A stretch of 64,000 nucleotides of DNA from Candidatus Eisenbacteria bacterium (GTDB lineage Bacteria > Eisenbacteria > RBG-16-71-46 > JAFGJU01). Shown here one piece after another: positions 1-64,000 of the stretch (positions are counted from its first letter, which is position 1; every line of letters begins with the position of its first letter). Under the pieces are notes generated by a model. The model was given only the letters and a program-made list of their open reading frames with translations, did not search any database and was not told the DNA's origin. The stretch is from NCBI GenBank assembly GCA_026388185.1, contig JAPLKG010000010.1:1-64000 (forward strand), in the 5' to 3' direction. Both the position numbers and the translations under genes were made by a program.

Positions 1-141
1 GAGATGGTGATGCCTGGTGACAACGTGACGGTGGAGATAGAGTTGTTAACGCCGATCGCGTTGGAGAAGGAGTTGCGGTTTGCGATAAGGGAGGGCGGGC
101 GCACTGTAGGAGCGGGCGTCGTCGCAGAAATACTAGACTGA
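1..141 (+). CDS. tuf: Elongation factor Tu, C-terminal end (partial)
   Basis: The window opens inside this gene. The 46 visible codons match the last beta-barrel strands of EF-Tu domain [11 protein letters not shown], then ELLTPIALE, then [16 protein letters not shown], ending AEILD and a TGA stop. EF-Tu carries aminoacyl-tRNA to the ribosome as a GTP complex. It sits 62 bases before rpsJ, the common bacterial order tuf-rpsJ at the head of the S10 operon. The N-terminal GTPase domain lies outside the window. Confidence 0.97.
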
Positions 142-203
142 TGTCCATCACGACGCTTGCCAAGTGACGCCTCAAGAAATCGCGACATAGTTGAGGAGGA
201 GAA

Positions 204-512
204 GTGGCGACTCAAAGAATTCGGATAAAGCTGCGTTCCTACGATCATGCGATGCTGGATCAGTCCGCCGGCCAGATAGTGCAGACCGCGAAGAGAACTG
301 GCGCGACGATCTCCGGCCCGGTGCCGCTTCCTACAAGGAGGACGGTCTACACGGTCCTGAGGTCTCCGCATGTGGACAAGAAATCCAGAGAGCAGTTTGA
401 GATCAGGGTCCACAAGAGGCTGATCGACATAGTTCGCTCGACACCTCAGACCATCGATGCCTTGATGAAGCTGGACTTGCCGGTCGGCGTGGACATTGAG
501 ATAAAGCTGTAG
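204..512 (+). CDS. rpsJ: 30S ribosomal protein S10
   Basis: This is S10, a 30S head protein that also serves as NusE in antitermination. The 102 residues show [17 protein letters not shown] near the N-terminus and the [20 protein letters not shown] loop, both diagnostic. Translation starts at GTG, preceded by the GAGGAGGA ribosome-binding site at 193-200. Length matches the family (about 103). It is the first gene of the S10 cluster after tuf. Confidence 0.98.
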
Positions 513-531
513 GAAAAGCGGAGGAGTGACA

Positions 532-1152
532 ATGCCAGGACTTATCGGAAAGAAACTGGGGATGACGCAGGTCTTTGATGAGACCGGTAAGGTTATGCCG
601 GTGAGCGTCATTCAGGCTGGCCCATGTCCCGTGATTCAGAGGAAGACCTCCGGCAGGGAAGGATATGACGCGGTCCAGTTAGGCTTCATCGATGCGCGGG
701 AGAAGCGCACTACAAAACCGCTGCAGGGCCATTTCAAGAAGATCGGTGTTTCTCCAAAGAAGATCTTGAGGGAGTTCAGGGTTCCCGACGAGAAGGGCCA
801 CGAAGCAGGAAGCACGATCAACGTAGAGATGTTTGAGGCCGGCACGAAGGTGAGCATAACTGGAACTTCAAAAGGTAAGGGTTTTCAAGGCGTGATAAAG
901 CGCTGCGGATATTCCGGAGGCGACGCCACTCACGGCTGCACCACTCACAGGATGCCTGGTTCGATCGGAGCCAGCGCGTGGCCGTCGCGAGTGAGAAAGA
1001 ACGTCGGTCTTCCTGGAAGAATGGGCGGCGAAAGGGTCACAGTCAAGAACCTGATCGTCGTCGGAGTCGACAAGGAACGCAATCTCCTCTGGGTCAAGGG
1101 TTGTGTGCCCGGAGGTCCGAACGGCTACGTGGAAATAAGGAAGAGTTCTTAG
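532..1152 (+). CDS. rplC: 50S ribosomal protein L3
   Basis: L3 is a primary binder of 23S rRNA near the peptidyl-transferase centre. The ATG at 532 is chosen over the in-frame GTG at 526 because GGAGGAG at 520-526 is a well-placed ribosome-binding site for it and the product then begins MPGLIGKKLGMTQVFD, as in the family. The protein has 206 residues. It contains the GTSKGKGFQGVIKR loop and the GRMGGERVTVKNL C-terminal motif. It follows rpsJ by 19 bases. Confidence 0.97.
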   Translation: MPGLIGKKLGMTQVFDETGKVMPVSVIQAGPCPVIQRKTSGREGYDAVQLGFIDAREKRTTKPLQGHFKKIGVSPKKILREFRVPDEKGHEAGSTINVEMFEAGTKVSITGTSKGKGFQGVIKRCGYSGGDATHGCTTHRMPGSIGASAWPSRVRKNVGLPGRMGGERVTVKNLIVVGVDKERNLLWVKGCVPGGPNGYVEIRKSS

Positions 1153-1162
1153 GAGAAGGTAG

Positions 1163-1792
1163 ATGATTTCGGCAAAGGTGTTTTCGACTGAGGGTGAAGA
1201 AAGAGGCGCGGCCGAGCTTCCCGAGTATCTCTTTGGCGCGGCGGTGAACGAGCACGTGCTCTACGAAGCCGTCAGGAGCTATCTTGCGTGCCAGAGACAG
1301 GGCACGGCGTCGACTAAGTCCAAGGGCGAAGTCAGCGGAAGCGGGCGCAAACCGTGGCGACAGAAGGGTACCGGTCGGGCAAGGGCGGGTGACAACACTT
1401 CCCCGCTCTGGGTCAGAGGCGGCTGTGTGTTTGGCCCCAAGCCGCGCGACTACGGCTACGAGTTGCCGAAGAAACTCAAGAGACTGGCTTTGAAGTCCGC
1501 CCTCACGATGAAGGCCAAAGAGGAAGCCGTCATGGTCGTCGAGCCGCCCTCGACGGGCGAACCCAAGACGCGGGAAATGGCAAAGTATTTCGCGAAGCTT
1601 GGCGTGGCCGGCAAGAAATGCCTTCTCGTTACAGCCTCGCCTGACGAGAATTTGCTGAGGTCCACACGAAACATTCCGTACGTGAGTACGATTCTCTCCA
1701 GTCAACTCAACGCGTACGCTCTTCTGCATTGTGATAGGCTACTTCTCACGCCTGACGCTCTCCAGAAAATGAAGGAGGTTTTCTCGAAATGA
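1163..1792 (+). CDS. rplD: 50S ribosomal protein L4
   Basis: L4 lines the exit tunnel and in many bacteria autoregulates this operon. It has 209 residues, slightly longer than the E. coli protein. The extended tunnel loop is recognisable ([20 protein letters not shown] and [12 protein letters not shown]). The TGA stop overlaps the rplW start by four bases (ATGA), implying translational coupling. Confidence 0.97.
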
Positions 1793-2079
1793 TTGAGCCC
1801 AGACAGATTGTCAGGAGAGCGCTCGTCACCGAGAAGGGCACACAGATTCGTGAGGCGGCAAATCAGTACCTGTTTGAGGTGGATCCGAGGGCCAACAAAC
1901 TTCAGATAAAGAAGGCGATAGAGACGATCTTCTCGGTGAAGGTTGAGAACGTAAGAACCGTGAGAATGAAGGGAAAGACAAAACGACTTGGCGCGCACGT
2001 TGGGAGACGGCCGCATTGGAAGAAGGCCATCGTTACGCTGAAGAAAGGTCAGACCATAGAGCTCTTCGAACAAGTATAG
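1789..2079 (+). CDS. rplW: 50S ribosomal protein L23
   Basis: L23 sits at the tunnel exit and is the docking site for SRP and trigger factor. The 96 residues show the family signature ALVTEKGTQ near the N-terminus and VKVENVRTVRMKGKTKR in the middle. The start overlaps the rplD stop. About 90 bases follow before rplB, a slightly longer gap than its neighbours, with no gene in it. Confidence 0.97.
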   Translation: MIEPRQIVRRALVTEKGTQIREAANQYLFEVDPRANKLQIKKAIETIFSVKVENVRTVRMKGKTKRLGAHVGRRPHWKKAIVTLKKGQTIELFEQV

Positions 2080-2171
2080 GTACAAGCACGGGTTGACCGA
2101 GCTCGCGGGCTCGGTCCTGAGGAGCTGGGCATTATCACTGGCGCATCGGTAGAAGAGATAGGTGAAAGGTA

Positions 2172-2993
2172 ATGGGAATCAGGAAATTTAGGCCTATTAC
2201 GCCGGCGTCGAGATACAAGACGCTTCCCGACTTCAAGGAAATCACGAAAACAGAGCCAGAGAAGAGTCTTGTGGAGTCTCTGCGCAGCAGAGGCGGACGA
2301 GACAACAAGGGTCATATCTCTTGCCGGCACCAGGGCGGCGGCCACAGAAGACGCTACCGAATCATCGATTTCAAGAGAAACAAGGACGACGTTCCGGCCA
2401 AGGTAGCCGCGATCGAATACGATCCAAATCGCTCGGCGAGGATTGCGCTCCTTCATTACGCTGACGGCGAGAAGCGTTACATCGTGGCGCCCTGCAGCTT
2501 GGCCGTCGGAGACACCATTGTTTCCGGTCGAAGCGCGGATATCAAGGCGGGTAATGCTCTTCCGTTGCGGAACGTTCCTCTCGGAACTCAAGTTCACAAC
2601 GTCGAGCTTATTCCCGGCAGGGGCGCGCAGCTTGCGCGCGGTGCAGGTAGCTTCTGCCAGGTCCTGGCGAAGGAAGGCGACTACGTACAGTTGAGGCTTC
2701 CCTCCGGAGAAGTTCGCATGGTTCATCTCAACGCGCGCTGCACAATCGGCCAGGTGGGCAACATCGAGCACGAGAATATTGTCGTGGGCAAGGCCGGTAA
2801 GAGTCGCTGGCTTGGTATCAGACCTTCCGTGCGCGGCGTTGCAATGAATCCCGTCGACCATCCGATGGGTGGAGGAGAAGGAAAGAGTTCGGGCGGCAGG
2901 CATCCGTGTTCGCCTTGGGGTAAGCCCACCAAGGGATTTAAGACGAGAAAGAAGAAGCTTTCGGACAAACTCATCTTGAAGAGAAAGAAATAG
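2172..2993 (+). CDS. rplB: 50S ribosomal protein L2
   Basis: L2 is required for subunit association and peptidyl transfer. It has 273 residues, the same as E. coli. It contains the N-terminal [13 protein letters not shown]-like start, the [10 protein letters not shown]-type segment and the C-terminal [21 protein letters not shown] region that holds the universally conserved histidine. The usual HPHGGGEG reads HPMGGGEG here, a local substitution next to that histidine. It starts at ATG and is followed by rpsS after 15 bases. Confidence 0.97.
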
Positions 2994-3008
2994 GTTGGAG
3001 GAACCGCG

Positions 3009-3296
3009 ATGGCACGCTCGATAAAGAAGGGTCCATACATAGACGAGAAACTTCTCAAGAAGATTCAGCTACTGAACGCCGCTGATGAAAGAAGGGTCAT
3101 ACGAACATGGGCCAGGCGTTCGACAATAGTGCCTGAATTCGTGGGGCATACTCTGGCCGTTCACAACGGCAACAAGTTCATTCCAATCTACATCTCGGAG
3201 AACATGGTTGGGCACAAGCTGGGGGAATTCGCCCCCTCAAGGATCTTCAGGGGCCACGGTGTTCACGTGGAGAAACCCGTACCTCCTTTGAAATAG
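3009..3296 (+). CDS. rpsS: 30S ribosomal protein S19
   Basis: S19 forms a head complex with S13 near the A site. The 95 residues include [29 protein letters not shown], the NGKKF-like box and [10 protein letters not shown], all standard. ATG start with a GGAGG-like site 8 bases upstream. It lies between rplB and rplV in the normal order. Confidence 0.97.
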
Positions 3297-3334
3297 GGGG
3301 AGCAGCGAGAAAAAGGTAGCGACGGAGGTTTGCT

Positions 3335-3691
3335 TTGGACGCAAAAGCAACGGCACGGTTTGTGAGAGTCACGCCGCGGAAAGTAAACCAAGTGTGCCAC
3401 CTCATCAGGGGAAGACACGTTGATGAGGCCCTGCACGTACTGCAATTCACCCACAAGATTGGTGCGCGGGTTGTAGAGAAGGTGCTCAAGTCCGCGGTCT
3501 CTAATGCGGTCAACATCGAGGGAAAGATTGACGTCGATACGTTGATGATAAAGGAGATACGTGTTGGTCCAGGCCCCACCATGAAGCGCTTCATACCTAG
3601 AGCGCAGGGCAGGGCCACCCCGATACTGAAAAGAACGAGCCACGTGACGGTGATTGTCACAACAGGCGAATCAAAGCCTGGAGCAAAGTAG
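3335..3691 (+). CDS. rplV: 50S ribosomal protein L22
   Basis: L22 binds 23S rRNA and reaches into the exit tunnel. The 118 residues include VRVTPRKVNQVCHLIRG and the C-terminal beta-hairpin with MKRFIPRAQGRA TPI. The start is TTG at 3335, supported by GGAGG at 3323-3327. No in-frame ATG lies near that would leave an intact N-terminus. This is one of several non-ATG starts in the operon. Confidence 0.96.
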   Translation: MDAKATARFVRVTPRKVNQVCHLIRGRHVDEALHVLQFTHKIGARVVEKVLKSAVSNAVNIEGKIDVDTLMIKEIRVGPGPTMKRFIPRAQGRATPILKRTSHVTVIVTTGESKPGAK

Positions 3692-3719
3692 TCGCGGCTC
3701 TTGACAAAGGAGAGACGAA

Positions 3720-4379
3720 TTGGGACAGAAGACTAACCCTATCGGGTTGAGACTCGGGATAATAAAAACGTGGGATTCGCGTTGGTTCGCTCAAAAAGGT
3801 TTTGCCGAGCTTCTTCAGGAAGACATCATGCTCCGGCGATACCTGAAGACACGTCTCTATCAAGCTGGTATCTCCAAGATCATTATTCAAAGAGCTGCCG
3901 GGAAGGCAACCGTTACAATCCGGACTGCGAGACCCGGTCTCGTTATTGGAAGAAGGGGCGCACAGGTTGATCTTGTCAAGGATGAACTGCAGCATCTCAC
4001 GAAGAAAGAGGTTCTGCTGAACATAGAAGAGGTGAAGAAGCCTGACGTGGACGCACAGCTCGTGGCGGAACACATCGCCAGGCAGCTCGAGCAGCGGGTT
4101 TCCTTCCGGCGGGCCATGAAGAGAGCCATAACGTCGGCCATGCGGCAGGGAGCCGAGGGTGTAAAGATACTCTGTTCGGGAAGACTGGGCGGGGCTGAAA
4201 TGGCGCGCCACGAGGGTTACAAAGAGGGAAGAGTGCCGCTGCATACTCTGCGAGCCGACATAGACTACGCAACGGCCACGGCTCATACAACGTACGGTTG
4301 TGTCGGCGTCAAAGTCTGGATTTTCCACGGCGAGGTTCTGGACAAGGCGGCCGCCAAGCGCGAGCAAGCAAGCGAATGA
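3720..4379 (+). CDS. rpsC: 30S ribosomal protein S3
   Basis: S3 forms part of the mRNA entry site and its helicase activity. The 219 residues begin [14 protein letters not shown] and contain the type II KH domain with the GRRG loop ([10 protein letters not shown]), then the S3 C-terminal domain ([11 protein letters not shown] and [13 protein letters not shown]). The start codon is TTG with AAGGAGA upstream. It is a little shorter than the E. coli protein (233), at the C-terminal tail. Confidence 0.97.
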
Positions 4380-4389
4380 GGTTCGTGTT

Positions 4390-4803
4390 ATGTTAATGCC
4401 CAAGAGAGTCAAGTATCGCAAGCAGCAGAGAGGAAGAATGAGGGGTAAGGCATACAGCGGGGCAGACGTGCACTTTGGTGAGTTCGGTCTGAAGGCGCTT
4501 GAACCCGCGTGGGTTTCCAACAAGCAAATCGAGGCCGCCAGGGTGGCCATAACCAGGAAGATAAAGAGAGGCGGGAAGATATGGATTCGCATTTTCCCGG
4601 ACAAGCCCGTGACCGTAAAGCCGGCCGAGACCAGAATGGGTAAGGGCAAGGGCAATCCGGAATTCTGGGTCGCCGTCATCAAGCCCGGGAGAGTACTCTT
4701 TGAGCTGCAGGGCATCCCCGAACAGTTGGCGAGAGATGCGTTCAAGCTTGGAGCCTCGAAGCTTCCCGTGCGGACAAGATTCGTTCTGAGAAAGGAGTTC
4801 TGA
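4390..4803 (+). CDS. rplP: 50S ribosomal protein L16
   Basis: L16 organises helices near the A site of the large subunit. The start at 4390 gives [17 protein letters not shown], the family N-terminus. The open frame extends upstream through the end of rpsC, but that part is not L16. The protein has 137 residues with [11 protein letters not shown], the RIFPDKPVT box and [18 protein letters not shown]. It begins 10 bases after rpsC. Confidence 0.96.
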
Positions 4804-4811
4804 CATAGACG

Positions 4812-5051
4812 ATGGCGAAGCAACTGAAGCCGCGGCAAATACGTGAAATGACCCTGTCGGAGATCAATGCCAAGCTCGTCGAGCTGGAAGAGGAACTTTT
4901 CAGTCTCCGCTTCCGGAACGCAATGAAGCAACTCGACGATCCCCTCAGGATTCGCATAATCAAGCGCGAGGTCGCCAGGCTCAAGACTGTTCTGAGGGAA
5001 CAGAAGCTCGGTATCAGAAAAATAGGTTCCGAGTCGAGCCAGGCGGGGTAG
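4812..5051 (+). CDS. rpmC: 50S ribosomal protein L29
   Basis: L29 is a two-helix protein at the tunnel exit beside L23. The 79 residues show REMTLSEINAKLVELEEELFSLRFRNA-type helix sequence and the DPLRIRIIKREVARLKTVL second helix. The C-terminal tail is about 15 residues longer than in E. coli. It starts 8 bases after the rplP stop. Confidence 0.96.
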   Translation: MAKQLKPRQIREMTLSEINAKLVELEEELFSLRFRNAMKQLDDPLRIRIIKREVARLKTVLREQKLGIRKIGSESSQAG

Positions 5052-5139
5052 AAGACTCCGCGTGTGGGAGCGCAGACCAGCGCCGTCGATACGAGAGCGA
5101 CCGGTATTGTTTTACGCAGCAGTTAGCAAAAGGTGAGAA

Positions 5140-5397
5140 ATGGAAGAGAGAGCCAAAAGAAAAGCTAGGATGGGGAGAGTAGTAAGTCGCAGCGGCGACA
5201 AGTCGATCGTCATCGAGATGCAGCGACTCATGAAACATCCGGTCTACGGAAAGTACATTCGTAGAAGGAAGAAGCTTCATGTTCACGACGAGAAGAACGA
5301 ATGCCAGGTGGGAGATACAGTGCGCGTCGCGGAGACTCGCCCCTTGAGCAAGCTGAAGAGATGGAGATTCATAGAGATCGTTGAGAAGGCCCGGTAG
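5140..5397 (+). CDS. rpsQ: 30S ribosomal protein S17
   Basis: S17 is a primary 16S rRNA binder with an OB fold. The 85 residues contain GRVVSRSGDKSIVIEM, the HPVYGKYI box and the C-terminal ETRPLSKLKRWRFIEIVEKA, all characteristic. It is preceded by about 90 non-coding bases after rpmC and a GGTGAG-like site before its ATG. Confidence 0.96.
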   Translation: MEERAKRKARMGRVVSRSGDKSIVIEMQRLMKHPVYGKYIRRRKKLHVHDEKNECQVGDTVRVAETRPLSKLKRWRFIEIVEKAR

Positions 5398-5447
5398 CGA
5401 AGGATGACACAGAAACTGCATAAGGACTGCGTAAGGAATTCTGAAAA

Positions 5448-5816
5448 ATGATTCAGCCACGATCAATACTCACAATTTCTGACAACACCGGCGCTAGAAT
5501 CGCACGGTGTATCAAAATCCTCGGCGGCACGAGGAGAAGATACGGACGTATAGGCGACGTGATCGTAGTGTCGATCAGAGATGCCATGCCGGGCGGTACG
5601 GTCAAGAAGGGTGATGTAGCAAGGGCCGTCATCATTCGTACGGTCAAGGAAGTGAGGAGAAAGGACGGCTCCTACATCAGGTTTGACCAGAATGCGGCAG
5701 TACTGATAGATGACCAGAAGGAGCCAAGGGGGACAAGGATCTTCGGGCCCGTTGCAAGAGAATTGAGAGACAAAGAGTTCATGAAGATAGTGTCTCTCGC
5801 ACCCGAGGTCATCTAG
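5448..5816 (+). CDS. rplN: 50S ribosomal protein L14
   Basis: L14 lies at the subunit interface and binds initiation factors and RsfS. It has 122 residues, the family length. It contains [17 protein letters not shown], the [15 protein letters not shown] segment and the signature [21 protein letters not shown]. It starts 50 bases after rpsQ. Confidence 0.97.
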
Positions 5817-5829
5817 CACGGAGTGAAAC

Positions 5830-6156
5830 ATGAAGATTGCCAAGAATGACGTTGTCGTAGTGATTGCGGGTGACGACAAGGGTAAGACTGGAAAGGTGTT
5901 GAAGGTTTTCCCGAGCAAATCCCGCATCATAGTCGAGAAAGTGAATTTCGTGAAGAGACACACTCGGCCTACACGTTCGCGAGTCCAGGGCGGGATTCTT
6001 GAGAAAGAAGCTCCCATGAACGTCTCGGACGTGATGCTTCTGTGTCCCAAGTGCGACGTGGGCGTGAGAGTCGGTCACAAGGAGTTGAGTGACGGTTCCA
6101 GGGTCCGTGTATGTAGAAAATGCGGTGAGATGATTCCGCGACCTGAAGCGCGTTGA
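5830..6156 (+). CDS. rplX: 50S ribosomal protein L24, zinc-ribbon form
   Basis: L24 starts 50S assembly. The 108 residues contain the KOW motif (VIAGDDKGKTGKVLKVFP, about residues 11-28). Two CxxC knuckles follow, at Cys72/Cys75 and Cys95/Cys98, giving the C-terminal zinc ribbon found in one bacterial L24 subtype. Zinc binding is inferred from the four cysteines. It begins 13 bases after rplN. Confidence 0.96.
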   Translation: MKIAKNDVVVVIAGDDKGKTGKVLKVFPSKSRIIVEKVNFVKRHTRPTRSRVQGGILEKEAPMNVSDVMLLCPKCDVGVRVGHKELSDGSRVRVCRKCGEMIPRPEAR

Positions 6157-6176
6157 AAGGTTCAATGGAGTAAGAG

Positions 6177-6722
6177 ATGGTTCCCAGGCTAAAAACGAAA
6201 TATGAGAAAGAGGTCGTTCCTCTTCTCATGAAGAAATTCGGCTACAAGAACAAGATGCAGGTCCCGAAGCTTGTGAAGATAGTCATCAACATGGGGGTCG
6301 GCGACAGCCTTGTCAACATTAAGCTCTTGGACGCTGCAGTCGCAGATCTGACGACCATCACGGGGCAGAAGCCGACCGTCAGACGCGCCAAGAAGTCAAT
6401 CGCAAACTTCAAGTTGCGCGCCGGAGTTCCGATCGGATGCGCCGTGACCCTGAGGGGCGCACGGATGTACGAGCTCTATGACAGGTTCGTGAACGTTGCC
6501 GTGCCTCGAATCCGCGATTTTCGGGGTCTTTCGCCCAAGTCTTTCGACGGCAGGGGGAACTACACGATCGGATTGACGGAGCAGATCATTTTTCCCGAGA
6601 TAAATTATGACAAGGTTGAGAAGATAAGAGGTATGGATGTGACAATAGTCACTTCCGCCCGGACGAACGAAGAAGCGTTCGAACTTCTCAAGTTAATGAA
6701 TATGCCTTTCAGGCAGAAGTAG
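6177..6722 (+). CDS. rplE: 50S ribosomal protein L5
   Basis: L5 binds 5S rRNA and contacts the P-site tRNA. The 181 residues include [36 protein letters not shown] and [18 protein letters not shown], all standard L5 motifs. It sits between rplX and the zinc-type rpsN, the spc operon order. Confidence 0.97.
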
Positions 6723-6751
6723 GCCATGGTTGGGCTCGTCAAGGAGGTTCA

Positions 6752-6937
6752 GTGGCTAAGAAGTCTCTAGTGGAGAAATGGAAAAGGGAACCCAAGTTCA
6801 AGGTCAGAAAATATAATCGTTGCCATCGTTGTGGAAGACCGCGCGCGTACTTGCGGCAGTTCGGTCTCTGCCGCATATGCTTCCGGGAGCTTGCCCTTCA
6901 GGGACAGATCCCCGGTGTAGTCAAATCGAGCTGGTAA
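6752..6937 (+). CDS. rpsN: 30S ribosomal protein S14, type Z
   Basis: This is the short, zinc-binding form of S14 (61 residues). Two CxxC motifs, CHRCGR and CRICFR, are separated by the RAYLRQFGL stretch that defines it. The start is GTG at 6752, supported by AAGGAGG at 6741-6747. An organism with only this form depends on zinc for S14; whether a second zinc-free copy exists elsewhere cannot be seen here. Confidence 0.97.
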
Positions 6938-6968
6938 CAGTAGTTGGTGTTGAGCGGAGGCAAATTAC

Positions 6969-7367
6969 ATGTCTGTGTCCGATCCCATTGCCGACATGCT
7001 AACGTGTATCAGGAACGCATGCAAGGCCAAGCACAAGAAAGTGGATGTGCCTTCTTCGAGCTTGAAGATTGAATTGGCGAAGGTGCTTCTCAGGGAGAAG
7101 TTCGTAAACAACTTCAAGACGATTGACGACAGAAGGCAGGGCGTACTGCGCATATACCTCAAGTATGACCCGCAGAACAGAAGCGTCATCACCGGTATAA
7201 GGCGAGTGAGTACGTCGGGTCGCAGGATTTACGTTGACAAGGAGCACGTACCACGCGTGCTTGGAGGGATGGGAACCGCAGTGCTCTCGACCTCCAGTGG
7301 AATTCTCACAGACAAGGAGGCTCGCGCTCGGGGCGTGGGGGGAGAAGTTCTCTGCCACCTATGGTAG
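6969..7367 (+). CDS. rpsH: 30S ribosomal protein S8
   Basis: S8 nucleates the 30S central domain and in E. coli represses the spc operon. The 132 residues begin MSVSDPIADMLTCIRNA and end with the signature STSSGILTDKEARARGVGGEVLC. ATG start, 31 bases after rpsN. Confidence 0.97.
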   Translation: MSVSDPIADMLTCIRNACKAKHKKVDVPSSSLKIELAKVLLREKFVNNFKTIDDRRQGVLRIYLKYDPQNRSVITGIRRVSTSGRRIYVDKEHVPRVLGGMGTAVLSTSSGILTDKEARARGVGGEVLCHLW

Positions 7368-7466
7368 AGAACGCCCTCGTTGTGAAGTCCAGCGCACTTG
7401 GCGCACGCGCGGCTGCGGGACTTGATATAGTTGTTCGGGAGCTTTGCTCCGGGAGGTTCTGAGTAT

Positions 7467-8024
7467 ATGTCAAGAATCGGCAAAATGCGCATACCGATTC
7501 CAGCCGGTGTGAGTGTCGGACTATCCGGTGATGAAGTGAGGGTCGCGGGTCCCAAGGGAGAGCTCGCGAGCAAGATTCCTGCGGGTATCTCGGTGGCCAT
7601 GGAGGGTGACTGCGTTAGGGTAGTGCCCGACACGGATACGACGGATCCTCACGTCAGAGCCCTTCACGGCATGGTTAGAGCGGTGGTTTCGAATCTGGTG
7701 ACGGGTGTCAGCACTGGTTTCCGCAAGGTTCTGGAAATTGTCGGTACCGGCTACAGGGCCCAGATGGAAGGCAAGAAGCTCATTCTGCATCTTGGATTTT
7801 CAAAACCTGTCGAGTACGTCGCTCCGGATGGAATACAGATCTCGGTGGAGTCTCCGACTCGCATAGTCGTGGGAGGCATCGACAAGGTTCTCGTTGGGCA
7901 GGTGGCGGCCGACATCAGGGCTTTCAGGGGCCCCGAGCCTTACAAGGGCAAGGGAATACGCTACGAAGGTGAGTACGTGCGCAAGAAGGCTGGCAAGGCT
8001 GCAGTTGGGGCGGCCGGTGGTTAG
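7467..8024 (+). CDS. rplF: 50S ribosomal protein L6
   Basis: L6 supports the sarcin-ricin region. The ATG at 7467 gives [15 protein letters not shown], the true family start. A longer in-frame opening from 7431 adds 12 residues with no family match. GGGAGG at 7451-7456 is the ribosome-binding site. The product has 185 residues and the C-terminal signature [25 protein letters not shown]. Confidence 0.97.
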
Positions 8025-8071
8025 AACTCGAGAGCGAGGTAAATACCTGGTTTTGTTTCAGGGAACATGCG

Positions 8072-8440
8072 ATGAGAACAAGAACATCCAAGAGAGTATT
8101 AAGCAGAAATAAGAGACATTCTAGGGTCAGAAAGAGTGTGTTGGGCACGGCCGAGAGACCGAGACTTTCCGTTTTCCGGGGTCTGAGACACATTTTTGCC
8201 CAGCTCGTTGATGATTCCTCGGGTCGAACTCTGGTCTCGGCCTCTAGTATCTCAAAGGAAACGCGCGCTACGGTCCGTGGGAAGAAGAAGGACGTCAGCA
8301 AGGCCGTCGGCCTCCTGCTGGCGCAGAAGGCCAAGGCCGCGGGCATTGAGACAGTGACATTTGACAGAGGAGGCTACCTCTATCACGGTAGAGTGAAGGC
8401 TCTCGCCGAGGGGGCGAGAGAAGGTGGCCTGAAGTTCTGA
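8072..8440 (+). CDS. rplR: 50S ribosomal protein L18
   Basis: L18 binds 5S rRNA together with L5. The 122 residues contain [20 protein letters not shown], and the C-terminal [24 protein letters not shown] is unmistakable. The ATG at 8072 is used; an ATG five bases earlier is out of frame and meets a stop at once. Confidence 0.96.
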
Positions 8441-8479
8441 TTCTGCAAGAAGTGACGGCTGGAATAAAAGGAGGAATTC

Positions 8480-9028
8480 TTGGCTAACGCAGAGGCTGAA
8501 AGAACTGAACTCGTTGAGAAAGTCATCCACGTCAACCGCGTGGCTAAGGTGGTAAAAGGAGGTCGCCGATTCGGGTTCAACGCACTGGTGGCAGTTGGTG
8601 ATCAGAAGGGAAACGTGGGCATAGGGTTGGGGAAGGCAAACGAGGTAGCAGACGCGATCAAGAAAGGCAGCGAAGCGGCAAAGAAGGCCTTTTTCTTGGT
8701 TCCCACCGTGAAGGGAACCATTCCGCACGAAGTGATCGGCCACTTCGGCTCCTGCCGTGTGCTCTTGAAGCCGGCTTCACCTGGGACTGGGATAGTCGCC
8801 GGAGGCGTGGTCAGAGCGATTCTTGATTCCGCCGGTGTCCGGGACATTCTCTCCAAGTGCTTGAGTTCGAGCAATCCGCACAACGTGGCCAAGGCCACCA
8901 TGCACGCTCTCCAACACTTGAGGACAGCGAGGGAGATCGCCGCCGCCAGGGGCAAGACAGTGGCTGAGCTTTTTGGCATGACAGAGGCCAGGAGCGAGTC
9001 CGTAGAATCGGACACGATCCTTAAGTAG
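8480..9028 (+). CDS. rpsE: 30S ribosomal protein S5
   Basis: S5 takes part in decoding fidelity and the mRNA entry channel. The 182 residues include [37 protein letters not shown] and the C-terminal [17 protein letters not shown]. The start is TTG at 8480 with AAGGAGG at 8469-8475. It lies 39 bases after rplR. Confidence 0.97.
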
Positions 9029-9101
9029 GAAACGCGAGCAGGTGACGCGAGCGTTTCCGGATATCCGCATAGCAGAGGTTGGAAGGTAGAGGCTAGAAGC
9101 G

Positions 9102-9290
9102 ATGGCAAAGAAGCTCAAGATTACGCAGATACGTAGCGGCATCGGAATGAAGGACGTCCAGTGCGTGACGGTGCGTACCCTGGGTATCAGAAGACTCCAT
9201 CAAACGGTTGTTCACAATGACACACCTCAGATTCGAGGGATGATTGCGAAGGTATGCCATCTCGTCCGTGTCGAGGAGATAGAGGAATGA
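9102..9290 (+). CDS. rpmD: 50S ribosomal protein L30
   Basis: L30 is a small (62-residue) large-subunit protein. It shows [15 protein letters not shown], then [23 protein letters not shown], the family core. The TGA stop overlaps the rplO ATG (ATGA), indicating coupled translation. Confidence 0.96.
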
Positions 9291-9733
9291 ACAAGCTTAC
9301 CCAACTGCGCCCCCAAGCCGGCGCACGCAAGAAGAGAAAGAGACTGGGTTACGGCGATGCCTCCGGACATGGTGGCACCTCCACGAAGGGTCACAAGGGG
9401 CAGAAGGCGCGTTCGGGCGGAAAGATCCCCGCCTGGTTTGAGGGTGGACAGATGCCTCTGCAGAGAAGATTACCCAAGAGGGGTTTCACAAACATCTTCA
9501 AGATCGAGTACCAGGTCGTTAATCTCGCCGGGCTGTCGAAGCTGGAAACAGGAGTCGAAGTGACGCCGGAGACCCTGTATGAGAGGCGCCTCGTTCGCAA
9601 TCGCACGAGGCCGATCAAGATACTTGGTACTGGAGAGATTTCTATTCCGCTCAAGGTCAAGGTACACGCAGTCAGCAAGACAGCCAGAGAAAAACTTGAA
9701 CGGGCAGGCGGCTCGGTGGAGCTTATTGACTAA
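9287..9733 (+). CDS. rplO: 50S ribosomal protein L15
   Basis: L15 is a late-assembly 50S protein. The ATG at 9287, overlapping the rpmD stop, gives [19 protein letters not shown], as expected. The glycine-rich [24 protein letters not shown] stretch and the [15 protein letters not shown] box are present. It has 148 residues. Its TAA stop overlaps the secY ATG by one base. Confidence 0.97.
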
Positions 9734-11046
9734 TGTTTGACAAATTCCAGAGCATATTCAGGATTCCCGAACTGAAGCGGAGGATCCTTTTTACGATAAT
9801 GATTCTCATTGTCTACCGTTTGGGGGGACACGTTCCGACGCCCGGAGTCAACGGATCGGCGCTGGCCGCGTTTTTCCAGGGCAAGGAAAGGACGCTCTTT
9901 GGTCTGTACGACATGTTTGTCGGAGGCTCTCTAAAGAATTGCACGATCTTTGCAATGGGTATAATGCCCTACATCAACGCTTCCATCATCCTGCAACTAC
10001 TCGGCGCGGTCATTCCCTATTTCCAGAAGCTTCAGAAGGAAGGCGAAGAGGGAAGGAAGAAGATCACGCAGTACACGAGATACGGGACGGTCTTTCTGGG
10101 GATGATACAGGCCTACGGAATAAGCATTTTCGTGGAGTCTTTGAGAAGCGAACTGGGCGCCGTTGTCCCGTACCCGGGCTTGAGCTTCAGACTCCTCACG
10201 ATGATAACGCTCACGTGCGGAACGGTGTTCGTGATGTGGTTGGGAGAACAGATCACGGATCGCGGAATCGGAAACGGTATTTCGCTGATCATTTTCATCG
10301 GCATCGTGGCTCGTTTCCCGAATGACGTGCTAAATACCGTGCGTGCGGTGAGTGGCGGTGCGCTGGAACTGTTCAGCATAGTTTGGCTGATGGTCCTCAT
10401 CATCGGCGTCATCGCGGCCGTGATAGTTATGACGCAGGGCATGCGGAAGATCCCGGTCCAATACGCGAAGAGGGTCGTCGGGCGGAAAATGTATGGCGGG
10501 CAGAATACTCACATTCCGCTGCGCGTCAACAGCGCCGGCGTCATTCCCATCATTTTCGCTCAGTCCCTGATAATGTTTCCCGGAACGCTTGCCACCTTCG
10601 TGAGAGACAACGCGACCATGGACAGACTGACCACGTTTTTCGCGCCGGGATCGTGGTCTTACTCTATGATCTACGGACTGGTCATCGTTTTCTTCACCTA
10701 TTTCTATACGGCGATCATTCTGAATCCTACCGATCTCGCAGACAACATCCAGAAGTACGGCGGTTTCGTGCCGGGAATCCGAGCGGGGAGGAAGACTGCC
10801 GAATACATCGACAGAGTGCTGATGAGGATAACGCTCCCGGGCGCCATCTTCCTTGCGCTCGTCGCAATTCTGCCGGACGTGTTGATTCACGAATTTCACG
10901 TGCCTTTCTATTTTGGCGGCACTTCGATATTGATCGTGGTTGGGGTTGCCCTGGACACGCTTCAACAGATTGAATCACACCTTCTGATGAGGCATTACGA
11001 AGGATTCATGAAGAGGGGAAAGATCAAGGGAAGAAGGTTCTACTGA
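9733..11046 (+). CDS. secY: Preprotein translocase channel subunit SecY
   Basis: SecY forms the inner-membrane protein-conducting channel with SecE and SecG. It has 437 residues with ten hydrophobic segments. The N-terminal helix begins FRIPELKRRILFTIMIL, followed by the plug-region GGSLKNCTIFAMGIMPYINASI. The cytoplasmic loop GQNTHIPLRVNSAGVIPIIFA and NPTDLADNIQKYGGFVPGIRAG are also present. The start overlaps rplO by one base, so translation is coupled. Confidence 0.98.
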   Translation: MFDKFQSIFRIPELKRRILFTIMILIVYRLGGHVPTPGVNGSALAAFFQGKERTLFGLYDMFVGGSLKNCTIFAMGIMPYINASIILQLLGAVIPYFQKLQKEGEEGRKKITQYTRYGTVFLGMIQAYGISIFVESLRSELGAVVPYPGLSFRLLTMITLTCGTVFVMWLGEQITDRGIGNGISLIIFIGIVARFPNDVLNTVRAVSGGALELFSIVWLMVLIIGVIAAVIVMTQGMRKIPVQYAKRVVGRKMYGGQNTHIPLRVNSAGVIPIIFAQSLIMFPGTLATFVRDNATMDRLTTFFAPGSWSYSMIYGLVIVFFTYFYTAIILNPTDLADNIQKYGGFVPGIRAGRKTAEYIDRVLMRITLPGAIFLALVAILPDVLIHEFHVPFYFGGTSILIVVGVALDTLQQIESHLLMRHYEGFMKRGKIKGRRFY

Positions 11047-11050
11047 TCCC

Positions 11051-11794
11051 ATGCGAATAGTGCTTCTGGGTCCGCCGGGATCTGGAAAGGGAACCCAGGC
11101 CAGGTTGCTCAAGGACCATTACGGGATTCTCCAGATCTCAACGGGGGACATCTTTCGAAGGGCAATCGCCGAGAGAACGCCTCTGGGTGTCGAGGCCGAG
11201 AAATATGTCTCCACGGGTGCGCTCGTTCCTGATGATTTGACAATAGAGCTTGTAAGGAACAGGTTGCAGCAGAAGGACACTGCAAGAGGTTTTGTCCTCG
11301 ATGGCTTTCCCAGGACGATTCCTCAGGCCAAGGGGATCGATGAGATATTCGAGGAGTTCGGTTGGGAGCTTGACGCCGTAGTTTACATAGACGTGCCTGA
11401 CGACGTTCTTCTGGAACGCCTCGTTCACAGGCAAACCTGCCCGTCTTGCGGGATGATGTACCACCGGGACAGCAGGCCTCCTGTTGATGAGGGAACGTGC
11501 GACGAGTGCCGTACACCGCTGGAGGTGCGCGAAGACGACAACGAGGAGACTTTCAAGAAGCGGTTGGCCGTGTACTTCTCTCTGACGTCGCCGCTTGTCG
11601 ACCACTACAGGCACGAGTCACGGCTCCTCGACATAGACGGTTCGGGCGGGGTAGAGGAAGTCTTTGAAAACATAAGCGCTGCGCTCGACGACAGACACAG
11701 GAGTTCGAGAAAGCGGACACATGATAAGTCTAAAGACGCCGGATCAGGTCGCCAAGATAAGGGAGAGTTGCATAATAGTCGCCGAGACCCTTGA
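11051..11794 (+). CDS. adk: Adenylate kinase with an overlapping C-terminal extension
   Basis: Adenylate kinase interconverts ATP + AMP and 2 ADP. The P-loop GPPGSGKGTQ is at residues 7-16, the AMP-binding region includes ISTGDIFR, and GFPRTIPQA is at 85-93. The LID is of the zinc type, with cysteines at 130, 133, 150 and 153. The family fold ends near residue 216. Here the frame runs on to 247 residues with a basic, low-complexity tail, and its last 74 bases overlap the start of map in another frame. The extension is either a real tail or the result of a lost stop codon. Confidence 0.95.
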   Translation: MRIVLLGPPGSGKGTQARLLKDHYGILQISTGDIFRRAIAERTPLGVEAEKYVSTGALVPDDLTIELVRNRLQQKDTARGFVLDGFPRTIPQAKGIDEIFEEFGWELDAVVYIDVPDDVLLERLVHRQTCPSCGMMYHRDSRPPVDEGTCDECRTPLEVREDDNEETFKKRLAVYFSLTSPLVDHYRHESRLLDIDGSGGVEEVFENISAALDDRHRSSRKRTHDKSKDAGSGRQDKGELHNSRRDP

Positions 11795-12491
11795 GGCCAT
11801 AGGACGAATCATTGAGCCCGGCATCACAACCAGCGAATTGGATCGTTGGGTGGTGGATTTCATAAAGTCCAGAGGGGCCGTGCCGGCTTTCAAGGGTTAC
11901 AGGGGCTTCCCTGCGAATGCGTGCGTTTCTGTCAACGAGGAGGTCGTGCACGGGATTCCAGGCGACAGAACGTTGCTTGAGGGGGACATTGTGAGCGTTG
12001 ACGTTGGAGCGAAAAAGAACGGTTACTTTGGAGACGGGGCGGCGACTTTTCCTGTGGGCGAGATTTCTGACGAAGCGCAACGTCTCATGGAAGTCACCGA
12101 GCTTGCCCTGATGAAGGGCATTGAGCGAGCAGTCGTGGGGAACCATCTCGGAGATGTGTCCCACGCGATTCAGAACTGCGTTGAAGGCGCAGGTTTTTCA
12201 GTCGTGAGGGATCTGGTCGGACACGGCATCGGAATTCAGATGCACGAAGACCCACAGGTCCCGAATTATGGGAGTGTAGGTTTCGGCCCGCTGCTAGTCG
12301 AAGGGATGGTTCTTGCAATAGAGCCAATGGTCACTGCCGGAGGTTGGGAGGTACAGACCCTCGCTGACAATTGGACAGTGGTCACGAAGGATGGGTCTCT
12401 TGCGGCTCACTTCGAGCACACCGTGGCTATATGCGATGAAGGGGTCGAGATCTTGACTCAACCGGGCTCGAGAGCCCTGAGGAGGTCGTAG
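11721..12491 (+). CDS. map: Methionine aminopeptidase, type I
   Basis: This enzyme removes the initiator methionine. The 256 residues start MISLKTPDQVAKIRES, typical for type I. All five metal ligands are visible: Asp in DVGAKKNGYFGDGA (two), His in GHGIGIQMHEDP, Glu in LAIEPMV and Glu in AHFEHTVAI. The start codon lies inside adk in a different frame, 74 bases before the adk stop, with only a weak ribosome-binding site. Translation may therefore depend on ribosomes finishing adk. Confidence 0.97.
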   Translation: MISLKTPDQVAKIRESCIIVAETLEAIGRIIEPGITTSELDRWVVDFIKSRGAVPAFKGYRGFPANACVSVNEEVVHGIPGDRTLLEGDIVSVDVGAKKNGYFGDGAATFPVGEISDEAQRLMEVTELALMKGIERAVVGNHLGDVSHAIQNCVEGAGFSVVRDLVGHGIGIQMHEDPQVPNYGSVGFGPLLVEGMVLAIEPMVTAGGWEVQTLADNWTVVTKDGSLAAHFEHTVAICDEGVEILTQPGSRALRRS

Positions 12492-12497
12492 ACTTAG

Positions 12498-12716
12498 GTG
12501 GCAAAGGAAGAGGGCATACAGGTGGAAGGCACCGTAGTTGAACCGCTTCCTAACGCTATGTTTAGGGTCGAGCTGGAAAACGGGCACTTGGTTCTGGCCC
12601 ACATCTCGGGCAAAATGCGAATGCATTTCATAAGAATTCTGCCCGGCGACAAGGTAACGGTGGAATTGTCTCCTTACGACCTGAGCAGGGGGAGAATAAT
12701 CTACAGATACAAGTGA
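12498..12716 (+). CDS. infA: Translation initiation factor IF-1
   Basis: IF-1 occupies the A site during initiation. It has 72 residues, the exact family length, starting [20 protein letters not shown] from a GTG codon, with [17 protein letters not shown] and [12 protein letters not shown]. It follows map by 6 bases. Confidence 0.98.
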
Positions 12717-12804
12717 GGGGTTGGGGCCAGCCGGCGGCGTGACAGGATTCGGGAACGTGGACAGCAATTGCGCGTGGTCGTGCTCCACCCGGGGAGTGGT
12801 GAAC

Positions 12805-12918
12805 ATGAAGGTCAGAGCATCGGTCAAGAGAATCTGCGAGCACTGCAAGATCGTGCGCCGGAAAGGCGTCGTGCGCGTGCTCTGCAAGGATCCGAGGCAC
12901 AAACAAAGGCAAAAATAG
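12805..12918 (+). CDS. rpmJ: 50S ribosomal protein L36
   Basis: L36 is the smallest 50S protein, 37 residues here. [20 protein letters not shown] begins at the ATG at 12805. The zinc ligands C-x2-C, Cys and His ([10 protein letters not shown]) mark the zinc-binding form. An in-frame opening from 12721 adds 28 residues without family similarity and is not used. Confidence 0.97.
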
Positions 12919-12947
12919 CGCCAAAGCAAGAGAGAAGGTGATACAAG

Positions 12948-13367
12948 TTGGCACGAATTGCAGGAGTTGATTTACCTGCTGAAAAGAGAATCGAAGTTGC
13001 TCTCACATACATTTACGGTATTGGTGTTTCCTCGGCCAGGAAGATTATCAAGGCTACCGGTGTGAATCCCGACATTCGCGTCAAGAATCTGTCGGAAGAA
13101 GATACGGGCAGGCTCAGAACCGAGATAGAGACTAGGTACAAGATCGAAGGAGCCCTCCGCAGCGAAGTCGGCATGAACATAAAGAGGCTAATGGACATCG
13201 GGACCTACAGAGGTTTGCGGCACAGGAAGGGTTTGCCTGTCAGGGGGCAGAGAACCAAAACGAACGCCAGAACGCGGAAAGGTCCCAAGAAGACTGCGGG
13301 CGCCCGCAGGTCAAGGGCCGTGACAACGACGAAACCGGCTCCGAGACCTGTGGCAAAGGAGGCATGA
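12948..13367 (+). CDS. rpsM: 30S ribosomal protein S13
   Basis: S13 contacts the P-site tRNA and bridges to the 50S. The 139 residues start from TTG with [22 protein letters not shown]-type sequence and include [27 protein letters not shown]-terminal tail of about 20 residues, rich in Arg, Lys, Ala and Pro, goes beyond the E. coli length. rpsK begins 3 bases after its stop. Confidence 0.97.
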
Positions 13368-13370
13368 GAG

Positions 13371-13760
13371 GTGGCAGTAGAAGAGAAGAAACCGAAGAAG
13401 AAGGAGCAGCGTGTTGCGCCCAATGGAGTCGCGCACATTCAGGCCAGCTTCAACAATACTATCGTGACCATCACGGACACAGATGGACGCGTGATTTGCT
13501 GGTCAAGTGCGGGGAAAGTCGGTTTCAAGGGGTCTAGGAAGAGTACACCCTTTGCGGCACAGGTGGCTGCGGAGGCTTCCGCGAGAGAGGCCTTGAGCCA
13601 CGGCATGAGAAGAGTAGAGGTGTGGGTCAAAGGGCCCGGTTCAGGCCGAGAAGCTGCCATTCGCTCGATACAAGCTGCCGGTCTAGAAGTGACAGCAATA
13701 AGAGACGTAACACCGATCCCTCACGACGGTTGTCGTCCGCCGAAGAGACGGAGAGTTTAG
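13371..13760 (+). CDS. rpsK: 30S ribosomal protein S11
   Basis: S11 forms the platform near the Shine-Dalgarno helix. The 129 residues start from GTG and contain [29 protein letters not shown] and the C-terminal [19 protein letters not shown]. Only three bases separate it from rpsM. Confidence 0.97.
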
Positions 13761-13879
13761 ATTTCGGAAGCCTTCTGTCCTCTCTCGGCGGGCGACTCCG
13801 ACGAGACAGAGGGCCGTTGTAATCACACGGAGGTTTTCTTCCGCGAGGCGTTGTGTTTAGAGAACAGGTGGTGCGATAG

Positions 13880-14509
13880 ATGGCAAGAAACAGAGACGCG
13901 AAATGCAAGCAGTGTAGACGTGAGGGAACCAAGCTTTTCTTGAAGGGCGATCGCTGCGTGACCGACAAGTGCGCCTATGAACGCAGGGGTTACGCTCCCG
14001 GTGAACATGGCAGGGAGCGGAGGCTGCGTTTGACAGACTATGGGGTGCAGCTCAGGGAGAAGCAGAAGGCCAGGCGCATATACGGAATAATGGAGAAGCA
14101 ATTCAGGAACTATTTTCTTTCCGCTGAGAGGAAGAAAGGAATCACCGGAGCAACCTTGCTGCAAATGCTTGAATGCAGGCTCGACAACCTGGTATTTAGG
14201 CTCGGTTTCGCACCATCGAGACAGTCTGCCAGGCAGCTCGTCAAGCACGGTCATTTCGTAGTGAACCGGAGAAAGGTGAACGTGCCTTCGTTTCAGGTGA
14301 CACCCGGAAGTGAAATCTCCGTCAGAGAGAAAAGCCGCGAGCTTTTGGTCATAAAGAGCTCCGTCGAGATGAGCCAGGGCAGGGAGATGCCTTCCTGGCT
14401 TCAGATAGATCGTGAGAGCTTCTCAGGCAGGCTCCTTGAGATTCCATCAAGAGAGTTGATACCTGTTCCGGTTCAGGAGCAGCTCATAGTTGGGCTTTAC
14501 TCCAAGTAA
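13880..14509 (+). CDS. rpsD: 30S ribosomal protein S4, zinc-binding form
   Basis: S4 nucleates 30S assembly and, in E. coli, represses the alpha operon. The 209 residues open with [20 protein letters not shown] and [14 protein letters not shown], where four cysteines form the zinc knuckle of the C+ subtype. The S4 RNA-binding domain follows ([29 protein letters not shown]). It lies 119 bases after rpsK. Confidence 0.97.
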
Positions 14510-14538
14510 GCGTACTGAAATGTCAGGGGGTCTATGAT

Positions 14539-15537
14539 ATGAAGTGGAAAAGCCTCCAGATGCCGAAGAAGATCGAGCTCGATGAAAAGACAGCCAGCGA
14601 CACGTACGGCAAGTTCACAATCGAGCCTCTGGAGCGTGGGTTCGGCCTCACAATTGGCAATGCGCTTCGACGCGTGCTGCTTTCCTCGCTGCCGGGCGCT
14701 GCCATCACAGCCGTGAAAATCGATGGCGCGCTCCATGAGTTCTCAACGCTTCGCGGGGTGCTCGAGGACACGGCGGAGATTATTCTCAATCTGAAACAAG
14801 TCCGCTTTACGTTGGCGTCAGACAGCATCAAGCGAGGCCTGTTTGAGGCGAAGGGGACATGCGAGATAGTTGCGGGCGATCTCAAGGTCGATGGCGACGT
14901 GAAGATCCTCAATCCCGACCTTCACATCGCAACGCTCAATAAGGACGGGGAACTGAAAGTAGAAGTCGAAATCAGCGGCGGAAGAGGTTACGTGCCTGCC
15001 GAGAATCAGCCGGGCGGTGACAGGGCAATCGGCATAATCCCCATCGACGCTCTCTTCAGCCCGGTAACCAACGTGACCTACCGTGTCGAGAGCGCGAGAG
15101 TGGGACAGCGAATAGACTTTGATCGGCTCATCCTCGAGGCCTGGACCGACGGCAGCGTCGTCCCGTGTGATGCGCTCTCTGTTGCCGGAAGGATCCTCAA
15201 AGACCATTTCGGCCTGTTCGTCCACTTTGAGGAAGAAGTAATCGTAGAGGAAGAAGAAACAGACAAGGAGACGGAGAGAGTAAAGCACCTGCTGCAGAAG
15301 AGTGTTGATGAGCTTGAGCTTTCGGTTCGCTCCGGCAACTGCCTCAGAGCGGCTCAGATAAGAACTCTCGGAGAGCTCGTGCAGAAGAGTGAGCCGGAAA
15401 TGCTGAAGTATCGGAACTTCGGGCGCAAGTCCCTCAAGGAGATCCTGGATATTCTTGAATCAATGGGTTTGCGCTTCGGCATGGACGTGAGCAAGTTCAA
15501 GCTGGCTGAGGCAGAGCAGCACGAAAAATTGGAGTGA
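14539..15537 (+). CDS. rpoA: RNA polymerase alpha subunit
   Basis: Alpha dimerises to nucleate RNA polymerase and contacts promoters and activators through its C-terminal domain. The 332 residues show the N-terminal domain ([30 protein letters not shown]-type) and the C-terminal domain ([20 protein letters not shown], then [10 protein letters not shown]). An acidic linker ([16 protein letters not shown]) joins them. It sits between rpsD and rplQ, the alpha operon order. Confidence 0.98.
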
Positions 15538-15550
15538 GGGAGACAATCTC

Positions 15551-16102
15551 ATGCGACATAACAGGGACAAAAGGAAACTCAGTCGGACGCACGAACATAG
15601 GAGAGCCTTGCTGCGTAACATGACCACGGCTCTCTTTGAGCATGAGAGGATTGAGACGACCATAGCCAAGGCCAAGGAAACCAGGAGAGTCGCGGAGCAC
15701 ATGATAACTTTCGCGAAAAAAGGTGACCTCAATTCGCGGAGAATTGTTGCGAGCTATCTGATGAGCGCACAGATCGTCAAGAAACTCTTCGGGACGATCG
15801 CGCCCTGGTACACGAACCGCAATGGGGGCTACACCAGAATCATCAGGTTGAGAAGGAGGCTGGGAGACGGCGGCGAGATCGGCATTCTGGAGCTCGTTAA
15901 GTCCAAGGAGCTCGCGGAAGAGGACAAGAAGAAGAGACTCGAAAAGAGAGAGGCAAAGGTAAAGGCAAAAGAGGACCGACGCAAGCGCGAGGAGGAAAAA
16001 GCGCCCCCCGAAGAGAAAGTAGACGCCGAGGAAGCTCAGGCCAGGAAGAAGGCTGGAGCTGAAGAAGCTTCTGAGGAAAAGCGTGAGAAGAAGGGGAAAT
16101 AG
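15551..16102 (+). CDS. rplQ: 50S ribosomal protein L17 with charged C-terminal tail
   Basis: L17 ends the alpha operon. The family core occupies about residues 1-115: MRHNRDKRKLSRTHEHRRALLRNM, ETTIAKAKETRRVAEHMITFAKKGD and GGYTRIIRLRRRLGDG. A tail of about 65 residues, almost entirely Lys, Glu, Arg and Ala, follows and makes the protein 183 residues long, against about 127 in E. coli. Similar tails occur in several phyla; the role is unknown. Confidence 0.96.
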   Translation: MRHNRDKRKLSRTHEHRRALLRNMTTALFEHERIETTIAKAKETRRVAEHMITFAKKGDLNSRRIVASYLMSAQIVKKLFGTIAPWYTNRNGGYTRIIRLRRRLGDGGEIGILELVKSKELAEEDKKKRLEKREAKVKAKEDRRKREEEKAPPEEKVDAEEAQARKKAGAEEASEEKREKKGK

Positions 16103-16175
16103 CAGCGGAGAAGGTTCCGGAAGCGCCGAGTGCGCAACCAGAGTCGCCAGGGACAAAGACAAAATCGCCGCGAGA

Positions 16176-17405
16176 ATGAAAGGCCAGGCCATGTTGCTTG
16201 GCCTTGTTCTGTTTGTTGCGCAGATTTCGACCCTGTTCCTCGCGCCGGCGTTCGCAACTCTCGAGCCTCGCGACGCGTCAACGGTCGGGGCCGCACGCCC
16301 GACTCTCGAAGTCAGGGCGCTGTGGGTTCTCCGAAACACGCTCGTCTCCAGGGTCGAAATCGACCGCATGCTGCGACAGGCGAAGGACGCCGGATTCAAC
16401 CTGCTTTTCGTCCAGGTTCGTGGAAGAGGGGACGCGTTCTACAACTCGTCGATCGAACCGAGGGCGGAACTTCTCGCCGATCGGCAATTCGATCCGCTAG
16501 CGTACCTGCTTACTCAAGCTCACAGAAGCGACTTCGCGGTTCACCTGTGGCTCAACGCGTTTCTTGTGTGGTCTGCTCCCTGGAAACCCACGAACACAGA
16601 ACACGTGATGCTATCTCATCCTGACTGGGTGGCCGTTCGTTCTGACGGAAGACCACTCTCTGAGCTGTCGAGGGAAGAGGTCGAATCCATGGGAATTGAA
16701 GGTGTTTTTCTCGCGCCGGGCAACCCGGGCGTTCGCGAACACATCAGAGCCGTCGTCAGAGAGCTCGTGCAAAACTACGACGTGGACGGCGTGCATCTTG
16801 ATTACGTCAGATATCCTGACATGGCGGTGGGTTACGACAGGGGAACTAGGACTGAATTCATGCGTTGCTACGGGGTGGATCCCGATCGAATCGCAAACAA
16901 CAGAGAAGCCATGGCTGAGCTGTTTGGGAAACGGGGGCTACAGGATCTGGAAGGACTCTGGAAGAAATGGCGGGTTTCCAGTGTAGATGCTCTGGTGGAT
17001 TCCGTGCGTTGTGACTTGAAGTCTGTGGCCCCGAGAGTGAAACTCTCGGCGGCCGTAGTAGCAGACCCGCGATCCGCGCTCGGACGATACGCCCAGGACT
17101 GGCCGGCGTGGTTGGAGCGCGGCACGCTGGATTTTGCCGTTCCCATGTGCTATTCGGCTTCCACGGGGTTCGTCCGAAACCAAGTGCGCACGATAAAGGA
17201 CCTGGTCGGAGAAAGCAGGTTCTATCCCGGCATCGCGATGTACAACCAGTCTCCCGGAAGAGTCGTAGAGAAAGTGAGAGTCCTGAGACAAATGGGAATC
17301 AAGGGGTTCTCCATGTTTTGTTATGATCCCGAGCGCTCCAGAAGCTCGGTGCTGAGAGAGCTTTCGAGAACCGTCTTCGCAGATGCGGCCGTGCCGTGGC
17401 CGTGA
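16176..17405 (+). CDS. Exported GHL10/DUF187-family glycosyl hydrolase-like protein
   Basis: The product resembles the YddW / glycosyl hydrolase-like 10 family. It has a TIM-barrel beginning VEIDRMLRQAKDAGFNLLFVQVRGRGDA, then HLWLNAFLVWS, HPDWV, LAPGNPGVREH and the strand DVDGVHLDYVRYP that holds the likely catalytic acid. From the ATG at 16176 the 409 residues begin with a signal peptide (MKGQAMLLGLVLFVAQIST). An upstream in-frame GTG at 16083 would overlap rplQ and bury the signal. The protein probably acts on a cell-wall or exopolysaccharide glycan outside the cytoplasm; the substrate is unknown. It follows the ribosomal operon on the same strand. Confidence 0.85.
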   Translation: MKGQAMLLGLVLFVAQISTLFLAPAFATLEPRDASTVGAARPTLEVRALWVLRNTLVSRVEIDRMLRQAKDAGFNLLFVQVRGRGDAFYNSSIEPRAELLADRQFDPLAYLLTQAHRSDFAVHLWLNAFLVWSAPWKPTNTEHVMLSHPDWVAVRSDGRPLSELSREEVESMGIEGVFLAPGNPGVREHIRAVVRELVQNYDVDGVHLDYVRYPDMAVGYDRGTRTEFMRCYGVDPDRIANNREAMAELFGKRGLQDLEGLWKKWRVSSVDALVDSVRCDLKSVAPRVKLSAAVVADPRSALGRYAQDWPAWLERGTLDFAVPMCYSASTGFVRNQVRTIKDLVGESRFYPGIAMYNQSPGRVVEKVRVLRQMGIKGFSMFCYDPERSRSSVLRELSRTVFADAAVPWP

Positions 17406-17530
17406 GACGGATTTCGGTCCGGCGAGAAGAGCCCGCGAGTGGGGCCAACACAGGCATGTTTGCACAGAAGTATGGTGGCCGGTCCCAAGAGTTGTGGGTG
17501 AAGGCGTGACGGCTGACGCCGAGGTGGGGA

Positions 17531-18913
17531 ATGGAGGAAAGAGTAACAAACAGACTCCGCGAAATCGTGGGGCCCGAGTGTGTGCTCACGTCGGCAGAAG
17601 AGCTTCGCTGTCATTCTTGTGATGCCACAGGGAAGAGCGCACTGCCCGAAGTGGTGGTGCGTCCGGAGAGAGTGGAGCAGGTGTCAGCCATTGCGCGGTT
17701 CTGCACGGAAGAGGGCATCCCGCTCACGCCGAGAGGGGCAGGCACCGGTCTTTCCGGAGGAGCCGTCCCCGCAGGTGGAGGGGTGAGTCTCTCGCTCACT
17801 CGAATGAACAAGATCAGAGAGATTGTTCCCGAGGACCTCTATGTTGTCGTCGAGGCCGGAGCCGTCACGGAGGAGCTCCAGAGAGCGGTCGAGGCGGCAT
17901 CGCTTTTCTATCCTCCCGATCCTGCCAGTCGCAGAAGTTCAACAATCGGCGGTAACATAGGCACGGCGGCCCGCGGCCTTAGATGTCTCAAGTATGGCGT
18001 CACAAAGAACTACCTGATGGGCCTCGAAATCGTGTTGCCGACCGGAGACGTCATGAAGACCGGAGCGAGGACGTTCAAGAGCGTGGCCGGCTATGACCTG
18101 ACAAGACTGATGTGTGGCTCCGGGGGGACACTGGCCATTGTCACTTCGGCGACGCTCAAGCTTATCCCGCTGCCCGAGCACAGAGTGACGGTCCTCGCCG
18201 CGTTTGCGACGTTGGAGAAGGCGGCGGAGGCTTCTCGCAATGTGATTTCATGCGGGCTCACCCCTTCCGTCCTGGAAATCATGGATTCTCTCGCGGTCGA
18301 AGCCATGTCGAGAGACACCGCTCTTTCTCGCGGGGCACGGGGTTGTTCGCTGATTTTGGCCGAAACAGACGGTTTCAGGGAGGCCGCGGAGACGGAGGCG
18401 GATCGAGTAGCAAAGGCGTGCGCCGACTCCGGCGCGACGTTTGTAGAGAAGAGCGCCGAGCAATGGGAGAGAGAAGGGCTGTGGGAGGCGAGAAGGAGTG
18501 TTCTGACAGCGCTTGCGAAGCTTAACCCTGTGACCATTCTCGAGAACGTCACGGTGCCCAGGACCCTTATCGTCGAGATGATACGTTCGATCGCAGAGAT
18601 AAGCCGAAAGCACGAACTTGTCATTGCCACGTTCGGGCATGCGGGCGACGGAAACCTTCATCCTACGATCCTCGTGGACGCCCCGATTTCCGAAATGGCT
18701 TCGAAGATCGAACGGGCAGTGGTGGAGATTTCTGAGAAGGCACTTTCGCTCGGCGGGGGGCTTTCTAGCGAACACGTGATCGGAATAGAAGAGGGCAGGT
18801 GTTTTGGGTGCGAGATCGAAGCTCCCGCCTCCGAGATCGTGAAACGACTCAAGGATGCGTTCGATCCCAGGGGAATTCTAAATCCCGGAAAGCTACTTTG
18901 CGTTGGACGATGA
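17531..18913 (+). CDS. glcD: FAD-linked 2-hydroxyacid oxidase/dehydrogenase, GlcD type
   Basis: This is the flavin subunit of a glycolate/lactate-type dehydrogenase. The PCMH-type FAD-binding domain carries PRGAGTGLSGGA at about residues 67-78, and SSTIGGNIGTAARG follows. The C-terminal half has ENVTVPR and the metal/substrate motif FGHAGDGNLHPTI at about residue 370. It has 460 residues, the family length. It is followed after 29 bases by the iron-sulfur partner. The exact 2-hydroxyacid cannot be read from sequence. Electrons probably pass through the neighbour to the quinone pool. Confidence 0.9.
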   Translation: MEERVTNRLREIVGPECVLTSAEELRCHSCDATGKSALPEVVVRPERVEQVSAIARFCTEEGIPLTPRGAGTGLSGGAVPAGGGVSLSLTRMNKIREIVPEDLYVVVEAGAVTEELQRAVEAASLFYPPDPASRRSSTIGGNIGTAARGLRCLKYGVTKNYLMGLEIVLPTGDVMKTGARTFKSVAGYDLTRLMCGSGGTLAIVTSATLKLIPLPEHRVTVLAAFATLEKAAEASRNVISCGLTPSVLEIMDSLAVEAMSRDTALSRGARGCSLILAETDGFREAAETEADRVAKACADSGATFVEKSAEQWEREGLWEARRSVLTALAKLNPVTILENVTVPRTLIVEMIRSIAEISRKHELVIATFGHAGDGNLHPTILVDAPISEMASKIERAVVEISEKALSLGGGLSSEHVIGIEEGRCFGCEIEAPASEIVKRLKDAFDPRGILNPGKLLCVGR

Positions 18914-18942
18914 GTGTGCGTTTCGGCGTTAGGGTCTGAACA

Positions 18943-20358
18943 ATGGTGCTTGAACCGAGACTTGTGTATCGGAAACCCTTGACCGACAAGTATCCTCAGA
19001 TAGCACATGCTGCGGAGGAAATCGCGCGCTGCACCAAGTGTGGTCTGTGCAGGGCGGTCTGCCCCACGTTGATAGAGACGGTGAGTGAGTCGCAAGGCGC
19101 CAGGGGCAGAGTGAGCCTCGTCGAAGCCGTGCTTGACGGAAGGCTTGCGCTTTCCGACGTTTTTGCCGACAGACTCTCCACCTGCATCAATTGCAAGGCG
19201 TGCATTGAAGCCTGTCCCAGTGGCGTCAGGGTTGACGACGTCGTTCTTGCCGCCAGGGCGGAATTGGTGTCGCGGGGCAAGTTCCCTGTCTTGAAGAGAC
19301 TCATCCTGAGGAGCCTTCTCAAGCGCGGCAGATTGCTGCCGCCGGTCGGGAAAACGGCTTCCTTGCTCCAACGCGCGCTCCTCAAGCTGTCTCCCAAGGG
19401 GAGCGCTCTCAGGCTTCTTCTCCCCTTGGTCAGAATCGACAAGGAGAGAAGTCTCCCTGTCTTTGCTTCGAGGAGTTTTAGAGAGCAGGTTCCGGGGAGA
19501 TTGACCCCGGAAATGCCGCGTGGCTCGACGCCGGTTCCAAGCTCCCTGGAAACACTCGTACCGAAGCCGCGGGAGGGGAAGGAGAATCGGCTCAAAGTGG
19601 CGTACTTTGTTGGATGCGCGAGCAATCTCATTTACACGAACGTTGCCTTCTCAGTTGTGGACGTGCTCACGAAGCTCGGTGTGGAGGTGGTCATTCCTCC
19701 CCTCCAGGGCTGCTGCGGAACGCCGATCTTCAACGCGGGTGACCTGGTCACCGCGCGGGAGATGGCCAGGAAGAACATACATGCCCTCGCCGCGTCAGAC
19801 GTCGACGCCATTGTAGTTTCGTGCGCCAGTTGCGGCTTGGCACTGAAGAGAGAATACTCGAAGATCCTTGGGCTTGAAACCTCGGGCCTCTCGGAGAAGG
19901 TGATGGACGTCTCGGAATTCATCGTGAAGAAGGTTGGTCTCGACGCCTTGAGGGCGGTCCTTTCGGCGCGCTCGCCGGCGTCTCGGGTGCCGACGGGAGA
20001 TGGGGCACTACACAGGGAACTCACCGTCACGTATCATGATCCCTGTCACCTGAAGAGGGGGCAGGGTGTGAGGGATGAGCCCAGGGAGATCATTCGCTCC
20101 ATTCCGGGCGTGAAGTTTGTGGAGATGCAAGAATCAGACAGATGCTGTGGCGGCGGCGGATTGTATAGTTTCACCCATTACGAGATGTCGAGGGCCGTGG
20201 TTGCGCGTAAAGTCAAGGCCATAGAAGAGAGTGGAGCCGAGATTGTCTTGACCTCGTGTCCGAGTTGCATGCTCCAGCTCACGGACGCGCTTACGCAGGC
20301 CGGATTACCCGTCAGAGTCATGCACGTCATGGAGTTTCTCGCTCAAAACGCATGCTGA
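18943..20358 (+). CDS. glcF: Iron-sulfur oxidoreductase subunit, GlcF type
   Basis: This is the electron-transfer partner of the preceding flavoprotein. Two 4Fe-4S ferredoxin motifs lie at Cys30/33/36/40 (CTKCGLCRAVCP) and Cys81/84/87/91 (CINCKACIEACP). Two CCG domains follow, with GCCGTP at about residue 257 and CCGGGG at about 400; this pair is typical of heterodisulfide-reductase-like and GlcF proteins. It has 471 residues. The middle region (about 110-210) is basic and variable. The last codons overlap the next gene by 7 bases. Confidence 0.9.
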   Translation: MVLEPRLVYRKPLTDKYPQIAHAAEEIARCTKCGLCRAVCPTLIETVSESQGARGRVSLVEAVLDGRLALSDVFADRLSTCINCKACIEACPSGVRVDDVVLAARAELVSRGKFPVLKRLILRSLLKRGRLLPPVGKTASLLQRALLKLSPKGSALRLLLPLVRIDKERSLPVFASRSFREQVPGRLTPEMPRGSTPVPSSLETLVPKPREGKENRLKVAYFVGCASNLIYTNVAFSVVDVLTKLGVEVVIPPLQGCCGTPIFNAGDLVTAREMARKNIHALAASDVDAIVVSCASCGLALKREYSKILGLETSGLSEKVMDVSEFIVKKVGLDALRAVLSARSPASRVPTGDGALHRELTVTYHDPCHLKRGQGVRDEPREIIRSIPGVKFVEMQESDRCCGGGGLYSFTHYEMSRAVVARKVKAIEESGAEIVLTSCPSCMLQLTDALTQAGLPVRVMHVMEFLAQNAC

Positions 20359-21857
20359 CCGAATCGATCAAACTGGCTCTAGGAAACATCGGAAGGACAA
20401 GACTCAGGCATTTCCTGACCATGTGCGGAATCATGATCGGGACGGGTGCAATCGTCTCCATGGTTTCATTCGCTGTGGGGATGCGCAGCGAGATGTCACG
20501 CACCATCGCTTCCTCCGGCCTCCTCACCACCGTCTACGTGCTGCCGAGCGGCAGTGCACTCGGGCAGCTTGCGCCGGGGACGGACGAGCACGATCCCGAT
20601 GATTCCGGGGCCTACTCCGATGGCACCTCCGCAAACGGTACGGGAACCGATTACCCGACAGACTCCAAACCCGGTTCCAGGACGGCCTCTGCGCGGGGTT
20701 CCGTGCCCAGGGATTCGACGCGGGGGATTGCCATTACCGACGAGGCGATAGGGAAGATCGCCTCAATAGAGGGCGTGACTCACGCCTTTCCTCTGGTCGC
20801 ATTTCCAGCCATGCTAAGCCGCGGCTCGAAGCAGGTTTTTGCCACGGTAACCGGCGTACCTGCCTCGATGGACGAAGCCACGAAAAAACGACTCGAGAAG
20901 GGAGAGGTTTTCTCGAGTGAGAACGACAGCACGCTTCTCGTCTCGTCTTCGTTTGCGAAAAAACTGGGTGTAAGCGCGGACTCTGTCGACTCGAAATCCC
21001 TTCACGCAGGGATACCGGTGACACTCACCATAATCACGCTTGGGCACGGGCCGTTCGGCTCCGGCGCGATGCTGGAGGGTCCACTCACCGGAGGCTCATT
21101 TTCTCCACTCAGTGCGTTGGGTTTGCTGATGCCCTTTGAGCGACAGAGCTTCCGGTTTTACGTCAAGGGTCTGCTCAAGGAGAGTTTCTTCGGACCCGTC
21201 GGACGGGCGGACTGCTACGTTCCGCTCAAGATGGCAAAGCGCATGTCCGCGATGACGATTCAGGACCCCGGCGACGTTCTGAGGAATCCCTCTCTAGGCC
21301 GAGGCGGCTACCTGGGTGCGGAGGTGCATGTTGCAGCCCTGAACGACGTTGAAAGTGTGACCAAGGAACTGAGAGGCATGAGCTTCACGGTGTTCTCGAT
21401 TTCGGACCAGTTCAAGGGAATGAGAACCGCCTTCGTCCTGGTGTCGGCTTTCCTCGGTGCGATAGGAGGGGTCGCGCTTTTCGTGGGGTGTCTTGGCATA
21501 GTGAACGTGATGCTCATATCCGTCCTCGAGAGAACGAGAGAAATAGGCATAATGAAAAGCGTCGGAGCCAGACGAAGAGACATAATGCACCTCTTCGTGA
21601 TGGAGGCGGCGCTCATCGGTTTGGTCGGGGGTCTGCTGGGGGTGATGCTGGGTTGGCTCGTGGCGGAGGTCACAAATCACCTGATGTTTGCTTTCATCAT
21701 CAAGGACCAGGCACCGTTTCACCGGCTCTACGAGATTCCGTTCTGGCTTTCCTCGGGCGCCGTGGGCCTGGCCATCGTGGTAAGCATTATCGCCGGCCTT
21801 TATCCCGCGAGAAGAGCCGCCGGGCTTGAACCTACTGCCGCGCTACGGTACGAATAG
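20352..21857 (+). CDS. MacB/FtsX-type ABC transporter permease
   Basis: This is an inner-membrane permease of the MacB/LolC/FtsX superfamily. A first membrane segment is followed by a large periplasmic domain with a Ser/Asp/Gly-rich insert at about residues 75-125. Three C-terminal helices follow, with GCLGIVNVMLISVLERTREIG, then VGARRRDIMHLFVMEA and the C-terminal GLYPARRAAGLEPTAALRYE. It has 501 residues from the ATG at 20352, which overlaps glcF by 7 bases; an upstream in-frame opening only reads glcF out of frame. No ATP-binding subunit is adjacent, so the partner must be encoded elsewhere. Confidence 0.88.
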   Translation: MLTESIKLALGNIGRTRLRHFLTMCGIMIGTGAIVSMVSFAVGMRSEMSRTIASSGLLTTVYVLPSGSALGQLAPGTDEHDPDDSGAYSDGTSANGTGTDYPTDSKPGSRTASARGSVPRDSTRGIAITDEAIGKIASIEGVTHAFPLVAFPAMLSRGSKQVFATVTGVPASMDEATKKRLEKGEVFSSENDSTLLVSSSFAKKLGVSADSVDSKSLHAGIPVTLTIITLGHGPFGSGAMLEGPLTGGSFSPLSALGLLMPFERQSFRFYVKGLLKESFFGPVGRADCYVPLKMAKRMSAMTIQDPGDVLRNPSLGRGGYLGAEVHVAALNDVESVTKELRGMSFTVFSISDQFKGMRTAFVLVSAFLGAIGGVALFVGCLGIVNVMLISVLERTREIGIMKSVGARRRDIMHLFVMEAALIGLVGGLLGVMLGWLVAEVTNHLMFAFIIKDQAPFHRLYEIPFWLSSGAVGLAIVVSIIAGLYPARRAAGLEPTAALRYE

Positions 21858-21974
21858 TGCTCGCACGGGACAATATCCCGCGCGGGCAGTTTGCCGGCAC
21901 GCCGTAACCTCAAGTAGGTGTGCGCGTTAAGGTAACTCGAGACCGAATTTCAATGCAAGATACCGGCACTATGT

Positions 21975-21982
21975 GATATAAT
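21975..21982 (+). promoter_or_regulatory. Extended -10 promoter element
   Basis: TGATATAAT contains a consensus TATAAT at 21977-21982 with the upstream TG of an extended -10. No good -35 lies 17 bases upstream, which extended -10 promoters tolerate. Transcription would start near 21989 and give a leader of about 68 bases. That leader contains the directly repeated decamer GTTGCTCCCC. The phosphoesterase gene follows. Confidence 0.5.
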
Positions 21983-22056
21983 GTAGGTTGCTCCCCCAAG
22001 TTGCTCCCCGCGAAGGAGTCAGCGCCAGAAGTCTTGCAACAGCGGAGGATTTCGAC

Positions 22057-23817
22057 ATGTTTCATAGGCCCACTCCATCCATAACGTGCTTCCTTGCAGC
22101 CTTGCTGCTCTTGTTTGGCCTTCCTGGGCTGATCGCCTCATCGGCGTCCGCCCTCCCTTACACGCCGCCAGGGGATACCCTGACGGTGATCATGAGACCC
22201 ATTCAAACCGTCCCGACGATTCTTGTTCGTGGCGACACCCTGGACATAGACTGCGCGGCCTCCAGTTCGACAACCGATTGGACTGCATCTCTCGGTTTTA
22301 GACAGCTCAGTTTCCCCCTGGAGATTCTGAGCGCCCAGTATGTGACTTCGCTCTCGCGCTGGGCAATCAAGGCTCTTGTTTCCAGCGATATCCCGTTCGA
22401 GCTATACGATCTCACGGTCACGGCTTCTGGCGGAATTCTGGACACGACGCGGAAGGCCGTCAACGTGATCGATGCATTTGACAGCAGTTTCTATTTCATT
22501 CAGGTGACGGACACCCATCTGCCCACACACCTTTACTATTACGAATCCGGGGGGGAGACCGACACCTCCGAAGTTGTAGATTTGCGGGAAGTCATAAAGG
22601 ACGTGAACTTGATAAATCCGGTGTTTCTGGTGCACACCGGCGACATAATAAACGAAGGCGAGCTTGAAGATTATCAGTACTACCGCTATTTCACGCGCAC
22701 GCAGCGCCTCTTAACGGAGCTGGAAGTGCCCGTCTACGTCTTGGCCGGCAACCACGACGTAGGAGGTTGGGACTCCACGCCGCCGCCTGCCGGCGAAGCG
22801 AGAAGAACCTGGTGGAGATTCTTCGGATGGCCTTATCTCAACAGTCCTCCAACGGGTGTGTCGCACACGCAGGATTACTCCTTCGACTACGGCACGTGCC
22901 ACTTCGTCGGCCTGGAAGGCTACATCAACTATGATAACTGGAGACCCACAATCTACGGCAGCCAGAGTTTCACGAGCGAGCAGCTCAGTTGGCTTTCCTC
23001 CGACCTCGCCAAAGCCTCCGGCAGCCAGCTTCAGATGCTTTTCTACCACATGGATTTTTCGAGCCAGCTCAACCTTTCCTCCCTCGGCGTGGACCTTGCC
23101 CTTTACGGGCACACTCACGCTGACAGAGGTTCGCTGACGGGCTGGCCGCTCAACATCGGAACAAAATCCGCTTGTGACGGGAATCGAGCCTATAGATTCG
23201 TGAGAGTAAACGGCAGCACCATTACCCCCAAGGCCACGTTCGCTGCGGGGTCGACCGGGGCCACTCTGAGAATCTCATTTTCACCCGCAAACGACGGTAC
23301 GAACGATCACGTCAGCGCCACCATCGTGAACGGATTTAACGAGGAATTTGAGCGTGCGATGGTCAGGTTCTACATGAAATACGACGGTTCCTCCTATTCG
23401 GTCACGAACGGCAGTCTCATCCAGACCGTCAGGTCAGATTCTGTCGTGATCTGCTACGTGGGGGTAGATGTCCCTGCCGCTTCCTCTGTGACGGTCTCGG
23501 TGGATGCCTACACCATCGCGGTCGAGGGGGAAGTGCCTTCAGCCTTGGGCGCCACTTCGTGCTTCCCCAATCCGTTCCAGGCTGCGACGTACATCAAGTT
23601 TTCTCTAATGAAGACGGCGACGGCAGAGATTGCTATCTTTGACGTGAACGGGCATCTTGTGAAACGCCTCATGAGAAGAGAATTCTCGGCCGGTACGTAC
23701 ACGTATCCCTGGGACGCGACGGACACGAAGATGCGTCGTGTTCCTGCCGGTGTATATCTCTGCAGGGTTGAGGTCGACGGCAAACGGGCCACGTCCAAGC
23801 TACTGGTGATGCGGTAG
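22057..23817 (+). CDS. Exported calcineurin-like phosphoesterase with C-terminal sorting domain
   Basis: This is a secreted metallophosphoesterase. A signal peptide (FLAALLLLFGLPGLIASSASA) is followed by an Ig-like region and the catalytic core: VTDTHLP, HTGDIINEGE, AGNHDVGG, FYHMD and YGHTHADRG, the five metal-ligand blocks of the family. The last 85 residues form a FlgD-like / type IX-like sorting domain with PNPF, IFDVNGHLVKRL and PAGVYLCRVEVDG. The ATG at 22057 is chosen because GCGGAGGA lies 7 bases upstream and the signal peptide then sits at the N-terminus. It has 586 residues. The substrate is unknown. The sorting domain suggests display on, or release from, the outer surface. Confidence 0.88.
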   Translation: MFHRPTPSITCFLAALLLLFGLPGLIASSASALPYTPPGDTLTVIMRPIQTVPTILVRGDTLDIDCAASSSTTDWTASLGFRQLSFPLEILSAQYVTSLSRWAIKALVSSDIPFELYDLTVTASGGILDTTRKAVNVIDAFDSSFYFIQVTDTHLPTHLYYYESGGETDTSEVVDLREVIKDVNLINPVFLVHTGDIINEGELEDYQYYRYFTRTQRLLTELEVPVYVLAGNHDVGGWDSTPPPAGEARRTWWRFFGWPYLNSPPTGVSHTQDYSFDYGTCHFVGLEGYINYDNWRPTIYGSQSFTSEQLSWLSSDLAKASGSQLQMLFYHMDFSSQLNLSSLGVDLALYGHTHADRGSLTGWPLNIGTKSACDGNRAYRFVRVNGSTITPKATFAAGSTGATLRISFSPANDGTNDHVSATIVNGFNEEFERAMVRFYMKYDGSSYSVTNGSLIQTVRSDSVVICYVGVDVPAASSVTVSVDAYTIAVEGEVPSALGATSCFPNPFQAATYIKFSLMKTATAEIAIFDVNGHLVKRLMRREFSAGTYTYPWDATDTKMRRVPAGVYLCRVEVDGKRATSKLLVMR

Positions 23818-24087
23818 CATCGCGCCTTCCAGAAGTCTGATTGACAGGCACGGCCAGACACAGTAGACTTGTTTGGTTTTGGTCTTCGTCTGTCTACTCG
23901 GGCGTATCTACTGATGCAACGTGCGACGTCGCGGAAAACGCGGGGTGGCTTGCTGCGCCCCAGCGATGCCGCGAAAAACGAGAGATAGCGCCAGCCGACG
24001 GGGAGGGCGGACCGGGACCCGGCGTTTCGTCCGCGTGCAGCACCCGTGAAGGGTAATCATCACTCACCTTGCTTGAGGAGGAGAACT

Positions 24088-25287
24088 ATGGCCAACGAGG
24101 CAATCGAAAGAGCTAAAGAGCACTTCGCCAAACTACTCGAGCGTCAACTTGCCAGAGTGGAGAGGATAAAAAAGGGGGATGACTGGACCGATTATACCAA
24201 GCTCAAGCCGATCATAGTTGGGATTATCGGCGGAGATGGCATCGGGCCTTACATCGCCAAGGAATCCGAGCGCGTTCTGGAGTTCTTGCTCAAGGACGAG
24301 CTGAAATCCGGCAAGGTCGAGTTTAGAACAATCGAGGGTCTCACAATCGAGAACAGGGCGGAGCACATGAAGGCCATTCCGGATGACGTGCTCGCGGAGA
24401 TAAAGAAGTGCCACGTGACCTTGAAGGGCCCGACCACGACTCCGAGAAAAGGTGACCCCTGGCCTAACGTTGAAAGCGCAAACGTTGCCGTGCGTAAGGA
24501 ACTGGATCTTTTCGCTAACGTGAGGCCGGTGCGCGTGCCGAGCGAAGGTATTGACTGGATTTTCTTCCGCGAGAACACGGAAGGCGCCTACGCGCTGGGG
24601 AGCGAGGGAGTAGAGATCACTCCCGATCTGGCGATTGACTTCACCGTGACTACGACGCAGGGAACCGAGAGACTGATTCGCACAGCTTTTGAGCACGCGA
24701 AGAAAAACGGAATCGACAGGGTCACGATTGTCACTAAGGCCAACGTAATCAAGACTACCGACGGCAAGTTCCTGAAGATCGGCCAGGAAATCGCGAAAGA
24801 GTATCCGGGAATTCAGTGCGACGACTGGTACATCGACATCATGACTGCGAAGCTAGTCGATAAGAAGCGCAGAACCGAGTTCAAGGTTCTGGCGCTTCCG
24901 AATCTCTACGGCGATATCCTCACCGACGAGGCTGCCGAGTTTCAGGGCGGCGTCGGCACCGCCGGCAGTGCCAACATTGGAAAGCGGTACGCGATGTTTG
25001 AGGCCATTCACGGCTCTGCGCCTCGCATGGTGCAAGAGGGCAGGGCACAATACGCAGACCCGTGCAGCATGATAAGGGCCGCGGCGTTCCTTCTTTCTCA
25101 CATCGGTTTCCCCGAGAAGGCCAAACGCCTGGAGATGGCTCTCGATATCTGCGGGCAGTGCGAGAAGAGATTGGTGATGACCGGCCGCTCGAATGGTGCG
25201 ACCGGCACTCAGTTCACCGACTACATAATGGAGAAACTGACTGACTCGAACCTTGAGAAGCAGTGGAAGTCCTATCAGAAGGTGTAG
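24088..25287 (+). CDS. icd: Isocitrate dehydrogenase
   Basis: This enzyme oxidatively decarboxylates isocitrate to 2-oxoglutarate. The nucleotide/metal motifs are IGGDGIGPYI, the isocitrate-binding SANVAVRKELDLFANVRPV, RENTEGAYALG, the catalytic lysine in IVTKANVIKTTDG, the metal site NLYGDILTDEAAEFQGGVG and FEAIHGSAPRM. It has 399 residues from the ATG at 24088, which follows GAGGAGGAG. The cofactor (NAD or NADP) cannot be settled by eye. The 2-oxoglutarate formed could feed the ferredoxin oxidoreductase encoded near 40.5 kb. Confidence 0.92.
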   Translation: MANEAIERAKEHFAKLLERQLARVERIKKGDDWTDYTKLKPIIVGIIGGDGIGPYIAKESERVLEFLLKDELKSGKVEFRTIEGLTIENRAEHMKAIPDDVLAEIKKCHVTLKGPTTTPRKGDPWPNVESANVAVRKELDLFANVRPVRVPSEGIDWIFFRENTEGAYALGSEGVEITPDLAIDFTVTTTQGTERLIRTAFEHAKKNGIDRVTIVTKANVIKTTDGKFLKIGQEIAKEYPGIQCDDWYIDIMTAKLVDKKRRTEFKVLALPNLYGDILTDEAAEFQGGVGTAGSANIGKRYAMFEAIHGSAPRMVQEGRAQYADPCSMIRAAAFLLSHIGFPEKAKRLEMALDICGQCEKRLVMTGRSNGATGTQFTDYIMEKLTDSNLEKQWKSYQKV

Positions 25288-25306
25288 GTTCGGACGTATT
25301 CGCGAA

Positions 25307-25344
25307 AAGGGAAGGGGCACATCTGCCGAGATGCCCCTTCCCTT
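25307..25344 (+). terminator. Strong hairpin terminator after icd
   Basis: The arms AAGGGAAGGGGCA and TGCCCCTTCCCTT are perfectly complementary over 13 bases. The inner bases CATCT and AGATG can extend the stem with a two-base bulge, closing on a GCCG loop. It lies 20 bases after the icd stop. The downstream strand has only a modest run of T (GGTCTTTG). The hairpin is symmetric and may also stop the minus-strand transcripts coming from 25484. Confidence 0.8.
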
Positions 25345-25375
25345 CGGTCTTTGTAGGCTGGAGCTGCACGTAACC

Positions 25376-25459
25376 CTCTGGACCGGAGAGCATGCCTGTC
25401 AACGTAACCATAGACTAGGGCATCTCAAGCGAGCTGCTCTCTCTCGGTCCGGTCCAGAG
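25376..25459 (-). other. Structured 3' region below the small-protein operon
   Basis: CTCTGGACCGG at 25376-25386 is perfectly complementary to CCGGTCCAGAG at 25449-25459. Inside lie further complementary pairs, AGAGCA with TGCTCT and ATGCC with GGCAT. The region begins 25 bases after the stop of the 63-residue minus-strand gene, so it could form a folded 3' end of that transcript. It does not resemble the paired elements at 27.0 and 27.8 kb in sequence. Its role is unknown. Confidence 0.4.
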
Positions 25460-25483
25460 ACTTGCTTGCGCAAGACTGCCGGC

Positions 25484-25675
25484 CTAGAGATGCACAACGA
25501 TACCCGGACTGCTCTCGTCGGCATCACCCATCAAGATCGCGAACACCGCGCATGCGATCCAGTCCGACAACTTCATCGTCTCCATCGCCACATCACAGAA
25601 AGGCACGTCACACAACCCCTTAACCGGCGCAGCCACGAACAACACCAGAAGAAGAACCACTACAAACATCTTCAA
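25484..25675 (-). CDS. Small exported protein of unknown function (63 aa)
   Basis: I do not recognise the family. The first 20 residues (MKMFVVVLLLVLFVAAPVKG) form a clear signal peptide. The mature part of about 43 residues has three cysteines, a hydrophobic patch (IACAVFAILMG) and an acidic stretch DADESS. The start is TTG at 25675, 9 bases after a strong GGAGG site. The alternative ATG two codons later is also possible. It lies 16 bases after the preceding minus-strand gene and so probably shares its transcript. A small bacteriocin- or signal-like peptide is one possibility, without further support. Confidence 0.6.
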   Translation of the reverse strand: MKMFVVVLLLVLFVAAPVKGLCDVPFCDVAMETMKLSDWIACAVFAILMGDADESSPGIVVHL

Positions 25676-25691
25676 CGCAACTCACCTCCTC

Positions 25692-26258
25692 TCACTTCTT
25701 CACTCGCTCAAGTGTATCCACCACCGCCCCGACCACCTCAAAGCCAGCTATGTTCCTGACATCGATGCTACCAGCACCAAACTTAACCCACCCACACGGG
25801 CTCCCATCCTTCGGGTGACACCACACAGAACACTTCGTCACAACCACAACCATCTTCCTCGCGTCGTACAGGCTCGTCTGCATTAAGTCAGGGTAGAAAA
25901 AGATCCCCTCACTCTCGATCCGCTTCCCCTCCTTATCAGTCAACACCAACTTTGTGCTCCTGGTGAACACCACCTTCTCAACTCTCTTGAGACCCACTCG
26001 AAACCCCAGGTACAGACCGGGCTCTTTCACCACCATCTCATACATCTTCAGCCCATCAAGCTCCGGAGGCTTCTTCTCCATCATCCTCTCAGCAAACCCA
26101 GGCTTCAGCTGCCCGAACCCAGCCACCGCCCACGAGCTGTCAGGAGCCCACCAAACATGCAGCGCATTCCCTTGCTTCCTGGCTTCGCACTTGCCTTGCG
26201 ACACGAAACCGCAGAGAAACACACTGCACATCAAGATGGCTGCCAACCTGCGGATCAT
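25692..26258 (-). CDS. Exported protein of unknown function, paralogue B (188 aa)
   Basis: No known family is recognised. A signal peptide (residues 1-25) precedes a domain shared with the next upstream gene. Shared blocks are VVFTRSTKLVL, DKEGKRIES, SLYDARKMVVVVT and SVWC, followed by GxVKFGAG and EVVGAVVDTLE. Both proteins are exactly 188 residues. Identity is moderate over the C-terminal two thirds and low at the N-terminus. The start follows GGGAGGTGAACG. It sits 13 bases after its paralogue and 16 bases before the 63-residue gene, a compact operon. Confidence 0.75.
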   Translation of the reverse strand: MIRRLAAILMCSVFLCGFVSQGKCEARKQGNALHVWWAPDSSWAVAGFGQLKPGFAERMMEKKPPELDGLKMYEMVVKEPGLYLGFRVGLKRVEKVVFTRSTKLVLTDKEGKRIESEGIFFYPDLMQTSLYDARKMVVVVTKCSVWCHPKDGSPCGWVKFGAGSIDVRNIAGFEVVGAVVDTLERVKK

Positions 26259-26271
26259 CGTTCACCTCCCC

Positions 26272-26838
26272 TCACTTGGTCTCTCCCTGCCCCTCCACAA
26301 TCGCCCCCACCACCTCGAACTCAACTATGTCCTCCATCCGGAAATCACCCTCAGCGAACTTGGCCACACCAGACGGGTGCCCCTTCCCATCACCACACCA
26401 AACCGACCTACGCGTCACCACTACCGCCATCTTCCTCGTGTCATACACCTCAGTCTGTGCCCTGTCAGGCGTGAACAGACACGTCTCGCTTTCGTACCGC
26501 TTCCCATCCCTGTCGATCAGCACGATCTTCGTGCTCTTCGTGAACACAACTTTATCCACCGAGACCAACTTCATTGCGAAGCCCATCCACTCACCAGGCT
26601 CGGCGACCAACACTCTATACATTTTTGCAACCTCTGCGTCAGCCGGCAGCCTCGACAGCACATCAGCAAGTGTACCCACTCGCCACGCCTTGAACTTAGT
26701 ACCAACCACCCATCCCCCATCAGGAGCCGTCCAAATCCCATCGCCGTACTCATTGACACGGAAATCAGCACAAGCACACGCCACAATCGACATCACCACT
26801 AACGGTGACACCACGAACACCAGCCCCATCTTCCTCAT
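26272..26838 (-). CDS. Exported protein of unknown function, paralogue A (188 aa)
   Basis: This is the first gene of the three-gene minus-strand operon. The ATG at 26838 is chosen because AAGGAG lies just upstream and the product then begins with a signal peptide (MRKMGLVFVVSPLVVMSIVA). It also makes the protein the same length as its paralogue. An in-frame GTG at 26868 adds ten charged residues and has no good ribosome-binding site. The conserved core is VVFTKSTKIVLIDRDGKRYES, TEVYDTRKMAVVVTRRSVWC and EVVGAIVEG. The start is 172 bases below a folded inverted-repeat element. The function is unknown. Confidence 0.75.
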   Translation of the reverse strand: MRKMGLVFVVSPLVVMSIVACACADFRVNEYGDGIWTAPDGGWVVGTKFKAWRVGTLADVLSRLPADAEVAKMYRVLVAEPGEWMGFAMKLVSVDKVVFTKSTKIVLIDRDGKRYESETCLFTPDRAQTEVYDTRKMAVVVTRRSVWCGDGKGHPSGVAKFAEGDFRMEDIVEFEVVGAIVEGQGETK

Positions 26839-27143
26839 CTCTCTCCTTTCTCTAACCCCGCACATCACAACATGCGCCCTCCTAGAAATGCAGGCCGGCC
26901 CGCAGGGCCAACATTCGACCCCGGGTGAATCACGCCATAGCCAAACCGCTCAGCGCAGTCGCACGCACCGACAACGCAACATGCGCCGCGTCGGCGTCCC
27001 GAAACAGCACCGGGCACACAGTCTCGGGCAGCAGCGAGTCGGCGAGAGACTCGTGGCGTGATCAAGCGCCACCTTGTGCCCGAACCCCGTGTGCCCCGGC
27101 CTGTACGCTACTGATGTTCGTCAGACTCCATCAGCGAAGACCT
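26839..27143 (-). promoter_or_regulatory. Leader region of the small-protein operon
   Basis: This 305-base stretch has no convincing gene. It contains the inverted-repeat element at 27011-27098. Closer to paralogue A lies a GGAGGGCGC site followed by ATG TTG TGA, a two-codon ORF. A 66-codon minus-strand frame across it has no ribosome-binding site and its sequence is explained by the folded element, so it is not called. Confidence 0.5.
27011..27098 (-). ncRNA. Three-way-junction inverted-repeat element, copy 1
   Basis: On the minus strand the outer arms pair through GGGCACAC and TCGGGCA blocks, with a small internal loop between them. Inside are two hairpins: GTGGCG/CGCCAC (27053-27072) and GAGTC/GACTC with a TCTCGCC loop (27035-27053). 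The same arrangement recurs at 27753-27846 with different bases. Positions that differ keep pairing as G-U only if the minus strand is transcribed. It may be a cis-regulatory RNA of the downstream operon; a REP-like mobile repeat is the alternative. Confidence 0.5.
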
Positions 27144-27227
27144 CTATCGACGCACCGGACATTCATCGAAGGGGACCCAGTAGCCCGCATCCACGATGAA
27201 TCCTTCCCTGGTAAAATCGCGATACAC
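27144..27227 (-). CDS. Possible 27-residue peptide gene
   Basis: GAGGAGG followed by TCCAA and GTG makes a textbook start for a 27-codon frame beginning MYRDFTREGFIVDAGYWVPF and ending CPVRR. It begins 10 bases after the stop of the RIDDIGF gene, and the ribosome-binding site overlaps that stop (TGAGGAGG). The composition is protein-like and aromatic, with one cysteine. There is no signal peptide. It is too short for family recognition. A chance ORF remains possible. Confidence 0.4.
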   Translation of the reverse strand: MYRDFTREGFIVDAGYWVPFDECPVRR

Positions 27228-27237
27228 TTGGACCTCC

Positions 27238-27561
27238 TCAGAAAGCGACACCCTGAGCAATGAGCTTCAGGAATGCGACCACAGGATCCCAGTTGAAAGC
27301 TCTCGCGCCGCGGATCACTGGGATCTTGGAGGCGAAGCCGATATCGTCGATGCGAGGTCTCGCAAACCCGATATCGTCTATCCTGCCCTCATTCTGGCTA
27401 GATGCCACGGGCACCCTGGAGCTGAAGCCGATATCGTCAATGCGAGATATCGCAAATCCGATATCGTCTATTCTGCCCTCTTCATAGCCACGCGCCGCTG
27501 CCGCACCCAGAGACCACGTAGCCACAAACAGGGCCACACACAGCAACACAGCATTTCTCAT
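27238..27561 (-). CDS. Secreted repeat peptide precursor with four RIDDIGF heptads
   Basis: I do not recognise this family. The 107 residues start with a signal peptide (about residues 1-23, ending GAAAA). Two tandem 30-residue units follow (28-57 and 58-87). Each unit holds two copies of RIDDIGF, at residues 30-36, 40-46, 60-66 and 70-76, and ends with a hydrophobic SSRVPV or ASKIPV. A tail (AFNWDP, then VVAFLKLIAQGVAF) closes the protein. It starts at ATG after GAGAGGAGGTG. The layout resembles precursors that release several identical peptides, or a short secreted repeat protein. It lies 191 bases below element copy 2 and divergent from an XRE-type regulator. Confidence 0.75.
   Translation of the reverse strand: MRNAVLLCVALFVATWSLGAAAARGYEEGRIDDIGFAISRIDDIGFSSRVPVASSQNEGRIDDIGFARPRIDDIGFASKIPVIRGARAFNWDPVVAFLKLIAQGVAF
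27301..27480 (-). repeat. Tandem 90-bp coding repeat (two units)
   Basis: The units 27391-27480 and 27301-27390 are each 90 bases and in phase with the reading frame. Each contains two copies of GACGATATCGG, so the palindrome CGATATCG appears four times. The 5' halves of the units are nearly identical and the 3' halves have drifted. This is what an internal duplication inside a peptide gene would leave. Confidence 0.85.
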
Positions 27562-27752
27562 TCTGATTCACCTCCTCTCAAGTGGACTCGCGGCGCCCCG
27601 CACAGACACCGGGCAACCCATTCAGCCCGGCTCCTCAACCTCGAAGGCCGACGAGGGGCCGCCACGGCCCGCTTGCAGTCAACCCCCAGCAGGGCACACC
27701 GCTACAACGACGCTTGACGTTCCTGTGCGCGTCAGTGTCCGGAGGCAGCTCC

Positions 27753-27846
27753 GGGGACACAGCCTCGGGCAGCAGCGAGTCGACGAGAAACTCGTGGCGC
27801 AAGACGCATGTCGAGCGCCACCGTTTGCCCGAGAGCTGTGTGCCCC
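27753..27846 (-). ncRNA. Three-way-junction inverted-repeat element, copy 2
   Basis: The arm GGGGACACAGCCTCGGGCA (27753-27771) pairs with 27826-27846 over 19 base pairs interrupted only by two single-base bulges. Inside are the hairpins GTGGCGC/GCGCCAC (27794-27821) and GAGTT/GACTC. An additional perfect hairpin CCGGAG/CTCCGG (27739-27754) abuts the outer stem. The inner-stem change from C-G (copy 1) to U-G here, and from U-G (copy 1) to C-G in the outer stem, keep pairing in minus-strand RNA only. The element precedes the RIDDIGF gene in the same orientation as copy 1. Confidence 0.5.
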
Positions 27847-28148
27847 GATCTCAGTGCCACCGACTCGAGGCATCAAACTGACGCAACTGATTCTGCTGCC
27901 GCGCACAAAATTGTCTGATGCCAAGAGTTCGGTGGCTTTCCGACCTCTCCCCTGAGCTTCGCCACAAGTCAGAATGTGATTTTCTGGTACGACCTCGTTT
28001 TAGATTGATCTACTTCAGGCCTCCTGCTGCCTGCAGAAAGGGCGATAGCGGAGGCGTGAATGCAAACGGCCCTTGGCAGATGCCCCCTGCAAAGAACCGG
28101 TTGCTAAGTTGACCTGCTGGCCGAGAGACGGAATGTCCTCTCTGCCGG

Positions 28149-28176
28149 TTGCACAACAAGTATTGCACAAGTGCAA
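28149..28176. promoter_or_regulatory. Candidate operator of the XRE-type regulator
   Basis: TTGCAC-AA-GTGCAA at 28163-28176 is a perfect palindrome. The half-site TTGCACAA occurs again at 28149-28156, so the starts are 14 bases apart. It lies about 100 bases before the regulator start, in the shared divergent region. Autoregulation by a dimeric HTH repressor is the natural reading, but it is inference. Confidence 0.5.
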
Positions 28177-28272
28177 AGATTTGTCAATGCGAAAAGTGAA
28201 GACGTCAGGATAAATCTTGCCTTCGCGCAACGTTATGCTAGACTTACTCGACTGCAGCGAGGAGACGAGAAA

Positions 28273-28932
28273 ATGAATATATCTGCTAGGCTGCGCAGTC
28301 TGATGCAGCAGAGAGGGATGAACCTTACCAAGTTGGCGGGACGTTCCGGACTTGCGGTTTCGAGCATTAGTCGGTACCTTTCTGGCAGACACGTGCCCGG
28401 TGCGGAAGCCCTCGCGAGACTCGCCGCGGCACTTGATGTGTCTACGGCCGAGCTTACGGGTTCATTTGGCGCACCTGCGCTTTCGTCCAAAGAGCAATTC
28501 CTTGTGCAACTGGAACAGCTCAAGGATGCACTCCTCAAGGACGACATCGGTGAAATTCGTGACGCCAGCGCGGGTGTCTCCGTGCCGCTCTACTCTTGCG
28601 TTCCAGGCACGAGAGGATTTTCGGAGCTCAAGCGCTTTCTTACTCCGGCTGACGTGACGGACCCCAAGGCCTATGCGGTTAGAATAGGGGATGACTCCAA
28701 CTCGCCGAGGCTTGAGCGTGGAGACGTCGCCGTATTCGCGCCATCGGCGCCCTGGAAGAGCGGCGATGTTTGCGCCGTAGTGCTGGCCGACGGTGGCGGG
28801 CGCATAGGGAGGGTAGGGCGAAAGGGTAAGGGACTTGTCCTTTCAGGAATCAAGCCAGGAAGCCCGTCCAGAACGATTTCCTCAGACGAAGCGAAGACTA
28901 TCCATAGGCTGGTCTGGATCAAGGTCCCGTAG
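28273..28932 (+). CDS. XRE-family regulator with S24/LexA-like C-terminal domain
   Basis: The N-terminal helix-turn-helix (ARLRSLMQQRGMNLTKLAGRSG-type, with SSISRYLSGRHVPGAEALARLAAAL) is of the cI/XRE class. The C-terminal half resembles the S24 domain: YAVRIGDDSNSPRLERGDVAVF corresponds to the catalytic-serine box, with a serine present. The position expected for the catalytic lysine appears to be arginine (GRIGRVGRKG). Self-cleavage is therefore doubtful, and the domain may act in dimerisation or ligand sensing. It has 219 residues from the ATG at 28273, after GAGGAGA. It is transcribed away from the RIDDIGF peptide gene and is its most likely regulator. Confidence 0.85.
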   Translation: MNISARLRSLMQQRGMNLTKLAGRSGLAVSSISRYLSGRHVPGAEALARLAAALDVSTAELTGSFGAPALSSKEQFLVQLEQLKDALLKDDIGEIRDASAGVSVPLYSCVPGTRGFSELKRFLTPADVTDPKAYAVRIGDDSNSPRLERGDVAVFAPSAPWKSGDVCAVVLADGGGRIGRVGRKGKGLVLSGIKPGSPSRTISSDEAKTIHRLVWIKVP

Positions 28933-28960
28933 CAGTTGGGCCTAATAGGCTCGCTACGGG
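28926..28960 (+). terminator. Hairpin over the end of the XRE regulator gene
   Basis: CCCGTAGC (28926-28933) includes the stop codon and pairs with GCTACGGG (28953-28960). An inner GCCT/AGGC stem strengthens it. There is no T run after the stem, so its efficiency as an intrinsic terminator is uncertain. Confidence 0.4.
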
Positions 28961-29088
28961 GCATTGGAACCCGCCGGCTTATGTTGGTGTCTTATGGTTG
29001 AGAGATCCACACCGCGAGAGAGCCACGCCCGGCACGTGCTTCCCTCCCAACACTTGCAGCTATTTGTTACCTCAAAAAGGGGGCTTTC

Positions 29089-30459
29089 TTGAGTAAGCGC
29101 ACGAGATCGATTGTCATGGTTATTGTGATAGTCGTGGCCGCCGTTTCTGTCTACTTCGTCCTTCACCGCCGGTCCGCCAAGAGCAACGGGGACGTAAAGA
29201 CGGCCGCGGTCGGACGAGGAAACATAACAGTCGTCGTCACGGCAACGGGCACCTTGAATCCTCTCAACAGCGTCCAGGTGGGTTCGCAGATTTCCGGAAC
29301 TGTCGCCGAGCTTCACGCCGATTTCAATTCTCGGGTCCGAAGGGGCCAGCTAATAGCGCTCATAGACACGACTTTTCTCGTCGCTTCGGTGAGAGATGCC
29401 GAGGCCTCGGTCCAGCGCGCACGCGCTCAGGCCAGGCAGGCCGAGATCGACCTGGAACGGGCGACGACACTGGCTCAAAAGGACCTTGTTTCCAAGCTGG
29501 AACTCGAAACGGCGGGCGTGAATCATGAGAGCGTCGTGGCAAGCCTTGAGTCTGCTGAGGCGCAGCTTGACAGGGCGCGAATCAATCTGAAATACGCGAG
29601 CATAAGGGCGCCCGTTGACGGAGTCGTGGTGGCGAGGAACGTTGACGTGGGGCAGACAGTTGCGGCGAGTCTCTCCGCTCCGACTCTCTTTGTGATAGCC
29701 AACGACCTCAAGCAAATGCAGCTCGAAGCCAACATCGATGAAGCCGACATTGGGATGATCAAGACGGAGCAGCGCGTTACGTTCACGGTGAACGCCTACC
29801 CGGAGGAGGTTTTCGAGGGAGTGGTCTCCCAGGTCAGGCTTGAGCCCGTGACAGTCCAGGACGTTGTGAACTACGTGATAATCGTCGCGGTCTCTAATCC
29901 TGACGAAAAGCTGATGCCCGGTATGACGGCGACCCTCTCCGTACGAGTGGATGAGAGAGATAACGTTCTCAGAGTCCCCAACCTTGCCTTCAGATTCAAG
30001 CCTCCCGAGAAACTGGCGGGCAAGGCCTTGGCCGGGACTCCCGGGACGGGGCAAACGGGCGAGAGGGGCGAACGGGTGGCTCAGGTCGGGTCAGGTGGAG
30101 CGTCAAGAAGCGCGGCGAGCGGCGGGCTGGGTGGTGCACCGGGGAGCGCCCCAGCGGGTTCAGGGGGCGGGCTACAGCAGGGGCAGCAACAGGGGCTCAC
30201 GCCTGAAGTGCAGGGCAAGGGATCCCGGCAGGGCCCAGTCACGAACAACACAAAAGTCATCTGGAAGGTCACCGGGGAAGGAAAACTGATACCTGTGACG
30301 GTCACGATTGGCGTTACAGACGGCTCCTTCACCGAAGTCAGCTCTCCGGGACTTGCCGAAGGCGACGCCGTGGCCATCGGGTATTCCAACCCGAAACTGA
30401 ACCAGAGAACACAGACCGGAGGACCCGGTGGCGGCCGTATGTTCATGGGCGGACATTAG
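29089..30459 (+). CDS. macA: MacA/HlyD-type periplasmic adaptor protein
   Basis: This is a membrane-fusion protein that would join an inner-membrane transporter to an outer-membrane channel. It has an N-terminal membrane anchor (VMVIVIVVAAVSVYFVLH). A biotinyl-lipoyl half (GTLNPLNSVQVGSQISG) follows, then an alpha-hairpin at about residues 100-165 and the second lipoyl half IRAPVDGVVVARNVDVGQTV. The beta-barrel region comes next. A Gly/Ser/Gln-rich low-complexity stretch lies at about residues 318-385 and is unusual for the family. Start TTG at 29089 after AAAAAGGGGG. The permease follows after 28 bases. Confidence 0.88.
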   Translation: MSKRTRSIVMVIVIVVAAVSVYFVLHRRSAKSNGDVKTAAVGRGNITVVVTATGTLNPLNSVQVGSQISGTVAELHADFNSRVRRGQLIALIDTTFLVASVRDAEASVQRARAQARQAEIDLERATTLAQKDLVSKLELETAGVNHESVVASLESAEAQLDRARINLKYASIRAPVDGVVVARNVDVGQTVAASLSAPTLFVIANDLKQMQLEANIDEADIGMIKTEQRVTFTVNAYPEEVFEGVVSQVRLEPVTVQDVVNYVIIVAVSNPDEKLMPGMTATLSVRVDERDNVLRVPNLAFRFKPPEKLAGKALAGTPGTGQTGERGERVAQVGSGGASRSAASGGLGGAPGSAPAGSGGGLQQGQQQGLTPEVQGKGSRQGPVTNNTKVIWKVTGEGKLIPVTVTIGVTDGSFTEVSSPGLAEGDAVAIGYSNPKLNQRTQTGGPGGGRMFMGGH

Positions 30460-30487
30460 GGAACTCTGATTCATCTGGACGAGAGAC

Positions 30488-31708
30488 ATGGACGCTGCTG
30501 ATACACTGAGAATAGCCTACAGCGCGCTCGGCGCCAACAAGCTCCGTTCGCTCCTCACGATGCTCGGGGTGATAATCGGCGTGGGCGCAGTGATTGCAAT
30601 GCTCGCAGTCGGCAACGGAGCCAAGGCGGTGGTCGAGTCGCAGATTGCAGGCATGGGCACCAACGTTATCTTGATATTCCCGGGCGCGACGTCCCAGCGT
30701 GGCGTGAGTTCCGGAGCAGGTACCTCGGTCAGGCTCACCGTGGAAGACGCCGCGGCAATCCTCGACGAATGTCCATCTGTGATGTATGTCACGCCGGTTT
30801 CGCACTCCGGCGGGCAGGCCGTGGCGGGAAACGTGAATTGGGCCACCGACGCACAGGGAGTCGGACCAGATTTCTTTTTGATTAGAGAGTGGCCGGTTGA
30901 GAGCGGAGACTACTTTACCGAATCGGACGAGCGCAATGCCACCAAGGTCTGCTTGATAGGGGCGACGGTCTCGCGAGAGCTTTTCGGTGAGAACGAAGAT
31001 CCCGTGGGCAACACAATTCGCTTCAGAAAACTCCCGCTCAAGGTCGTGGGCCTCCTTCAAGCGAAGGGACCAAATGCAATGGGACGCGATCAGGACGACC
31101 AGATTTTCCTGCCGTATTCTACATTGCAGCAACGACTTAGCGGAGCCAGGTGGACGGGTTACGTTATGGCTTCGGCCGTGTCGACCGACGCCATACCCCT
31201 CGCCATAGATGAGATCGCAGGACTCTTGAGGGCCAGACACAGACTGAGAGAGTCGGAGGACGACGACTTCACGATTCGCAGCCAGACTGAGATTGCAGAC
31301 ATGGCCACCCAGACTTCGAAGACACTCGGCATATTGCTCGCAGCCATCGCGTCCATCTCTCTCGTCGTCGGTGGCATCGGCATCATGAACATCATGCTCG
31401 TGAGTGTTACTGAAAGGACGCGGGAAATCGGTGTGAGGCTGGCCGTGGGTGCGAGAACCCAAGACGTGCTTTTTCAGTTTCTGATAGAAGCCGTCGTGCT
31501 CAGTTGCCTTGGGGGCGCGATTGGGATTGCAATGGGGGTAGTGGGGTCGCGCGCGATCTCTGTCGGAGCAGGATGGCCCGTCGTCATTTCCCCGGTATCG
31601 GTTATCCTTGCCGTCGCATTTGCAGTGCTTGTAGGGATCGGCTTCGGTTTCTATCCCGCCTGGAAGGCTTCTCATCTCGACCCGATCGAGGCGCTGAGGT
31701 ATGAGTAG
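30488..31708 (+). CDS. MacB-type ABC transporter permease
   Basis: This is a permease of the MacB class with its characteristic start (AYSALGANKLRSLLTMLGVIIGVGAVIAMLAVGNGA-type). A periplasmic MacB_PCD domain follows, then three C-terminal helices with VVGGIGIMNIMLVSVTERTREIGVRLAVGAR and GFGFYPAWKASHLDPIEALRYE. It has 406 residues. Unlike E. coli MacB it lacks the fused ATPase, and no separate ATP-binding gene is adjacent. With the preceding adaptor it would export a peptide, lipoprotein or small molecule. The nearby peptide island makes peptide export one option, unproven. Confidence 0.88.
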   Translation: MDAADTLRIAYSALGANKLRSLLTMLGVIIGVGAVIAMLAVGNGAKAVVESQIAGMGTNVILIFPGATSQRGVSSGAGTSVRLTVEDAAAILDECPSVMYVTPVSHSGGQAVAGNVNWATDAQGVGPDFFLIREWPVESGDYFTESDERNATKVCLIGATVSRELFGENEDPVGNTIRFRKLPLKVVGLLQAKGPNAMGRDQDDQIFLPYSTLQQRLSGARWTGYVMASAVSTDAIPLAIDEIAGLLRARHRLRESEDDDFTIRSQTEIADMATQTSKTLGILLAAIASISLVVGGIGIMNIMLVSVTERTREIGVRLAVGARTQDVLFQFLIEAVVLSCLGGAIGIAMGVVGSRAISVGAGWPVVISPVSVILAVAFAVLVGIGFGFYPAWKASHLDPIEALRYE

Positions 31709-31767
31709 GGCGAACTCAGTGATGGCTCCTCGCCGGGCGACTCAAGCTTTTGTTGGGAGATCTTTCT

Positions 31768-31923
31768 ATGAATGAACCAAAACAGTGGCAAGACGACATG
31801 CGACACTTCTGCAGACCCAACGCTTTTGATGCGGCCGTCATGATGTTCACATCCTTTGGCTTCTTCAAGAATCCGGACGAGAATCGCCAGGTGGACGCGC
31901 TAGCGCAAGATTGGTGGCCGTGA
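31768..31923 (+). pseudogene. Remnant of a SAM-dependent methyltransferase
   Basis: This 51-codon frame (starting MNEPKQWQDDMRHFCRPNAF) matches the middle of class I methyltransferases. DMRHFCRPNAFDAAVMMFTS is the motif after the SAM-binding Rossmann core, and FGFFKNPDENRQV is the helix that follows. The N-terminal glycine-rich SAM site and the whole C-terminal half are missing. It starts at an ATG with only a weak upstream site and ends in a TGA. It is probably a decayed fragment. Confidence 0.6.
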
Positions 31924-31971
31924 CACGCAACGAGCGGTATCGGACGGTATCGACAGGTGAGAGGAGGCCGC

Positions 31972-32355
31972 TTGACTGGGAAAGAGATTGATCGTTCCAA
32001 GAGGAAATCGAGACTGGCGCTAGAGCATCGCCACGAGCCACTTCTACCACAAGCAGCATTCGTTGTCCGCATGGTCCTGCACGCCGCCGTCGCTATCGGG
32101 ATCGTATCGGCCGCTCTAGTCATCGGTGTTTTCGGCTATCACTTTATTGCGCAACTGCCTTGGATTGACGCCCTCGTCAACGCTTCCATGATTTTGGGCG
32201 GCATGGGACCGGTCGACGCGTTGCACACAGCCGGAGCGAAACTCTTTGCTTCCTTCTATGCGCTTTTTGCCGGTATAGTATTCCTCCTCAGCGTCGGTAT
32301 TCTATTCGCTCCGATTGTCCACAGATTTCTTCATCGATTCCATATAAAGCTCTAA
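31972..32355 (+). CDS. Small membrane protein of unknown function
   Basis: The 127 residues have a basic, cytoplasmic N-terminus and two clear membrane segments (about residues 30-55 and 80-110). Between them a loop reads GGMGPVDALHTAGAKLFASF. The C-terminus ends HRFLHRFHIKL. I recall similar small two-helix proteins annotated only as hypothetical; no function is assigned. TTG at 31972 is preferred because GAGGAGG lies just upstream. The in-frame GTG at 31957 is the alternative. Confidence 0.65.
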   Translation: MTGKEIDRSKRKSRLALEHRHEPLLPQAAFVVRMVLHAAVAIGIVSAALVIGVFGYHFIAQLPWIDALVNASMILGGMGPVDALHTAGAKLFASFYALFAGIVFLLSVGILFAPIVHRFLHRFHIKL

Positions 32356-32482
32356 CGATGGAGGAAGAGAATATTGATAAGTTCCGTCACTCTTGTCGCG
32401 TCTCACCCGCCGTGCCGGTGTGGGCTGAGTAGCGACAGCGACACGTAGTATCATTCAGGCGGTCTTGCCTGGGAGGTTTCGC

Positions 32483-33196
32483 ATGAAGAACGGTTCCATG
32501 TTGCCTTCTCTGATCTTGGCATTGGGATTGGCGCTTGCTGGATGGTTCGTCGGTCACGGATTTCTTGGGGCACGCACAGTCGAACGATTCGTGACAGTGA
32601 AGGGCGTGTCTGAGCGCGACGTCCAGGCTGACGAGGCGTTCTGGCAAATCCAATTCGTATCGGCCGACGATGACCTGGGCCGGGCGCAGGATAAGATCGA
32701 GAAGAGCAAGAGTGAAATCATCGCATTTCTGAAGCGTCACGGCGTAGACTCGTCACAGACGGAGCTGCAACGGCTGGCCGTGACGGATGTCCTTGCGGAC
32801 CCATATCGAAGCGAGCGCGCCGGCAGCCGATTCATCATCAGGCAGACACTCATGGTCCGCTCCGACAATCCCAAGCTCATTCAGGCCGCGAGCCAGAAGG
32901 TCGGCGAATTGGTGGACGCCGGCGTTGTTGCGGAATTCGGGGAAGGACCCACTTTTCTTTTCACTCGCCTGAACGACATCAAGCCGCAAATGATCGCCGA
33001 GGCCACGGCCAATGCGCGTAAAGGGGCGGAACAGTTTGCTCTGGATTCTCACAGTAGGCTGAGCGGGATTCGCAGGGCCAATCAGGGCGTGTTCGAGATT
33101 CTTCCAAGAGATAGGGTGCCGGGAGTCTTTGAAGGAAATCAGCTCGCGAAGACCGTGAGAGTCGTGGCGACGGTGGATTACTATTTGAAGAACTAG
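32483..33196 (+). CDS. SIMPL-domain (DUF541) periplasmic protein
   Basis: The product is an exported or membrane-anchored SIMPL/DUF541 protein. An N-terminal hydrophobic segment (MLPSLILALGLALAGWFVGHG) is followed by VTVKGVSERDVQADEAFWQI, the repeated RLAVTDVLADPY region and the C-terminal KTVRVVATVDYYL. It has 237 residues. The family (BP26, YggE) is linked to oxidative-stress tolerance and envelope integrity, but its chemistry is not established. The ATG at 32483 follows GGGAGG. Confidence 0.85.
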   Translation: MKNGSMLPSLILALGLALAGWFVGHGFLGARTVERFVTVKGVSERDVQADEAFWQIQFVSADDDLGRAQDKIEKSKSEIIAFLKRHGVDSSQTELQRLAVTDVLADPYRSERAGSRFIIRQTLMVRSDNPKLIQAASQKVGELVDAGVVAEFGEGPTFLFTRLNDIKPQMIAEATANARKGAEQFALDSHSRLSGIRRANQGVFEILPRDRVPGVFEGNQLAKTVRVVATVDYYLKN

Positions 33197-33306
33197 AACG
33201 CGTCGGTAAGCACTAGCCGGAACTGGCGATAATCAACAATAAATAGTAGCAATGGCAAGAACCCGCTGCGACTAGCAGACACCGGAACAAGCTTGAGGAG
33301 AGCATC

Positions 33307-34449
33307 ATGAACTGTATCCACGCGAAGACTATCTACACTGGTACCTCGATTGTGCGCGATGCACATCTTCTGTTCGAAGGCTCGCGCCTAGCGGGCATCT
33401 CCAAGACAAAGACGGGCAAGCTGCTGGGAAGGTTTGACGTGCTAACGCCCGCGTTCATAGACCCTCACAGTCACATCGGCATGCACAGGTCCGGCGAGCC
33501 GGAATCGGAAGGAGAAACGAACGAGCACATGCAGCCTATCCTGGCCGTACCTGACGCGCTCGATTCCGTCCAGATGGACGACACGTCCTTTCGCGACGCG
33601 ATTGAAGCGGGCGTGCTCTATTCTTGCGTCGTGCCGGGCAGCGGCAACATAATTGGAGGCCTTTCTGCAATCATTCGGCACTATTCCAAGAACAGCTCGG
33701 ACGCGCTGATCGGTAGGGCCGGGGTCAAGGCCGCCTTCGGCTACAACCCGATGTCAACCGTGTCCTGGAAGGGCGAGCGTCCTTCCACGCGCATGGGAGC
33801 TCTCGCCATCCTTCGCGCGAAACTGGACGATGTGCGCCAGAAGATGGAGAAACACAAGAGCGCAACCGGCGAGAAGAAGAAGGAAATCACTTTCTCCGCC
33901 GCGGAGATCGTGCTGAGAGACATCTTGGCAGGCAAACACGTACTGCGCGCTCACGTGCACAAGATCGACGATATCGCAACTCTGTTGCGTGTTGCAGACG
34001 AGTTCAAACTCAGAGTCACGGTCGAGCACGCCGGGGACGTGCACCAGCCGGAGATCTTCAGGGAACTCAAGAAGCGCGGGATCCCGGTCATGTATGGGCC
34101 CATCGATGGCTTCGCCTACAAGGTGGAGCTCAAGCACGACAGTTGGCGAAACGTCCTCCATCTGGTCAAGTCCGGGGTTGAGTACGGCCTGATGACGGAC
34201 CACCCGTTCTGCCTGGCAAGACAACTCTTTCCTCAGACTCGCTGGTTCACGCGGGCGGGACTTTCCAAGCAGCAGGCGATCGAGCTGGTGTCGAGGAAGA
34301 ACGCCGAGCTCATCGGCATCGACAAGATGCTCGGCACTCTTGACAAAGGGAAGTGGGCGTCCTTCGTATGCTGGAGTGGGGATCCATTTGACATGGTGAG
34401 CTATCCTCAAGTTGTCTACGGGGAAGGGGAGTTGCTTTTCTCAGAATGA
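33307..34449 (+). CDS. Amidohydrolase, imidazolonepropionase-like
   Basis: This is a metal-dependent hydrolase of the amidohydrolase superfamily. It has the N-terminal beta-sandwich, [10 protein letters not shown] carrying the HxH metal ligands, a lysine/histidine segment RAHVHKIDD, the histidine block EHAGDVHQ and the Asp of LMTDHPFC. The C-terminal sandwich follows ([20 protein letters not shown]). It has 380 residues. A lysine-rich loop near residue 180 is unusual. The substrate is unknown. It overlaps the following msrBA gene by 4 bases (ATGA). Confidence 0.88.
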
Positions 34450-35531
34450 AGGCAAGCCGCTTGTTCATAGGTCTCATTGTCGTTTCGCTGTTTGCGCTTG
34501 CGCTACTGCCGGGAGGGAAGATGAAGGACTCGCCGCGGAAAACTGAGAGAATACCCATTTTCAACGCCCGTTCAGGCAAGGTGGAGCAAGTCGAGAAGGT
34601 ACGTAAGACGAACGACGAGTGGGGAAAAATACTCACTCCCGAGCAATATCGGATCACACGTCTTCGTGGCACCGAGCCGCCGGCGGGCGCAAAGTGCGAG
34701 ATTCCCGTGGAAAATGGAATATATCAGTGCGTCTGCTGCTCCACGGACCTTTTCGGCGTAAAGACGAAATTTGAATCGGGCACGGGCTGGCCCAGTTTCT
34801 GGGAACCGGTCTCCGAACTCAACATAAAGCCAAAGGTCGATCACGGTGCTGGGATGACTAGAACAGAAGTGCTCTGCGCCCGATGCGACGCGCACCTCGG
34901 CCACGTTTTCGATGACGGTCCGCCGCCGAGTGGAAAGCGATACTGCATAAACTCCGTCGCCTTGAAATTTGTGAGAAGCCACAGTGTTTCCGTGCAGGAA
35001 ACGGTAGGCAAGCCCGGCGACAAGTTGAAAAACACGATGCCGGCGAACCCGGACCGGCTTCAGAAGGCGACGTTCGCCGCGGGTTGTTTCTGGGGTGTGG
35101 AGGAGGCGTTTCGGACGCTCCCCGGAGTCGTATCAACCAGAGTGGGTTATACGGGAGGGAGACTCCAGGATCCGAGTTACGAGGACGTCTGCTCTGACAG
35201 TACCGGTCATGCCGAGGCGGTCGAGATAGAATTCAGTCCGGCGAAGATCTCCTACGAGAAACTCCTGGAAGTGTTCTGGAAGATGCACGACCCGACGACT
35301 ATGAATCAGCAGGGGCCGGACTTCGGCTCGCAATACAGGTCGGCGATATTCTTCCACGACAAGAATCAGGAAGCCGCTGCCGTCGCGTCAAAGGAGAAGC
35401 TCGAAGAATCCGGAGCCCTTAGGGGCAAAATTGTGACTCAAATTGTGCCTGCCACGGAGTTCTACCCGGCGGAAGAATATCACCAGCAGTACTTGAAGAA
35501 GCGGGGACAAGCCAGTTGTGAGATGAAATAG
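34446..35531 (+). CDS. msrBA: Fused peptide methionine sulfoxide reductase MsrB-MsrA, exported
   Basis: This protein reduces both epimers of methionine sulfoxide. A signal-like segment (residues 5-23) comes first. The MsrB domain (about 50-180) has zinc cysteines at 95/98 and 144/147, SGTGWPSFW and the catalytic RYCINS (Cys167). The MsrA domain (about 205-355) has [10 protein letters not shown] (catalytic Cys214), GYTGG and [10 protein letters not shown], and ends in a cysteine tail. The order MsrB-MsrA is the reverse of the commonest fusion. It would repair envelope proteins, which fits the antioxidant genes downstream. It overlaps the amidohydrolase gene by 4 bases. Confidence 0.92.
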
Positions 35532-35734
35532 GGAAGAGTTCGCATTCCTGAGAGATCATGTTAAGCTCGACTGCGAGACGCCGCAGCTGAGATTCTGGCG
35601 GATGGAGTTGAACAGCGAGGCCGCGTGAGCAGCCTCGAGCTACCGAATGCGGTCGGCGCCGGTGTCACTCAGGCGGTGGAGGCCAATGTCATATTAGTCA
35701 CGCCAATCTGTAATACCACGAACGGAGAAAAGGC

Positions 35735-36505
35735 ATGAAGACGAAGGAAGAAATCGTCACAAACTGGCTGCCGCGCTATACGGGAGTTCCGTTGGAGGAC
35801 TTTGCGAAGTACATTCTGCTGGTCAATTTCGGCAACTACGTGAAGATGTTTGCCGCGAAGCACAAGGTGCCCGTTTGCGGCAAAGACAGACCCATGCCCA
35901 ACGCGACGGCGAAGGGCATCACCATCATCAACTTTGGTATGGGGAGCGCCAACGCTGCCACCGTGATGGACTTGTTGAGCGGCATCAAGCCGAAGGCCTG
36001 CCTATTCCTGGGTAAGTGCGGTGGGTTGAAACCGAAAAACAAGCTGGGTGACCTGATTCTTCCCATCGCCGCGATCCGCGGCGAGGGCACGTCAAACGAC
36101 TATTTCCCGCCGGAAGTGCCTGCTCTTCCTTCATTCAACTTGCAGAAAGCCATCTCTACGACCATTCGTAACCACAAGCGGGACTACTGGACGGGGACTA
36201 TTTACTCGACCAGCCGGCGCGTGTGGGAGCACGACGACGCTTTCAAACGATACCTGCAGCAAATTCGTTGCATGGGAATCGATATGGAAACCGCTACGAT
36301 CTTTATCACGGGCTTCTACAACCAGATTCCTACCGGAGCTCTCCTGCTTGTGTCAGATCAGCCCATGGTTCCGGAAGGCGTGAAAACTGCGGAAAGCGAC
36401 AAGAAAGTGACGAGTCAGTTCGTTGAGATGCACCTGCGCATCGGGATCGATTCGCTCACGGAATTGATCAACCACGGACTTACAGTCAGACACCTGCGAT
36501 TCTAG
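35735..36505 (+). CDS. amn: AMP nucleosidase-like protein
   Basis: The 256 residues belong to the nucleoside phosphorylase superfamily in its AMP nucleosidase branch. NFGMGSANAATVMDLL is the phosphate/ribose region. FLGKCGGLKPKNKLGDLILPIAAIRGEGTS is strongly conserved. MGIDMETATIFITG is the ribose-binding Met-Glu box and LLLVSDQPMVPEGVK follows. It lacks the N-terminal regulatory domain of E. coli Amn. It would cleave AMP to adenine and ribose 5-phosphate. It starts at ATG after a 203-base gap. Confidence 0.85.
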   Translation: MKTKEEIVTNWLPRYTGVPLEDFAKYILLVNFGNYVKMFAAKHKVPVCGKDRPMPNATAKGITIINFGMGSANAATVMDLLSGIKPKACLFLGKCGGLKPKNKLGDLILPIAAIRGEGTSNDYFPPEVPALPSFNLQKAISTTIRNHKRDYWTGTIYSTSRRVWEHDDAFKRYLQQIRCMGIDMETATIFITGFYNQIPTGALLLVSDQPMVPEGVKTAESDKKVTSQFVEMHLRIGIDSLTELINHGLTVRHLRF

Positions 36506-36650
36506 GCCGCCCCGAAGCGACAAGACCGAGGGGTGCCATCAGAGAGACGCTGACGAGGAGACTTGGGGGTGTTTGTGAGGTAGGTCCTTGTGGATAGTGA
36601 GGTGGCGGTTCTCGTTGTGGCTCTCTCTACCACTGTGTCGCTGCGCTTCA

Positions 36651-36833
36651 CTAGACTCTCCTCTTCGACGTCTCCTCTCTGACGAAAAACCCGTTCGCAA
36701 AAGTGGGGACGGGTTCCAATGGCACCCACTTCGGCAGTCCCGCTGCCATTTCCAGGCCGGTGACTTTGCGCCCTACGTTTTCGAGTAGTTTGCTCTTGTC
36801 GGTGGGCAGTATTCTGCGACCGGGATTGCCGGC
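36651..36833 (-). pseudogene. Coding-like remnant without a start codon
   Basis: The open frame contains RRILPTDKSKLLENVGRKVT and then GLEMAAGLPKWVPLEP, followed by FANGFFVREE and a TAG stop. It looks like natural protein rather than a shadow frame, but no start codon or ribosome-binding site is visible before an upstream in-frame TAG. It may be the 3' end of a lost gene. I cannot name the family. Confidence 0.35.
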
Positions 36834-37033
36834 CTATGTCAGTCACTGGTCACTATATTGCATAACGTGTGCCACGCCGCCGGCGGAACGGGGCGGGGCG
36901 CGGCAAGTGTTTCACTCAAGGCCGGTTGCGCAGCTAGGTCACGCGGTGAGAAGCGGAGGAGAGCCCGTGGAAAGCCGCCGGGTAGTTGCGCATCCGGTGC
37001 GTGGAGTCAAAGAGAAAAAGCAGAATGCAACGA

Positions 37034-37135
37034 GACTGCCTGCCCCAGCACGCGAAGCCGCCAGAGTGCCAATGCGTCTGCTGGATTCGGGAACACTGGC
37101 AGACCTGCCTGCTCCGGCAAGCGGAGCCCTCCAGA
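37034..37135. repeat. Two imperfect 32-34 bp direct repeats
   Basis: The units 37034-37065 and 37102-37135 share TGCCTGC, then CC.GCA.GCG.AGCC and CCAGA, with about seven differences. The second can form the hairpin GCTCCG-GCAAG-CGGAGC (37111-37127). The pair lies about 20 bases beyond the stop of the flavoredoxin-rubredoxin gene and may contribute to its termination. Confidence 0.5.
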
Positions 37136-37155
37136 ATCGCACACTGGTTCTCAGA

Positions 37156-37869
37156 CTAATCTTGCGGTGAGAAATCCTCCTTGCCGGCACCACAAACCGG
37201 ACAGACCCAGTCGTCGTGGAGCTTCTCGAACGTGGTTCCCGGCTCAACTCCGTTGTCCGGATCGCCGAGAGCGGGATCGTAGACATACCCACAAACGTTG
37301 CATACGTATTTCTTCATCTTCTTTGGTGCCTCCTCTTGCGCGGTCGTTTCTTGGGTCCCGGCGTACGTTGGAGCCGACTTTGGAGCCTTGCCCTTCTTCT
37401 CTTCGTGGTAGTAAGCGTAGGTGAGAGGAGTTCCTTCTCGGAGGACCTCCCCGGCTGCCAGGTCCACAACGAATATCGAATGTGTGCCGGCGTCGGCAGT
37501 TCCGGTGACTTTTCCCTCCATCACAGCCAGGGCGTTCTCCGTAACTAGGGGACACCCCGTGACGCCGTTCTTGTACCTGACCTGGGCCAGCTTGTCAACG
37601 TCTCTACCCGATTTGAAGCCGAAAAGTCCGATGAAAGTCATGGGAGTGGGCTCGTCAAGCACCGAGACGGCAAGCACGCCGCTCTTAGAAATGTACTCGT
37701 GTGTGAGATTGTTCTTATTGATACTGACGGCTATGCGCGGGGGCTCGGAGCAGACTTGGAACACTGTGTTGGCTATCTGGCCGTTGAGCTTGCCCCCCAG
37801 GTGAGAGGTCACGACGTACATACCGTAACTCAGGACGTACAGTGCCTTGCGGTCCAGCGTCTCACTCAT
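37156..37869 (-). CDS. Flavin reductase-rubredoxin fusion (high-molecular-weight rubredoxin)
   Basis: The N-terminal 155 residues are an FMN-binding flavin-reductase-like (flavoredoxin) domain: [38 protein letters not shown] and [14 protein letters not shown]-type sequence. A Pro/Lys/Glu linker leads to a C-terminal rubredoxin with iron ligands Cys190, Cys193, Cys223 and Cys226 ([10 protein letters not shown] and [11 protein letters not shown]). In acetogens a protein of this kind passes electrons from NAD(P)H to oxygen- or peroxide-reducing enzymes. It is the last gene of the minus-strand defence cluster. Confidence 0.92.
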
Positions 37870-37935
37870 GATTGATTTTCTCCTCTCAGGTTGTCCTTCT
37901 CGCCTCGGGCAGTTCTTCTCACAGTGTGAATCCGA

Positions 37936-38394
37936 CTACTCCAGTTTTACCAGGTCGACGGGTTTTGGGCCCTTCACTGAGAGAAACGCCGCAGGTTCGT
38001 CGCCGATATTCTTGAAGGTATGCGGTATGTCCATTCTGCCCTGAACCAGGTCGCCTTCCACTGCCACCAATTGCCTGTCACCCACCCTGAACTCCACTTT
38101 GCCCTTCAGAATGAAGAAGAGCTCGTCAGTTGTCGGATGCTTGTGCAAGCCGACCCTCTTACCCACGGGCAAGTTGTACACGTAGGGGGACAAGCTTGCG
38201 TAGTTTCCGAAAAATGGATTCACCTCCACGTCTTGACCGTAGGAAAGTTTCTGACCATATTGCATGTGAATCAGGTCAAAGTCTTCCGCCACTTCCCCGA
38301 ACTTCTCCTTAGGGGAAGCACAATTGGGGCACGTGTCGGGTGGTTTGTCTCCTGTGTGGATATATCCACAGACACTACAGCGCCATCTTTTCAT
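37936..38394 (-). CDS. Rubredoxin-like and cupin fusion protein
   Basis: The 152 residues begin with a rubredoxin-like zinc/iron ribbon, as at the end of rubrerythrin (CSVCGYIHTGDKPPDTCPNC, cysteines 6, 9, 22, 25). A cupin barrel follows, with the metal motif LHKHPTTDELFFILKGKVEF and PHTFKNIGDEPAAFL. The start at 38394 follows GGAGGTG; the longer open frame upstream reads out of frame through the next gene. The fusion suggests a metal-centred redox enzyme or sensor tied to the neighbouring rubredoxin proteins. The reaction is unknown. Confidence 0.85.
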   Translation of the reverse strand: MKRWRCSVCGYIHTGDKPPDTCPNCASPKEKFGEVAEDFDLIHMQYGQKLSYGQDVEVNPFFGNYASLSPYVYNLPVGKRVGLHKHPTTDELFFILKGKVEFRVGDRQLVAVEGDLVQGRMDIPHTFKNIGDEPAAFLSVKGPKPVDLVKLE

Positions 38395-38429
38395 CGATAC
38401 ACCTCCGTCGCGACCTCGTGGTTCTACAG

Positions 38430-38804
38430 CTACACCTTCCAAAGCCCGTGCACGTTGCAGTATTCGCGGGCCGCTATCTTGTCCGCCTTGATGTCGAACG
38501 TGGCCTCGGGGGCGTTCCCCGGACTCAGGAATTGACGAAAAGATTTCCCGTCCGCCATTATCTGGATCCACTCTATGTAGTGTTTTTCCTCCATGGGATG
38601 CGGAACGCTGCCTATCTTGACCTTGACTCCGTTCGGCGTCTTCTCTATCACGGGTACGTGCTTTTCCCTGGAGGCGTCGGTCGTGTTCTCCACGAGCAGT
38701 TTCATCGGCTGGCCGCAGCACACAAGCTCGCCTTGGCCTTCGTGAAGAACTTCTACGATGTTTCCGCAAATCTCACACTTGTAGACTTGCAATTTGGCGG
38801 TCAT
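38430..38804 (-). CDS. dfx: Desulfoferrodoxin (superoxide reductase, 2Fe type)
   Basis: This enzyme reduces superoxide to peroxide without making oxygen. Centre I (desulforedoxin-like) has Cys10, Cys13, Cys29 and Cys30. Centre II has His49, His69, His75 and His119 with Cys116 (EYCNVHG), the complete Fe(His)4Cys site. The 124 residues match the family. The start at 38804 follows GAGGAGGG. Electron supply by the neighbouring rubredoxin proteins is expected. Confidence 0.95.
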
Positions 38805-38836
38805 TTGTATACCCTCCTCTCGTCCGAAAAGTCGCG

Positions 38837-38863
38837 GACGCCTTTCCAAAAGGAAGAGGCGTC
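38837..38863 (-). terminator. Hairpin between rubrerythrin and desulfoferrodoxin genes
   Basis: GACGCCT and AGGCGTC flank TTCC-AAAA-GGAA with one bulged base. On the minus strand the stem is followed by CGCGACTTTT. It lies about 210 bases below the rubrerythrin stop and 33 bases above the dfx start. It could be a weak terminator or a leader hairpin. The remaining 269-base gap shows nothing else. Confidence 0.4.
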
Positions 38864-39073
38864 TCCGACGTACACGCTTCAATTACGTTATGGCAAAAAT
38901 CTGGCGCACTGCTGCTGGCGGTAGGTGCGAGATCGGCGTCACACCGTGGCGTACCTTGACGACGATCTCGCCCTCCGTCCACGCTTCCAGTATCCACCGT
39001 ATGTTGTCTCCAGCAAGCAGTGCGCACTACCTCTCCATTCATCGCAGAATAGCGCGATCGCAGATCTTCGCGG

Positions 39074-39646
39074 CTACCAGTTCTCACACAAAAGCTCAAA
39101 GTGCTCTCTCTTATGGGCGCAGGCTGGGCATTCCTCCGGCGCCTCGGTCCCCTGGTGCAGGTAACCACAGTTGCGACATCTCCACGCGACTGGTTGTTTC
39201 TTCTTGAATACGGTGCCTGCCTTGATGTTCGCGAGTAGGCCGAGATAGCGCTTCTCGTGTTGTTTCTCCGCCACTGCGATAGATCCGAATATCTTTGCGA
39301 TGTCGTAGAATTCTTCCAAGTGGGCGATCTTGGCGAATCCGGGGTACATCTCTTCCCACTCGTAGTGTTCGCCGCCCGCGGCTTCCTTGAGGTTCTCTGC
39401 GGTGGTTCCTATGACGCCGGCAGGGAACGAGGCCTGCACCTCGACCATGCCGCCCTCGAGCAACTTGAAGAGACGCTTCGCATGTTCTTTTTCCTGGTTG
39501 GAAGTCTCTTCAAAAATGTCGGCGATCTGGATAAATCCATCCGTCCTGGCCTGGCTGGAGAAATAGGTGTAGCGATTCCTGGCCTGTGATTCTCCGGCAA
39601 AGGCGGTCAGAACGTTCTTCTCGGTCTTTGAGCCCTTTAGTTTCAT
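39074..39646 (-). CDS. rbr: Rubrerythrin
   Basis: This non-haem di-iron protein acts as a peroxidase in anaerobes. The ferritin-like four-helix domain carries the glutamate ligands (FAGESQARNRY, ETSNQEKEHAKRL, EEFYDIAKIFGSIAVAEKQHEKRY-type). The C-terminal rubredoxin site has Cys157, Cys160, Cys173 and Cys176. It has 190 residues, the family length. It lies 85 bases below the PerR/Fur-type regulator gene on the same strand. Confidence 0.96.
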   Translation of the reverse strand: MKLKGSKTEKNVLTAFAGESQARNRYTYFSSQARTDGFIQIADIFEETSNQEKEHAKRLFKLLEGGMVEVQASFPAGVIGTTAENLKEAAGGEHYEWEEMYPGFAKIAHLEEFYDIAKIFGSIAVAEKQHEKRYLGLLANIKAGTVFKKKQPVAWRCRNCGYLHQGTEAPEECPACAHKREHFELLCENW

Positions 39647-39731
39647 CTCGTTTCTCCCTTCCGGCCGTGCCCGGCCTTTTCTGGTTTCCTCCGGCTGTTT
39701 CCGATCCCCTCGATTCCGCCTGATTCGTCGC

Positions 39732-40220
39732 CTATTGATGTATCTTGTCCCGTTTCCGGGAGTACCTCTTGTCCTCCCCGGCCGGCGCCTCAGACTTTGT
39801 CCGAAAAGCGATCTTCTTTCTCTTGCACTGCGGACATAGGCCGATGAACTCGATTCGATGGCCCATTATCTCGAAATCGGTTACCCCCTTGGTAACGTCT
39901 TCTACTCCGATCAGTCTCTTAACGTGCAAGTCCGCGACCCTGCCGCACCTCAGGCAGCGCATGTGATAGTGGTTGTTGGCATTGCCGTCGAAGCGCCTCT
40001 GCGTGCCTGAAATCTCAAGCTTCTGTATGAGGCCGTCCCTGGCCAGACGCTCGAGGTTTCTGTATACGGTGCCCATGCTGATTCGGGGGAGTCTTCGCCG
40101 AACCATATTATAAAGCTCATCGGCGCTCGGATGGCAAGTCACTTTTCGGAGCTCCTCCAGAACGATGCGGCGTTGTTTCGTGTTCCTTGTCCTCGAGGGT
40201 GACCTCATGATGTGTAGCAC
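39732..40220 (-). CDS. perR: Fur-family regulator, PerR-like
   Basis: The winged-helix domain (NTKQRRIVLEELRKVTCHPSADELYNMVR-type, ISMGTVYRNLERLARDGLIQKL) and the dimerisation domain with two CxxC zinc motifs (CLRCG and CPQC) are those of Fur/PerR. NNHYHMRC carries the regulatory-metal histidines. Placement ahead of rubrerythrin and desulfoferrodoxin favours PerR. It has 162 residues if GTG at 40220 is used, which has AAAGGA upstream; ATG at 40208 is the alternative. It has a basic, lysine/arginine-rich C-terminal tail. Confidence 0.88.
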   Translation of the reverse strand: MLHIMRSPSRTRNTKQRRIVLEELRKVTCHPSADELYNMVRRRLPRISMGTVYRNLERLARDGLIQKLEISGTQRRFDGNANNHYHMRCLRCGRVADLHVKRLIGVEDVTKGVTDFEIMGHRIEFIGLCPQCKRKKIAFRTKSEAPAGEDKRYSRKRDKIHQ

Positions 40221-40243
40221 ACATCCTTTCTGGTATTAGTAAC

Positions 40244-40257
40244 TATTATCAATAATA
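40244..40257. promoter_or_regulatory. Candidate PerR/Fur operator
   Basis: TATTAT-CA-ATAATA is a perfect palindrome in an AT-rich patch 24 bases before the regulator start. Its composition resembles PerR and Fur boxes. It would let the regulator control its own transcript and the defence genes downstream. Confidence 0.5.
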
Positions 40258-40498
40258 TGATATGACCGCTTTCTTGTCAAGCGCTATCTTTGCGCGACCC
40301 GTCAGCGGTAGGAGCGGATGCCGTTGCCGGCGATCGGAGCCCGCCTATGTTCGCGAATCACGGCCAGGCATCGATGATACAGCGAAGTGATACGCGTACT
40401 GCAGAACGCCGGCCCACCTGGTGCACTGCGAGGGTGCGTCTTTTGCGGTTGCGGCGAGAACCGAGAATGGCTAACATACCCGTAGAGGAGTCCGGAAA

Positions 40499-42172
40499 AT
40501 GAGCGACCTTTCTGTGTTGATTGCGGGAAAAGCGGGAGACGGCATAAATCAGGCGGGCCTTCTCCTCTCCAGGCTGTTGAGCGAACTTGGCCACCGCATC
40601 TACATGTCCCTTGACTATCAGTCGTTGATAAGGGGCGGGCACAATTTCTCGGTGATCAGAGCGTCACGCAACCCGATCTCTGCGTGCAGAGACAAGATCG
40701 ATTTTCTCCTCGCGCTCAATCAGGACGGCATTGATCTACATACACGGAAGCTCACGGATTCGTCTCGCGTAATCTACGATTCTGACTCTGTGAAACCGGG
40801 CGCGATGAAGAACGGCCGGCTTGGGCTTCCCCTCGCGAAGATAATGAAAGAGCAGGGCGCCGCTCCCATCATGCGGAATTCTTGTCTGATAGGCGCATTT
40901 TGCGGAAGAGTGGGAATCGAGTGGCAAGTTCTAGAGAAGGTGTTCAGGAAACATATTCCGAGGGAAATAGATCTTAATCTCGCGCTCGCTCGCGCGGGAT
41001 TCGACAGCGCCGAGCCGATCATGCAATTGGAACCGCTCGACCAGACGCCGCTTCCCGTCTTCACGGGCAACGAAGCAATCGGTCTGGGCTTTATCAAGGC
41101 GGGGCTCAAGACATACGTCGCCTATCCCATGACGCCCTCCTCCAATCTCTTGCATTTTCTCGCGGACGTGGCAGAGGACTTCTCTTTGAAGGTGATCCAT
41201 CCCGAAAGCGAAATCGCCGTGATACTGATGGCTCTGGGTTTCTCCTACGTGGGCGAGAAGGCGGCCGTCGGCACGTCGGGCGGTGGCTTCTGCCTCATGA
41301 ATGAGGGCCTGAGCCTCTCCGGAATGGCCGAGCTGCCCGTAGTGATCGTCTTGGGGCAGAGGCCGGGGCCGAGCACGGGGCTCCCCACCTATACCTCGCA
41401 GACCGAGCTACACTTTGCGTTGAACGCCGGGCAGGGCGAGTTTGTGCGTTTCGTGGTCGCTCCCGGCGACGCCGAACAAGCCTTCTACTGGTCACAGGTG
41501 GCGCTCAACGTGTCCTGGAAATACCAGGTGCCCTCCATCATTCTCTCGGACAAGGAAATGGCCGAAGGTGCGTTCAGCTTTGACGTGGATTCTGTGAGGA
41601 ACGTGGAAGAGCAGGGGCCGGTCCTCTGGGACAGGAAAGACGCCTACAAGAGGTACCTGGATACTGAGACCGGAATCTCTCCCCTGGCTTTCGTGCCGGA
41701 CAAAGACGCGGTGATAAAGGTCAACAGCTACGAGCACGACGAATACGGAATCACAACCGAGGAGGCTCTGGCCACGAAGAAGATTCAGGAGAAGCGGCTT
41801 CGCAAAGAAACAGTCTTGTCTCAGGAGCTCGATGGCTACGAAACCGTGAGCATATACGGGAAGAGAGACTCCGCTACCGCGCTCCTGTGCTGGGGTTCCA
41901 ACAAAGGAGTCTGCACCGAGGTTGGAGAAGATCTCGGCCTCAGGGTCGTACAGGTCCACGTATTCTCACCGTTTCCGGAAAGGAAACTGGGCGAGGCTCT
42001 CGAGGGCGTTACGAAAGTCATTTCCGTTGAGAATAACGCCACCGGTCAGCTTGCACGACTCGTCGGGAGTCACGGTTTTAGCGTGGACGAAAGAATCTCC
42101 AAGTATGATGGAAGATCTTTCTCCGTGGACGAGCTGAAGCGAGAGGTGGGAGATCTAAATGGCCCAGCTTGA
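40499..42172 (+). CDS. korA: 2-oxoacid:ferredoxin oxidoreductase, fused gamma-alpha subunit
   Basis: With the next gene this forms a two-subunit oxidoreductase that decarboxylates a 2-oxoacid to acyl-CoA and reduces ferredoxin. Residues 1-180 are the gamma domain (IAGKAGDGINQAGLLLSRLL, SLIRGGHNFSVIRAS). The alpha domain follows (GNEAIGLGFIKAGLKTYVAYPMTPSS, and AAVGTSGGGFCLMNEGLSLSG), then the transketolase C-terminal region. It has 557 residues. A 2-oxoglutarate substrate is likeliest for this KorAB layout but not proven. No ferredoxin-like subunit is adjacent. Confidence 0.92.
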   Translation: MSDLSVLIAGKAGDGINQAGLLLSRLLSELGHRIYMSLDYQSLIRGGHNFSVIRASRNPISACRDKIDFLLALNQDGIDLHTRKLTDSSRVIYDSDSVKPGAMKNGRLGLPLAKIMKEQGAAPIMRNSCLIGAFCGRVGIEWQVLEKVFRKHIPREIDLNLALARAGFDSAEPIMQLEPLDQTPLPVFTGNEAIGLGFIKAGLKTYVAYPMTPSSNLLHFLADVAEDFSLKVIHPESEIAVILMALGFSYVGEKAAVGTSGGGFCLMNEGLSLSGMAELPVVIVLGQRPGPSTGLPTYTSQTELHFALNAGQGEFVRFVVAPGDAEQAFYWSQVALNVSWKYQVPSIILSDKEMAEGAFSFDVDSVRNVEEQGPVLWDRKDAYKRYLDTETGISPLAFVPDKDAVIKVNSYEHDEYGITTEEALATKKIQEKRLRKETVLSQELDGYETVSIYGKRDSATALLCWGSNKGVCTEVGEDLGLRVVQVHVFSPFPERKLGEALEGVTKVISVENNATGQLARLVGSHGFSVDERISKYDGRSFSVDELKREVGDLNGPA

Positions 42173-43019
42173 ACTGGCGACAAAAGCAAAGAACACGTGG
42201 TGTCCAGGGTGCGGCAACTTTGCGATCCTGACTTCCATAAAAGCCGTGCTCAAGGCCCTGGTCGATGAAGGCACTCCGTTAGAGAAAGTCGTGCTGGTCT
42301 CCGGAATCGGCTGCCACGCCAAGATCGTTGATTATGTAAACGTAAACAGTTTCTATTCCATTCACGGAAGAGTAGTCCCCGTTGCGGAAGCCATAAAGAT
42401 CGCGAATCCGGACTTGACGGTCATCGGCTTCGCGGGCGACGGCGACGCGTACGGTGAAGGGCTGGAGCATCTCGTCTTTGCCGCCAAGAGAAACGTCGAC
42501 ATCACAATGGTAATCCACAACAACCGCGTCTACGGGCTTACCACCGGGCAATACACTCCCACGTCGCCTCAGGGTTTCAAGGGACGTTCCACGCCTAGAG
42601 GCGCCCTCGAAGTTCCGCTGAATCCTCTCGAACTCATGCTGGCGAGCGGCGCCACTTTTCTTGCGCGCGGCTACTCGCATGGCCTTGACTTGCTCAAGAG
42701 AGTCTTCAGGGAGGCGATCTCTCACAAGGGATTTGCGCTGGTAGACGTACTCCAGGTGTGCGTCACGTTCTTCAATATGTATGAGAACTACAACCAGAGG
42801 GTGTACGAACTGAAAGAGCACGACCCGACCGACTACGGTCAGGTGTCGGCTAAGATCAGGGAATGGGACTACAATTCTGATGCGCCCATTGCCGCGGGAG
42901 TCCTGTACAGGAAACTCGCCCCCACTTTTGAAGAGAAATTCCGGAAACCTGCTATGGACCCAGCGGATCGAAACAAGAAGCTGGACGAATTGCTCAGACC
43001 CGAGCGCACCACGGCTTGA
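42159..43019 (+). CDS. korB: 2-oxoacid:ferredoxin oxidoreductase, beta subunit
   Basis: This subunit carries thiamine diphosphate and a 4Fe-4S cluster. WCPGCGNFAI and GIGCHAKI supply cluster cysteines. The TPP motif is GFAGDGDAYGEGLEHLVFAA with VIHNNRVYGLTTGQYTPTSP. It has 286 residues. Its start lies 14 bases inside korA, so translation is coupled and the two products should be equimolar. Confidence 0.94.
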   Translation: MAQLELATKAKNTWCPGCGNFAILTSIKAVLKALVDEGTPLEKVVLVSGIGCHAKIVDYVNVNSFYSIHGRVVPVAEAIKIANPDLTVIGFAGDGDAYGEGLEHLVFAAKRNVDITMVIHNNRVYGLTTGQYTPTSPQGFKGRSTPRGALEVPLNPLELMLASGATFLARGYSHGLDLLKRVFREAISHKGFALVDVLQVCVTFFNMYENYNQRVYELKEHDPTDYGQVSAKIREWDYNSDAPIAAGVLYRKLAPTFEEKFRKPAMDPADRNKKLDELLRPERTTA

Positions 43020-43168
43020 CGCGGGAAGCTGCGACCTGCCGTCCCCCCAGAATCCGGTTGCCATTTCGGCGGCCACGTGGTACCCTAATTTGTTTTGTGA
43101 AAGCTCTCGGTGCGCACCAATTCACCGTAGCGCAGCAAGAATCCACCCAAGAATCAGGAGCGACGACG

Positions 43169-44299
43169 ATGTCAGATAAGAAAGCAGACCTCGCTGGACC
43201 CGGTATCAGCACGTACGAGGAAGTCGAGAAAATCCTGCCGAGCGGCTACAAGTCTATCCTCGATCCCAAGGAGACGCAGATCGCCCTCCACGCGCTGAAG
43301 CGATACATCGAGGACAACATGAACAAGGGGCTGAACCTGTTTCACGTAGAGGTGCCGCTCATTGTGGACTTCGATAGCGGGATCAACGACTATCTTGACC
43401 GCGACGGTTCTCGAACCCCCGTGGAATTTCCTTGCGGGCTTGGGCTCGACAAGCCAATCAGGGCCCAGGTTGTGCAGGCTGCGACCAAGTGGAAGCGGTT
43501 GGCACTCCGGGAGTTCGGCTGCAAGGTGGGCGAGGGGATCAACACCGACATGCGCGCGGTGCGCAAGGACTATTTCCTCGACCACGATCACAGCTCGTAC
43601 GTCGACCAGTGGGACTGGGAAAAAGTGATCACGGCGGAGCAGCGCAATCTGAACTTTCTAAAAGAGACAGTCCGGACGCTATGGAAAGTTCTGGTCGGGG
43701 CCGAGAAGATGGTCCAAGGCATGTTCCCGAAGCTGAAGGACCCGCGCTATCCGAACCTGCCCGAGGAGCTCAAATTCCTCCACGCAGAGGACATTCTCGC
43801 CATGTATCCCGACCTGCCGCGCAAGCAGCGCGAGACAAAGCTCATCTCGGAGCACTATCCGGCAGTATTCATCATCGGTATCGGCTGGGTTCTCGCGGAT
43901 GGCTACCCGCACGAGATGCGGGCGGCAGACTACGACGACTGGGTGACGCCGACGGTATCTGAAGACGGTAAGCCGATGCACGGGCTCAACGGCGACATCC
44001 TCGTTTGGAACCCGGTGACCAAGCGCCGCCACGAGCTCACGTCCATGGGAATCCGCGTTACGAAAGAAACCCTGAAACAGCAGCTCAAACTCAGCGGGCA
44101 GCTCGATTTCTTGAAACTTCCGTATCACCAGGCGATCCTGAACGACCAGATTCCGCTCAGCATCGGCGGCGGGATAGGCCAGTCGCGGACGACCATGCTA
44201 CTGCTGAGGAAGGCGCATCTCGGCGAAGTCAGCGTCACCGTGTGGCCCAAGACACTCAAGGAGATTTGTAGAAAGAAGAACATCGTGGTTCTTGAGTGA
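43169..44299 (+). CDS. asnA: Aspartate-ammonia ligase (asparagine synthetase A)
   Basis: AsnA makes asparagine from aspartate and ammonia with ATP and resembles class II aspartyl-tRNA synthetase. The 376 residues include LNLFHVEVPLIVDFDSGIND, GEGINTDMRAVRKDYFLDHDHSSYVDQWDWEK-type sequence, LTSMGIRVTKETL and the ATP site SIGGGIGQSRTTMLLL. The ATG at 43169 gives a family-like N-terminus. A longer in-frame opening from 43016 adds 51 residues with no similarity. It is slightly longer than E. coli AsnA (330). Confidence 0.94.
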   Translation: MSDKKADLAGPGISTYEEVEKILPSGYKSILDPKETQIALHALKRYIEDNMNKGLNLFHVEVPLIVDFDSGINDYLDRDGSRTPVEFPCGLGLDKPIRAQVVQAATKWKRLALREFGCKVGEGINTDMRAVRKDYFLDHDHSSYVDQWDWEKVITAEQRNLNFLKETVRTLWKVLVGAEKMVQGMFPKLKDPRYPNLPEELKFLHAEDILAMYPDLPRKQRETKLISEHYPAVFIIGIGWVLADGYPHEMRAADYDDWVTPTVSEDGKPMHGLNGDILVWNPVTKRRHELTSMGIRVTKETLKQQLKLSGQLDFLKLPYHQAILNDQIPLSIGGGIGQSRTTMLLLRKAHLGEVSVTVWPKTLKEICRKKNIVVLE

Positions 44300-44667
44300 G
44301 AGTGGAGAGTTTCGTCGAGAGCGGAGGCTGGTGAGGCTACAGTCATCGGTGGCGCGGCGCCTCTGCAATCCCTGACGTGACAGTTAGTTACATGATTTGT
44401 CAGCCGCCGCGACCCTTGTCGCGCCGTGGCTGCAGGATCCGGGAATAGTTCTATGTCCGCCCGCCGGGCAGCCCGCAGTCAACCGGCCCCCGGGAAACCG
44501 CTACTACCCTTGTTGATCAAGCGATTCCCATTTGGTAAGCGAGTTCCATTTAGAGCGAACCTTATCTTTTTTCTCACGTATTATACTGAGAAGACCGCAA
44601 GGGATGTGTCGCTCGTCGCGAGTTGTCTTTCAAGTTGTCTTGACTGTTTGTCCCAGGAGGTAGAAGC
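44300..44667. other. Intergenic region before the tricorn-like gene
   Basis: These 368 bases contain no gene that I can support. They hold a strong hairpin at 44401-44432 and an AT-rich patch with TATTATACT near 44578 that could be a -10 for the next gene. No convincing -35 is seen. Confidence 0.5.
44401..44432 (+). terminator. Hairpin after asnA
   Basis: CGCGAC-CCTT-GTCGCG forms a perfect 6-bp stem, with outer CAGCC/GGCTG extending it. It is about 100 bases past the asnA stop. No T tail follows, so the terminator call is tentative. Confidence 0.4.
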
Positions 44668-47600
44668 ATGCTGCGAAGGCCACTCTGTGTTTTTGCATCC
44701 TTGTTCGTCGCCGCACTTTCCATGACGGCTTCGTTGGCGACCGAATCCTTCGCCGTGGAGCCGCACGCAGGAATGCTGCGGTTCCCCGCCGTGAGTGCCA
44801 CACATATCGCGTTTGCCTATGCCAACGACCTGTGGCTCGTGCCCAAGGACGGCGGAGTGGCCACGCCACTGGCAAGCCCTCCTGGGCAGGAAACCTTTCC
44901 CAGGTTCAGTCCCGACGGCAAGACGATAGCGTTTGTCGGCAACTACGACGGCAACTACGACGTCTATACGATCCCCGTTTCGGGCGGCGTGCCCTTCCGG
45001 GTCACACATCATCCTTCCCGTGAGATTCTGACGGGATGGGCCTCCGGCGACCGTCTGATCTACTACGCAGGTGCAGTGAAGGACTACCCGCGTGAATACG
45101 AGCTTTTCACGGTTTCGGCAAAGGGCGGTCTTCCGGAGAAACTCCCCGTCCCTTACGGTTCCAACGGAAGCATAAGCACCGACGGCAAGTGGTTGGCCTA
45201 CACGCCCTTCACGGCAGACAATCGAACCTGGAAGCGGTACCGCGGCGGCATGGCCTCGGACGTCTGGCTCTTCAATCTGACCGGCCACACTTCCAAGAAG
45301 ATCACGGATTGGGAAGGCACTGATTCACAGCCTATGTGGCAGGGGGATCGCGTCTACTACATGTCTGATGAGGGAGAGAGTCACCGTCTCAACATTTGGG
45401 TCTACGACACCAAGACCGGCCAACGCAGGCAGGTCACATATTACAAAGACTTTGACGTGAAGTGGCCTTCGATCGGACCGGGCTCCGACGGTCAAGGAGA
45501 AATCGTTTTTCAGCTTGGCCCCGACCTCTGCCTCCTGGACGTCGGCACCGAAAAAGCACAGGTCGTGAAAGTCACGATTCCTGGAGACAGACCCAAGCTT
45601 CGTCCGCAGTTGTTTGATGCAAAGGACGTCATCGCCGACGGCGACATATCCTCCACCGGAAAGAGGGTCGTCCTCGAAGCCAGGGGCGACGTGTGGACGC
45701 TTCCCGCGAAAAACGGCTCGACGCTCAACCTCACCAGGACGAGCGGCTCTGCCGAGCGATTCCCCACGTGGAGTCCGGACGGGCAATGGGTCGCCTACTT
45801 TTCCGACGCCACCGGCGAATACGAGCTCTATGTCACGCAGTCGGACGGCGCGGGCAAACCGCGCCAGCTCACGAAATTCGACAAAGGCTTTTACTTCGCA
45901 CCGGTTTGGTCACCGGATTCAAAGTGGATCTCCTTCTGGGATCAAGTCGGAAACCTGTACCTCCAGAACGTGGACACCGGGGAGACCAGGTCGGTTGACC
46001 ACTATCCCGGCATGGGCTCGGAGTATTCGCGCGTCAGCTGGTCGAGCGACTCGAAGTGGATTGCATATTCCATCAGCAAGTCCCTTGGAATGCCGGACCG
46101 CATCTGGCTCTACGACATTGCCAAGAAAGAAAGGCACCAGGTTACCAGTGGCATGTTCAATGACTCGTGGCCGACCTTCGACCGCGAGGGCAAGTACCTT
46201 TTCTTCAGGAGCAACCGCGACTTCTCCTCGCCCACTTACGAGGACTACGGCACCACGTGGGTGTATTCAGAGACGGGCCGTCTCTACGTCGTCCCGCTGA
46301 CAAGCGTCACGGCTTCTCCCTTCGCGCCTAAGAGCGACGACGAGAAGTGGGGCAAGGATAAGGACAAGAAGGACGCCGGCGCTTCGAAAGAAAAGGACAA
46401 GACCAAGGATGGCGAGGGCAAAGACGTCACGAAAGACAAGGACAAGGGTAAGGAAAAGGGTGAGGGAGATTCCGGTGACAAAGAGAAAGCGCCGGAGCCC
46501 GTGAAGATTGACCTCGAGGGCTTTGAGCACAGGGCAATAGCGCTTCCCGTCGAACCAGGGAATTTCTCGACGCTCTGCGTGAACAACGAAGGGAAGCTCG
46601 TGTACGCTCGGAATTTTCCACAAGCCAGCGACGAAGAAGAGCCTTCCCGCAGACCAGCGAACTCTGTGATTCACGTATTCGACCTGAATGAGGAGAAGGA
46701 GGAGGACAGAGAGAAGACGGTCCTGTCAGGAGTGCAGGGCTTCACGATGTCCAGCGACGGCAAGAAACTCTTGGTCTTCGGCAAGGGCGACGTCATGGCC
46801 ATAGTGGATGCAAAGCCTGACCAGAAGATGGAATCCACGATCTCTACGGACGGGATGTCGGTTGAAATAGACCCGCGTGCAGAATGGCGGCAGGTATTTA
46901 TGGACTCCTGGCGTATCGAGCGGGATTTCTTCTACGATCCAAACATGCAAGGCATAGATTGGACGGCCGTACGCGACCAGTACGTCAAGATGCTCGATGA
47001 TTGCTCCTCGCGGGAGGACGTGAGCTACGTCATCGGAGAGATGATCGCTGAGCTCAACGTGGGGCACGCCTACTATTTCGGAGCAAACACAGATAAGGCG
47101 CCCAGCGTGGCGGTGGGCATGCTCGGATGCGATTTCGAACTCGACGCCGGCGCCTATCGCATTTCTAGAATTCTGGAAGGTGCTCCGTGGGACGAAGACT
47201 CCAGGGGTCCCCTGAGTCAACCCGGAGTCGAGGTGAAGGTCGGGGATTACCTACTCGCAGTGAACGGTGTTCCCATTGACGCCGCCAAAGATCCATGGGC
47301 GGCCTTCCAGGGGATGGTTGGACGTACTGTTCGTCTGACGGTGAGCGCGGAGCCCAAGATCACCGAAAAGGCACGTCAGGTTCTCGTCAAACTGATGGAC
47401 AGCGAGCGAGAGCTTCGCTACAGAGCTTGGATTGAGAAGAACCGCGCCTACGTTGACAAGAGTACGGACGGCAAGGTGGGCTACATCTACGTCCCCGACA
47501 CGGGCGTTCTCGGTCAGAACGAGTTGGTTCGCCAGTTCGTCGGTCAGCTTGACAAACAGGCGCTCATCATTGACGAGCGTTGGAACGGGGGAGGGCAGAT

Positions 47601-48102
47601 CCCCACGCGTTTCGTTGAACTCCTGAATCGACCCATCGCAAATTACTGGGCGGCTAGAACCAAGGGAGAAAACATGGTGTGGCCCCCGGACGCTCACCAC
47701 GGGCCAAAATGCATGTTGATAAACGGCGAGGCCGGATCCGGCGGTGATTACTTCCCGTATTGGTTCCGCAAGGCCGGAGTGGGCAAGCTAATAGGCAGGC
47801 GCACGTGGGGCGGTCTCATCGGAATGAGCGGCAACCCCGCCCTCATTGACGGGCAGTCGGTGACCGTTCCCAGATTTGCGTTCTATGAGAACGATGGGAC
47901 ATGGGGTGTCGAAGGCAATGGTGTCGAGCCGGACATCGAGGTCATTGACGATCCGGCTTTGATGGTCGGCGGGAAGGATCCGCAACTCGATGCCGGGATT
48001 GACCTGATGCTGAAAGAGATAGCGGAGCATCCGTATCGTCCCGTCCCGAGGCCGTCCTATCCGGATCGAAGCGGCATGGGAATCAGCGAAGAGAACAAGT
48101 AG
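44668..48102 (+). CDS. Tricorn-like S41 protease, exported
   Basis: The 1144 residues start with a signal peptide. Two TolB/WD40-like beta-propellers follow (repeated FPRFSPDGKTIAFV, FPTWSPDGQWVAYFS and FAPVWSPDSKWISFW-type blades). A lysine/aspartate/glutamate-rich linker lies at about residues 555-615. Then come the tricorn core (WRQVFMDSWRIERDFFYDPNMQGIDW), a PDZ domain and the S41 catalytic domain: DERWNGGGQI, GEAGSGGDYF with the nucleophile serine, and GNGVEPDIEV. It would degrade peptides in the periplasm. The charged linker is not part of classic tricorn. ATG at 44668 follows AGGAGG. Confidence 0.92.
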   Translation: MLRRPLCVFASLFVAALSMTASLATESFAVEPHAGMLRFPAVSATHIAFAYANDLWLVPKDGGVATPLASPPGQETFPRFSPDGKTIAFVGNYDGNYDVYTIPVSGGVPFRVTHHPSREILTGWASGDRLIYYAGAVKDYPREYELFTVSAKGGLPEKLPVPYGSNGSISTDGKWLAYTPFTADNRTWKRYRGGMASDVWLFNLTGHTSKKITDWEGTDSQPMWQGDRVYYMSDEGESHRLNIWVYDTKTGQRRQVTYYKDFDVKWPSIGPGSDGQGEIVFQLGPDLCLLDVGTEKAQVVKVTIPGDRPKLRPQLFDAKDVIADGDISSTGKRVVLEARGDVWTLPAKNGSTLNLTRTSGSAERFPTWSPDGQWVAYFSDATGEYELYVTQSDGAGKPRQLTKFDKGFYFAPVWSPDSKWISFWDQVGNLYLQNVDTGETRSVDHYPGMGSEYSRVSWSSDSKWIAYSISKSLGMPDRIWLYDIAKKERHQVTSGMFNDSWPTFDREGKYLFFRSNRDFSSPTYEDYGTTWVYSETGRLYVVPLTSVTASPFAPKSDDEKWGKDKDKKDAGASKEKDKTKDGEGKDVTKDKDKGKEKGEGDSGDKEKAPEPVKIDLEGFEHRAIALPVEPGNFSTLCVNNEGKLVYARNFPQASDEEEPSRRPANSVIHVFDLNEEKEEDREKTVLSGVQGFTMSSDGKKLLVFGKGDVMAIVDAKPDQKMESTISTDGMSVEIDPRAEWRQVFMDSWRIERDFFYDPNMQGIDWTAVRDQYVKMLDDCSSREDVSYVIGEMIAELNVGHAYYFGANTDKAPSVAVGMLGCDFELDAGAYRISRILEGAPWDEDSRGPLSQPGVEVKVGDYLLAVNGVPIDAAKDPWAAFQGMVGRTVRLTVSAEPKITEKARQVLVKLMDSERELRYRAWIEKNRAYVDKSTDGKVGYIYVPDTGVLGQNELVRQFVGQLDKQALIIDERWNGGGQIPTRFVELLNRPIANYWAARTKGENMVWPPDAHHGPKCMLINGEAGSGGDYFPYWFRKAGVGKLIGRRTWGGLIGMSGNPALIDGQSVTVPRFAFYENDGTWGVEGNGVEPDIEVIDDPALMVGGKDPQLDAGIDLMLKEIAEHPYRPVPRPSYPDRSGMGISEENK

Positions 48103-48131
48103 ATTGTGCGCGGAGCGCACAGGAGGCGGGG

Positions 48132-48197
48132 CGAAATTCAGGGCCGCGCATAAGCAAGCGGCCGTGCGGAATTCGGAGCCGTGCGTAGGCAAGCGGC
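48132..48197 (+). repeat. Two 31-bp tandem repeats with hairpin potential
   Basis: The units 48132-48162 and 48167-48197 differ at six positions, all transitions. Each ends AAGCGGC, which pairs with GCCGC in the first and GCCGT (one G-U) in the second. They follow the tricorn-like gene by 30 bases. Confidence 0.55.
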
Positions 48198-48226
48198 GGC
48201 GATGGATGCAGCAAGCAGTCACAATG

Positions 48227-48252
48227 GAGAGAGGGGCAATTGCCCCTCTCTC
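48227..48252. terminator. Bidirectional terminator palindrome
   Basis: GAGAGAGGGGCAA and TTGCCCCTCTCTC form a perfect 26-base palindrome between two convergent genes, four bases from the end of the cupin gene. Either strand gives a 11-12 bp stem. It is well placed to end both transcripts. Confidence 0.7.
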
Positions 48253-48255
48253 TGT

Positions 48256-48603
48256 CTATGACCTGATCATCGTCAGGATCATCTTGAATTTCTCTATCGC
48301 CTTGAGCGAATGCGGCTCGTTGGCCGGCATGATTGTCACTTCTCCTGCCTTCACGCGCAGGGGCTTGCCGGAGATGACGACCTCCGCTTCACCGTCGATG
48401 ACCTGTACCAGCGCGTCGAACGGCGCCGTGTGTTCGCTCAGCCCCTGTCCCGCATCGAACGCAAACAGAGTCACGGTCCCCGTCTTCCTGTTGACGACCG
48501 TTTTGCTGACGACGGCCCCGTTCTGGTATTGGACCAGGCCGGAGACCTCAGCCGCCTGCGCCATGAGTTCTTTGGCGCTCGTTTCCTTTGCCTCGTGCTC
48601 CAT
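48256..48603 (-). CDS. Small cupin-domain protein
   Basis: The 115 residues form a single cupin barrel: LFAFDAGQGLSEHTAPFDALVQVIDGEAEV and ITIMPANEPHSLKAIEKFKM-type motifs, where SEHTAPFDAL and PANEPHSL hold the metal histidines. Similar small cupins occur in anaerobes as uncharacterised metal-binding proteins. It is transcribed opposite to its neighbours. Start ATG at 48603 with GGAGGT upstream. Confidence 0.88.
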   Translation of the reverse strand: MEHEAKETSAKELMAQAAEVSGLVQYQNGAVVSKTVVNRKTGTVTLFAFDAGQGLSEHTAPFDALVQVIDGEAEVVISGKPLRVKAGEVTIMPANEPHSLKAIEKFKMILTMIRS

Positions 48604-48835
48604 GTATGTACCTCCACGTTGGTCAGAGAGACTTGTACTTTATACTAACCCTCGCGTCATTGCCTGGCAACAGGTGAAAACTCGTGTTGAGATCCTGGAA
48701 ATCAGCTTTCCTCATCCGAATATTTGGCTGGATTGCACGGCGCCACTCTGATAAGGATTACTTCCGAAGAGCGTGATGCTTTCCAGAGGCACGTTTCCAT
48801 GGTGCTTGGCGCTGCACACGAAAGCGGCAGCATTT

Positions 48836-50584
48836 ATGATTAGATTGCCAGTGATTGGGTGTGGGCTTCCTTTGGTCGTGGGTTCGATGCTTATGATTTT
48901 GTCACATACGGCGATTTGCGGGCAGGTGACGCCGGCGAGCCTCGTCTTGGTCAACGGAAAGATTGTGACAGTCGATGACAGTCTGCCCGAGGCTCAGGCC
49001 GTGGCCATTCAAGGCGACACTGTCGTGGCAGTGGGGAGCAACCACGCAATCAGGCCCTACTGCGGCCCCAGAACGAGAATGATCGATCTCCAAGGCGACC
49101 TGGCAGTGCCCGGCTTCATAGAGGGGCACGGGCATTTTCTCGATCTCGGCCTTTCGAAGATCGAACTGGACCTGACTAAGACAAGAAACTGGGGCGCCAT
49201 TGTGCGCAGGGTGGAAGAAGCGGCCAAGAAGGCGAAACCAGGTGAGTGGATAGTCGGTCGAGGATGGCACCAAGAGAAGTGGGACACGATTCCGGAGCCC
49301 AACGTCGAGGGCTATCCGACTCACGACTTGCTGAGCAAGGCGGCCCCCGGGAATCCGGTGCTGTTGAGGCACGCCAACGGGCACGTCGTCTTGGTCAACG
49401 TCAGGGCCATGGAACACGTCGGAATCACAAAGTCAACGCCAGATCCTCCTGGCGGGAGGATTCTCAGATTTCCGGCCGGCAGCCCCACGGGCATCTTCCT
49501 CGAGACGGCCGGGGACGTATTCCGGAAGGCCTCGGATGAGGATAAGGCCAAACGCGGCTCGAGGACGATCGAAGAAGACAGACGAGCGGCGATCGCCTTG
49601 GCAACGCGAGAATGTCTGTCCAAGGGAATCACAAGTTTTCAGGACGCCGGCGCCACGTTCGACCTACTCGAGCTGTATAAGAAGCTCGCGGGGGAAGGAA
49701 AGCTCGGGGTCCGGCTCTGGGTGATGATCGACGAAGACAACGGTCGCCTCGAGGAATGTCTTCCCGGGTACAGGATCATCGGCCTAGAAGGTGGGATGCT
49801 CACCGTGCGCGCCATCAAACGGTTGATGGACGGCGCCCTGGGTTCTCACAGCGCCTGGCTTCTGGAGCCATATTCAGACCTCCCAGGCTGCACCGGTCTA
49901 AACACGATCTCTATAGAATCTCTCAGGGAAACTGCCCGACTGGCGCTCGAAAACGGTTTCCAGCTTTGTACTCATGCAATTGGAGACCGCGCCAACAGAG
50001 AAGTCCTCGATGTCTACGAGCACGTGTTCAAAGAGCATCCGGAAAGCGACGACTTGCGGTGGCGAATCGAACACGCGCAGCACGTCGCTCCCTCGGATGT
50101 CCCCAGATTCGGCAAGCTGGGCGTCATTGCGGCAATGCAATCTGTCCACTGCACGTCTGACGGATCGTGGGTGATGGAGAGAATAGGGGAGAAGAGAACG
50201 CGGGAGGGTGCGTACGTCTGGCAGAAGCTGATAAGGTCCGGAGCGATAGTCGCCAACGGTACTGACGCGCCGGTCGAAGACGTAGATCCCATCGCGAATT
50301 TCTATGCTGCCGTTACGCGTAGATTGCCGGACGGCACGCTTTTCTATCCCGACGAGCGAATGACCCGCGAGCAGGCGTTGAGATCCTCCACGATGAATTG
50401 CGCCTACGCCGCCTTTGAAGAGGGCACGAAGGGCTCGATCACGCCGGGAAAGTTGGCCGACATTGTCGTGTTGTCCAAAGACATCATGACCGTCCCTGAA
50501 GAGGAGATCCTCGACACAAAGGTGGTCTGCACGATACTCGGCGGAAGAGTCGTCTATCAGTCAGGAGCTTCGTACGAGCGGTAG
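48836..50584 (+). CDS. Exported amidohydrolase, YtcJ-like (amidohydrolase family 3)
   Basis: The 582 residues start with a hydrophobic segment (GLPLVVGSMLMILSHTAICG) taken as a signal peptide. The catalytic domain follows: GFIEGHGHFLDLG with HxH, ITSFQDAG, THAIGDRANREVLDVYE, RIEHAQHV and the Asp of NGTDAPVEDVDP. The C-terminal TPGKLADIVVLSKD ends the composite sandwich. The start is uncertain: ATG at 48836 puts the signal first, while GTG/ATG at 48773/48776 adds about 20 residues. The substrate is unknown. Confidence 0.87.
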   Translation: MIRLPVIGCGLPLVVGSMLMILSHTAICGQVTPASLVLVNGKIVTVDDSLPEAQAVAIQGDTVVAVGSNHAIRPYCGPRTRMIDLQGDLAVPGFIEGHGHFLDLGLSKIELDLTKTRNWGAIVRRVEEAAKKAKPGEWIVGRGWHQEKWDTIPEPNVEGYPTHDLLSKAAPGNPVLLRHANGHVVLVNVRAMEHVGITKSTPDPPGGRILRFPAGSPTGIFLETAGDVFRKASDEDKAKRGSRTIEEDRRAAIALATRECLSKGITSFQDAGATFDLLELYKKLAGEGKLGVRLWVMIDEDNGRLEECLPGYRIIGLEGGMLTVRAIKRLMDGALGSHSAWLLEPYSDLPGCTGLNTISIESLRETARLALENGFQLCTHAIGDRANREVLDVYEHVFKEHPESDDLRWRIEHAQHVAPSDVPRFGKLGVIAAMQSVHCTSDGSWVMERIGEKRTREGAYVWQKLIRSGAIVANGTDAPVEDVDPIANFYAAVTRRLPDGTLFYPDERMTREQALRSSTMNCAYAAFEEGTKGSITPGKLADIVVLSKDIMTVPEEEILDTKVVCTILGGRVVYQSGASYER

Positions 50585-50649
50585 GTTCTCGGGGCGGATT
50601 CGCCAGTGTCCGTTGCTGAGGCCGCGCGAGCAGGATTGGAGGCACCGGC

Positions 50650-51471
50650 ATGTATCGTGTCTTTGTTGTGTCGGACGGTACCGGAGGGACGGCAGAACGC
50701 GCGCTGAATGCGGCCCTCACGCAGTTCCAGGGTGTGAACATAGAGATTGAGGTGCGCTCGGCCGTCAGGATGGAGCAGCAGGTACGTGATGCGGTGGAAG
50801 AAGCGGCGCGAGTCGGAGGTTTCATCGTACACACGCTGGTTTCGAACGATCTTCGAAGGGTGATGCTGCGCGCGGGGCGTCTGCACAACGTAGAAACAAT
50901 CGACCTGATGGGTCCGTTGTTGTCGCGGCTGTCTCATCAACTCGCCGTCTCGCCGGTAGAGAAGCCGGGACTCTTTCAACAGTTGAACGAGGACTACTTC
51001 CGTCGCATCGAGACAATGGAGTTTGCGTTTCGGCATGACGACGGGCAACACATCGAGGACGTGCCGCACGCCGAGATAGTCATTGTGGGAGTGTCGCGGA
51101 CTTTCAAGACTCCGCTCAGTGTCTATCTGGCGTTCAAGCGCTGGCTCGTCGCCAACGTACCAATCGTGCTTGATATAGAGCCGCCGCCCATCCTTTCCGA
51201 GTTGCCTCCCGGACACGTAGTGGGTCTCACTTCGAACGTGGATTCGCTTGCCGTATTGCGCCGCGTCCGACTCAGATACCTGGGTGGAGTCCCCACGGAA
51301 TACGCCGACCAGGAATACGTACGTCGTGAAGTCGTATACGCGTTGAGAATTTTCGAGAAGCACAATTGGCCGGTCATTGACGTGACTGGAAAACCCATCG
51401 AGGAAATCGCCTCCGAGATTGTGTCTCTCGTGAGGCATACGCACGCAGGCGATCCTGCGGGGGGCAGCTAG
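50650..51471 (+). CDS. Pyruvate phosphate dikinase regulatory protein (kinase/pyrophosphorylase)
   Basis: This DUF299 protein switches PPDK or PEP synthase off and on, by ADP-dependent phosphorylation and phosphate-dependent dephosphorylation of a threonine. The 273 residues open YRVFVVSDGTGGTAE, have the P-loop-like GVSRTFKTPLSVYLA at about residue 151 and end with the family motifs IDVTGKPIEEIA. The P-loop reads GVSRTFKTP where most members have serine or glycine at the F position. Its target enzyme is not in the window. Confidence 0.92.
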   Translation: MYRVFVVSDGTGGTAERALNAALTQFQGVNIEIEVRSAVRMEQQVRDAVEEAARVGGFIVHTLVSNDLRRVMLRAGRLHNVETIDLMGPLLSRLSHQLAVSPVEKPGLFQQLNEDYFRRIETMEFAFRHDDGQHIEDVPHAEIVIVGVSRTFKTPLSVYLAFKRWLVANVPIVLDIEPPPILSELPPGHVVGLTSNVDSLAVLRRVRLRYLGGVPTEYADQEYVRREVVYALRIFEKHNWPVIDVTGKPIEEIASEIVSLVRHTHAGDPAGGS

Positions 51472-51596
51472 GCGGGTGCAGCGAAAATGCCACGATGACG
51501 GCGGACGAGAATTGGTTTATCATCACGGCGGGAAAGACACTAAGAGACGGTGGAGAGGATACTGACGGGAAGGAATCCTAACAGGAGGGAGAAGTC

Positions 51597-52715
51597 ATGC
51601 CCAACGCGTTCAAAAGCCAATCCAGACTGTGTCTGGTAATTCTCACTACGGCAGTCGTCCTGGCGCTGGTGACTTACGGTGCGGTGCGCGCAGACGTCAC
51701 CGTACAGAGACTGGCGAAGTCAAACGGTTTCGGCGGATTCGGAGCCTCTGAGACTGTCGAGAAGTTGATGATCTCGGGAGACAAGGAATGCACGAAAGGG
51801 ATCACCAAGTACTCGGGCAAGCTCTCCAGCCTGATGAATCGGGGCGCCAAGGAGGCGACTTCCATCACTCGATTGGACAAAGAACTCATCTGGACCATAG
51901 ACCATGAGAAGAAGACGTACACGGAGCTCACCTTTGCGCAGATGCGACAGATGATGCAGTCGTCGGCAGAGCGACTGAGCCGAATGAATGCAGATTCGTT
52001 GCGCAGAGCCGTGCAGCAGTTCGACTCCACGGTTGACGTGAAGAGGACCGGCGAGAAAAGGACCGTCGCCGGACTGGAATGTGAACGAGTGATTGTCACC
52101 ATGCGGGGCGTAAGTGTGGACGGCGCCGGCAACGTAGCCGACACCACCTGGGTCAAGAACGACGCCTGGATGGCCCCGATCAACAAGGTGCCCGCGGAAC
52201 TGCGCGGTTTCGACGCAAAGATGGCGGAGAAGATGGGACTTACTGAGGGCGGAGCGATGGCCGGTTTGTTGAGCCAATATGCGGATGCCTTCAAGAAGGT
52301 GAAGGAGAAACTCGAAGATCTCAACGGATATCCCGTCGCCTCGACTCTCTCTATTACGACAACCACGCACGCTCAAGAGAAGGCAAGTGCGCAAGAGGGA
52401 GTTTCTGCACAGGCGGAGATGACGGAATCAGGTGAAGAGGCGGAGGCAGGAAAGGTAAAGTCGATAACTGAGGCGCGGGACGTGAAGTCGGCGCTCGGCA
52501 GTCTGTTCAAGAAGAAAGCCAAGGATGAAGTGAAGAAGAAGCAAGAAGAAAAAGAAAAGCAGAAATTGGAAATGGCACAGGCTCAGACTGGTCCGAAGAC
52601 TGTCCTGGAGGTGATCACCGAGACGCAGAGTATCGAGACCTCGGGCATCGATCCTTCCGTTTTTGAGATTCCGGCAGGATACAAGAAAGTGGAAATGCCC
52701 GGCATGGAGAAATGA
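51597..52715 (+). CDS. Exported DUF4412-like protein with charged C-terminus
   Basis: A signal peptide (residues 10-32) is followed by a beta-rich region resembling DUF4412: a lipoprotein-carrier-like fold with YSGKLSSLMN, LIWTIDHEKKTYTELTF and KRTVAGLECERVIVTM. A Glu/Gly/Ala stretch and a lysine/glutamate helix (SLFKKKAKDEVKKKQEEKEKQKLEM-type) then interrupt it before the final FEIPAGYKKVEMPGM. It has 372 residues. ATG at 51597 follows AGGAGGGAG. The role is unknown. Confidence 0.75.
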   Translation: MPNAFKSQSRLCLVILTTAVVLALVTYGAVRADVTVQRLAKSNGFGGFGASETVEKLMISGDKECTKGITKYSGKLSSLMNRGAKEATSITRLDKELIWTIDHEKKTYTELTFAQMRQMMQSSAERLSRMNADSLRRAVQQFDSTVDVKRTGEKRTVAGLECERVIVTMRGVSVDGAGNVADTTWVKNDAWMAPINKVPAELRGFDAKMAEKMGLTEGGAMAGLLSQYADAFKKVKEKLEDLNGYPVASTLSITTTTHAQEKASAQEGVSAQAEMTESGEEAEAGKVKSITEARDVKSALGSLFKKKAKDEVKKKQEEKEKQKLEMAQAQTGPKTVLEVITETQSIETSGIDPSVFEIPAGYKKVEMPGMEK

Positions 52716-52762
52716 GATCGGCGGGCGTTCTCGGGGTGTGAACTGGACCTGATGTTTCATGG

Positions 52763-53647
52763 GTGAACCACGTGGGTGAATTCTACGCACTTATGACCGC
52801 GGTGGTGTGGGCCGCCGCGGTCATCTACTTAAAGTGGTCGGGAGAGACCATCCCGCCATTCGCGCTCAACGTATTCAGAGTGGTGGTCTCGACGGCGGCT
52901 CTTCTCCTGACGCTCGCGGTGTCGGGGCAGGAGGTGCTGCGCGAGGCACCTCTCAAGGACTATCTCATCCTCTTTGCGAGCGGGGTGATCGCAATCGCGA
53001 TCTCCGACACGCTCTTTCTCATGGCTTTGAATCGGGTTGGGGCGGGGATCATGGCCATCGTAGATTGCCTGTACGCGCCCTTTGTAGTCCTGTTTGCCTT
53101 CTTTCTTCTCGGTGAAGAGCTCGGGGCGTGGCAGTTTGCGGGGATGGCGCTGGTCATCACCGGTGCGCTTGTCGCGGCCCGCCACGAGCCACCTGCAGGC
53201 ACACCGGCTAAACAGATTGTGATTGGAAGTCTCTACGGATTTCTTTCGATGGCCACAGTTGCGCTCGGAATCGTCATCGCCAAACCGGTGCTGAACGACT
53301 CACCGGTTCTCTGGGCGACGACAATGCGACAAGTCGGCGCGCTCGTCGTGCTGGTTCCCGTCGCATTGCTGGTGCCGGGTCGCGCCAAGATATTTTCGTT
53401 GTTCCGGCCGGCGCGGAATTGGAAGTACTCGGTGCCGGGAACGTTCCTCGGCTCGTACTTCGCGCTCATATTTTGGGTCGCCGGGATGAAATACACGTCG
53501 GCGGGTCCTGCGGCGATCCTCAACCAGACCAGCTCCATCTACGTCCTCATTCTTGCCTCTGTTTTTCTTAAGGAACCCTTCACCTCGCGAAAAGTGATCG
53601 CCTCCGTGCTCGCAATAGCGGGAATCGTCATGGTAACGTTGGGGTAG
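52763..53647 (+). CDS. EamA-family (DMT) transporter
   Basis: The product has ten membrane segments in two EamA repeats. The first begins GEFYALMTAVVWAAAVIYLKWSGE, and the second IGSLYGFLSMATVALGIVIAKPVL. The C-terminus is SSIYVLILASVFLKEPFTSRKVIASVLAIAG-type. It has 294 residues if GTG at 52763 is used; GTG at 52772 is equally possible. Such exporters or permeases move small metabolites; the substrate is unknown. Confidence 0.88.
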   Translation: MNHVGEFYALMTAVVWAAAVIYLKWSGETIPPFALNVFRVVVSTAALLLTLAVSGQEVLREAPLKDYLILFASGVIAIAISDTLFLMALNRVGAGIMAIVDCLYAPFVVLFAFFLLGEELGAWQFAGMALVITGALVAARHEPPAGTPAKQIVIGSLYGFLSMATVALGIVIAKPVLNDSPVLWATTMRQVGALVVLVPVALLVPGRAKIFSLFRPARNWKYSVPGTFLGSYFALIFWVAGMKYTSAGPAAILNQTSSIYVLILASVFLKEPFTSRKVIASVLAIAGIVMVTLG

Positions 53648-53720
53648 GGGGATGCGATGATGAATTTGCTCCGGCGAGACGCGTGCTACTAACCGAGACA
53701 GACACTGCAATTCTGGATTC

Positions 53721-56700
53721 TCAAAACAGCGACCGATAGTATGGGGGCTTGCCTGTAGCTTCGGACATCAATCTCAGCTTTTCGTGTTCGATTGCCACGT
53801 AGGACACGGTGCCCCAGATTCGCAGAGTGTGTTCGCTCTCGCGCTCGCTGCCGCACGTAATCAGTCGCGGTCCCATCGTCACGCAATCCCTTGTCTCGAG
53901 GCTGTGGCCCTCCAGAGCGTTACAGCAGCGAGAGTCGGGGCGAGGATCCAGGACAATGACCCTGCCTGGCGCAGGTTCTTCTCCGGCTGCGCTACGTCGT
54001 ATCCGCTCCGCCGCGCCGCCTGTGCGAGCCTCACCATCGGCGCACATGTCGCCAGCCGGTCGCCCGATCCCTACGAAGAGCCGCCCATCGAAATAGACGT
54101 TTATCGCGGCCGCAACCCCGGAGTCACAAAGAGGCATGACACTGCACTGGCCGTTGGCGGCATCTACCATCCTGATCTTGGCGCCCGGAGTGGGTTCACC
54201 TTTCTCAAACACGTCTCCCGCCTGCGTGCCCGTGACTATTCTTCCGTCGGGATAGATGTTTATCGCTGTGATGGGGGTCCCGTGCCCTAGGAACACCCGG
54301 ACCGTTCCCGCCTCCACGTCCCAAAGACGTAACTGCAAGTCCTGGCCGCCGGAGTAAACTCTTCCTTGACGATCAATAGCGAGGGAGAGCACGGGGCCGG
54401 CGTGTGCCTTAAGCAAGGTCACTGTCTTTGCCTGCATGTTCCACAATCTTACAATTCCATCCGCGTGCCCGGTGGCGATGAGGCCGTCGCGATGAGACGC
54501 CAGCGAGAGGGCGGGGGAGTCGCTTCGACCGACAGTGGCTGTCGTGTTCTTGTAGAAAGACGTCACCTTCAACTCGCCGCGCTTGTCCAGCGAGTAGATG
54601 TCTCCACCAATCACGGCGAGGTCCACCACTTCCGTATCGTGAACCTTCGCGTAGAGAGCTCTGTCGTTCAACCCCGTAAGGATGGCGACGTTCCCGTCGT
54701 ACCCGCAGCAGGCGAGCTGGCCGTGCGTGTAGAAGGCAGCGCGATTGACCGAGAGAGAGTCGAGCCTTACTGACTGAAGCAGATTGGGGTGAAGATCGAT
54801 ATTTTCATTCAAGATGCGTGAGAAGGTTGCTTCACCGGGGGAAAAGGAAACAGGTCCTTCCAGGGGCATCTGCTGAATCTCGGGGGCGACGCTTTCGACG
54901 TGAGACTGCAGGACTTCGTCGTCGATTCGCAGCGGCCTGACACCCTTCGTGAATCTGCCGATCCTGATCTGGTCGGCCCAGGTGTCGACTTTCTTCCGCT
55001 CAAAAACCTGCAACATTTCCTCTCTGTTGAGCCTCGACGGGATAGAATTGTCCAAGTTGTATATGAGAACGGCGCCTTCCTTGTAGAACGGCGTCTCCTC
55101 GATCGCCGGATCCTCTACGAGAGGCAGATGAAGTTTGACCTTTTCCAGCACGCCCTCGCGTTCCTCCAGGTTGATTCTCCTGGTAGAAAAAGTCGTCTGG
55201 AATTTCACGAGCACGTCAAGGTAGCCCTTCTCGTAGAACGTTCTCACGACTTGGTGGAAATATGCGTGATCTCTCCACCCGTCCAGGATTATCAACTTCT
55301 TGTCAGCGTGCCGGCGCATGAAATCGTCGAAGAACTCCTCAGGATTGTCCTCGTCTTCCGCGAGGGGATAACCCTCGCAGAATTGTGCGGCGTTGTGCTT
55401 CCTGAGCCATCTTATACCGAGTATTCTATCGAGCGTCCTGTCTCCGACTCTGTCCCTCATCAGATAGAGAATCTCGTGCGCCCTTATGCGGCTGAAGCCG
55501 TTCGCGATTGTCTGGCAGAAGTAGGTCTTGCCGGTTCCCGAGTCTCCGGTCACGGCCATGACGACCGTCTTCTTAATCGAGGCGAGGTGCAACAACGTCT
55601 CGGAAAGTTCGTAGAGTCCCGTGCTGCTGGGCTTGAGCGAGAGTATGGGTACTGTTGCGAGGTCGCGGAGGTATAGCTTGTGAGGGACGTCGGGTAGCCC
55701 CAATTCCCTCAAGGCGAACGCGACCTCTTCGAACACTCCGCTCTGTTTGGCCGTGAGCAAGCCCATCAAGGTCGTGAGGACACCCTCGTCTATGCCGCCG
55801 CGCTTTTCCTTCTGACTGCGGCCTATCATGCCCATTGCCCAGGCGAGATAGAGCCGCGCTTCCCTATCAGTTGTTGCGGCATGTTGCAGCAAGGTAGGTA
55901 TAGCCTCTATCGCGTCGGGGCCCAGTTTCCCGAGCGCCCAGATTGCTTCGCACTTCTCGGCGCGTGTGGATTGGTCGTATTCCGAATCAACACTCGAGCG
56001 CACCTTGACCGAATCCGGGCCGTCGAGCACGCGCGCAAAGCTGGCCAGAGCCTTATTCTGTTTCAGATTTCCCAGAGCGTAGACGATGTTGGCACGGAGA
56101 TCGGTGTAGCGTAAGTCGTAGGTTTCCAATGCCGCCAGGAGCGAGTCAGTGCTTCGAACGTCCCTGAGTTTGCCGATAATGCCGGAGGCCTCGAACTGCA
56201 TGCCCGTTGAGACGTCTATTTGAGGGTCCGCCAGAATCTCGAGACAGGGCCGTAGAAGAATGTGAGGTGTGCCGACGGCGGCGCCCTTTGACAGATTAAG
56301 CTGGTCGCTTATGAAATCACGAACCTCGTCCTTGCGTCTCGAGTCCCGGAGGTCGCCCAGGAGAAGCTGGAGATCTTCCCTCAGCTTTTCCTCTTCGCCA
56401 ATGATGAGCACCGTCTTGTTGAAGATGCCTTCCTCGTCGGCCTTGAGAAGCTCGTTCAGCTTGAAGAACGTATCGAGACCAGGTTCCTCAGTCTTTCTCA
56501 ACTCATCGAGCAGCTTTTCGCTCTCTTGCTGGTACCGGACTCTCTTCGCCTTCCCGCGCGAGTCCCATTCGACAACGTATGCGTCGCCGTTCTTCCTGCA
56601 TGTCTCGTATTCGACGGCGAAAGAGAGGAATTCGAATGCGCGGAGCAAGTCGGCACCGGGCGCCCTTCGAGAGAGCGTCCGTGCGAGTAGCCAGTGTTTC

Positions 56701-56948
56701 CTGTCCTGTAGGAGAGGGGAAAGGAGATCTCTGACCCGTCCGGGGTCTCCGCCGACCGAACCGGCTTCCCAGATTTGGAACCAGAGTTCGTTCGACGTCC
56801 TGTCTCTTGTTTCCGAGGGGTTCTTCTGCCAGCTACCTTGTCGGTCCAGATACGTTAGGCTCGTGGGGTCGAAACCCTCGAGCAGCTCTTGCAGCGAATC
56901 CAGCAAGGCGTCGATTTCTGGAACATTGAAGTCGTCTTCTGTCAGCAT
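53721..56948 (-). CDS. HEAT-repeat / P-loop NTPase / WD40 multidomain protein
   Basis: This 1075-residue protein has three parts. Residues about 1-430 are helical, with HEAT-like repeats (ECEAIWALGKLGPDAIEAIPTLL-type, LRANIVYALGNLKQNKALASF). Residues about 455-720 are a P-loop NTPase with Walker A GDSGTGKTYFC near 466 and Walker B KLIILDGWRD near 550. Residues about 735-1065 are a WD40 propeller (HRDGLIATGHADGIVRLWNM, VYSGGQDLQLRLWDVEAGTV). The architecture resembles STAND-type signalling scaffolds without being a named one. Its ATG directly follows the stop of the response-regulator gene with no gap. It is the last gene of a four-gene operon. The role is unknown. Confidence 0.82.
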   Translation of the reverse strand: MLTEDDFNVPEIDALLDSLQELLEGFDPTSLTYLDRQGSWQKNPSETRDRTSNELWFQIWEAGSVGGDPGRVRDLLSPLLQDRKHWLLARTLSRRAPGADLLRAFEFLSFAVEYETCRKNGDAYVVEWDSRGKAKRVRYQQESEKLLDELRKTEEPGLDTFFKLNELLKADEEGIFNKTVLIIGEEEKLREDLQLLLGDLRDSRRKDEVRDFISDQLNLSKGAAVGTPHILLRPCLEILADPQIDVSTGMQFEASGIIGKLRDVRSTDSLLAALETYDLRYTDLRANIVYALGNLKQNKALASFARVLDGPDSVKVRSSVDSEYDQSTRAEKCEAIWALGKLGPDAIEAIPTLLQHAATTDREARLYLAWAMGMIGRSQKEKRGGIDEGVLTTLMGLLTAKQSGVFEEVAFALRELGLPDVPHKLYLRDLATVPILSLKPSSTGLYELSETLLHLASIKKTVVMAVTGDSGTGKTYFCQTIANGFSRIRAHEILYLMRDRVGDRTLDRILGIRWLRKHNAAQFCEGYPLAEDEDNPEEFFDDFMRRHADKKLIILDGWRDHAYFHQVVRTFYEKGYLDVLVKFQTTFSTRRINLEEREGVLEKVKLHLPLVEDPAIEETPFYKEGAVLIYNLDNSIPSRLNREEMLQVFERKKVDTWADQIRIGRFTKGVRPLRIDDEVLQSHVESVAPEIQQMPLEGPVSFSPGEATFSRILNENIDLHPNLLQSVRLDSLSVNRAAFYTHGQLACCGYDGNVAILTGLNDRALYAKVHDTEVVDLAVIGGDIYSLDKRGELKVTSFYKNTTATVGRSDSPALSLASHRDGLIATGHADGIVRLWNMQAKTVTLLKAHAGPVLSLAIDRQGRVYSGGQDLQLRLWDVEAGTVRVFLGHGTPITAINIYPDGRIVTGTQAGDVFEKGEPTPGAKIRMVDAANGQCSVMPLCDSGVAAAINVYFDGRLFVGIGRPAGDMCADGEARTGGAAERIRRSAAGEEPAPGRVIVLDPRPDSRCCNALEGHSLETRDCVTMGPRLITCGSERESEHTLRIWGTVSYVAIEHEKLRLMSEATGKPPYYRSLF

Positions 56949-57749
56949 TCACTCGCTTCTCAACGAGGTGAGATTATTCAGATCCTCCTCCAGACACGTC
57001 GGCTTCAGCACGAGCACCCATCCCTCGCCGTAAGGATCCTCCATCAGCTTCGAATAATCCTTCCTGAGAGCCTCATTCACTGCGACGACCTTGCCGCTTA
57101 CCGGCGTCCACACCTTGTGTACATGAGCGTGCGAGTCTGTGACTCTGAAGCAGACCTCTCCCTGGTACCTCATTTCGTCCTTCTTGGGAAGATCGATGGA
57201 GGCGATGTTCTCGATAGTCCGCAGGAAAACGTGGTGCACCCCCGCCCGCACGTTGCCGTCCTGTTCCGTCCGAGCCCACGAGTTCTCTGGAATGCAGTAG
57301 GTGTTGTCGGGCAGGGCCACTTTCGTTCTGCGTCTCGAACCTGGCGTACCCTTTTCCGTGCTTTCCTCCTCGTGATAGCGCTTGCTCTCCAGAGCTCTCG
57401 CTACGAGCGCGCGCAATTCGGAAGGGGTGAACGGCTTGGGGATGTAGTCGAAAGCGCCCAGCTTTATGGACAGGACCGCGGACTTGATGGAGGGATATCC
57501 GGTAATCATGATAATCTTGACATCCGGCGCCTTCTCTTTGAGCCGTCTCAAGAGGTCCATTCCTGAGAGCCCCGGCATCATCAAATCTGTGATGACCACG
57601 TCGTACCGGGATTCCTCCTCTTTTCTGAGAGCTTCTTCTGCGCTGAGCGCCATGTCTACGGTGTACTGTTCAGTGGTCAGCGCACTGGATATGCTCTTGC
57701 AGACAGGGAGCTCGTCGTCCACGACCAGGATTGTTACTTTCTGTGCCAT
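56949..57749 (-). CDS. Response regulator fused to a GcvH-like domain lacking lipoyl lysine
   Basis: The 266 residues begin with a receiver domain: acidic pair Asp11/Asp12, phospho-acceptor Asp55 (VVITDLMMPG), Thr83 and Lys105. No DNA-binding domain follows. Residues about 145-258 instead resemble the glycine-cleavage H protein, with IASIDLP, TPVSGKVVAVNEALRKD and DPYGEGWVLVLKP. At the position of the lipoylated lysine there is Ala208 flanked by histidines, so lipoylation is not expected. The ATG at 57749 follows GGAAGGACGAG. The output would be protein-protein or ligand-based. It is probably phosphorylated by the kinase encoded two genes upstream. Confidence 0.85.
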   Translation of the reverse strand: MAQKVTILVVDDELPVCKSISSALTTEQYTVDMALSAEEALRKEEESRYDVVITDLMMPGLSGMDLLRRLKEKAPDVKIIMITGYPSIKSAVLSIKLGAFDYIPKPFTPSELRALVARALESKRYHEEESTEKGTPGSRRRTKVALPDNTYCIPENSWARTEQDGNVRAGVHHVFLRTIENIASIDLPKKDEMRYQGEVCFRVTDSHAHVHKVWTPVSGKVVAVNEALRKDYSKLMEDPYGEGWVLVLKPTCLEEDLNNLTSLRSE

Positions 57750-57831
57750 CTCTCGTCCTTCCTCTTCTCTCTTTTCCTCGAACCGAGCCGGGCTCACGGC
57801 CGGGTCGGCTCACGCTAAGTCCGCCACCGGG

Positions 57832-59127
57832 CTATATCAACTTTCTCTTCATCGCTTCCCTCTCCAGATCTTGTCTGAACTTGGGAGCGGCGATTTCGAT
57901 CAGTGCTTTGGCACGTTGTCGCAAGTTCTTGCCGTGAAGATAAGCCACACCGTACTCCGTCACGACGTAATGAACGTCCGCTCTGGTGGTCACCACGCCG
58001 CCGCCTTGCTTGAGATAAGGGACGATCTTCGAAGTTCCGCCGTCCTTCGTCGTTGCCGGCAAGGCGATGATGGGCTTTCCGCCCCTTGACTGCGCCGCGC
58101 CCCTTATGAAATCAACCTGACCCCCGAAACCGGAGTATATCCGAGTGCCGATCGAATCTGAGCACACCTGGCCGGTGAGGTCAACCTCTATTGCCGAGTT
58201 TATGGCCACCATCCTATCGTTCTTGGCCACGACCGAAGGATGGTTCGTGTAGTCGACGGGGTGAACCTCAAACGCCGGGTTGTCGTGAGCGAACTCGTAC
58301 ACCTTCTTTGATCCCCAGAGGAACGTCGCGACGGCCTTGTTGGGATGAAGGGTCTTCTTGGCTCCCGTGACAACACCCCTCTCCATCGCGTCTACTATCC
58401 CGTCCGAAACCATCTCGGTGTGTATTCCCAGATCCTTGCGGTCGTACATGGCCTTTAAGGCCGCGTTCGGTATGCCGCCTATGCCCAACTGAATTGTGGA
58501 GCCGTCCTCCACCAGATTCGCAATGTTTCCGCCGATCTTCTCTTCCACTTCCGTAAGGTCCTTCATCACGAGTTCCGGCAGTTCCCTGGAAATCTCGACC
58601 ACCTTGTCCACCTGAGATATGTGGATGAAGGAATTGCCCAGCGTCCTGGGCATCTTGTCGTTCACCTCGGCCACGACGATCTTTGCACATTCGGCTGCGG
58701 CCTTTGAGGCCAGACACTCGACGCCGAAGCTCATGTATCCAAAACTGTCGGGCGGCGAAAGATGCAAAAAAGCCACGTCAAGATCTATGATGTCGGAATA
58801 GAAGAGGCCCGGTATTTCATAAAGGAATATCGGAATGTAGTCGGCCCGGCCTTCGCCGATCGCCTTTCTGTCGGCGGGTCCCACGAAAAGCGAGTTGTGT
58901 CTGAAATGCCCTTCCATTTCGGGCTTCGAAAGTGGGTCGTCTCCCAGGAGAAGCACGTGCGTCACTTCGACGCCATGAAGCTCGTCGCGCCGCCCCGCGA
59001 GCGCCTTTATGATCGTGAGAGGCGTAGCGGCGTTGCCGCTCACGTAAATCTTGTTCTTGCTCTGTACAACTGACACCGCCTCTTCCAAAGATGAGATCTT
59101 TTTCTTGTAACCGTCAAGCCATGTCAT
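57832..59127 (-). CDS. Acetyl-CoA hydrolase / 4-hydroxybutyrate CoA-transferase family protein
   Basis: The 431 residues match the CoA-transferase/acetyl-CoA hydrolase family. They show VYVSGNAATP-like N-terminal sequence, HLSPPDSFGYMSFG, IQLGIGGIPNAAL and the catalytic-glutamate region HTEMVSDGIVDAME near residue 237. GFGGQVDFIRGAAQSRGGKP and VVTEYGVAYLHGKNLRQRA complete the signature. It would move CoA between acyl groups or hydrolyse acetyl-CoA. It lies between a histidine kinase and a response regulator, with gaps of 32 and 82 bases, an unusual place for a metabolic enzyme. Confidence 0.9.
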   Translation of the reverse strand: MTWLDGYKKKISSLEEAVSVVQSKNKIYVSGNAATPLTIIKALAGRRDELHGVEVTHVLLLGDDPLSKPEMEGHFRHNSLFVGPADRKAIGEGRADYIPIFLYEIPGLFYSDIIDLDVAFLHLSPPDSFGYMSFGVECLASKAAAECAKIVVAEVNDKMPRTLGNSFIHISQVDKVVEISRELPELVMKDLTEVEEKIGGNIANLVEDGSTIQLGIGGIPNAALKAMYDRKDLGIHTEMVSDGIVDAMERGVVTGAKKTLHPNKAVATFLWGSKKVYEFAHDNPAFEVHPVDYTNHPSVVAKNDRMVAINSAIEVDLTGQVCSDSIGTRIYSGFGGQVDFIRGAAQSRGGKPIIALPATTKDGGTSKIVPYLKQGGGVVTTRADVHYVVTEYGVAYLHGKNLRQRAKALIEIAAPKFRQDLEREAMKRKLI

Positions 59128-59159
59128 TACGCGCTCTCCCTTCCTTTCTTCCCAATCTA

Positions 59160-61139
59160 CTAAACCTTCCTTGATTCACTCATGGGCAAACAGATGCTGA
59201 GTGTCGTTCCATTTCCGACTTCGCTCTGCACGTCTATCCGCCCGCTGTGCTGCTCTATTATTCCATAACTCACGGAAAGACCCAATCCCGTGCCCTTCGT
59301 TCCCTTTGTGGAAAAGAATGGATCGAAGATCTTACCCAAATCCGTTGCGGGAATGCCACAACCGGTGTCGCGGAACATGATTATGACACACTGTTTTTCG
59401 GGAGAGAGCCGGGAAGCGATGAATAGAGTCCCGCCGTCGGGCATTGCATCCAACCCGTTCAAGATGACGTTGGTGAACACCTGTTTGATTTTGTTTTCGT
59501 CTATTGTGATCTTGGGCAGGTTCTCGCCCAACTCCTTGTCGATCTCGACGTTATGAGCAAGCACCTGGCTCCTCAAAAGCACCAGAGTCTCCTCGATGAC
59601 CTCGTTGACGTCCGCGGGTTTCTTCTCCGGTGGCGTCTGTCTCGAGAATTCCAGAAGTCCGCTCACGATTGCGCTGGACCTGGTGGTCTCGTCGATTATT
59701 AGCTTGAGATTGTCTTCGAACTTCTGCTTTTCCTCGCCCGTGAGCTTCTCTGCGATGAGATGACTATTGATGAGTATGGAAGTCAGGGGATTGTTTATCT
59801 CGTGCGCGATTCCCGCGGCCATCTTGCCGAGCGAAGAGAGTTTTTCGGATCGGAGAAGCTGATCTTGAGCGTCCCTCAGCTCCTGGGTCTTGTCCCGCAC
59901 CTTATCCTCCAGAGTCTTGGTCAGGGCCTGATACCTGTCGTCCGCCCTCTGAAGCTCGGCCGTCATGGCGTTGAAGGATTCCGCCAACTGTCCGAGCTCG
60001 TCCTGTGAGTTGATCTTGACCCTGTGCGAGAGGTCGCCTCTTGCAACTTCCTCGGTGGCGACAACGAGCCGCTTGAGAGGGAAGATTATCTTGCCGGTCA
60101 TGAAGTGAACCATCAACGACAAAAGGAAGGCAGTCAGCAGTGCTATGCCGAGAAAAGTGAACACGAGGCGGCGTCTAAGATCGATGTAAGGCGCCTCGAG
60201 CATGCCAACATAGAGCATTCCGATTATCTTCCCGTTGAGACTTCTTATCGGCTCGTACGCCGTTATGTACCAACCGTTTACTACAAACGCGCGCCCTATC
60301 CAAGGAACCCCTTTCTTTATTACTTCATCATACACTTCCTTTGACACTCTCGTTCCAATGGCTCTCTCGCCGGCAGTCTTTCTGACGTTGGTAGATATGC
60401 GAAGATCTCCCTGGAAGATCGTGGCCGTGCCCGTGTCTTTGCCCTTATACTTCTCTCCCTTGTAGACCATGTCCTTCACCTTATCGACGATCTCGTAGTT
60501 CTTATTGAGCAACTTGCCCGCGTACAACACACCCAGCAGAGCGCCCGCGTCATCAAAAATGGGAGCGGCCGCCTCCAACATCATGCCCGAAGTCTCGACG
60601 CGTTCTTGTGTCGGTTCGGTCATTGGAGTGGCGACAAGTCTCACGCGAGCCTGTTTTGCAAGGTCGTCGCCTTCCTCTCTCAGTTGTCGCACGGAGAGGA
60701 TCTCCGTTGAGGCCACGACCTTCCGGGTGGAGAGCGCCGCCGCAACTATAGGGTTATGCATCTGGTTGTCGCCGAGGTTGTCCGGGTGCCGTGCTCTGAG
60801 GAGCACGACTCCATCCTTGTCTGCCAGTGTCAGGACATCGAGGGATTCGTTCTTTCTTATCGCCTCGAGCTCCGTCTTGGTTAGTTCCCAATTTGTGCCC
60901 ACGAGGCTGTCCTTCAGGAACGACCGGACTGCCGTGAACCTGACGACGTCCCTGATTTCTCCCAGTCTCTCGCGGTATACTTCTCTGGCGGAGTTGAGGT
61001 CGGTTCTCACGTTATTCTGTGCGCGTCTGATGATCTCGTCGCCCATTAGATGCACTCCTACCCAGGAAGTGACTATTCCGTTGATTATGATCACCAGAAC
61101 GAAGCTTATGGTTAATTTTTCCCTCAACGAAGCTCTCAT
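59160..61139 (-). CDS. Sensor histidine kinase with Cache-type extracytoplasmic domain
   Basis: The 659 residues have a first membrane helix (about 8-30) and a large extracytoplasmic Cache-3/Cache-2-like domain (about 35-315, ending RSLNGKIIGMLYVGMLEAPY). A second helix (about 322-346), a HAMP domain and a coiled segment follow. The HisKA box is MAAGIAHEINNPLTSIL (histidine near 445) and the HATPase has DENKIKQVFTNVILNGLDAM, DTGCGIP and GTGLGLSVSYGIIEQH. It would sense an external small ligand, perhaps a carboxylate. It opens a minus-strand operon and is divergent from the next gene. Confidence 0.93.
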   Translation of the reverse strand: MRASLREKLTISFVLVIIINGIVTSWVGVHLMGDEIIRRAQNNVRTDLNSAREVYRERLGEIRDVVRFTAVRSFLKDSLVGTNWELTKTELEAIRKNESLDVLTLADKDGVVLLRARHPDNLGDNQMHNPIVAAALSTRKVVASTEILSVRQLREEGDDLAKQARVRLVATPMTEPTQERVETSGMMLEAAAPIFDDAGALLGVLYAGKLLNKNYEIVDKVKDMVYKGEKYKGKDTGTATIFQGDLRISTNVRKTAGERAIGTRVSKEVYDEVIKKGVPWIGRAFVVNGWYITAYEPIRSLNGKIIGMLYVGMLEAPYIDLRRRLVFTFLGIALLTAFLLSLMVHFMTGKIIFPLKRLVVATEEVARGDLSHRVKINSQDELGQLAESFNAMTAELQRADDRYQALTKTLEDKVRDKTQELRDAQDQLLRSEKLSSLGKMAAGIAHEINNPLTSILINSHLIAEKLTGEEKQKFEDNLKLIIDETTRSSAIVSGLLEFSRQTPPEKKPADVNEVIEETLVLLRSQVLAHNVEIDKELGENLPKITIDENKIKQVFTNVILNGLDAMPDGGTLFIASRLSPEKQCVIIMFRDTGCGIPATDLGKIFDPFFSTKGTKGTGLGLSVSYGIIEQHSGRIDVQSEVGNGTTLSICLPMSESRKV

Positions 61140-61248
61140 CTCGAGATTTGCCCCTCCATTTCAAATTCGAACAATTATAACCGCTTCCGGGTGTGGAAAA
61201 AAGCCTTTCCTTGCCGGAAGGGGACAGACGGTTTCGCTTCGATTAGAC

Positions 61249-61277
61249 TTGCGCTCCCTCTGGCTCACCGATATATT
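61249..61277 (+). promoter_or_regulatory. Promoter placing the start at the ATG (possible leaderless mRNA)
   Basis: TTGCGC (61249-61254) and TATATT (61272-61277) are 17 bases apart. The predicted start of transcription, about 7 bases beyond the -10, falls on the A of the ATG at 61284. There is no ribosome-binding site before that ATG. Leaderless initiation is the simplest reading. Confidence 0.45.
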
Positions 61278-61283
61278 CTCTTT

Positions 61284-62969
61284 ATGGACAAACTAGGCCC
61301 TGGGCCCTTCGTCTTGAGCTTGGTCCTGCTTTTCTCGACAGTCCTCCTCACCACGCCCGCGCTTGGACAGGCAACGCTTGTTCCGGCCGGTTCGATCTGG
61401 AAGTATCTTGACGACGGCACCGATCAGGGCTCCGCATGGCGGGAGCCGGCCTTGAACGACAGTGCCTGGCCCTCGGGGCGCGCCCAACTGGGATACGGCG
61501 AAGGTGATGAGGCGACGGTCATCGGTTATGGGCCAGACTCACGCAGGAAGCACGTAACAACGTATCTCAGGCACAGCTTCAGTGTCTCCGACCCTTCACA
61601 GTACCGTGGTCTAAAACTGAAGGTGCTTCGAGACGACGGCGCGGTCATCTATCTCAACAATAGCGAGATAGCGCGGTCAAACATGCCTTCCGGGACAGTG
61701 AGTCGCCTCACGCCGGCCTCGTCAAATGTGTCTGGGGCGGACGAAGACACGTTCCATGATTTCTTCGTAGGTCCCGACCGGCTTGTCGCCGGCACGAACG
61801 TTCTGGCCGTAGAAATCCATCAATCAAGTAGGACGAGCTCCGACGCCAGCTTCGATCTTGAGCTCTGGGCGACGGGTGTGATGCGCAAGTCGCCGTACCT
61901 GATATACGAAGGCGACAACACCGAGATGAAGGTATTGTGGCAATTGAATTCGGCTGGCGCCAGCACGATAGCGTGGGGTGCCGACACGTTCTATTCCGCA
62001 GGAAGTGCGCAAACCTCGGAGTACGGGAGCGATCACCAACACGTCTACACAATCACGAACCTGACGCCGTGCGCCAGGTACTACTACAGGGTTGTGGCTG
62101 ACACGAACACCTTCAGGGGATCATTCCGTGCCGCTCCGCCCGCGGACGCCGGCCGCACCAAGTTCATCGTCTACGGAGATTCCCGTTCGTATCCCGAAGA
62201 TCATGACTGGGTGGCCGGTTCGATCGTGTCCACGTGTGTCGCAGATTCCGACTTCCAGTCGGTGATCGTGTCGGTGGGCGACTTGGTCAACAATGGCGAC
62301 CAAGAGACGGACTGGGACACGGAGCTCTTTGACGCCGACTATTCCCAGATTCGTGAAATGTTTGGCACCATGCCTTACCAGTCGGTCATGGGTAATCACG
62401 AGCAATCGGGCCTATTGTTTTCAAAGTACTTTCCCTATCCGTTTGTCAACGACAGATACTGGTCCTTTGACTACGGTCCCGCGCATTTTGTTATGTTGGA
62501 TCAATACAGCGACTACGGTCCGGGCTCGCCTCAGCTTGACTGGATCGAGAGCGATCTGGCCTCAACCGATAAGCCCTGGAAATTTGTTTGCATGCACGAA
62601 CCGGGGTGGTCCGCCGGCCCGCACGCAAACAATGTGATTGTTCAGGACTACATACAGCCCCTGTGTGAGAAATACGGTGTTGCCGTCTTGTTCGCGGGGC
62701 ACAATCACTATTATGCTCGTGCCGAGGTGAACGGCGTCGAGCACATAACCGCTGGTGGAGGAGGCGCGCCTCTATACCCGCCGGACACCGCTTATCCGCA
62801 CGTTGTCACAGGGACCAGGGCCCTCCATTACTGCAAGGTAGAAATTGACGGTGACTCACTTGAGCTGACCGTGGCGAAGCCCGGTGGAAAGGTGATTGAC
62901 CATTTCACGTTGACACGCACTTTGAACGGAGATAAACCCGTCCCTTACTCTCCCCGAGGTTCTCGGTAA
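61284..62969 (+). CDS. Exported purple-acid-phosphatase-like metallophosphoesterase
   Basis: A signal peptide (residues about 8-28) is followed by a beta-sandwich carbohydrate-binding-like domain (about 30-205; GSAWREPALNDSAWPSGRAQLGYGEGD-type). An Fn3-like purple-acid-phosphatase N-domain comes next (YTITNLTPCARYYYRVVADT). The catalytic domain has YGDSRS, VSVGDLVNNGDQ, MGNHEQSG, HEPGWS and FAGHNHYYAR. It has 561 residues and no sorting domain, unlike the phosphoesterase at 22.1 kb. It is divergent from the histidine kinase operon. The substrate is unknown. Confidence 0.88.
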   Translation: MDKLGPGPFVLSLVLLFSTVLLTTPALGQATLVPAGSIWKYLDDGTDQGSAWREPALNDSAWPSGRAQLGYGEGDEATVIGYGPDSRRKHVTTYLRHSFSVSDPSQYRGLKLKVLRDDGAVIYLNNSEIARSNMPSGTVSRLTPASSNVSGADEDTFHDFFVGPDRLVAGTNVLAVEIHQSSRTSSDASFDLELWATGVMRKSPYLIYEGDNTEMKVLWQLNSAGASTIAWGADTFYSAGSAQTSEYGSDHQHVYTITNLTPCARYYYRVVADTNTFRGSFRAAPPADAGRTKFIVYGDSRSYPEDHDWVAGSIVSTCVADSDFQSVIVSVGDLVNNGDQETDWDTELFDADYSQIREMFGTMPYQSVMGNHEQSGLLFSKYFPYPFVNDRYWSFDYGPAHFVMLDQYSDYGPGSPQLDWIESDLASTDKPWKFVCMHEPGWSAGPHANNVIVQDYIQPLCEKYGVAVLFAGHNHYYARAEVNGVEHITAGGGGAPLYPPDTAYPHVVTGTRALHYCKVEIDGDSLELTVAKPGGKVIDHFTLTRTLNGDKPVPYSPRGSR

Positions 62970-63040
62970 CCGTTTGAGGAATTGGTAGACTTTTGCGGCA
63001 AACGACATTAGCTTAGATCCAAGCAAGGCACGCAAGATCC

Positions 63041-64000
63041 GTGGAACGAACGAACAGAATCAAACCGGCAAAATGGTTTAACAACGCAGACTCACCCGTC
63101 ATGTTGATGGTAGACGATTTCACTAACGTCTGGATAGATCTGAACAACAACGGCAGGGTTGATGCCGGCGAAGATTGGGGACACGCAATGAATTCCCCGC
63201 ACTCATCGTTCAGGTTTCTCACGTCACAGATTTTGGACCACTGGCCGGCCGTGAAAACGACCTTCTTCACACCGGTGGCACGAGTGCCGATGCTAAGAGA
63301 TTACAAGTGCAAAGCTCATTTCGGTCCGATCAATGAGACTGAGGAAATGGTGGCCTTTTTCAGAGCCGTGCATGAGGACGAGAGGTTCGAGATAGCGTAT
63401 CATGGCCTGACTCACGGTGTCAGCGGGAAGGACACCGGGGACTTCGTTCAGGAATGGGCTTCATATAAATCACTGGAGGAGGCGCTTGAGGCGATTCAGA
63501 AAGGGAAGAGGATATACTTCGACGTTTTCGGTCAATATCCTACGGGCGGCAAGTACTGCGGTTACGAATACAATGCTTTTTCCGACGAAAGCATCGAGCG
63601 GAGCGGCTTTCTCTGGTGGTGCAGGAGTTGGGACAGAGGGGAAGCGGGTTCCGAAGAAATCGAGCGCTTTGACGTGAGATACTTCGGAGTGAACAAAGTC
63701 ATTGATATTCCGTCTACAGTCCACGGCGCGCTATTCACCGAGCCCAAGAACCGAGGGGCAAGGGCCTTCAGAAAGCGGGCCGTGCTCAAAGACGGGATCG
63801 CCCAACTCGAGCATCTGCTGAAGAACAGACTGGTGATAAGCATTCAAGAGCACATTTCACCCGCCAGAACCGACGGGAGAAGACAAACACCCAACATTTT
63901 CGACGACAAGACGGGCCTCAAGACGATCTTCGACTATCTCAAGGACAAACATGCCTGGTATTGTACGGGCACGGAGCTTGCCAAGTACGTTCAATCCCGG
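63041..64000 (+). CDS. Polysaccharide deacetylase-like protein (3' end outside window)
   Basis: An open frame runs from GTG at 63041 to the window end, 320 codons without a stop. VMLMVDDFTNVWIDLNNNGR gives the catalytic-type Asp pair of a NodB-like barrel. ILDHWPAVKTTFFTPVARVP is the next strand and FEIAYHGLTHG carries an H-x3-H metal motif. HISPAR near residue 273 could be the later histidine. It resembles DUF2334/NodB-type deacetylases. The start has only a weak ribosome-binding site, and an earlier start cannot be excluded. Confidence 0.7.
   Translation, partial: MERTNRIKPAKWFNNADSPVMLMVDDFTNVWIDLNNNGRVDAGEDWGHAMNSPHSSFRFLTSQILDHWPAVKTTFFTPVARVPMLRDYKCKAHFGPINETEEMVAFFRAVHEDERFEIAYHGLTHGVSGKDTGDFVQEWASYKSLEEALEAIQKGKRIYFDVFGQYPTGGKYCGYEYNAFSDESIERSGFLWWCRSWDRGEAGSEEIERFDVRYFGVNKVIDIPSTVHGALFTEPKNRGARAFRKRAVLKDGIAQLEHLLKNRLVISIQEHISPARTDGRRQTPNIFDDKTGLKTIFDYLKDKHAWYCTGTELAKYVQSR

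What the first reader, a model, noticed from the sequence alone, without database searches (positions are those of the whole stretch)
25484..28932. Peptide island: multi-copy RIDDIGF precursor, exported paralogues and a divergent repressor
Seen: a 107-residue secreted protein carries RIDDIGF four times in two 30-residue units. Below it on the same strand are two 188-residue exported paralogues and a 63-residue exported protein, and a cI-like regulator is divergent. Known: multi-copy precursors release identical signalling, toxin or modified peptides, often under a linked XRE-type regulator. Inference: the island makes and senses, or is immune to, a RIDDIGF-type peptide. The adaptor/permease pair at 29.1-31.7 kb could export it. 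I know of no described system with this motif.
Basis: partly seen in the sequence, partly recalled or inferred. Interest (0 to 1): 0.78.

Follow-up and report, generated by a model that had tools for sequence, protein, structure and literature searches.

The report
Repressor-linked island of exported small proteins
A short inserted stretch of a little-known bacterium's genome makes a one-of-a-kind exported protein carrying the same seven residues four times, together with an unnamed pair of exported proteins that turns out to be conserved in two phyla; the pair is the solid find, and what the repeat does is open.

Summary
The sequence features are real. A 107-residue protein with a signal-peptide-like N-terminus carries RIDDIGF four times; the copies differ only at synonymous sites. 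Downstream lie two exported paralogues (family A, 40% identical) and a small exported protein (family B). A CI/S24-type regulator is divergent. The only consensus promoter in the island faces the heptad gene, and its spacer holds a palindrome found once, perfect, in the genome.

A sister genus has the flanking genes in the same order without room for the island, so the HlyD/MacB pair is backbone, not island.

The RIDDIGF protein was not found anywhere else searched. Families A and B, by contrast, form a two-gene exported pair, absent from Pfam, NCBIfam, PHROGs and PADLOC, at two further loci of this genome, in two relatives, and (A) in 17 of 20 genomes of another phylum, never with RIDDIGF. 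All three islands of this genome share a homologous promoter.

Best reading: a repressor-controlled cassette of exported small proteins built on an old A-B pair, with a lineage-specific repeat gene placed first. That A or B senses or gives immunity to a RIDDIGF peptide is not supported. Release of free peptides is possible, but there are no dibasic sites and no processing gene in the island.

The parts
27238..27561 (-). RIDDIGF protein, 107 aa: signal-peptide-like N-terminus (about 1-23), two 30-residue units with two RIDDIGF each, predicted C-terminal helix FNWDPVVAFLKLIAQGVAF
   Evidence: ORF and RBS; repeats; synonymous-only changes in heptads; helix 92-106 at pLDDT about 83 in a single-sequence model of low overall confidence
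27144..27227 (-). 27-codon ORF (GTG start) whose RBS GAGGAGG overlaps the heptad stop codon: MYRDFTREGFIVDAGYWVPFDECPVRR
   Evidence: coding status unproven
26272..26835 (-). Family A paralogue A2 (187 aa), exported, beta-rich
   Evidence: family conserved in two phyla
25692..26258 (-). Family A paralogue A1 (188 aa)
25484..25675 (-). Family B small exported protein (61-63 aa), C-x14-C; follows A1 by 16 nt
   Evidence: position behind A and shared residues; four B in own genome
27716..27847 (-). Leader hairpin copy 1, about 155 nt before the heptad start codon
   Evidence: repeat, RNA fold z = -3.4; two copies only in the genome
26987..27098 (-). Leader hairpin copy 2, about 152 nt before the A2 start codon; 78% identical to copy 1
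28159..28187 (-). Promoter TTGACA-N17-AATACT reading into the heptad gene; only consensus promoter found in 25.3-29.2 kb
   Evidence: exact string found twice in 874 kb sampled, both times at A-B islands (expected 0.04)
28163..28176 (.). Perfect palindrome TTGCACTTGTGCAA in the promoter spacer, candidate operator
   Evidence: only perfect match in the 2.6 Mb genome; the one-mismatch matches elsewhere are fewer than in the control pattern, so no regulon is indicated
28273..28932 (+). Divergent CI-like regulator (HTH + S24-like), 219 aa
   Evidence: absent from the sister-genus site by lack of space

Best explanation
The stretch between the isocitrate/isopropylmalate-dehydrogenase gene and the HlyD gene (about 25288-29088) is an inserted, lineage-specific island. 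Its minus-strand genes make exported proteins: a conserved pair, family A (about 185 aa, beta-rich) followed by family B (about 50-66 aa), here with two A copies, and in front a lineage-specific gene for an exported protein with four RIDDIGF repeats. Shown: gene order, signal-peptide-like N-termini, conservation of the A-B pair in two phyla, a homologous promoter at all three A-B islands of this genome, the repeated leader hairpin before heptad and A2, and silent-only divergence of the heptads. Inferred: the divergent CI-like repressor holds the promoter shut by binding the palindrome in its spacer; on release heptad, A2, A1 and B are transcribed together and exported by Sec. Inferred, weaker: A and B work as partners in the cell envelope, and the heptad protein works outside the cytoplasm as a repeated binding peptide, either intact or cut after the arginine that opens each heptad.
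For: A-B order conserved, usually with overlapping or touching genes, in G000 (three loci), G001, G003 (two loci) and the G115 phylum (17 of 20 genomes have A; B found behind at least 15 of them). B C-termini in that phylum are under purifying selection (pN/pS 0.45, pS near saturation). Empty sites: sister genus G002 has the dehydrogenase and HlyD/MacB genes with only about 480 nt between them; G001 and G002 lack the C8 island as well. Promoter with candidate operator; homologous promoters TTGACAAATCTTTGCACTTGTGCAATACT (window), TTGACAAGTATTTGCGTATGTGCAATAAT (C3), TTGACAACTAATTGTCCATACGCAATACT (C8). Same leader hairpin at the same distance before heptad and A2. Heptads conserved at protein level.
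Against: The heptad gene does not share the extreme coding-strand bias of the A/B genes (GC skew 0.15 against 0.36-0.50), so it may have come separately. A 402-nt gap separates heptad from A2; cotranscription is not shown. The resemblance of the heptad C-terminus to family B (WD..V.FL) is not significant: 1670 of 20000 shuffles score as well. The operator halves are imperfect at C3 and C8, and no regulator gene was seen beside those islands. No structure model good enough to read A (pLDDT 44). The single-genome heptad cannot be tested by comparison.
Confidence: 0.55

Rival explanations
1. Multi-copy precursor: the heptad protein is exported and then cut after each arginine to release several IDDIGF-type peptides that act as a signal or toxin, as in fungal Kex2-processed repeat proteins.
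For: Signal-peptide-like N-terminus, four identical heptads kept against silent change, each heptad beginning with Arg; Arg-C fragments would be IDDIGFAISR, IDDIGFSSR and similar. Repressor-type control. A second small ORF in the genome, MPKVIHSILAALLTYTISGGHAWWANGGHAWWMSGGHAWW, also has a multi-copy exported design.
Against: Only single Arg, no dibasic sites; no peptidase, peptidase-transporter or modifying enzyme in the island and none of the RiPP kind among 20 large genes scanned around it. The spacing (10, 20, 10) and the conserved flank [SR/SK][VI]PV also fit a folded repeat. Single genome, so no evidence of core-against-spacer conservation between species.
Confidence: 0.17
2. The heptad protein is a small repeat protein that stays whole: a structural or adhesive envelope protein grown by two rounds of internal duplication, with no released peptide.
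For: Nested duplication history readable in the DNA (10-codon unit first, then 30-codon unit). Export signal. The genome has surface repeat proteins; exact RIDDIGF occurs once more in the sampled third of the genome, in a 1142-aa secreted LVIVD beta-propeller protein with a FlgD-type tail.
Against: A recent structural duplication usually lets residues drift; here 0 of 8 changes in heptads are replacements while the flanks changed. Single-sequence model gives no fold for the repeats (pLDDT below 50 over most of them).
Confidence: 0.33
3. Toxin-immunity island: B and/or the heptad protein are exported antibacterial peptides and A the exported immunity or carrier protein.
For: Small exported peptides with amphipathic Trp-rich C-termini, paralogous A copies, island-like insertions, repressor.
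Against: In the G115 phylum the pair is near-universal and close to single copy, often beside rrf2-like and hcp genes, which fits an envelope or stress role better than a diversifying weapon; no match in PADLOC, Pfam or NCBIfam.
Confidence: 0.15
4. Prophage or mobile-element remnant: the CI-like gene and small exported genes are a leftover lysogenic-conversion module.
For: Regulator matches phage repressor family phrog_4 over its length; island missing in sister genera.
Against: No integrase, transposase or structural gene in the island; no relatives in IMG/VR, phage or plasmid collections; the other two islands have no CI gene beside them.
Confidence: 0.1

Closest known systems
Fungal Kex2-processed repeat proteins (KEPs; PMC7329392)
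   Same: Signal peptide followed by several near-identical short repeats in a small exported protein
   Different: Bacterial; repeats begin with a single Arg, no dibasic Kex2 sites; no DUF3328 or other modifying gene; one known member
CI/S24-type phage repressors (phrog_4, Pfam HTH_3 + Peptidase_S24)
   Same: Domain order; divergent gene with a palindrome inside the neighbouring promoter's spacer
   Different: No phage genes beside it; controls (by inference) exported small proteins; cleavage ability not tested
MacAB-type HlyD/FtsX export systems
   Same: Lie next to the island; MacAB genes also lie within a few kb of A-B in two genomes of the G115 phylum
   Different: In the sister genus the same pair stands beside the same dehydrogenase without the island, so it is not part of the module
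Bacterial RiPP precursors with several cores (cyanobactins, graspetides; from general knowledge)
   Same: Several copies of a core in one precursor
   Different: This protein has a Sec-type signal and no modifying enzyme in the island

Membership tests
Kex2-processed repeat protein (KEP) | Signal peptide for export | tested here: met
   Sequence MRNAVLLCVALFVATWSLGAAAA; hydrophobic-segment score 3.3; no dedicated predictor available
Kex2-processed repeat protein (KEP) | Several highly similar repeats | tested here: met
   Four RIDDIGF, two units 85% identical in DNA
Kex2-processed repeat protein (KEP) | Dibasic processing sites between repeats | tested here: not met
   Only a single Arg at the start of each heptad
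Kex2-processed repeat protein (KEP) | Release of the repeated peptide | not testable with these tools
   Needs mass spectrometry
RiPP precursor | Linked modifying enzyme | tested here: not met
   No such family in the island or in 20 large genes scanned in 16-63 kb; rest of genome not scanned
CI/S24 repressor | N-terminal HTH and C-terminal S24-like domain | tested here: met
   HTH_3 2e-11, Peptidase_S24 4e-5 just above cut-off; phrog_4 2e-26
CI/S24 repressor | Palindromic operator in the controlled promoter | tested here: inconclusive
   TTGCACTTGTGCAA lies in the TTGACA/AATACT spacer, one perfect copy in the genome; binding not shown
CI/S24 repressor | Ser-Lys self-cleavage | not tested
   By eye the lysine position looks like Arg; no structural alignment made (only the HTH matched a PDB entry)
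Peptide-sensing RRNPP regulator | TPR ligand domain | tested here: not met
   Regulator carries S24, no TPR match
Family B (own definition: small exported protein directly behind A) | Heptad protein's C-terminus matches the B profile | tested here: not met
   Score 2.0 bits, 1670 of 20000 shuffles as good

The most novel reading that the evidence does not exclude
A bacterial counterpart of fungal repeat precursors: under CI-type repression the cell exports a precursor and cuts it at arginines into several copies of an IDDIGF peptide, which acts outside the cell, while the accompanying A-B pair is a widespread, undescribed exported receptor/partner system that has been recruited here. The exact RIDDIGF in a large secreted beta-propeller protein of the same contig could mark its binding site or be a mimic of it.
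Probability: 0.1. Interest if true: 0.82.

Novelty: new variant of a known kind. Interest (0 to 1): 0.5.

Why it matters
The A-B pair is an undescribed exported protein family, near-universal in one phylum and amplified in this lineage in three promoter-sharing islands, so it probably has a real envelope function that nobody has assigned. The heptad gene gives one clean, testable case of a repeated exported peptide in a bacterium, with its own candidate operator. If the repeats are released as peptides, it would extend the repeat-precursor strategy known from fungi.

Tried and rejected
RIDDIGF pair as degenerate DNA in 84,980 species genomes and IMG/VR: none; whole heptad protein in IMG/VR, phages, plasmids: none; 146 relatives: best E about 0.004, low-identity matches to unrelated frames, taken as noise. 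A-family pattern scans of genome contigs and IMG/VR: none. Rfam over the island: nothing real. Structure of A from the two window copies: pLDDT 44, PDB fold matches all above E 0.2, not used. Profile search of A against PDB: only T-cell-receptor chains near E 0.05, taken as a generic beta-sandwich echo. Heptad C-terminus as a family B member: looked good by eye, failed the shuffle test. HlyD/MacB as the exporter: rejected by synteny. DNA-level reason for the heptad repeats (invariant GACGATATCGG): the three unvarying wobble positions are too few to mean anything.
Full report
What is there. On the minus strand, from 27561 down to 25484, four genes with good ribosome-binding sites encode proteins with signal-peptide-like N-termini: the RIDDIGF protein (107 aa), A2 (187 aa), A1 (188 aa) and B (61-63 aa); on the plus strand a CI-like gene starts at 28273. 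A2, A1 and B are 13 and 16 nt apart; heptad and A2 are 402 nt apart, with a 27-codon ORF directly behind the heptad stop. None of heptad, A or B matches Pfam, NCBIfam, PHROGs or PADLOC beyond chance level; the regulator has HTH and S24 domains and matches phrog_4.

The repeat is real and looks selected. The four RIDDIGF copies arose by two nested duplications: pairs within a unit differ at 5 of 21 nt, matching pairs between units at 1-2. All differences are silent. Outside the heptads the two units differ by five replacements and one silent codon. This argues for a protein-level role of the heptad, though the counts are small and come from one gene.

The repeat is not found elsewhere. Two heptads at the right spacing give no hit in 84,980 species genomes or IMG/VR, and the protein has no relative in phage or plasmid records, in 146 related genomes, or in the PMC text library. 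The own genome has one copy. In 874 kb of this genome sampled (33%), the exact 7-mer occurs once more, in a 1142-aa secreted LVIVD-repeat protein with a FlgD tail, where about 0.0007 would be expected by residue frequency. I found this after the fact, and RRID-type phrases may be common in such domains (own recollection), so I do not lean on it.

The A-B pair is the solid discovery. The own genome holds six A genes and four B genes at three loci. Other genomes: G001 (same family) and G003 (same class, two loci), and G115 of another phylum. In the phylum of G115, 17 of 20 genomes carry A, and a roughly 50-residue exported B ending in a motif like LWDWIVRFLTWAAGGWHGF follows at least 15 of them, usually overlapping the A stop. 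Its C-terminus is under purifying selection. In this genome's class, B instead has two cysteines 14-16 residues apart; the two B types are linked by position behind A, not by significant sequence similarity. In the G115 phylum the pair often lies near rrf2-like and hcp genes. None of the loci fetched has a RIDDIGF protein or another such repeat protein beside A-B.

The island is an insertion. In G002, of the same family, the window's order from 16.3 to 31.7 kb is kept, but only about 480 nt lie between the dehydrogenase and HlyD genes where this genome has 3.8 kb. G001 and G002 likewise lack the island at C8. So the HlyD/MacB pair belongs to the backbone. I cannot say for certain whether the islands were gained here or lost in the sisters.

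Control. The only consensus promoter in 25.3-29.2 kb reads into the heptad gene: TTGACA-17-AATACT at 28187-28159; one such match is also about what shuffled sequence gives, so the promoter call rests on the comparison that follows. Its spacer contains TTGCACTTGTGCAA, the only perfect match to TTGCACNNGTGCAA in 2.6 Mb, where about 0.14 would be expected by chance. The exact promoter string occurs twice in 874 kb, once here and once at the C8 A-B island (0.04 expected), and the C3 island has the same element with AATAAT. The heptad gene therefore sits first behind a promoter shared by A-B islands. A 120-nt hairpin lies about 150 nt before both heptad and A2. Two copies are too few to test covariation.

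What argues for a separate origin of the heptad gene: its base composition is like the backbone, whereas the A and B genes of this genome are strongly depleted of C on the coding strand (GC skew 0.36-0.50, heptad 0.15).

Mechanism. I commit to a repressor-controlled cassette of exported proteins: the CI-like protein keeps the promoter closed; when it lets go, heptad, A2, A1 and B are made and exported by Sec. Control by the regulator, cotranscription and export are inferred from sequence. What the products do outside is open. I think it most likely that A and B are partners in the envelope and that the heptad protein acts there as a repeated binding element; release of free peptides is possible (0.17) but there are no dibasic sites, and no protease or modifying gene in the island. 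The confidences given to the best explanation and to the rivals overlap: the first two rivals are versions of what the heptad protein does inside the same cassette.

Noticed in passing
L029:2319-2441 (G000:C8): 40-aa ORF with a strong RBS, MPKVIHSILAALLTYTISGGHAWWANGGHAWWMSGGHAWW: three GGHAWW copies at the C-terminus, just before a MASE9 HD-GYP protein gene. With the RIDDIGF protein, it is the only hydrophobic-start small ORF with such repeats among 254 in 874 kb. No hit for the repeat in IMG/VR.
   Followed up: partly
L109:7042-10470 (G000:C10 about 71.0-74.5 kb): 1142-aa secreted LVIVD beta-propeller protein with FlgD tail contains one exact RIDDIGF.
   Followed up: partly
window:25484-26835, and L028 and L029: A and B genes of this genome have extreme coding-strand G-over-C bias (third positions C 0.13-0.20, G 0.48-0.57), unlike neighbours and unlike the heptad gene; might reflect heavy transcription.
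   Followed up: no
L028 and L029: C3 and C8 A-B islands share a roughly 490-nt stretch, mostly non-coding leader plus the A signal-peptide region, at 82% identity, higher than their A genes; at C3 a truncated B lies just before it. Mosaic, as if recombining.
   Followed up: partly
L029:7603-7659: Long hairpin behind B (CTGCACCAGGAAG...CTTCCTGGTGCAG), also behind B at C3; terminator-like without a T run.
   Followed up: no
L043:663-4100 and window:44668-48102: A tricorn-type protease gene lies directly before A-B in G003; the window has one 16 kb from the island. May be chance.
   Followed up: no
L045, L091-L098: In the G115 phylum A-B lies near hcp, an rrf2-type regulator and a lipoprotein gene in most loci.
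   Followed up: partly
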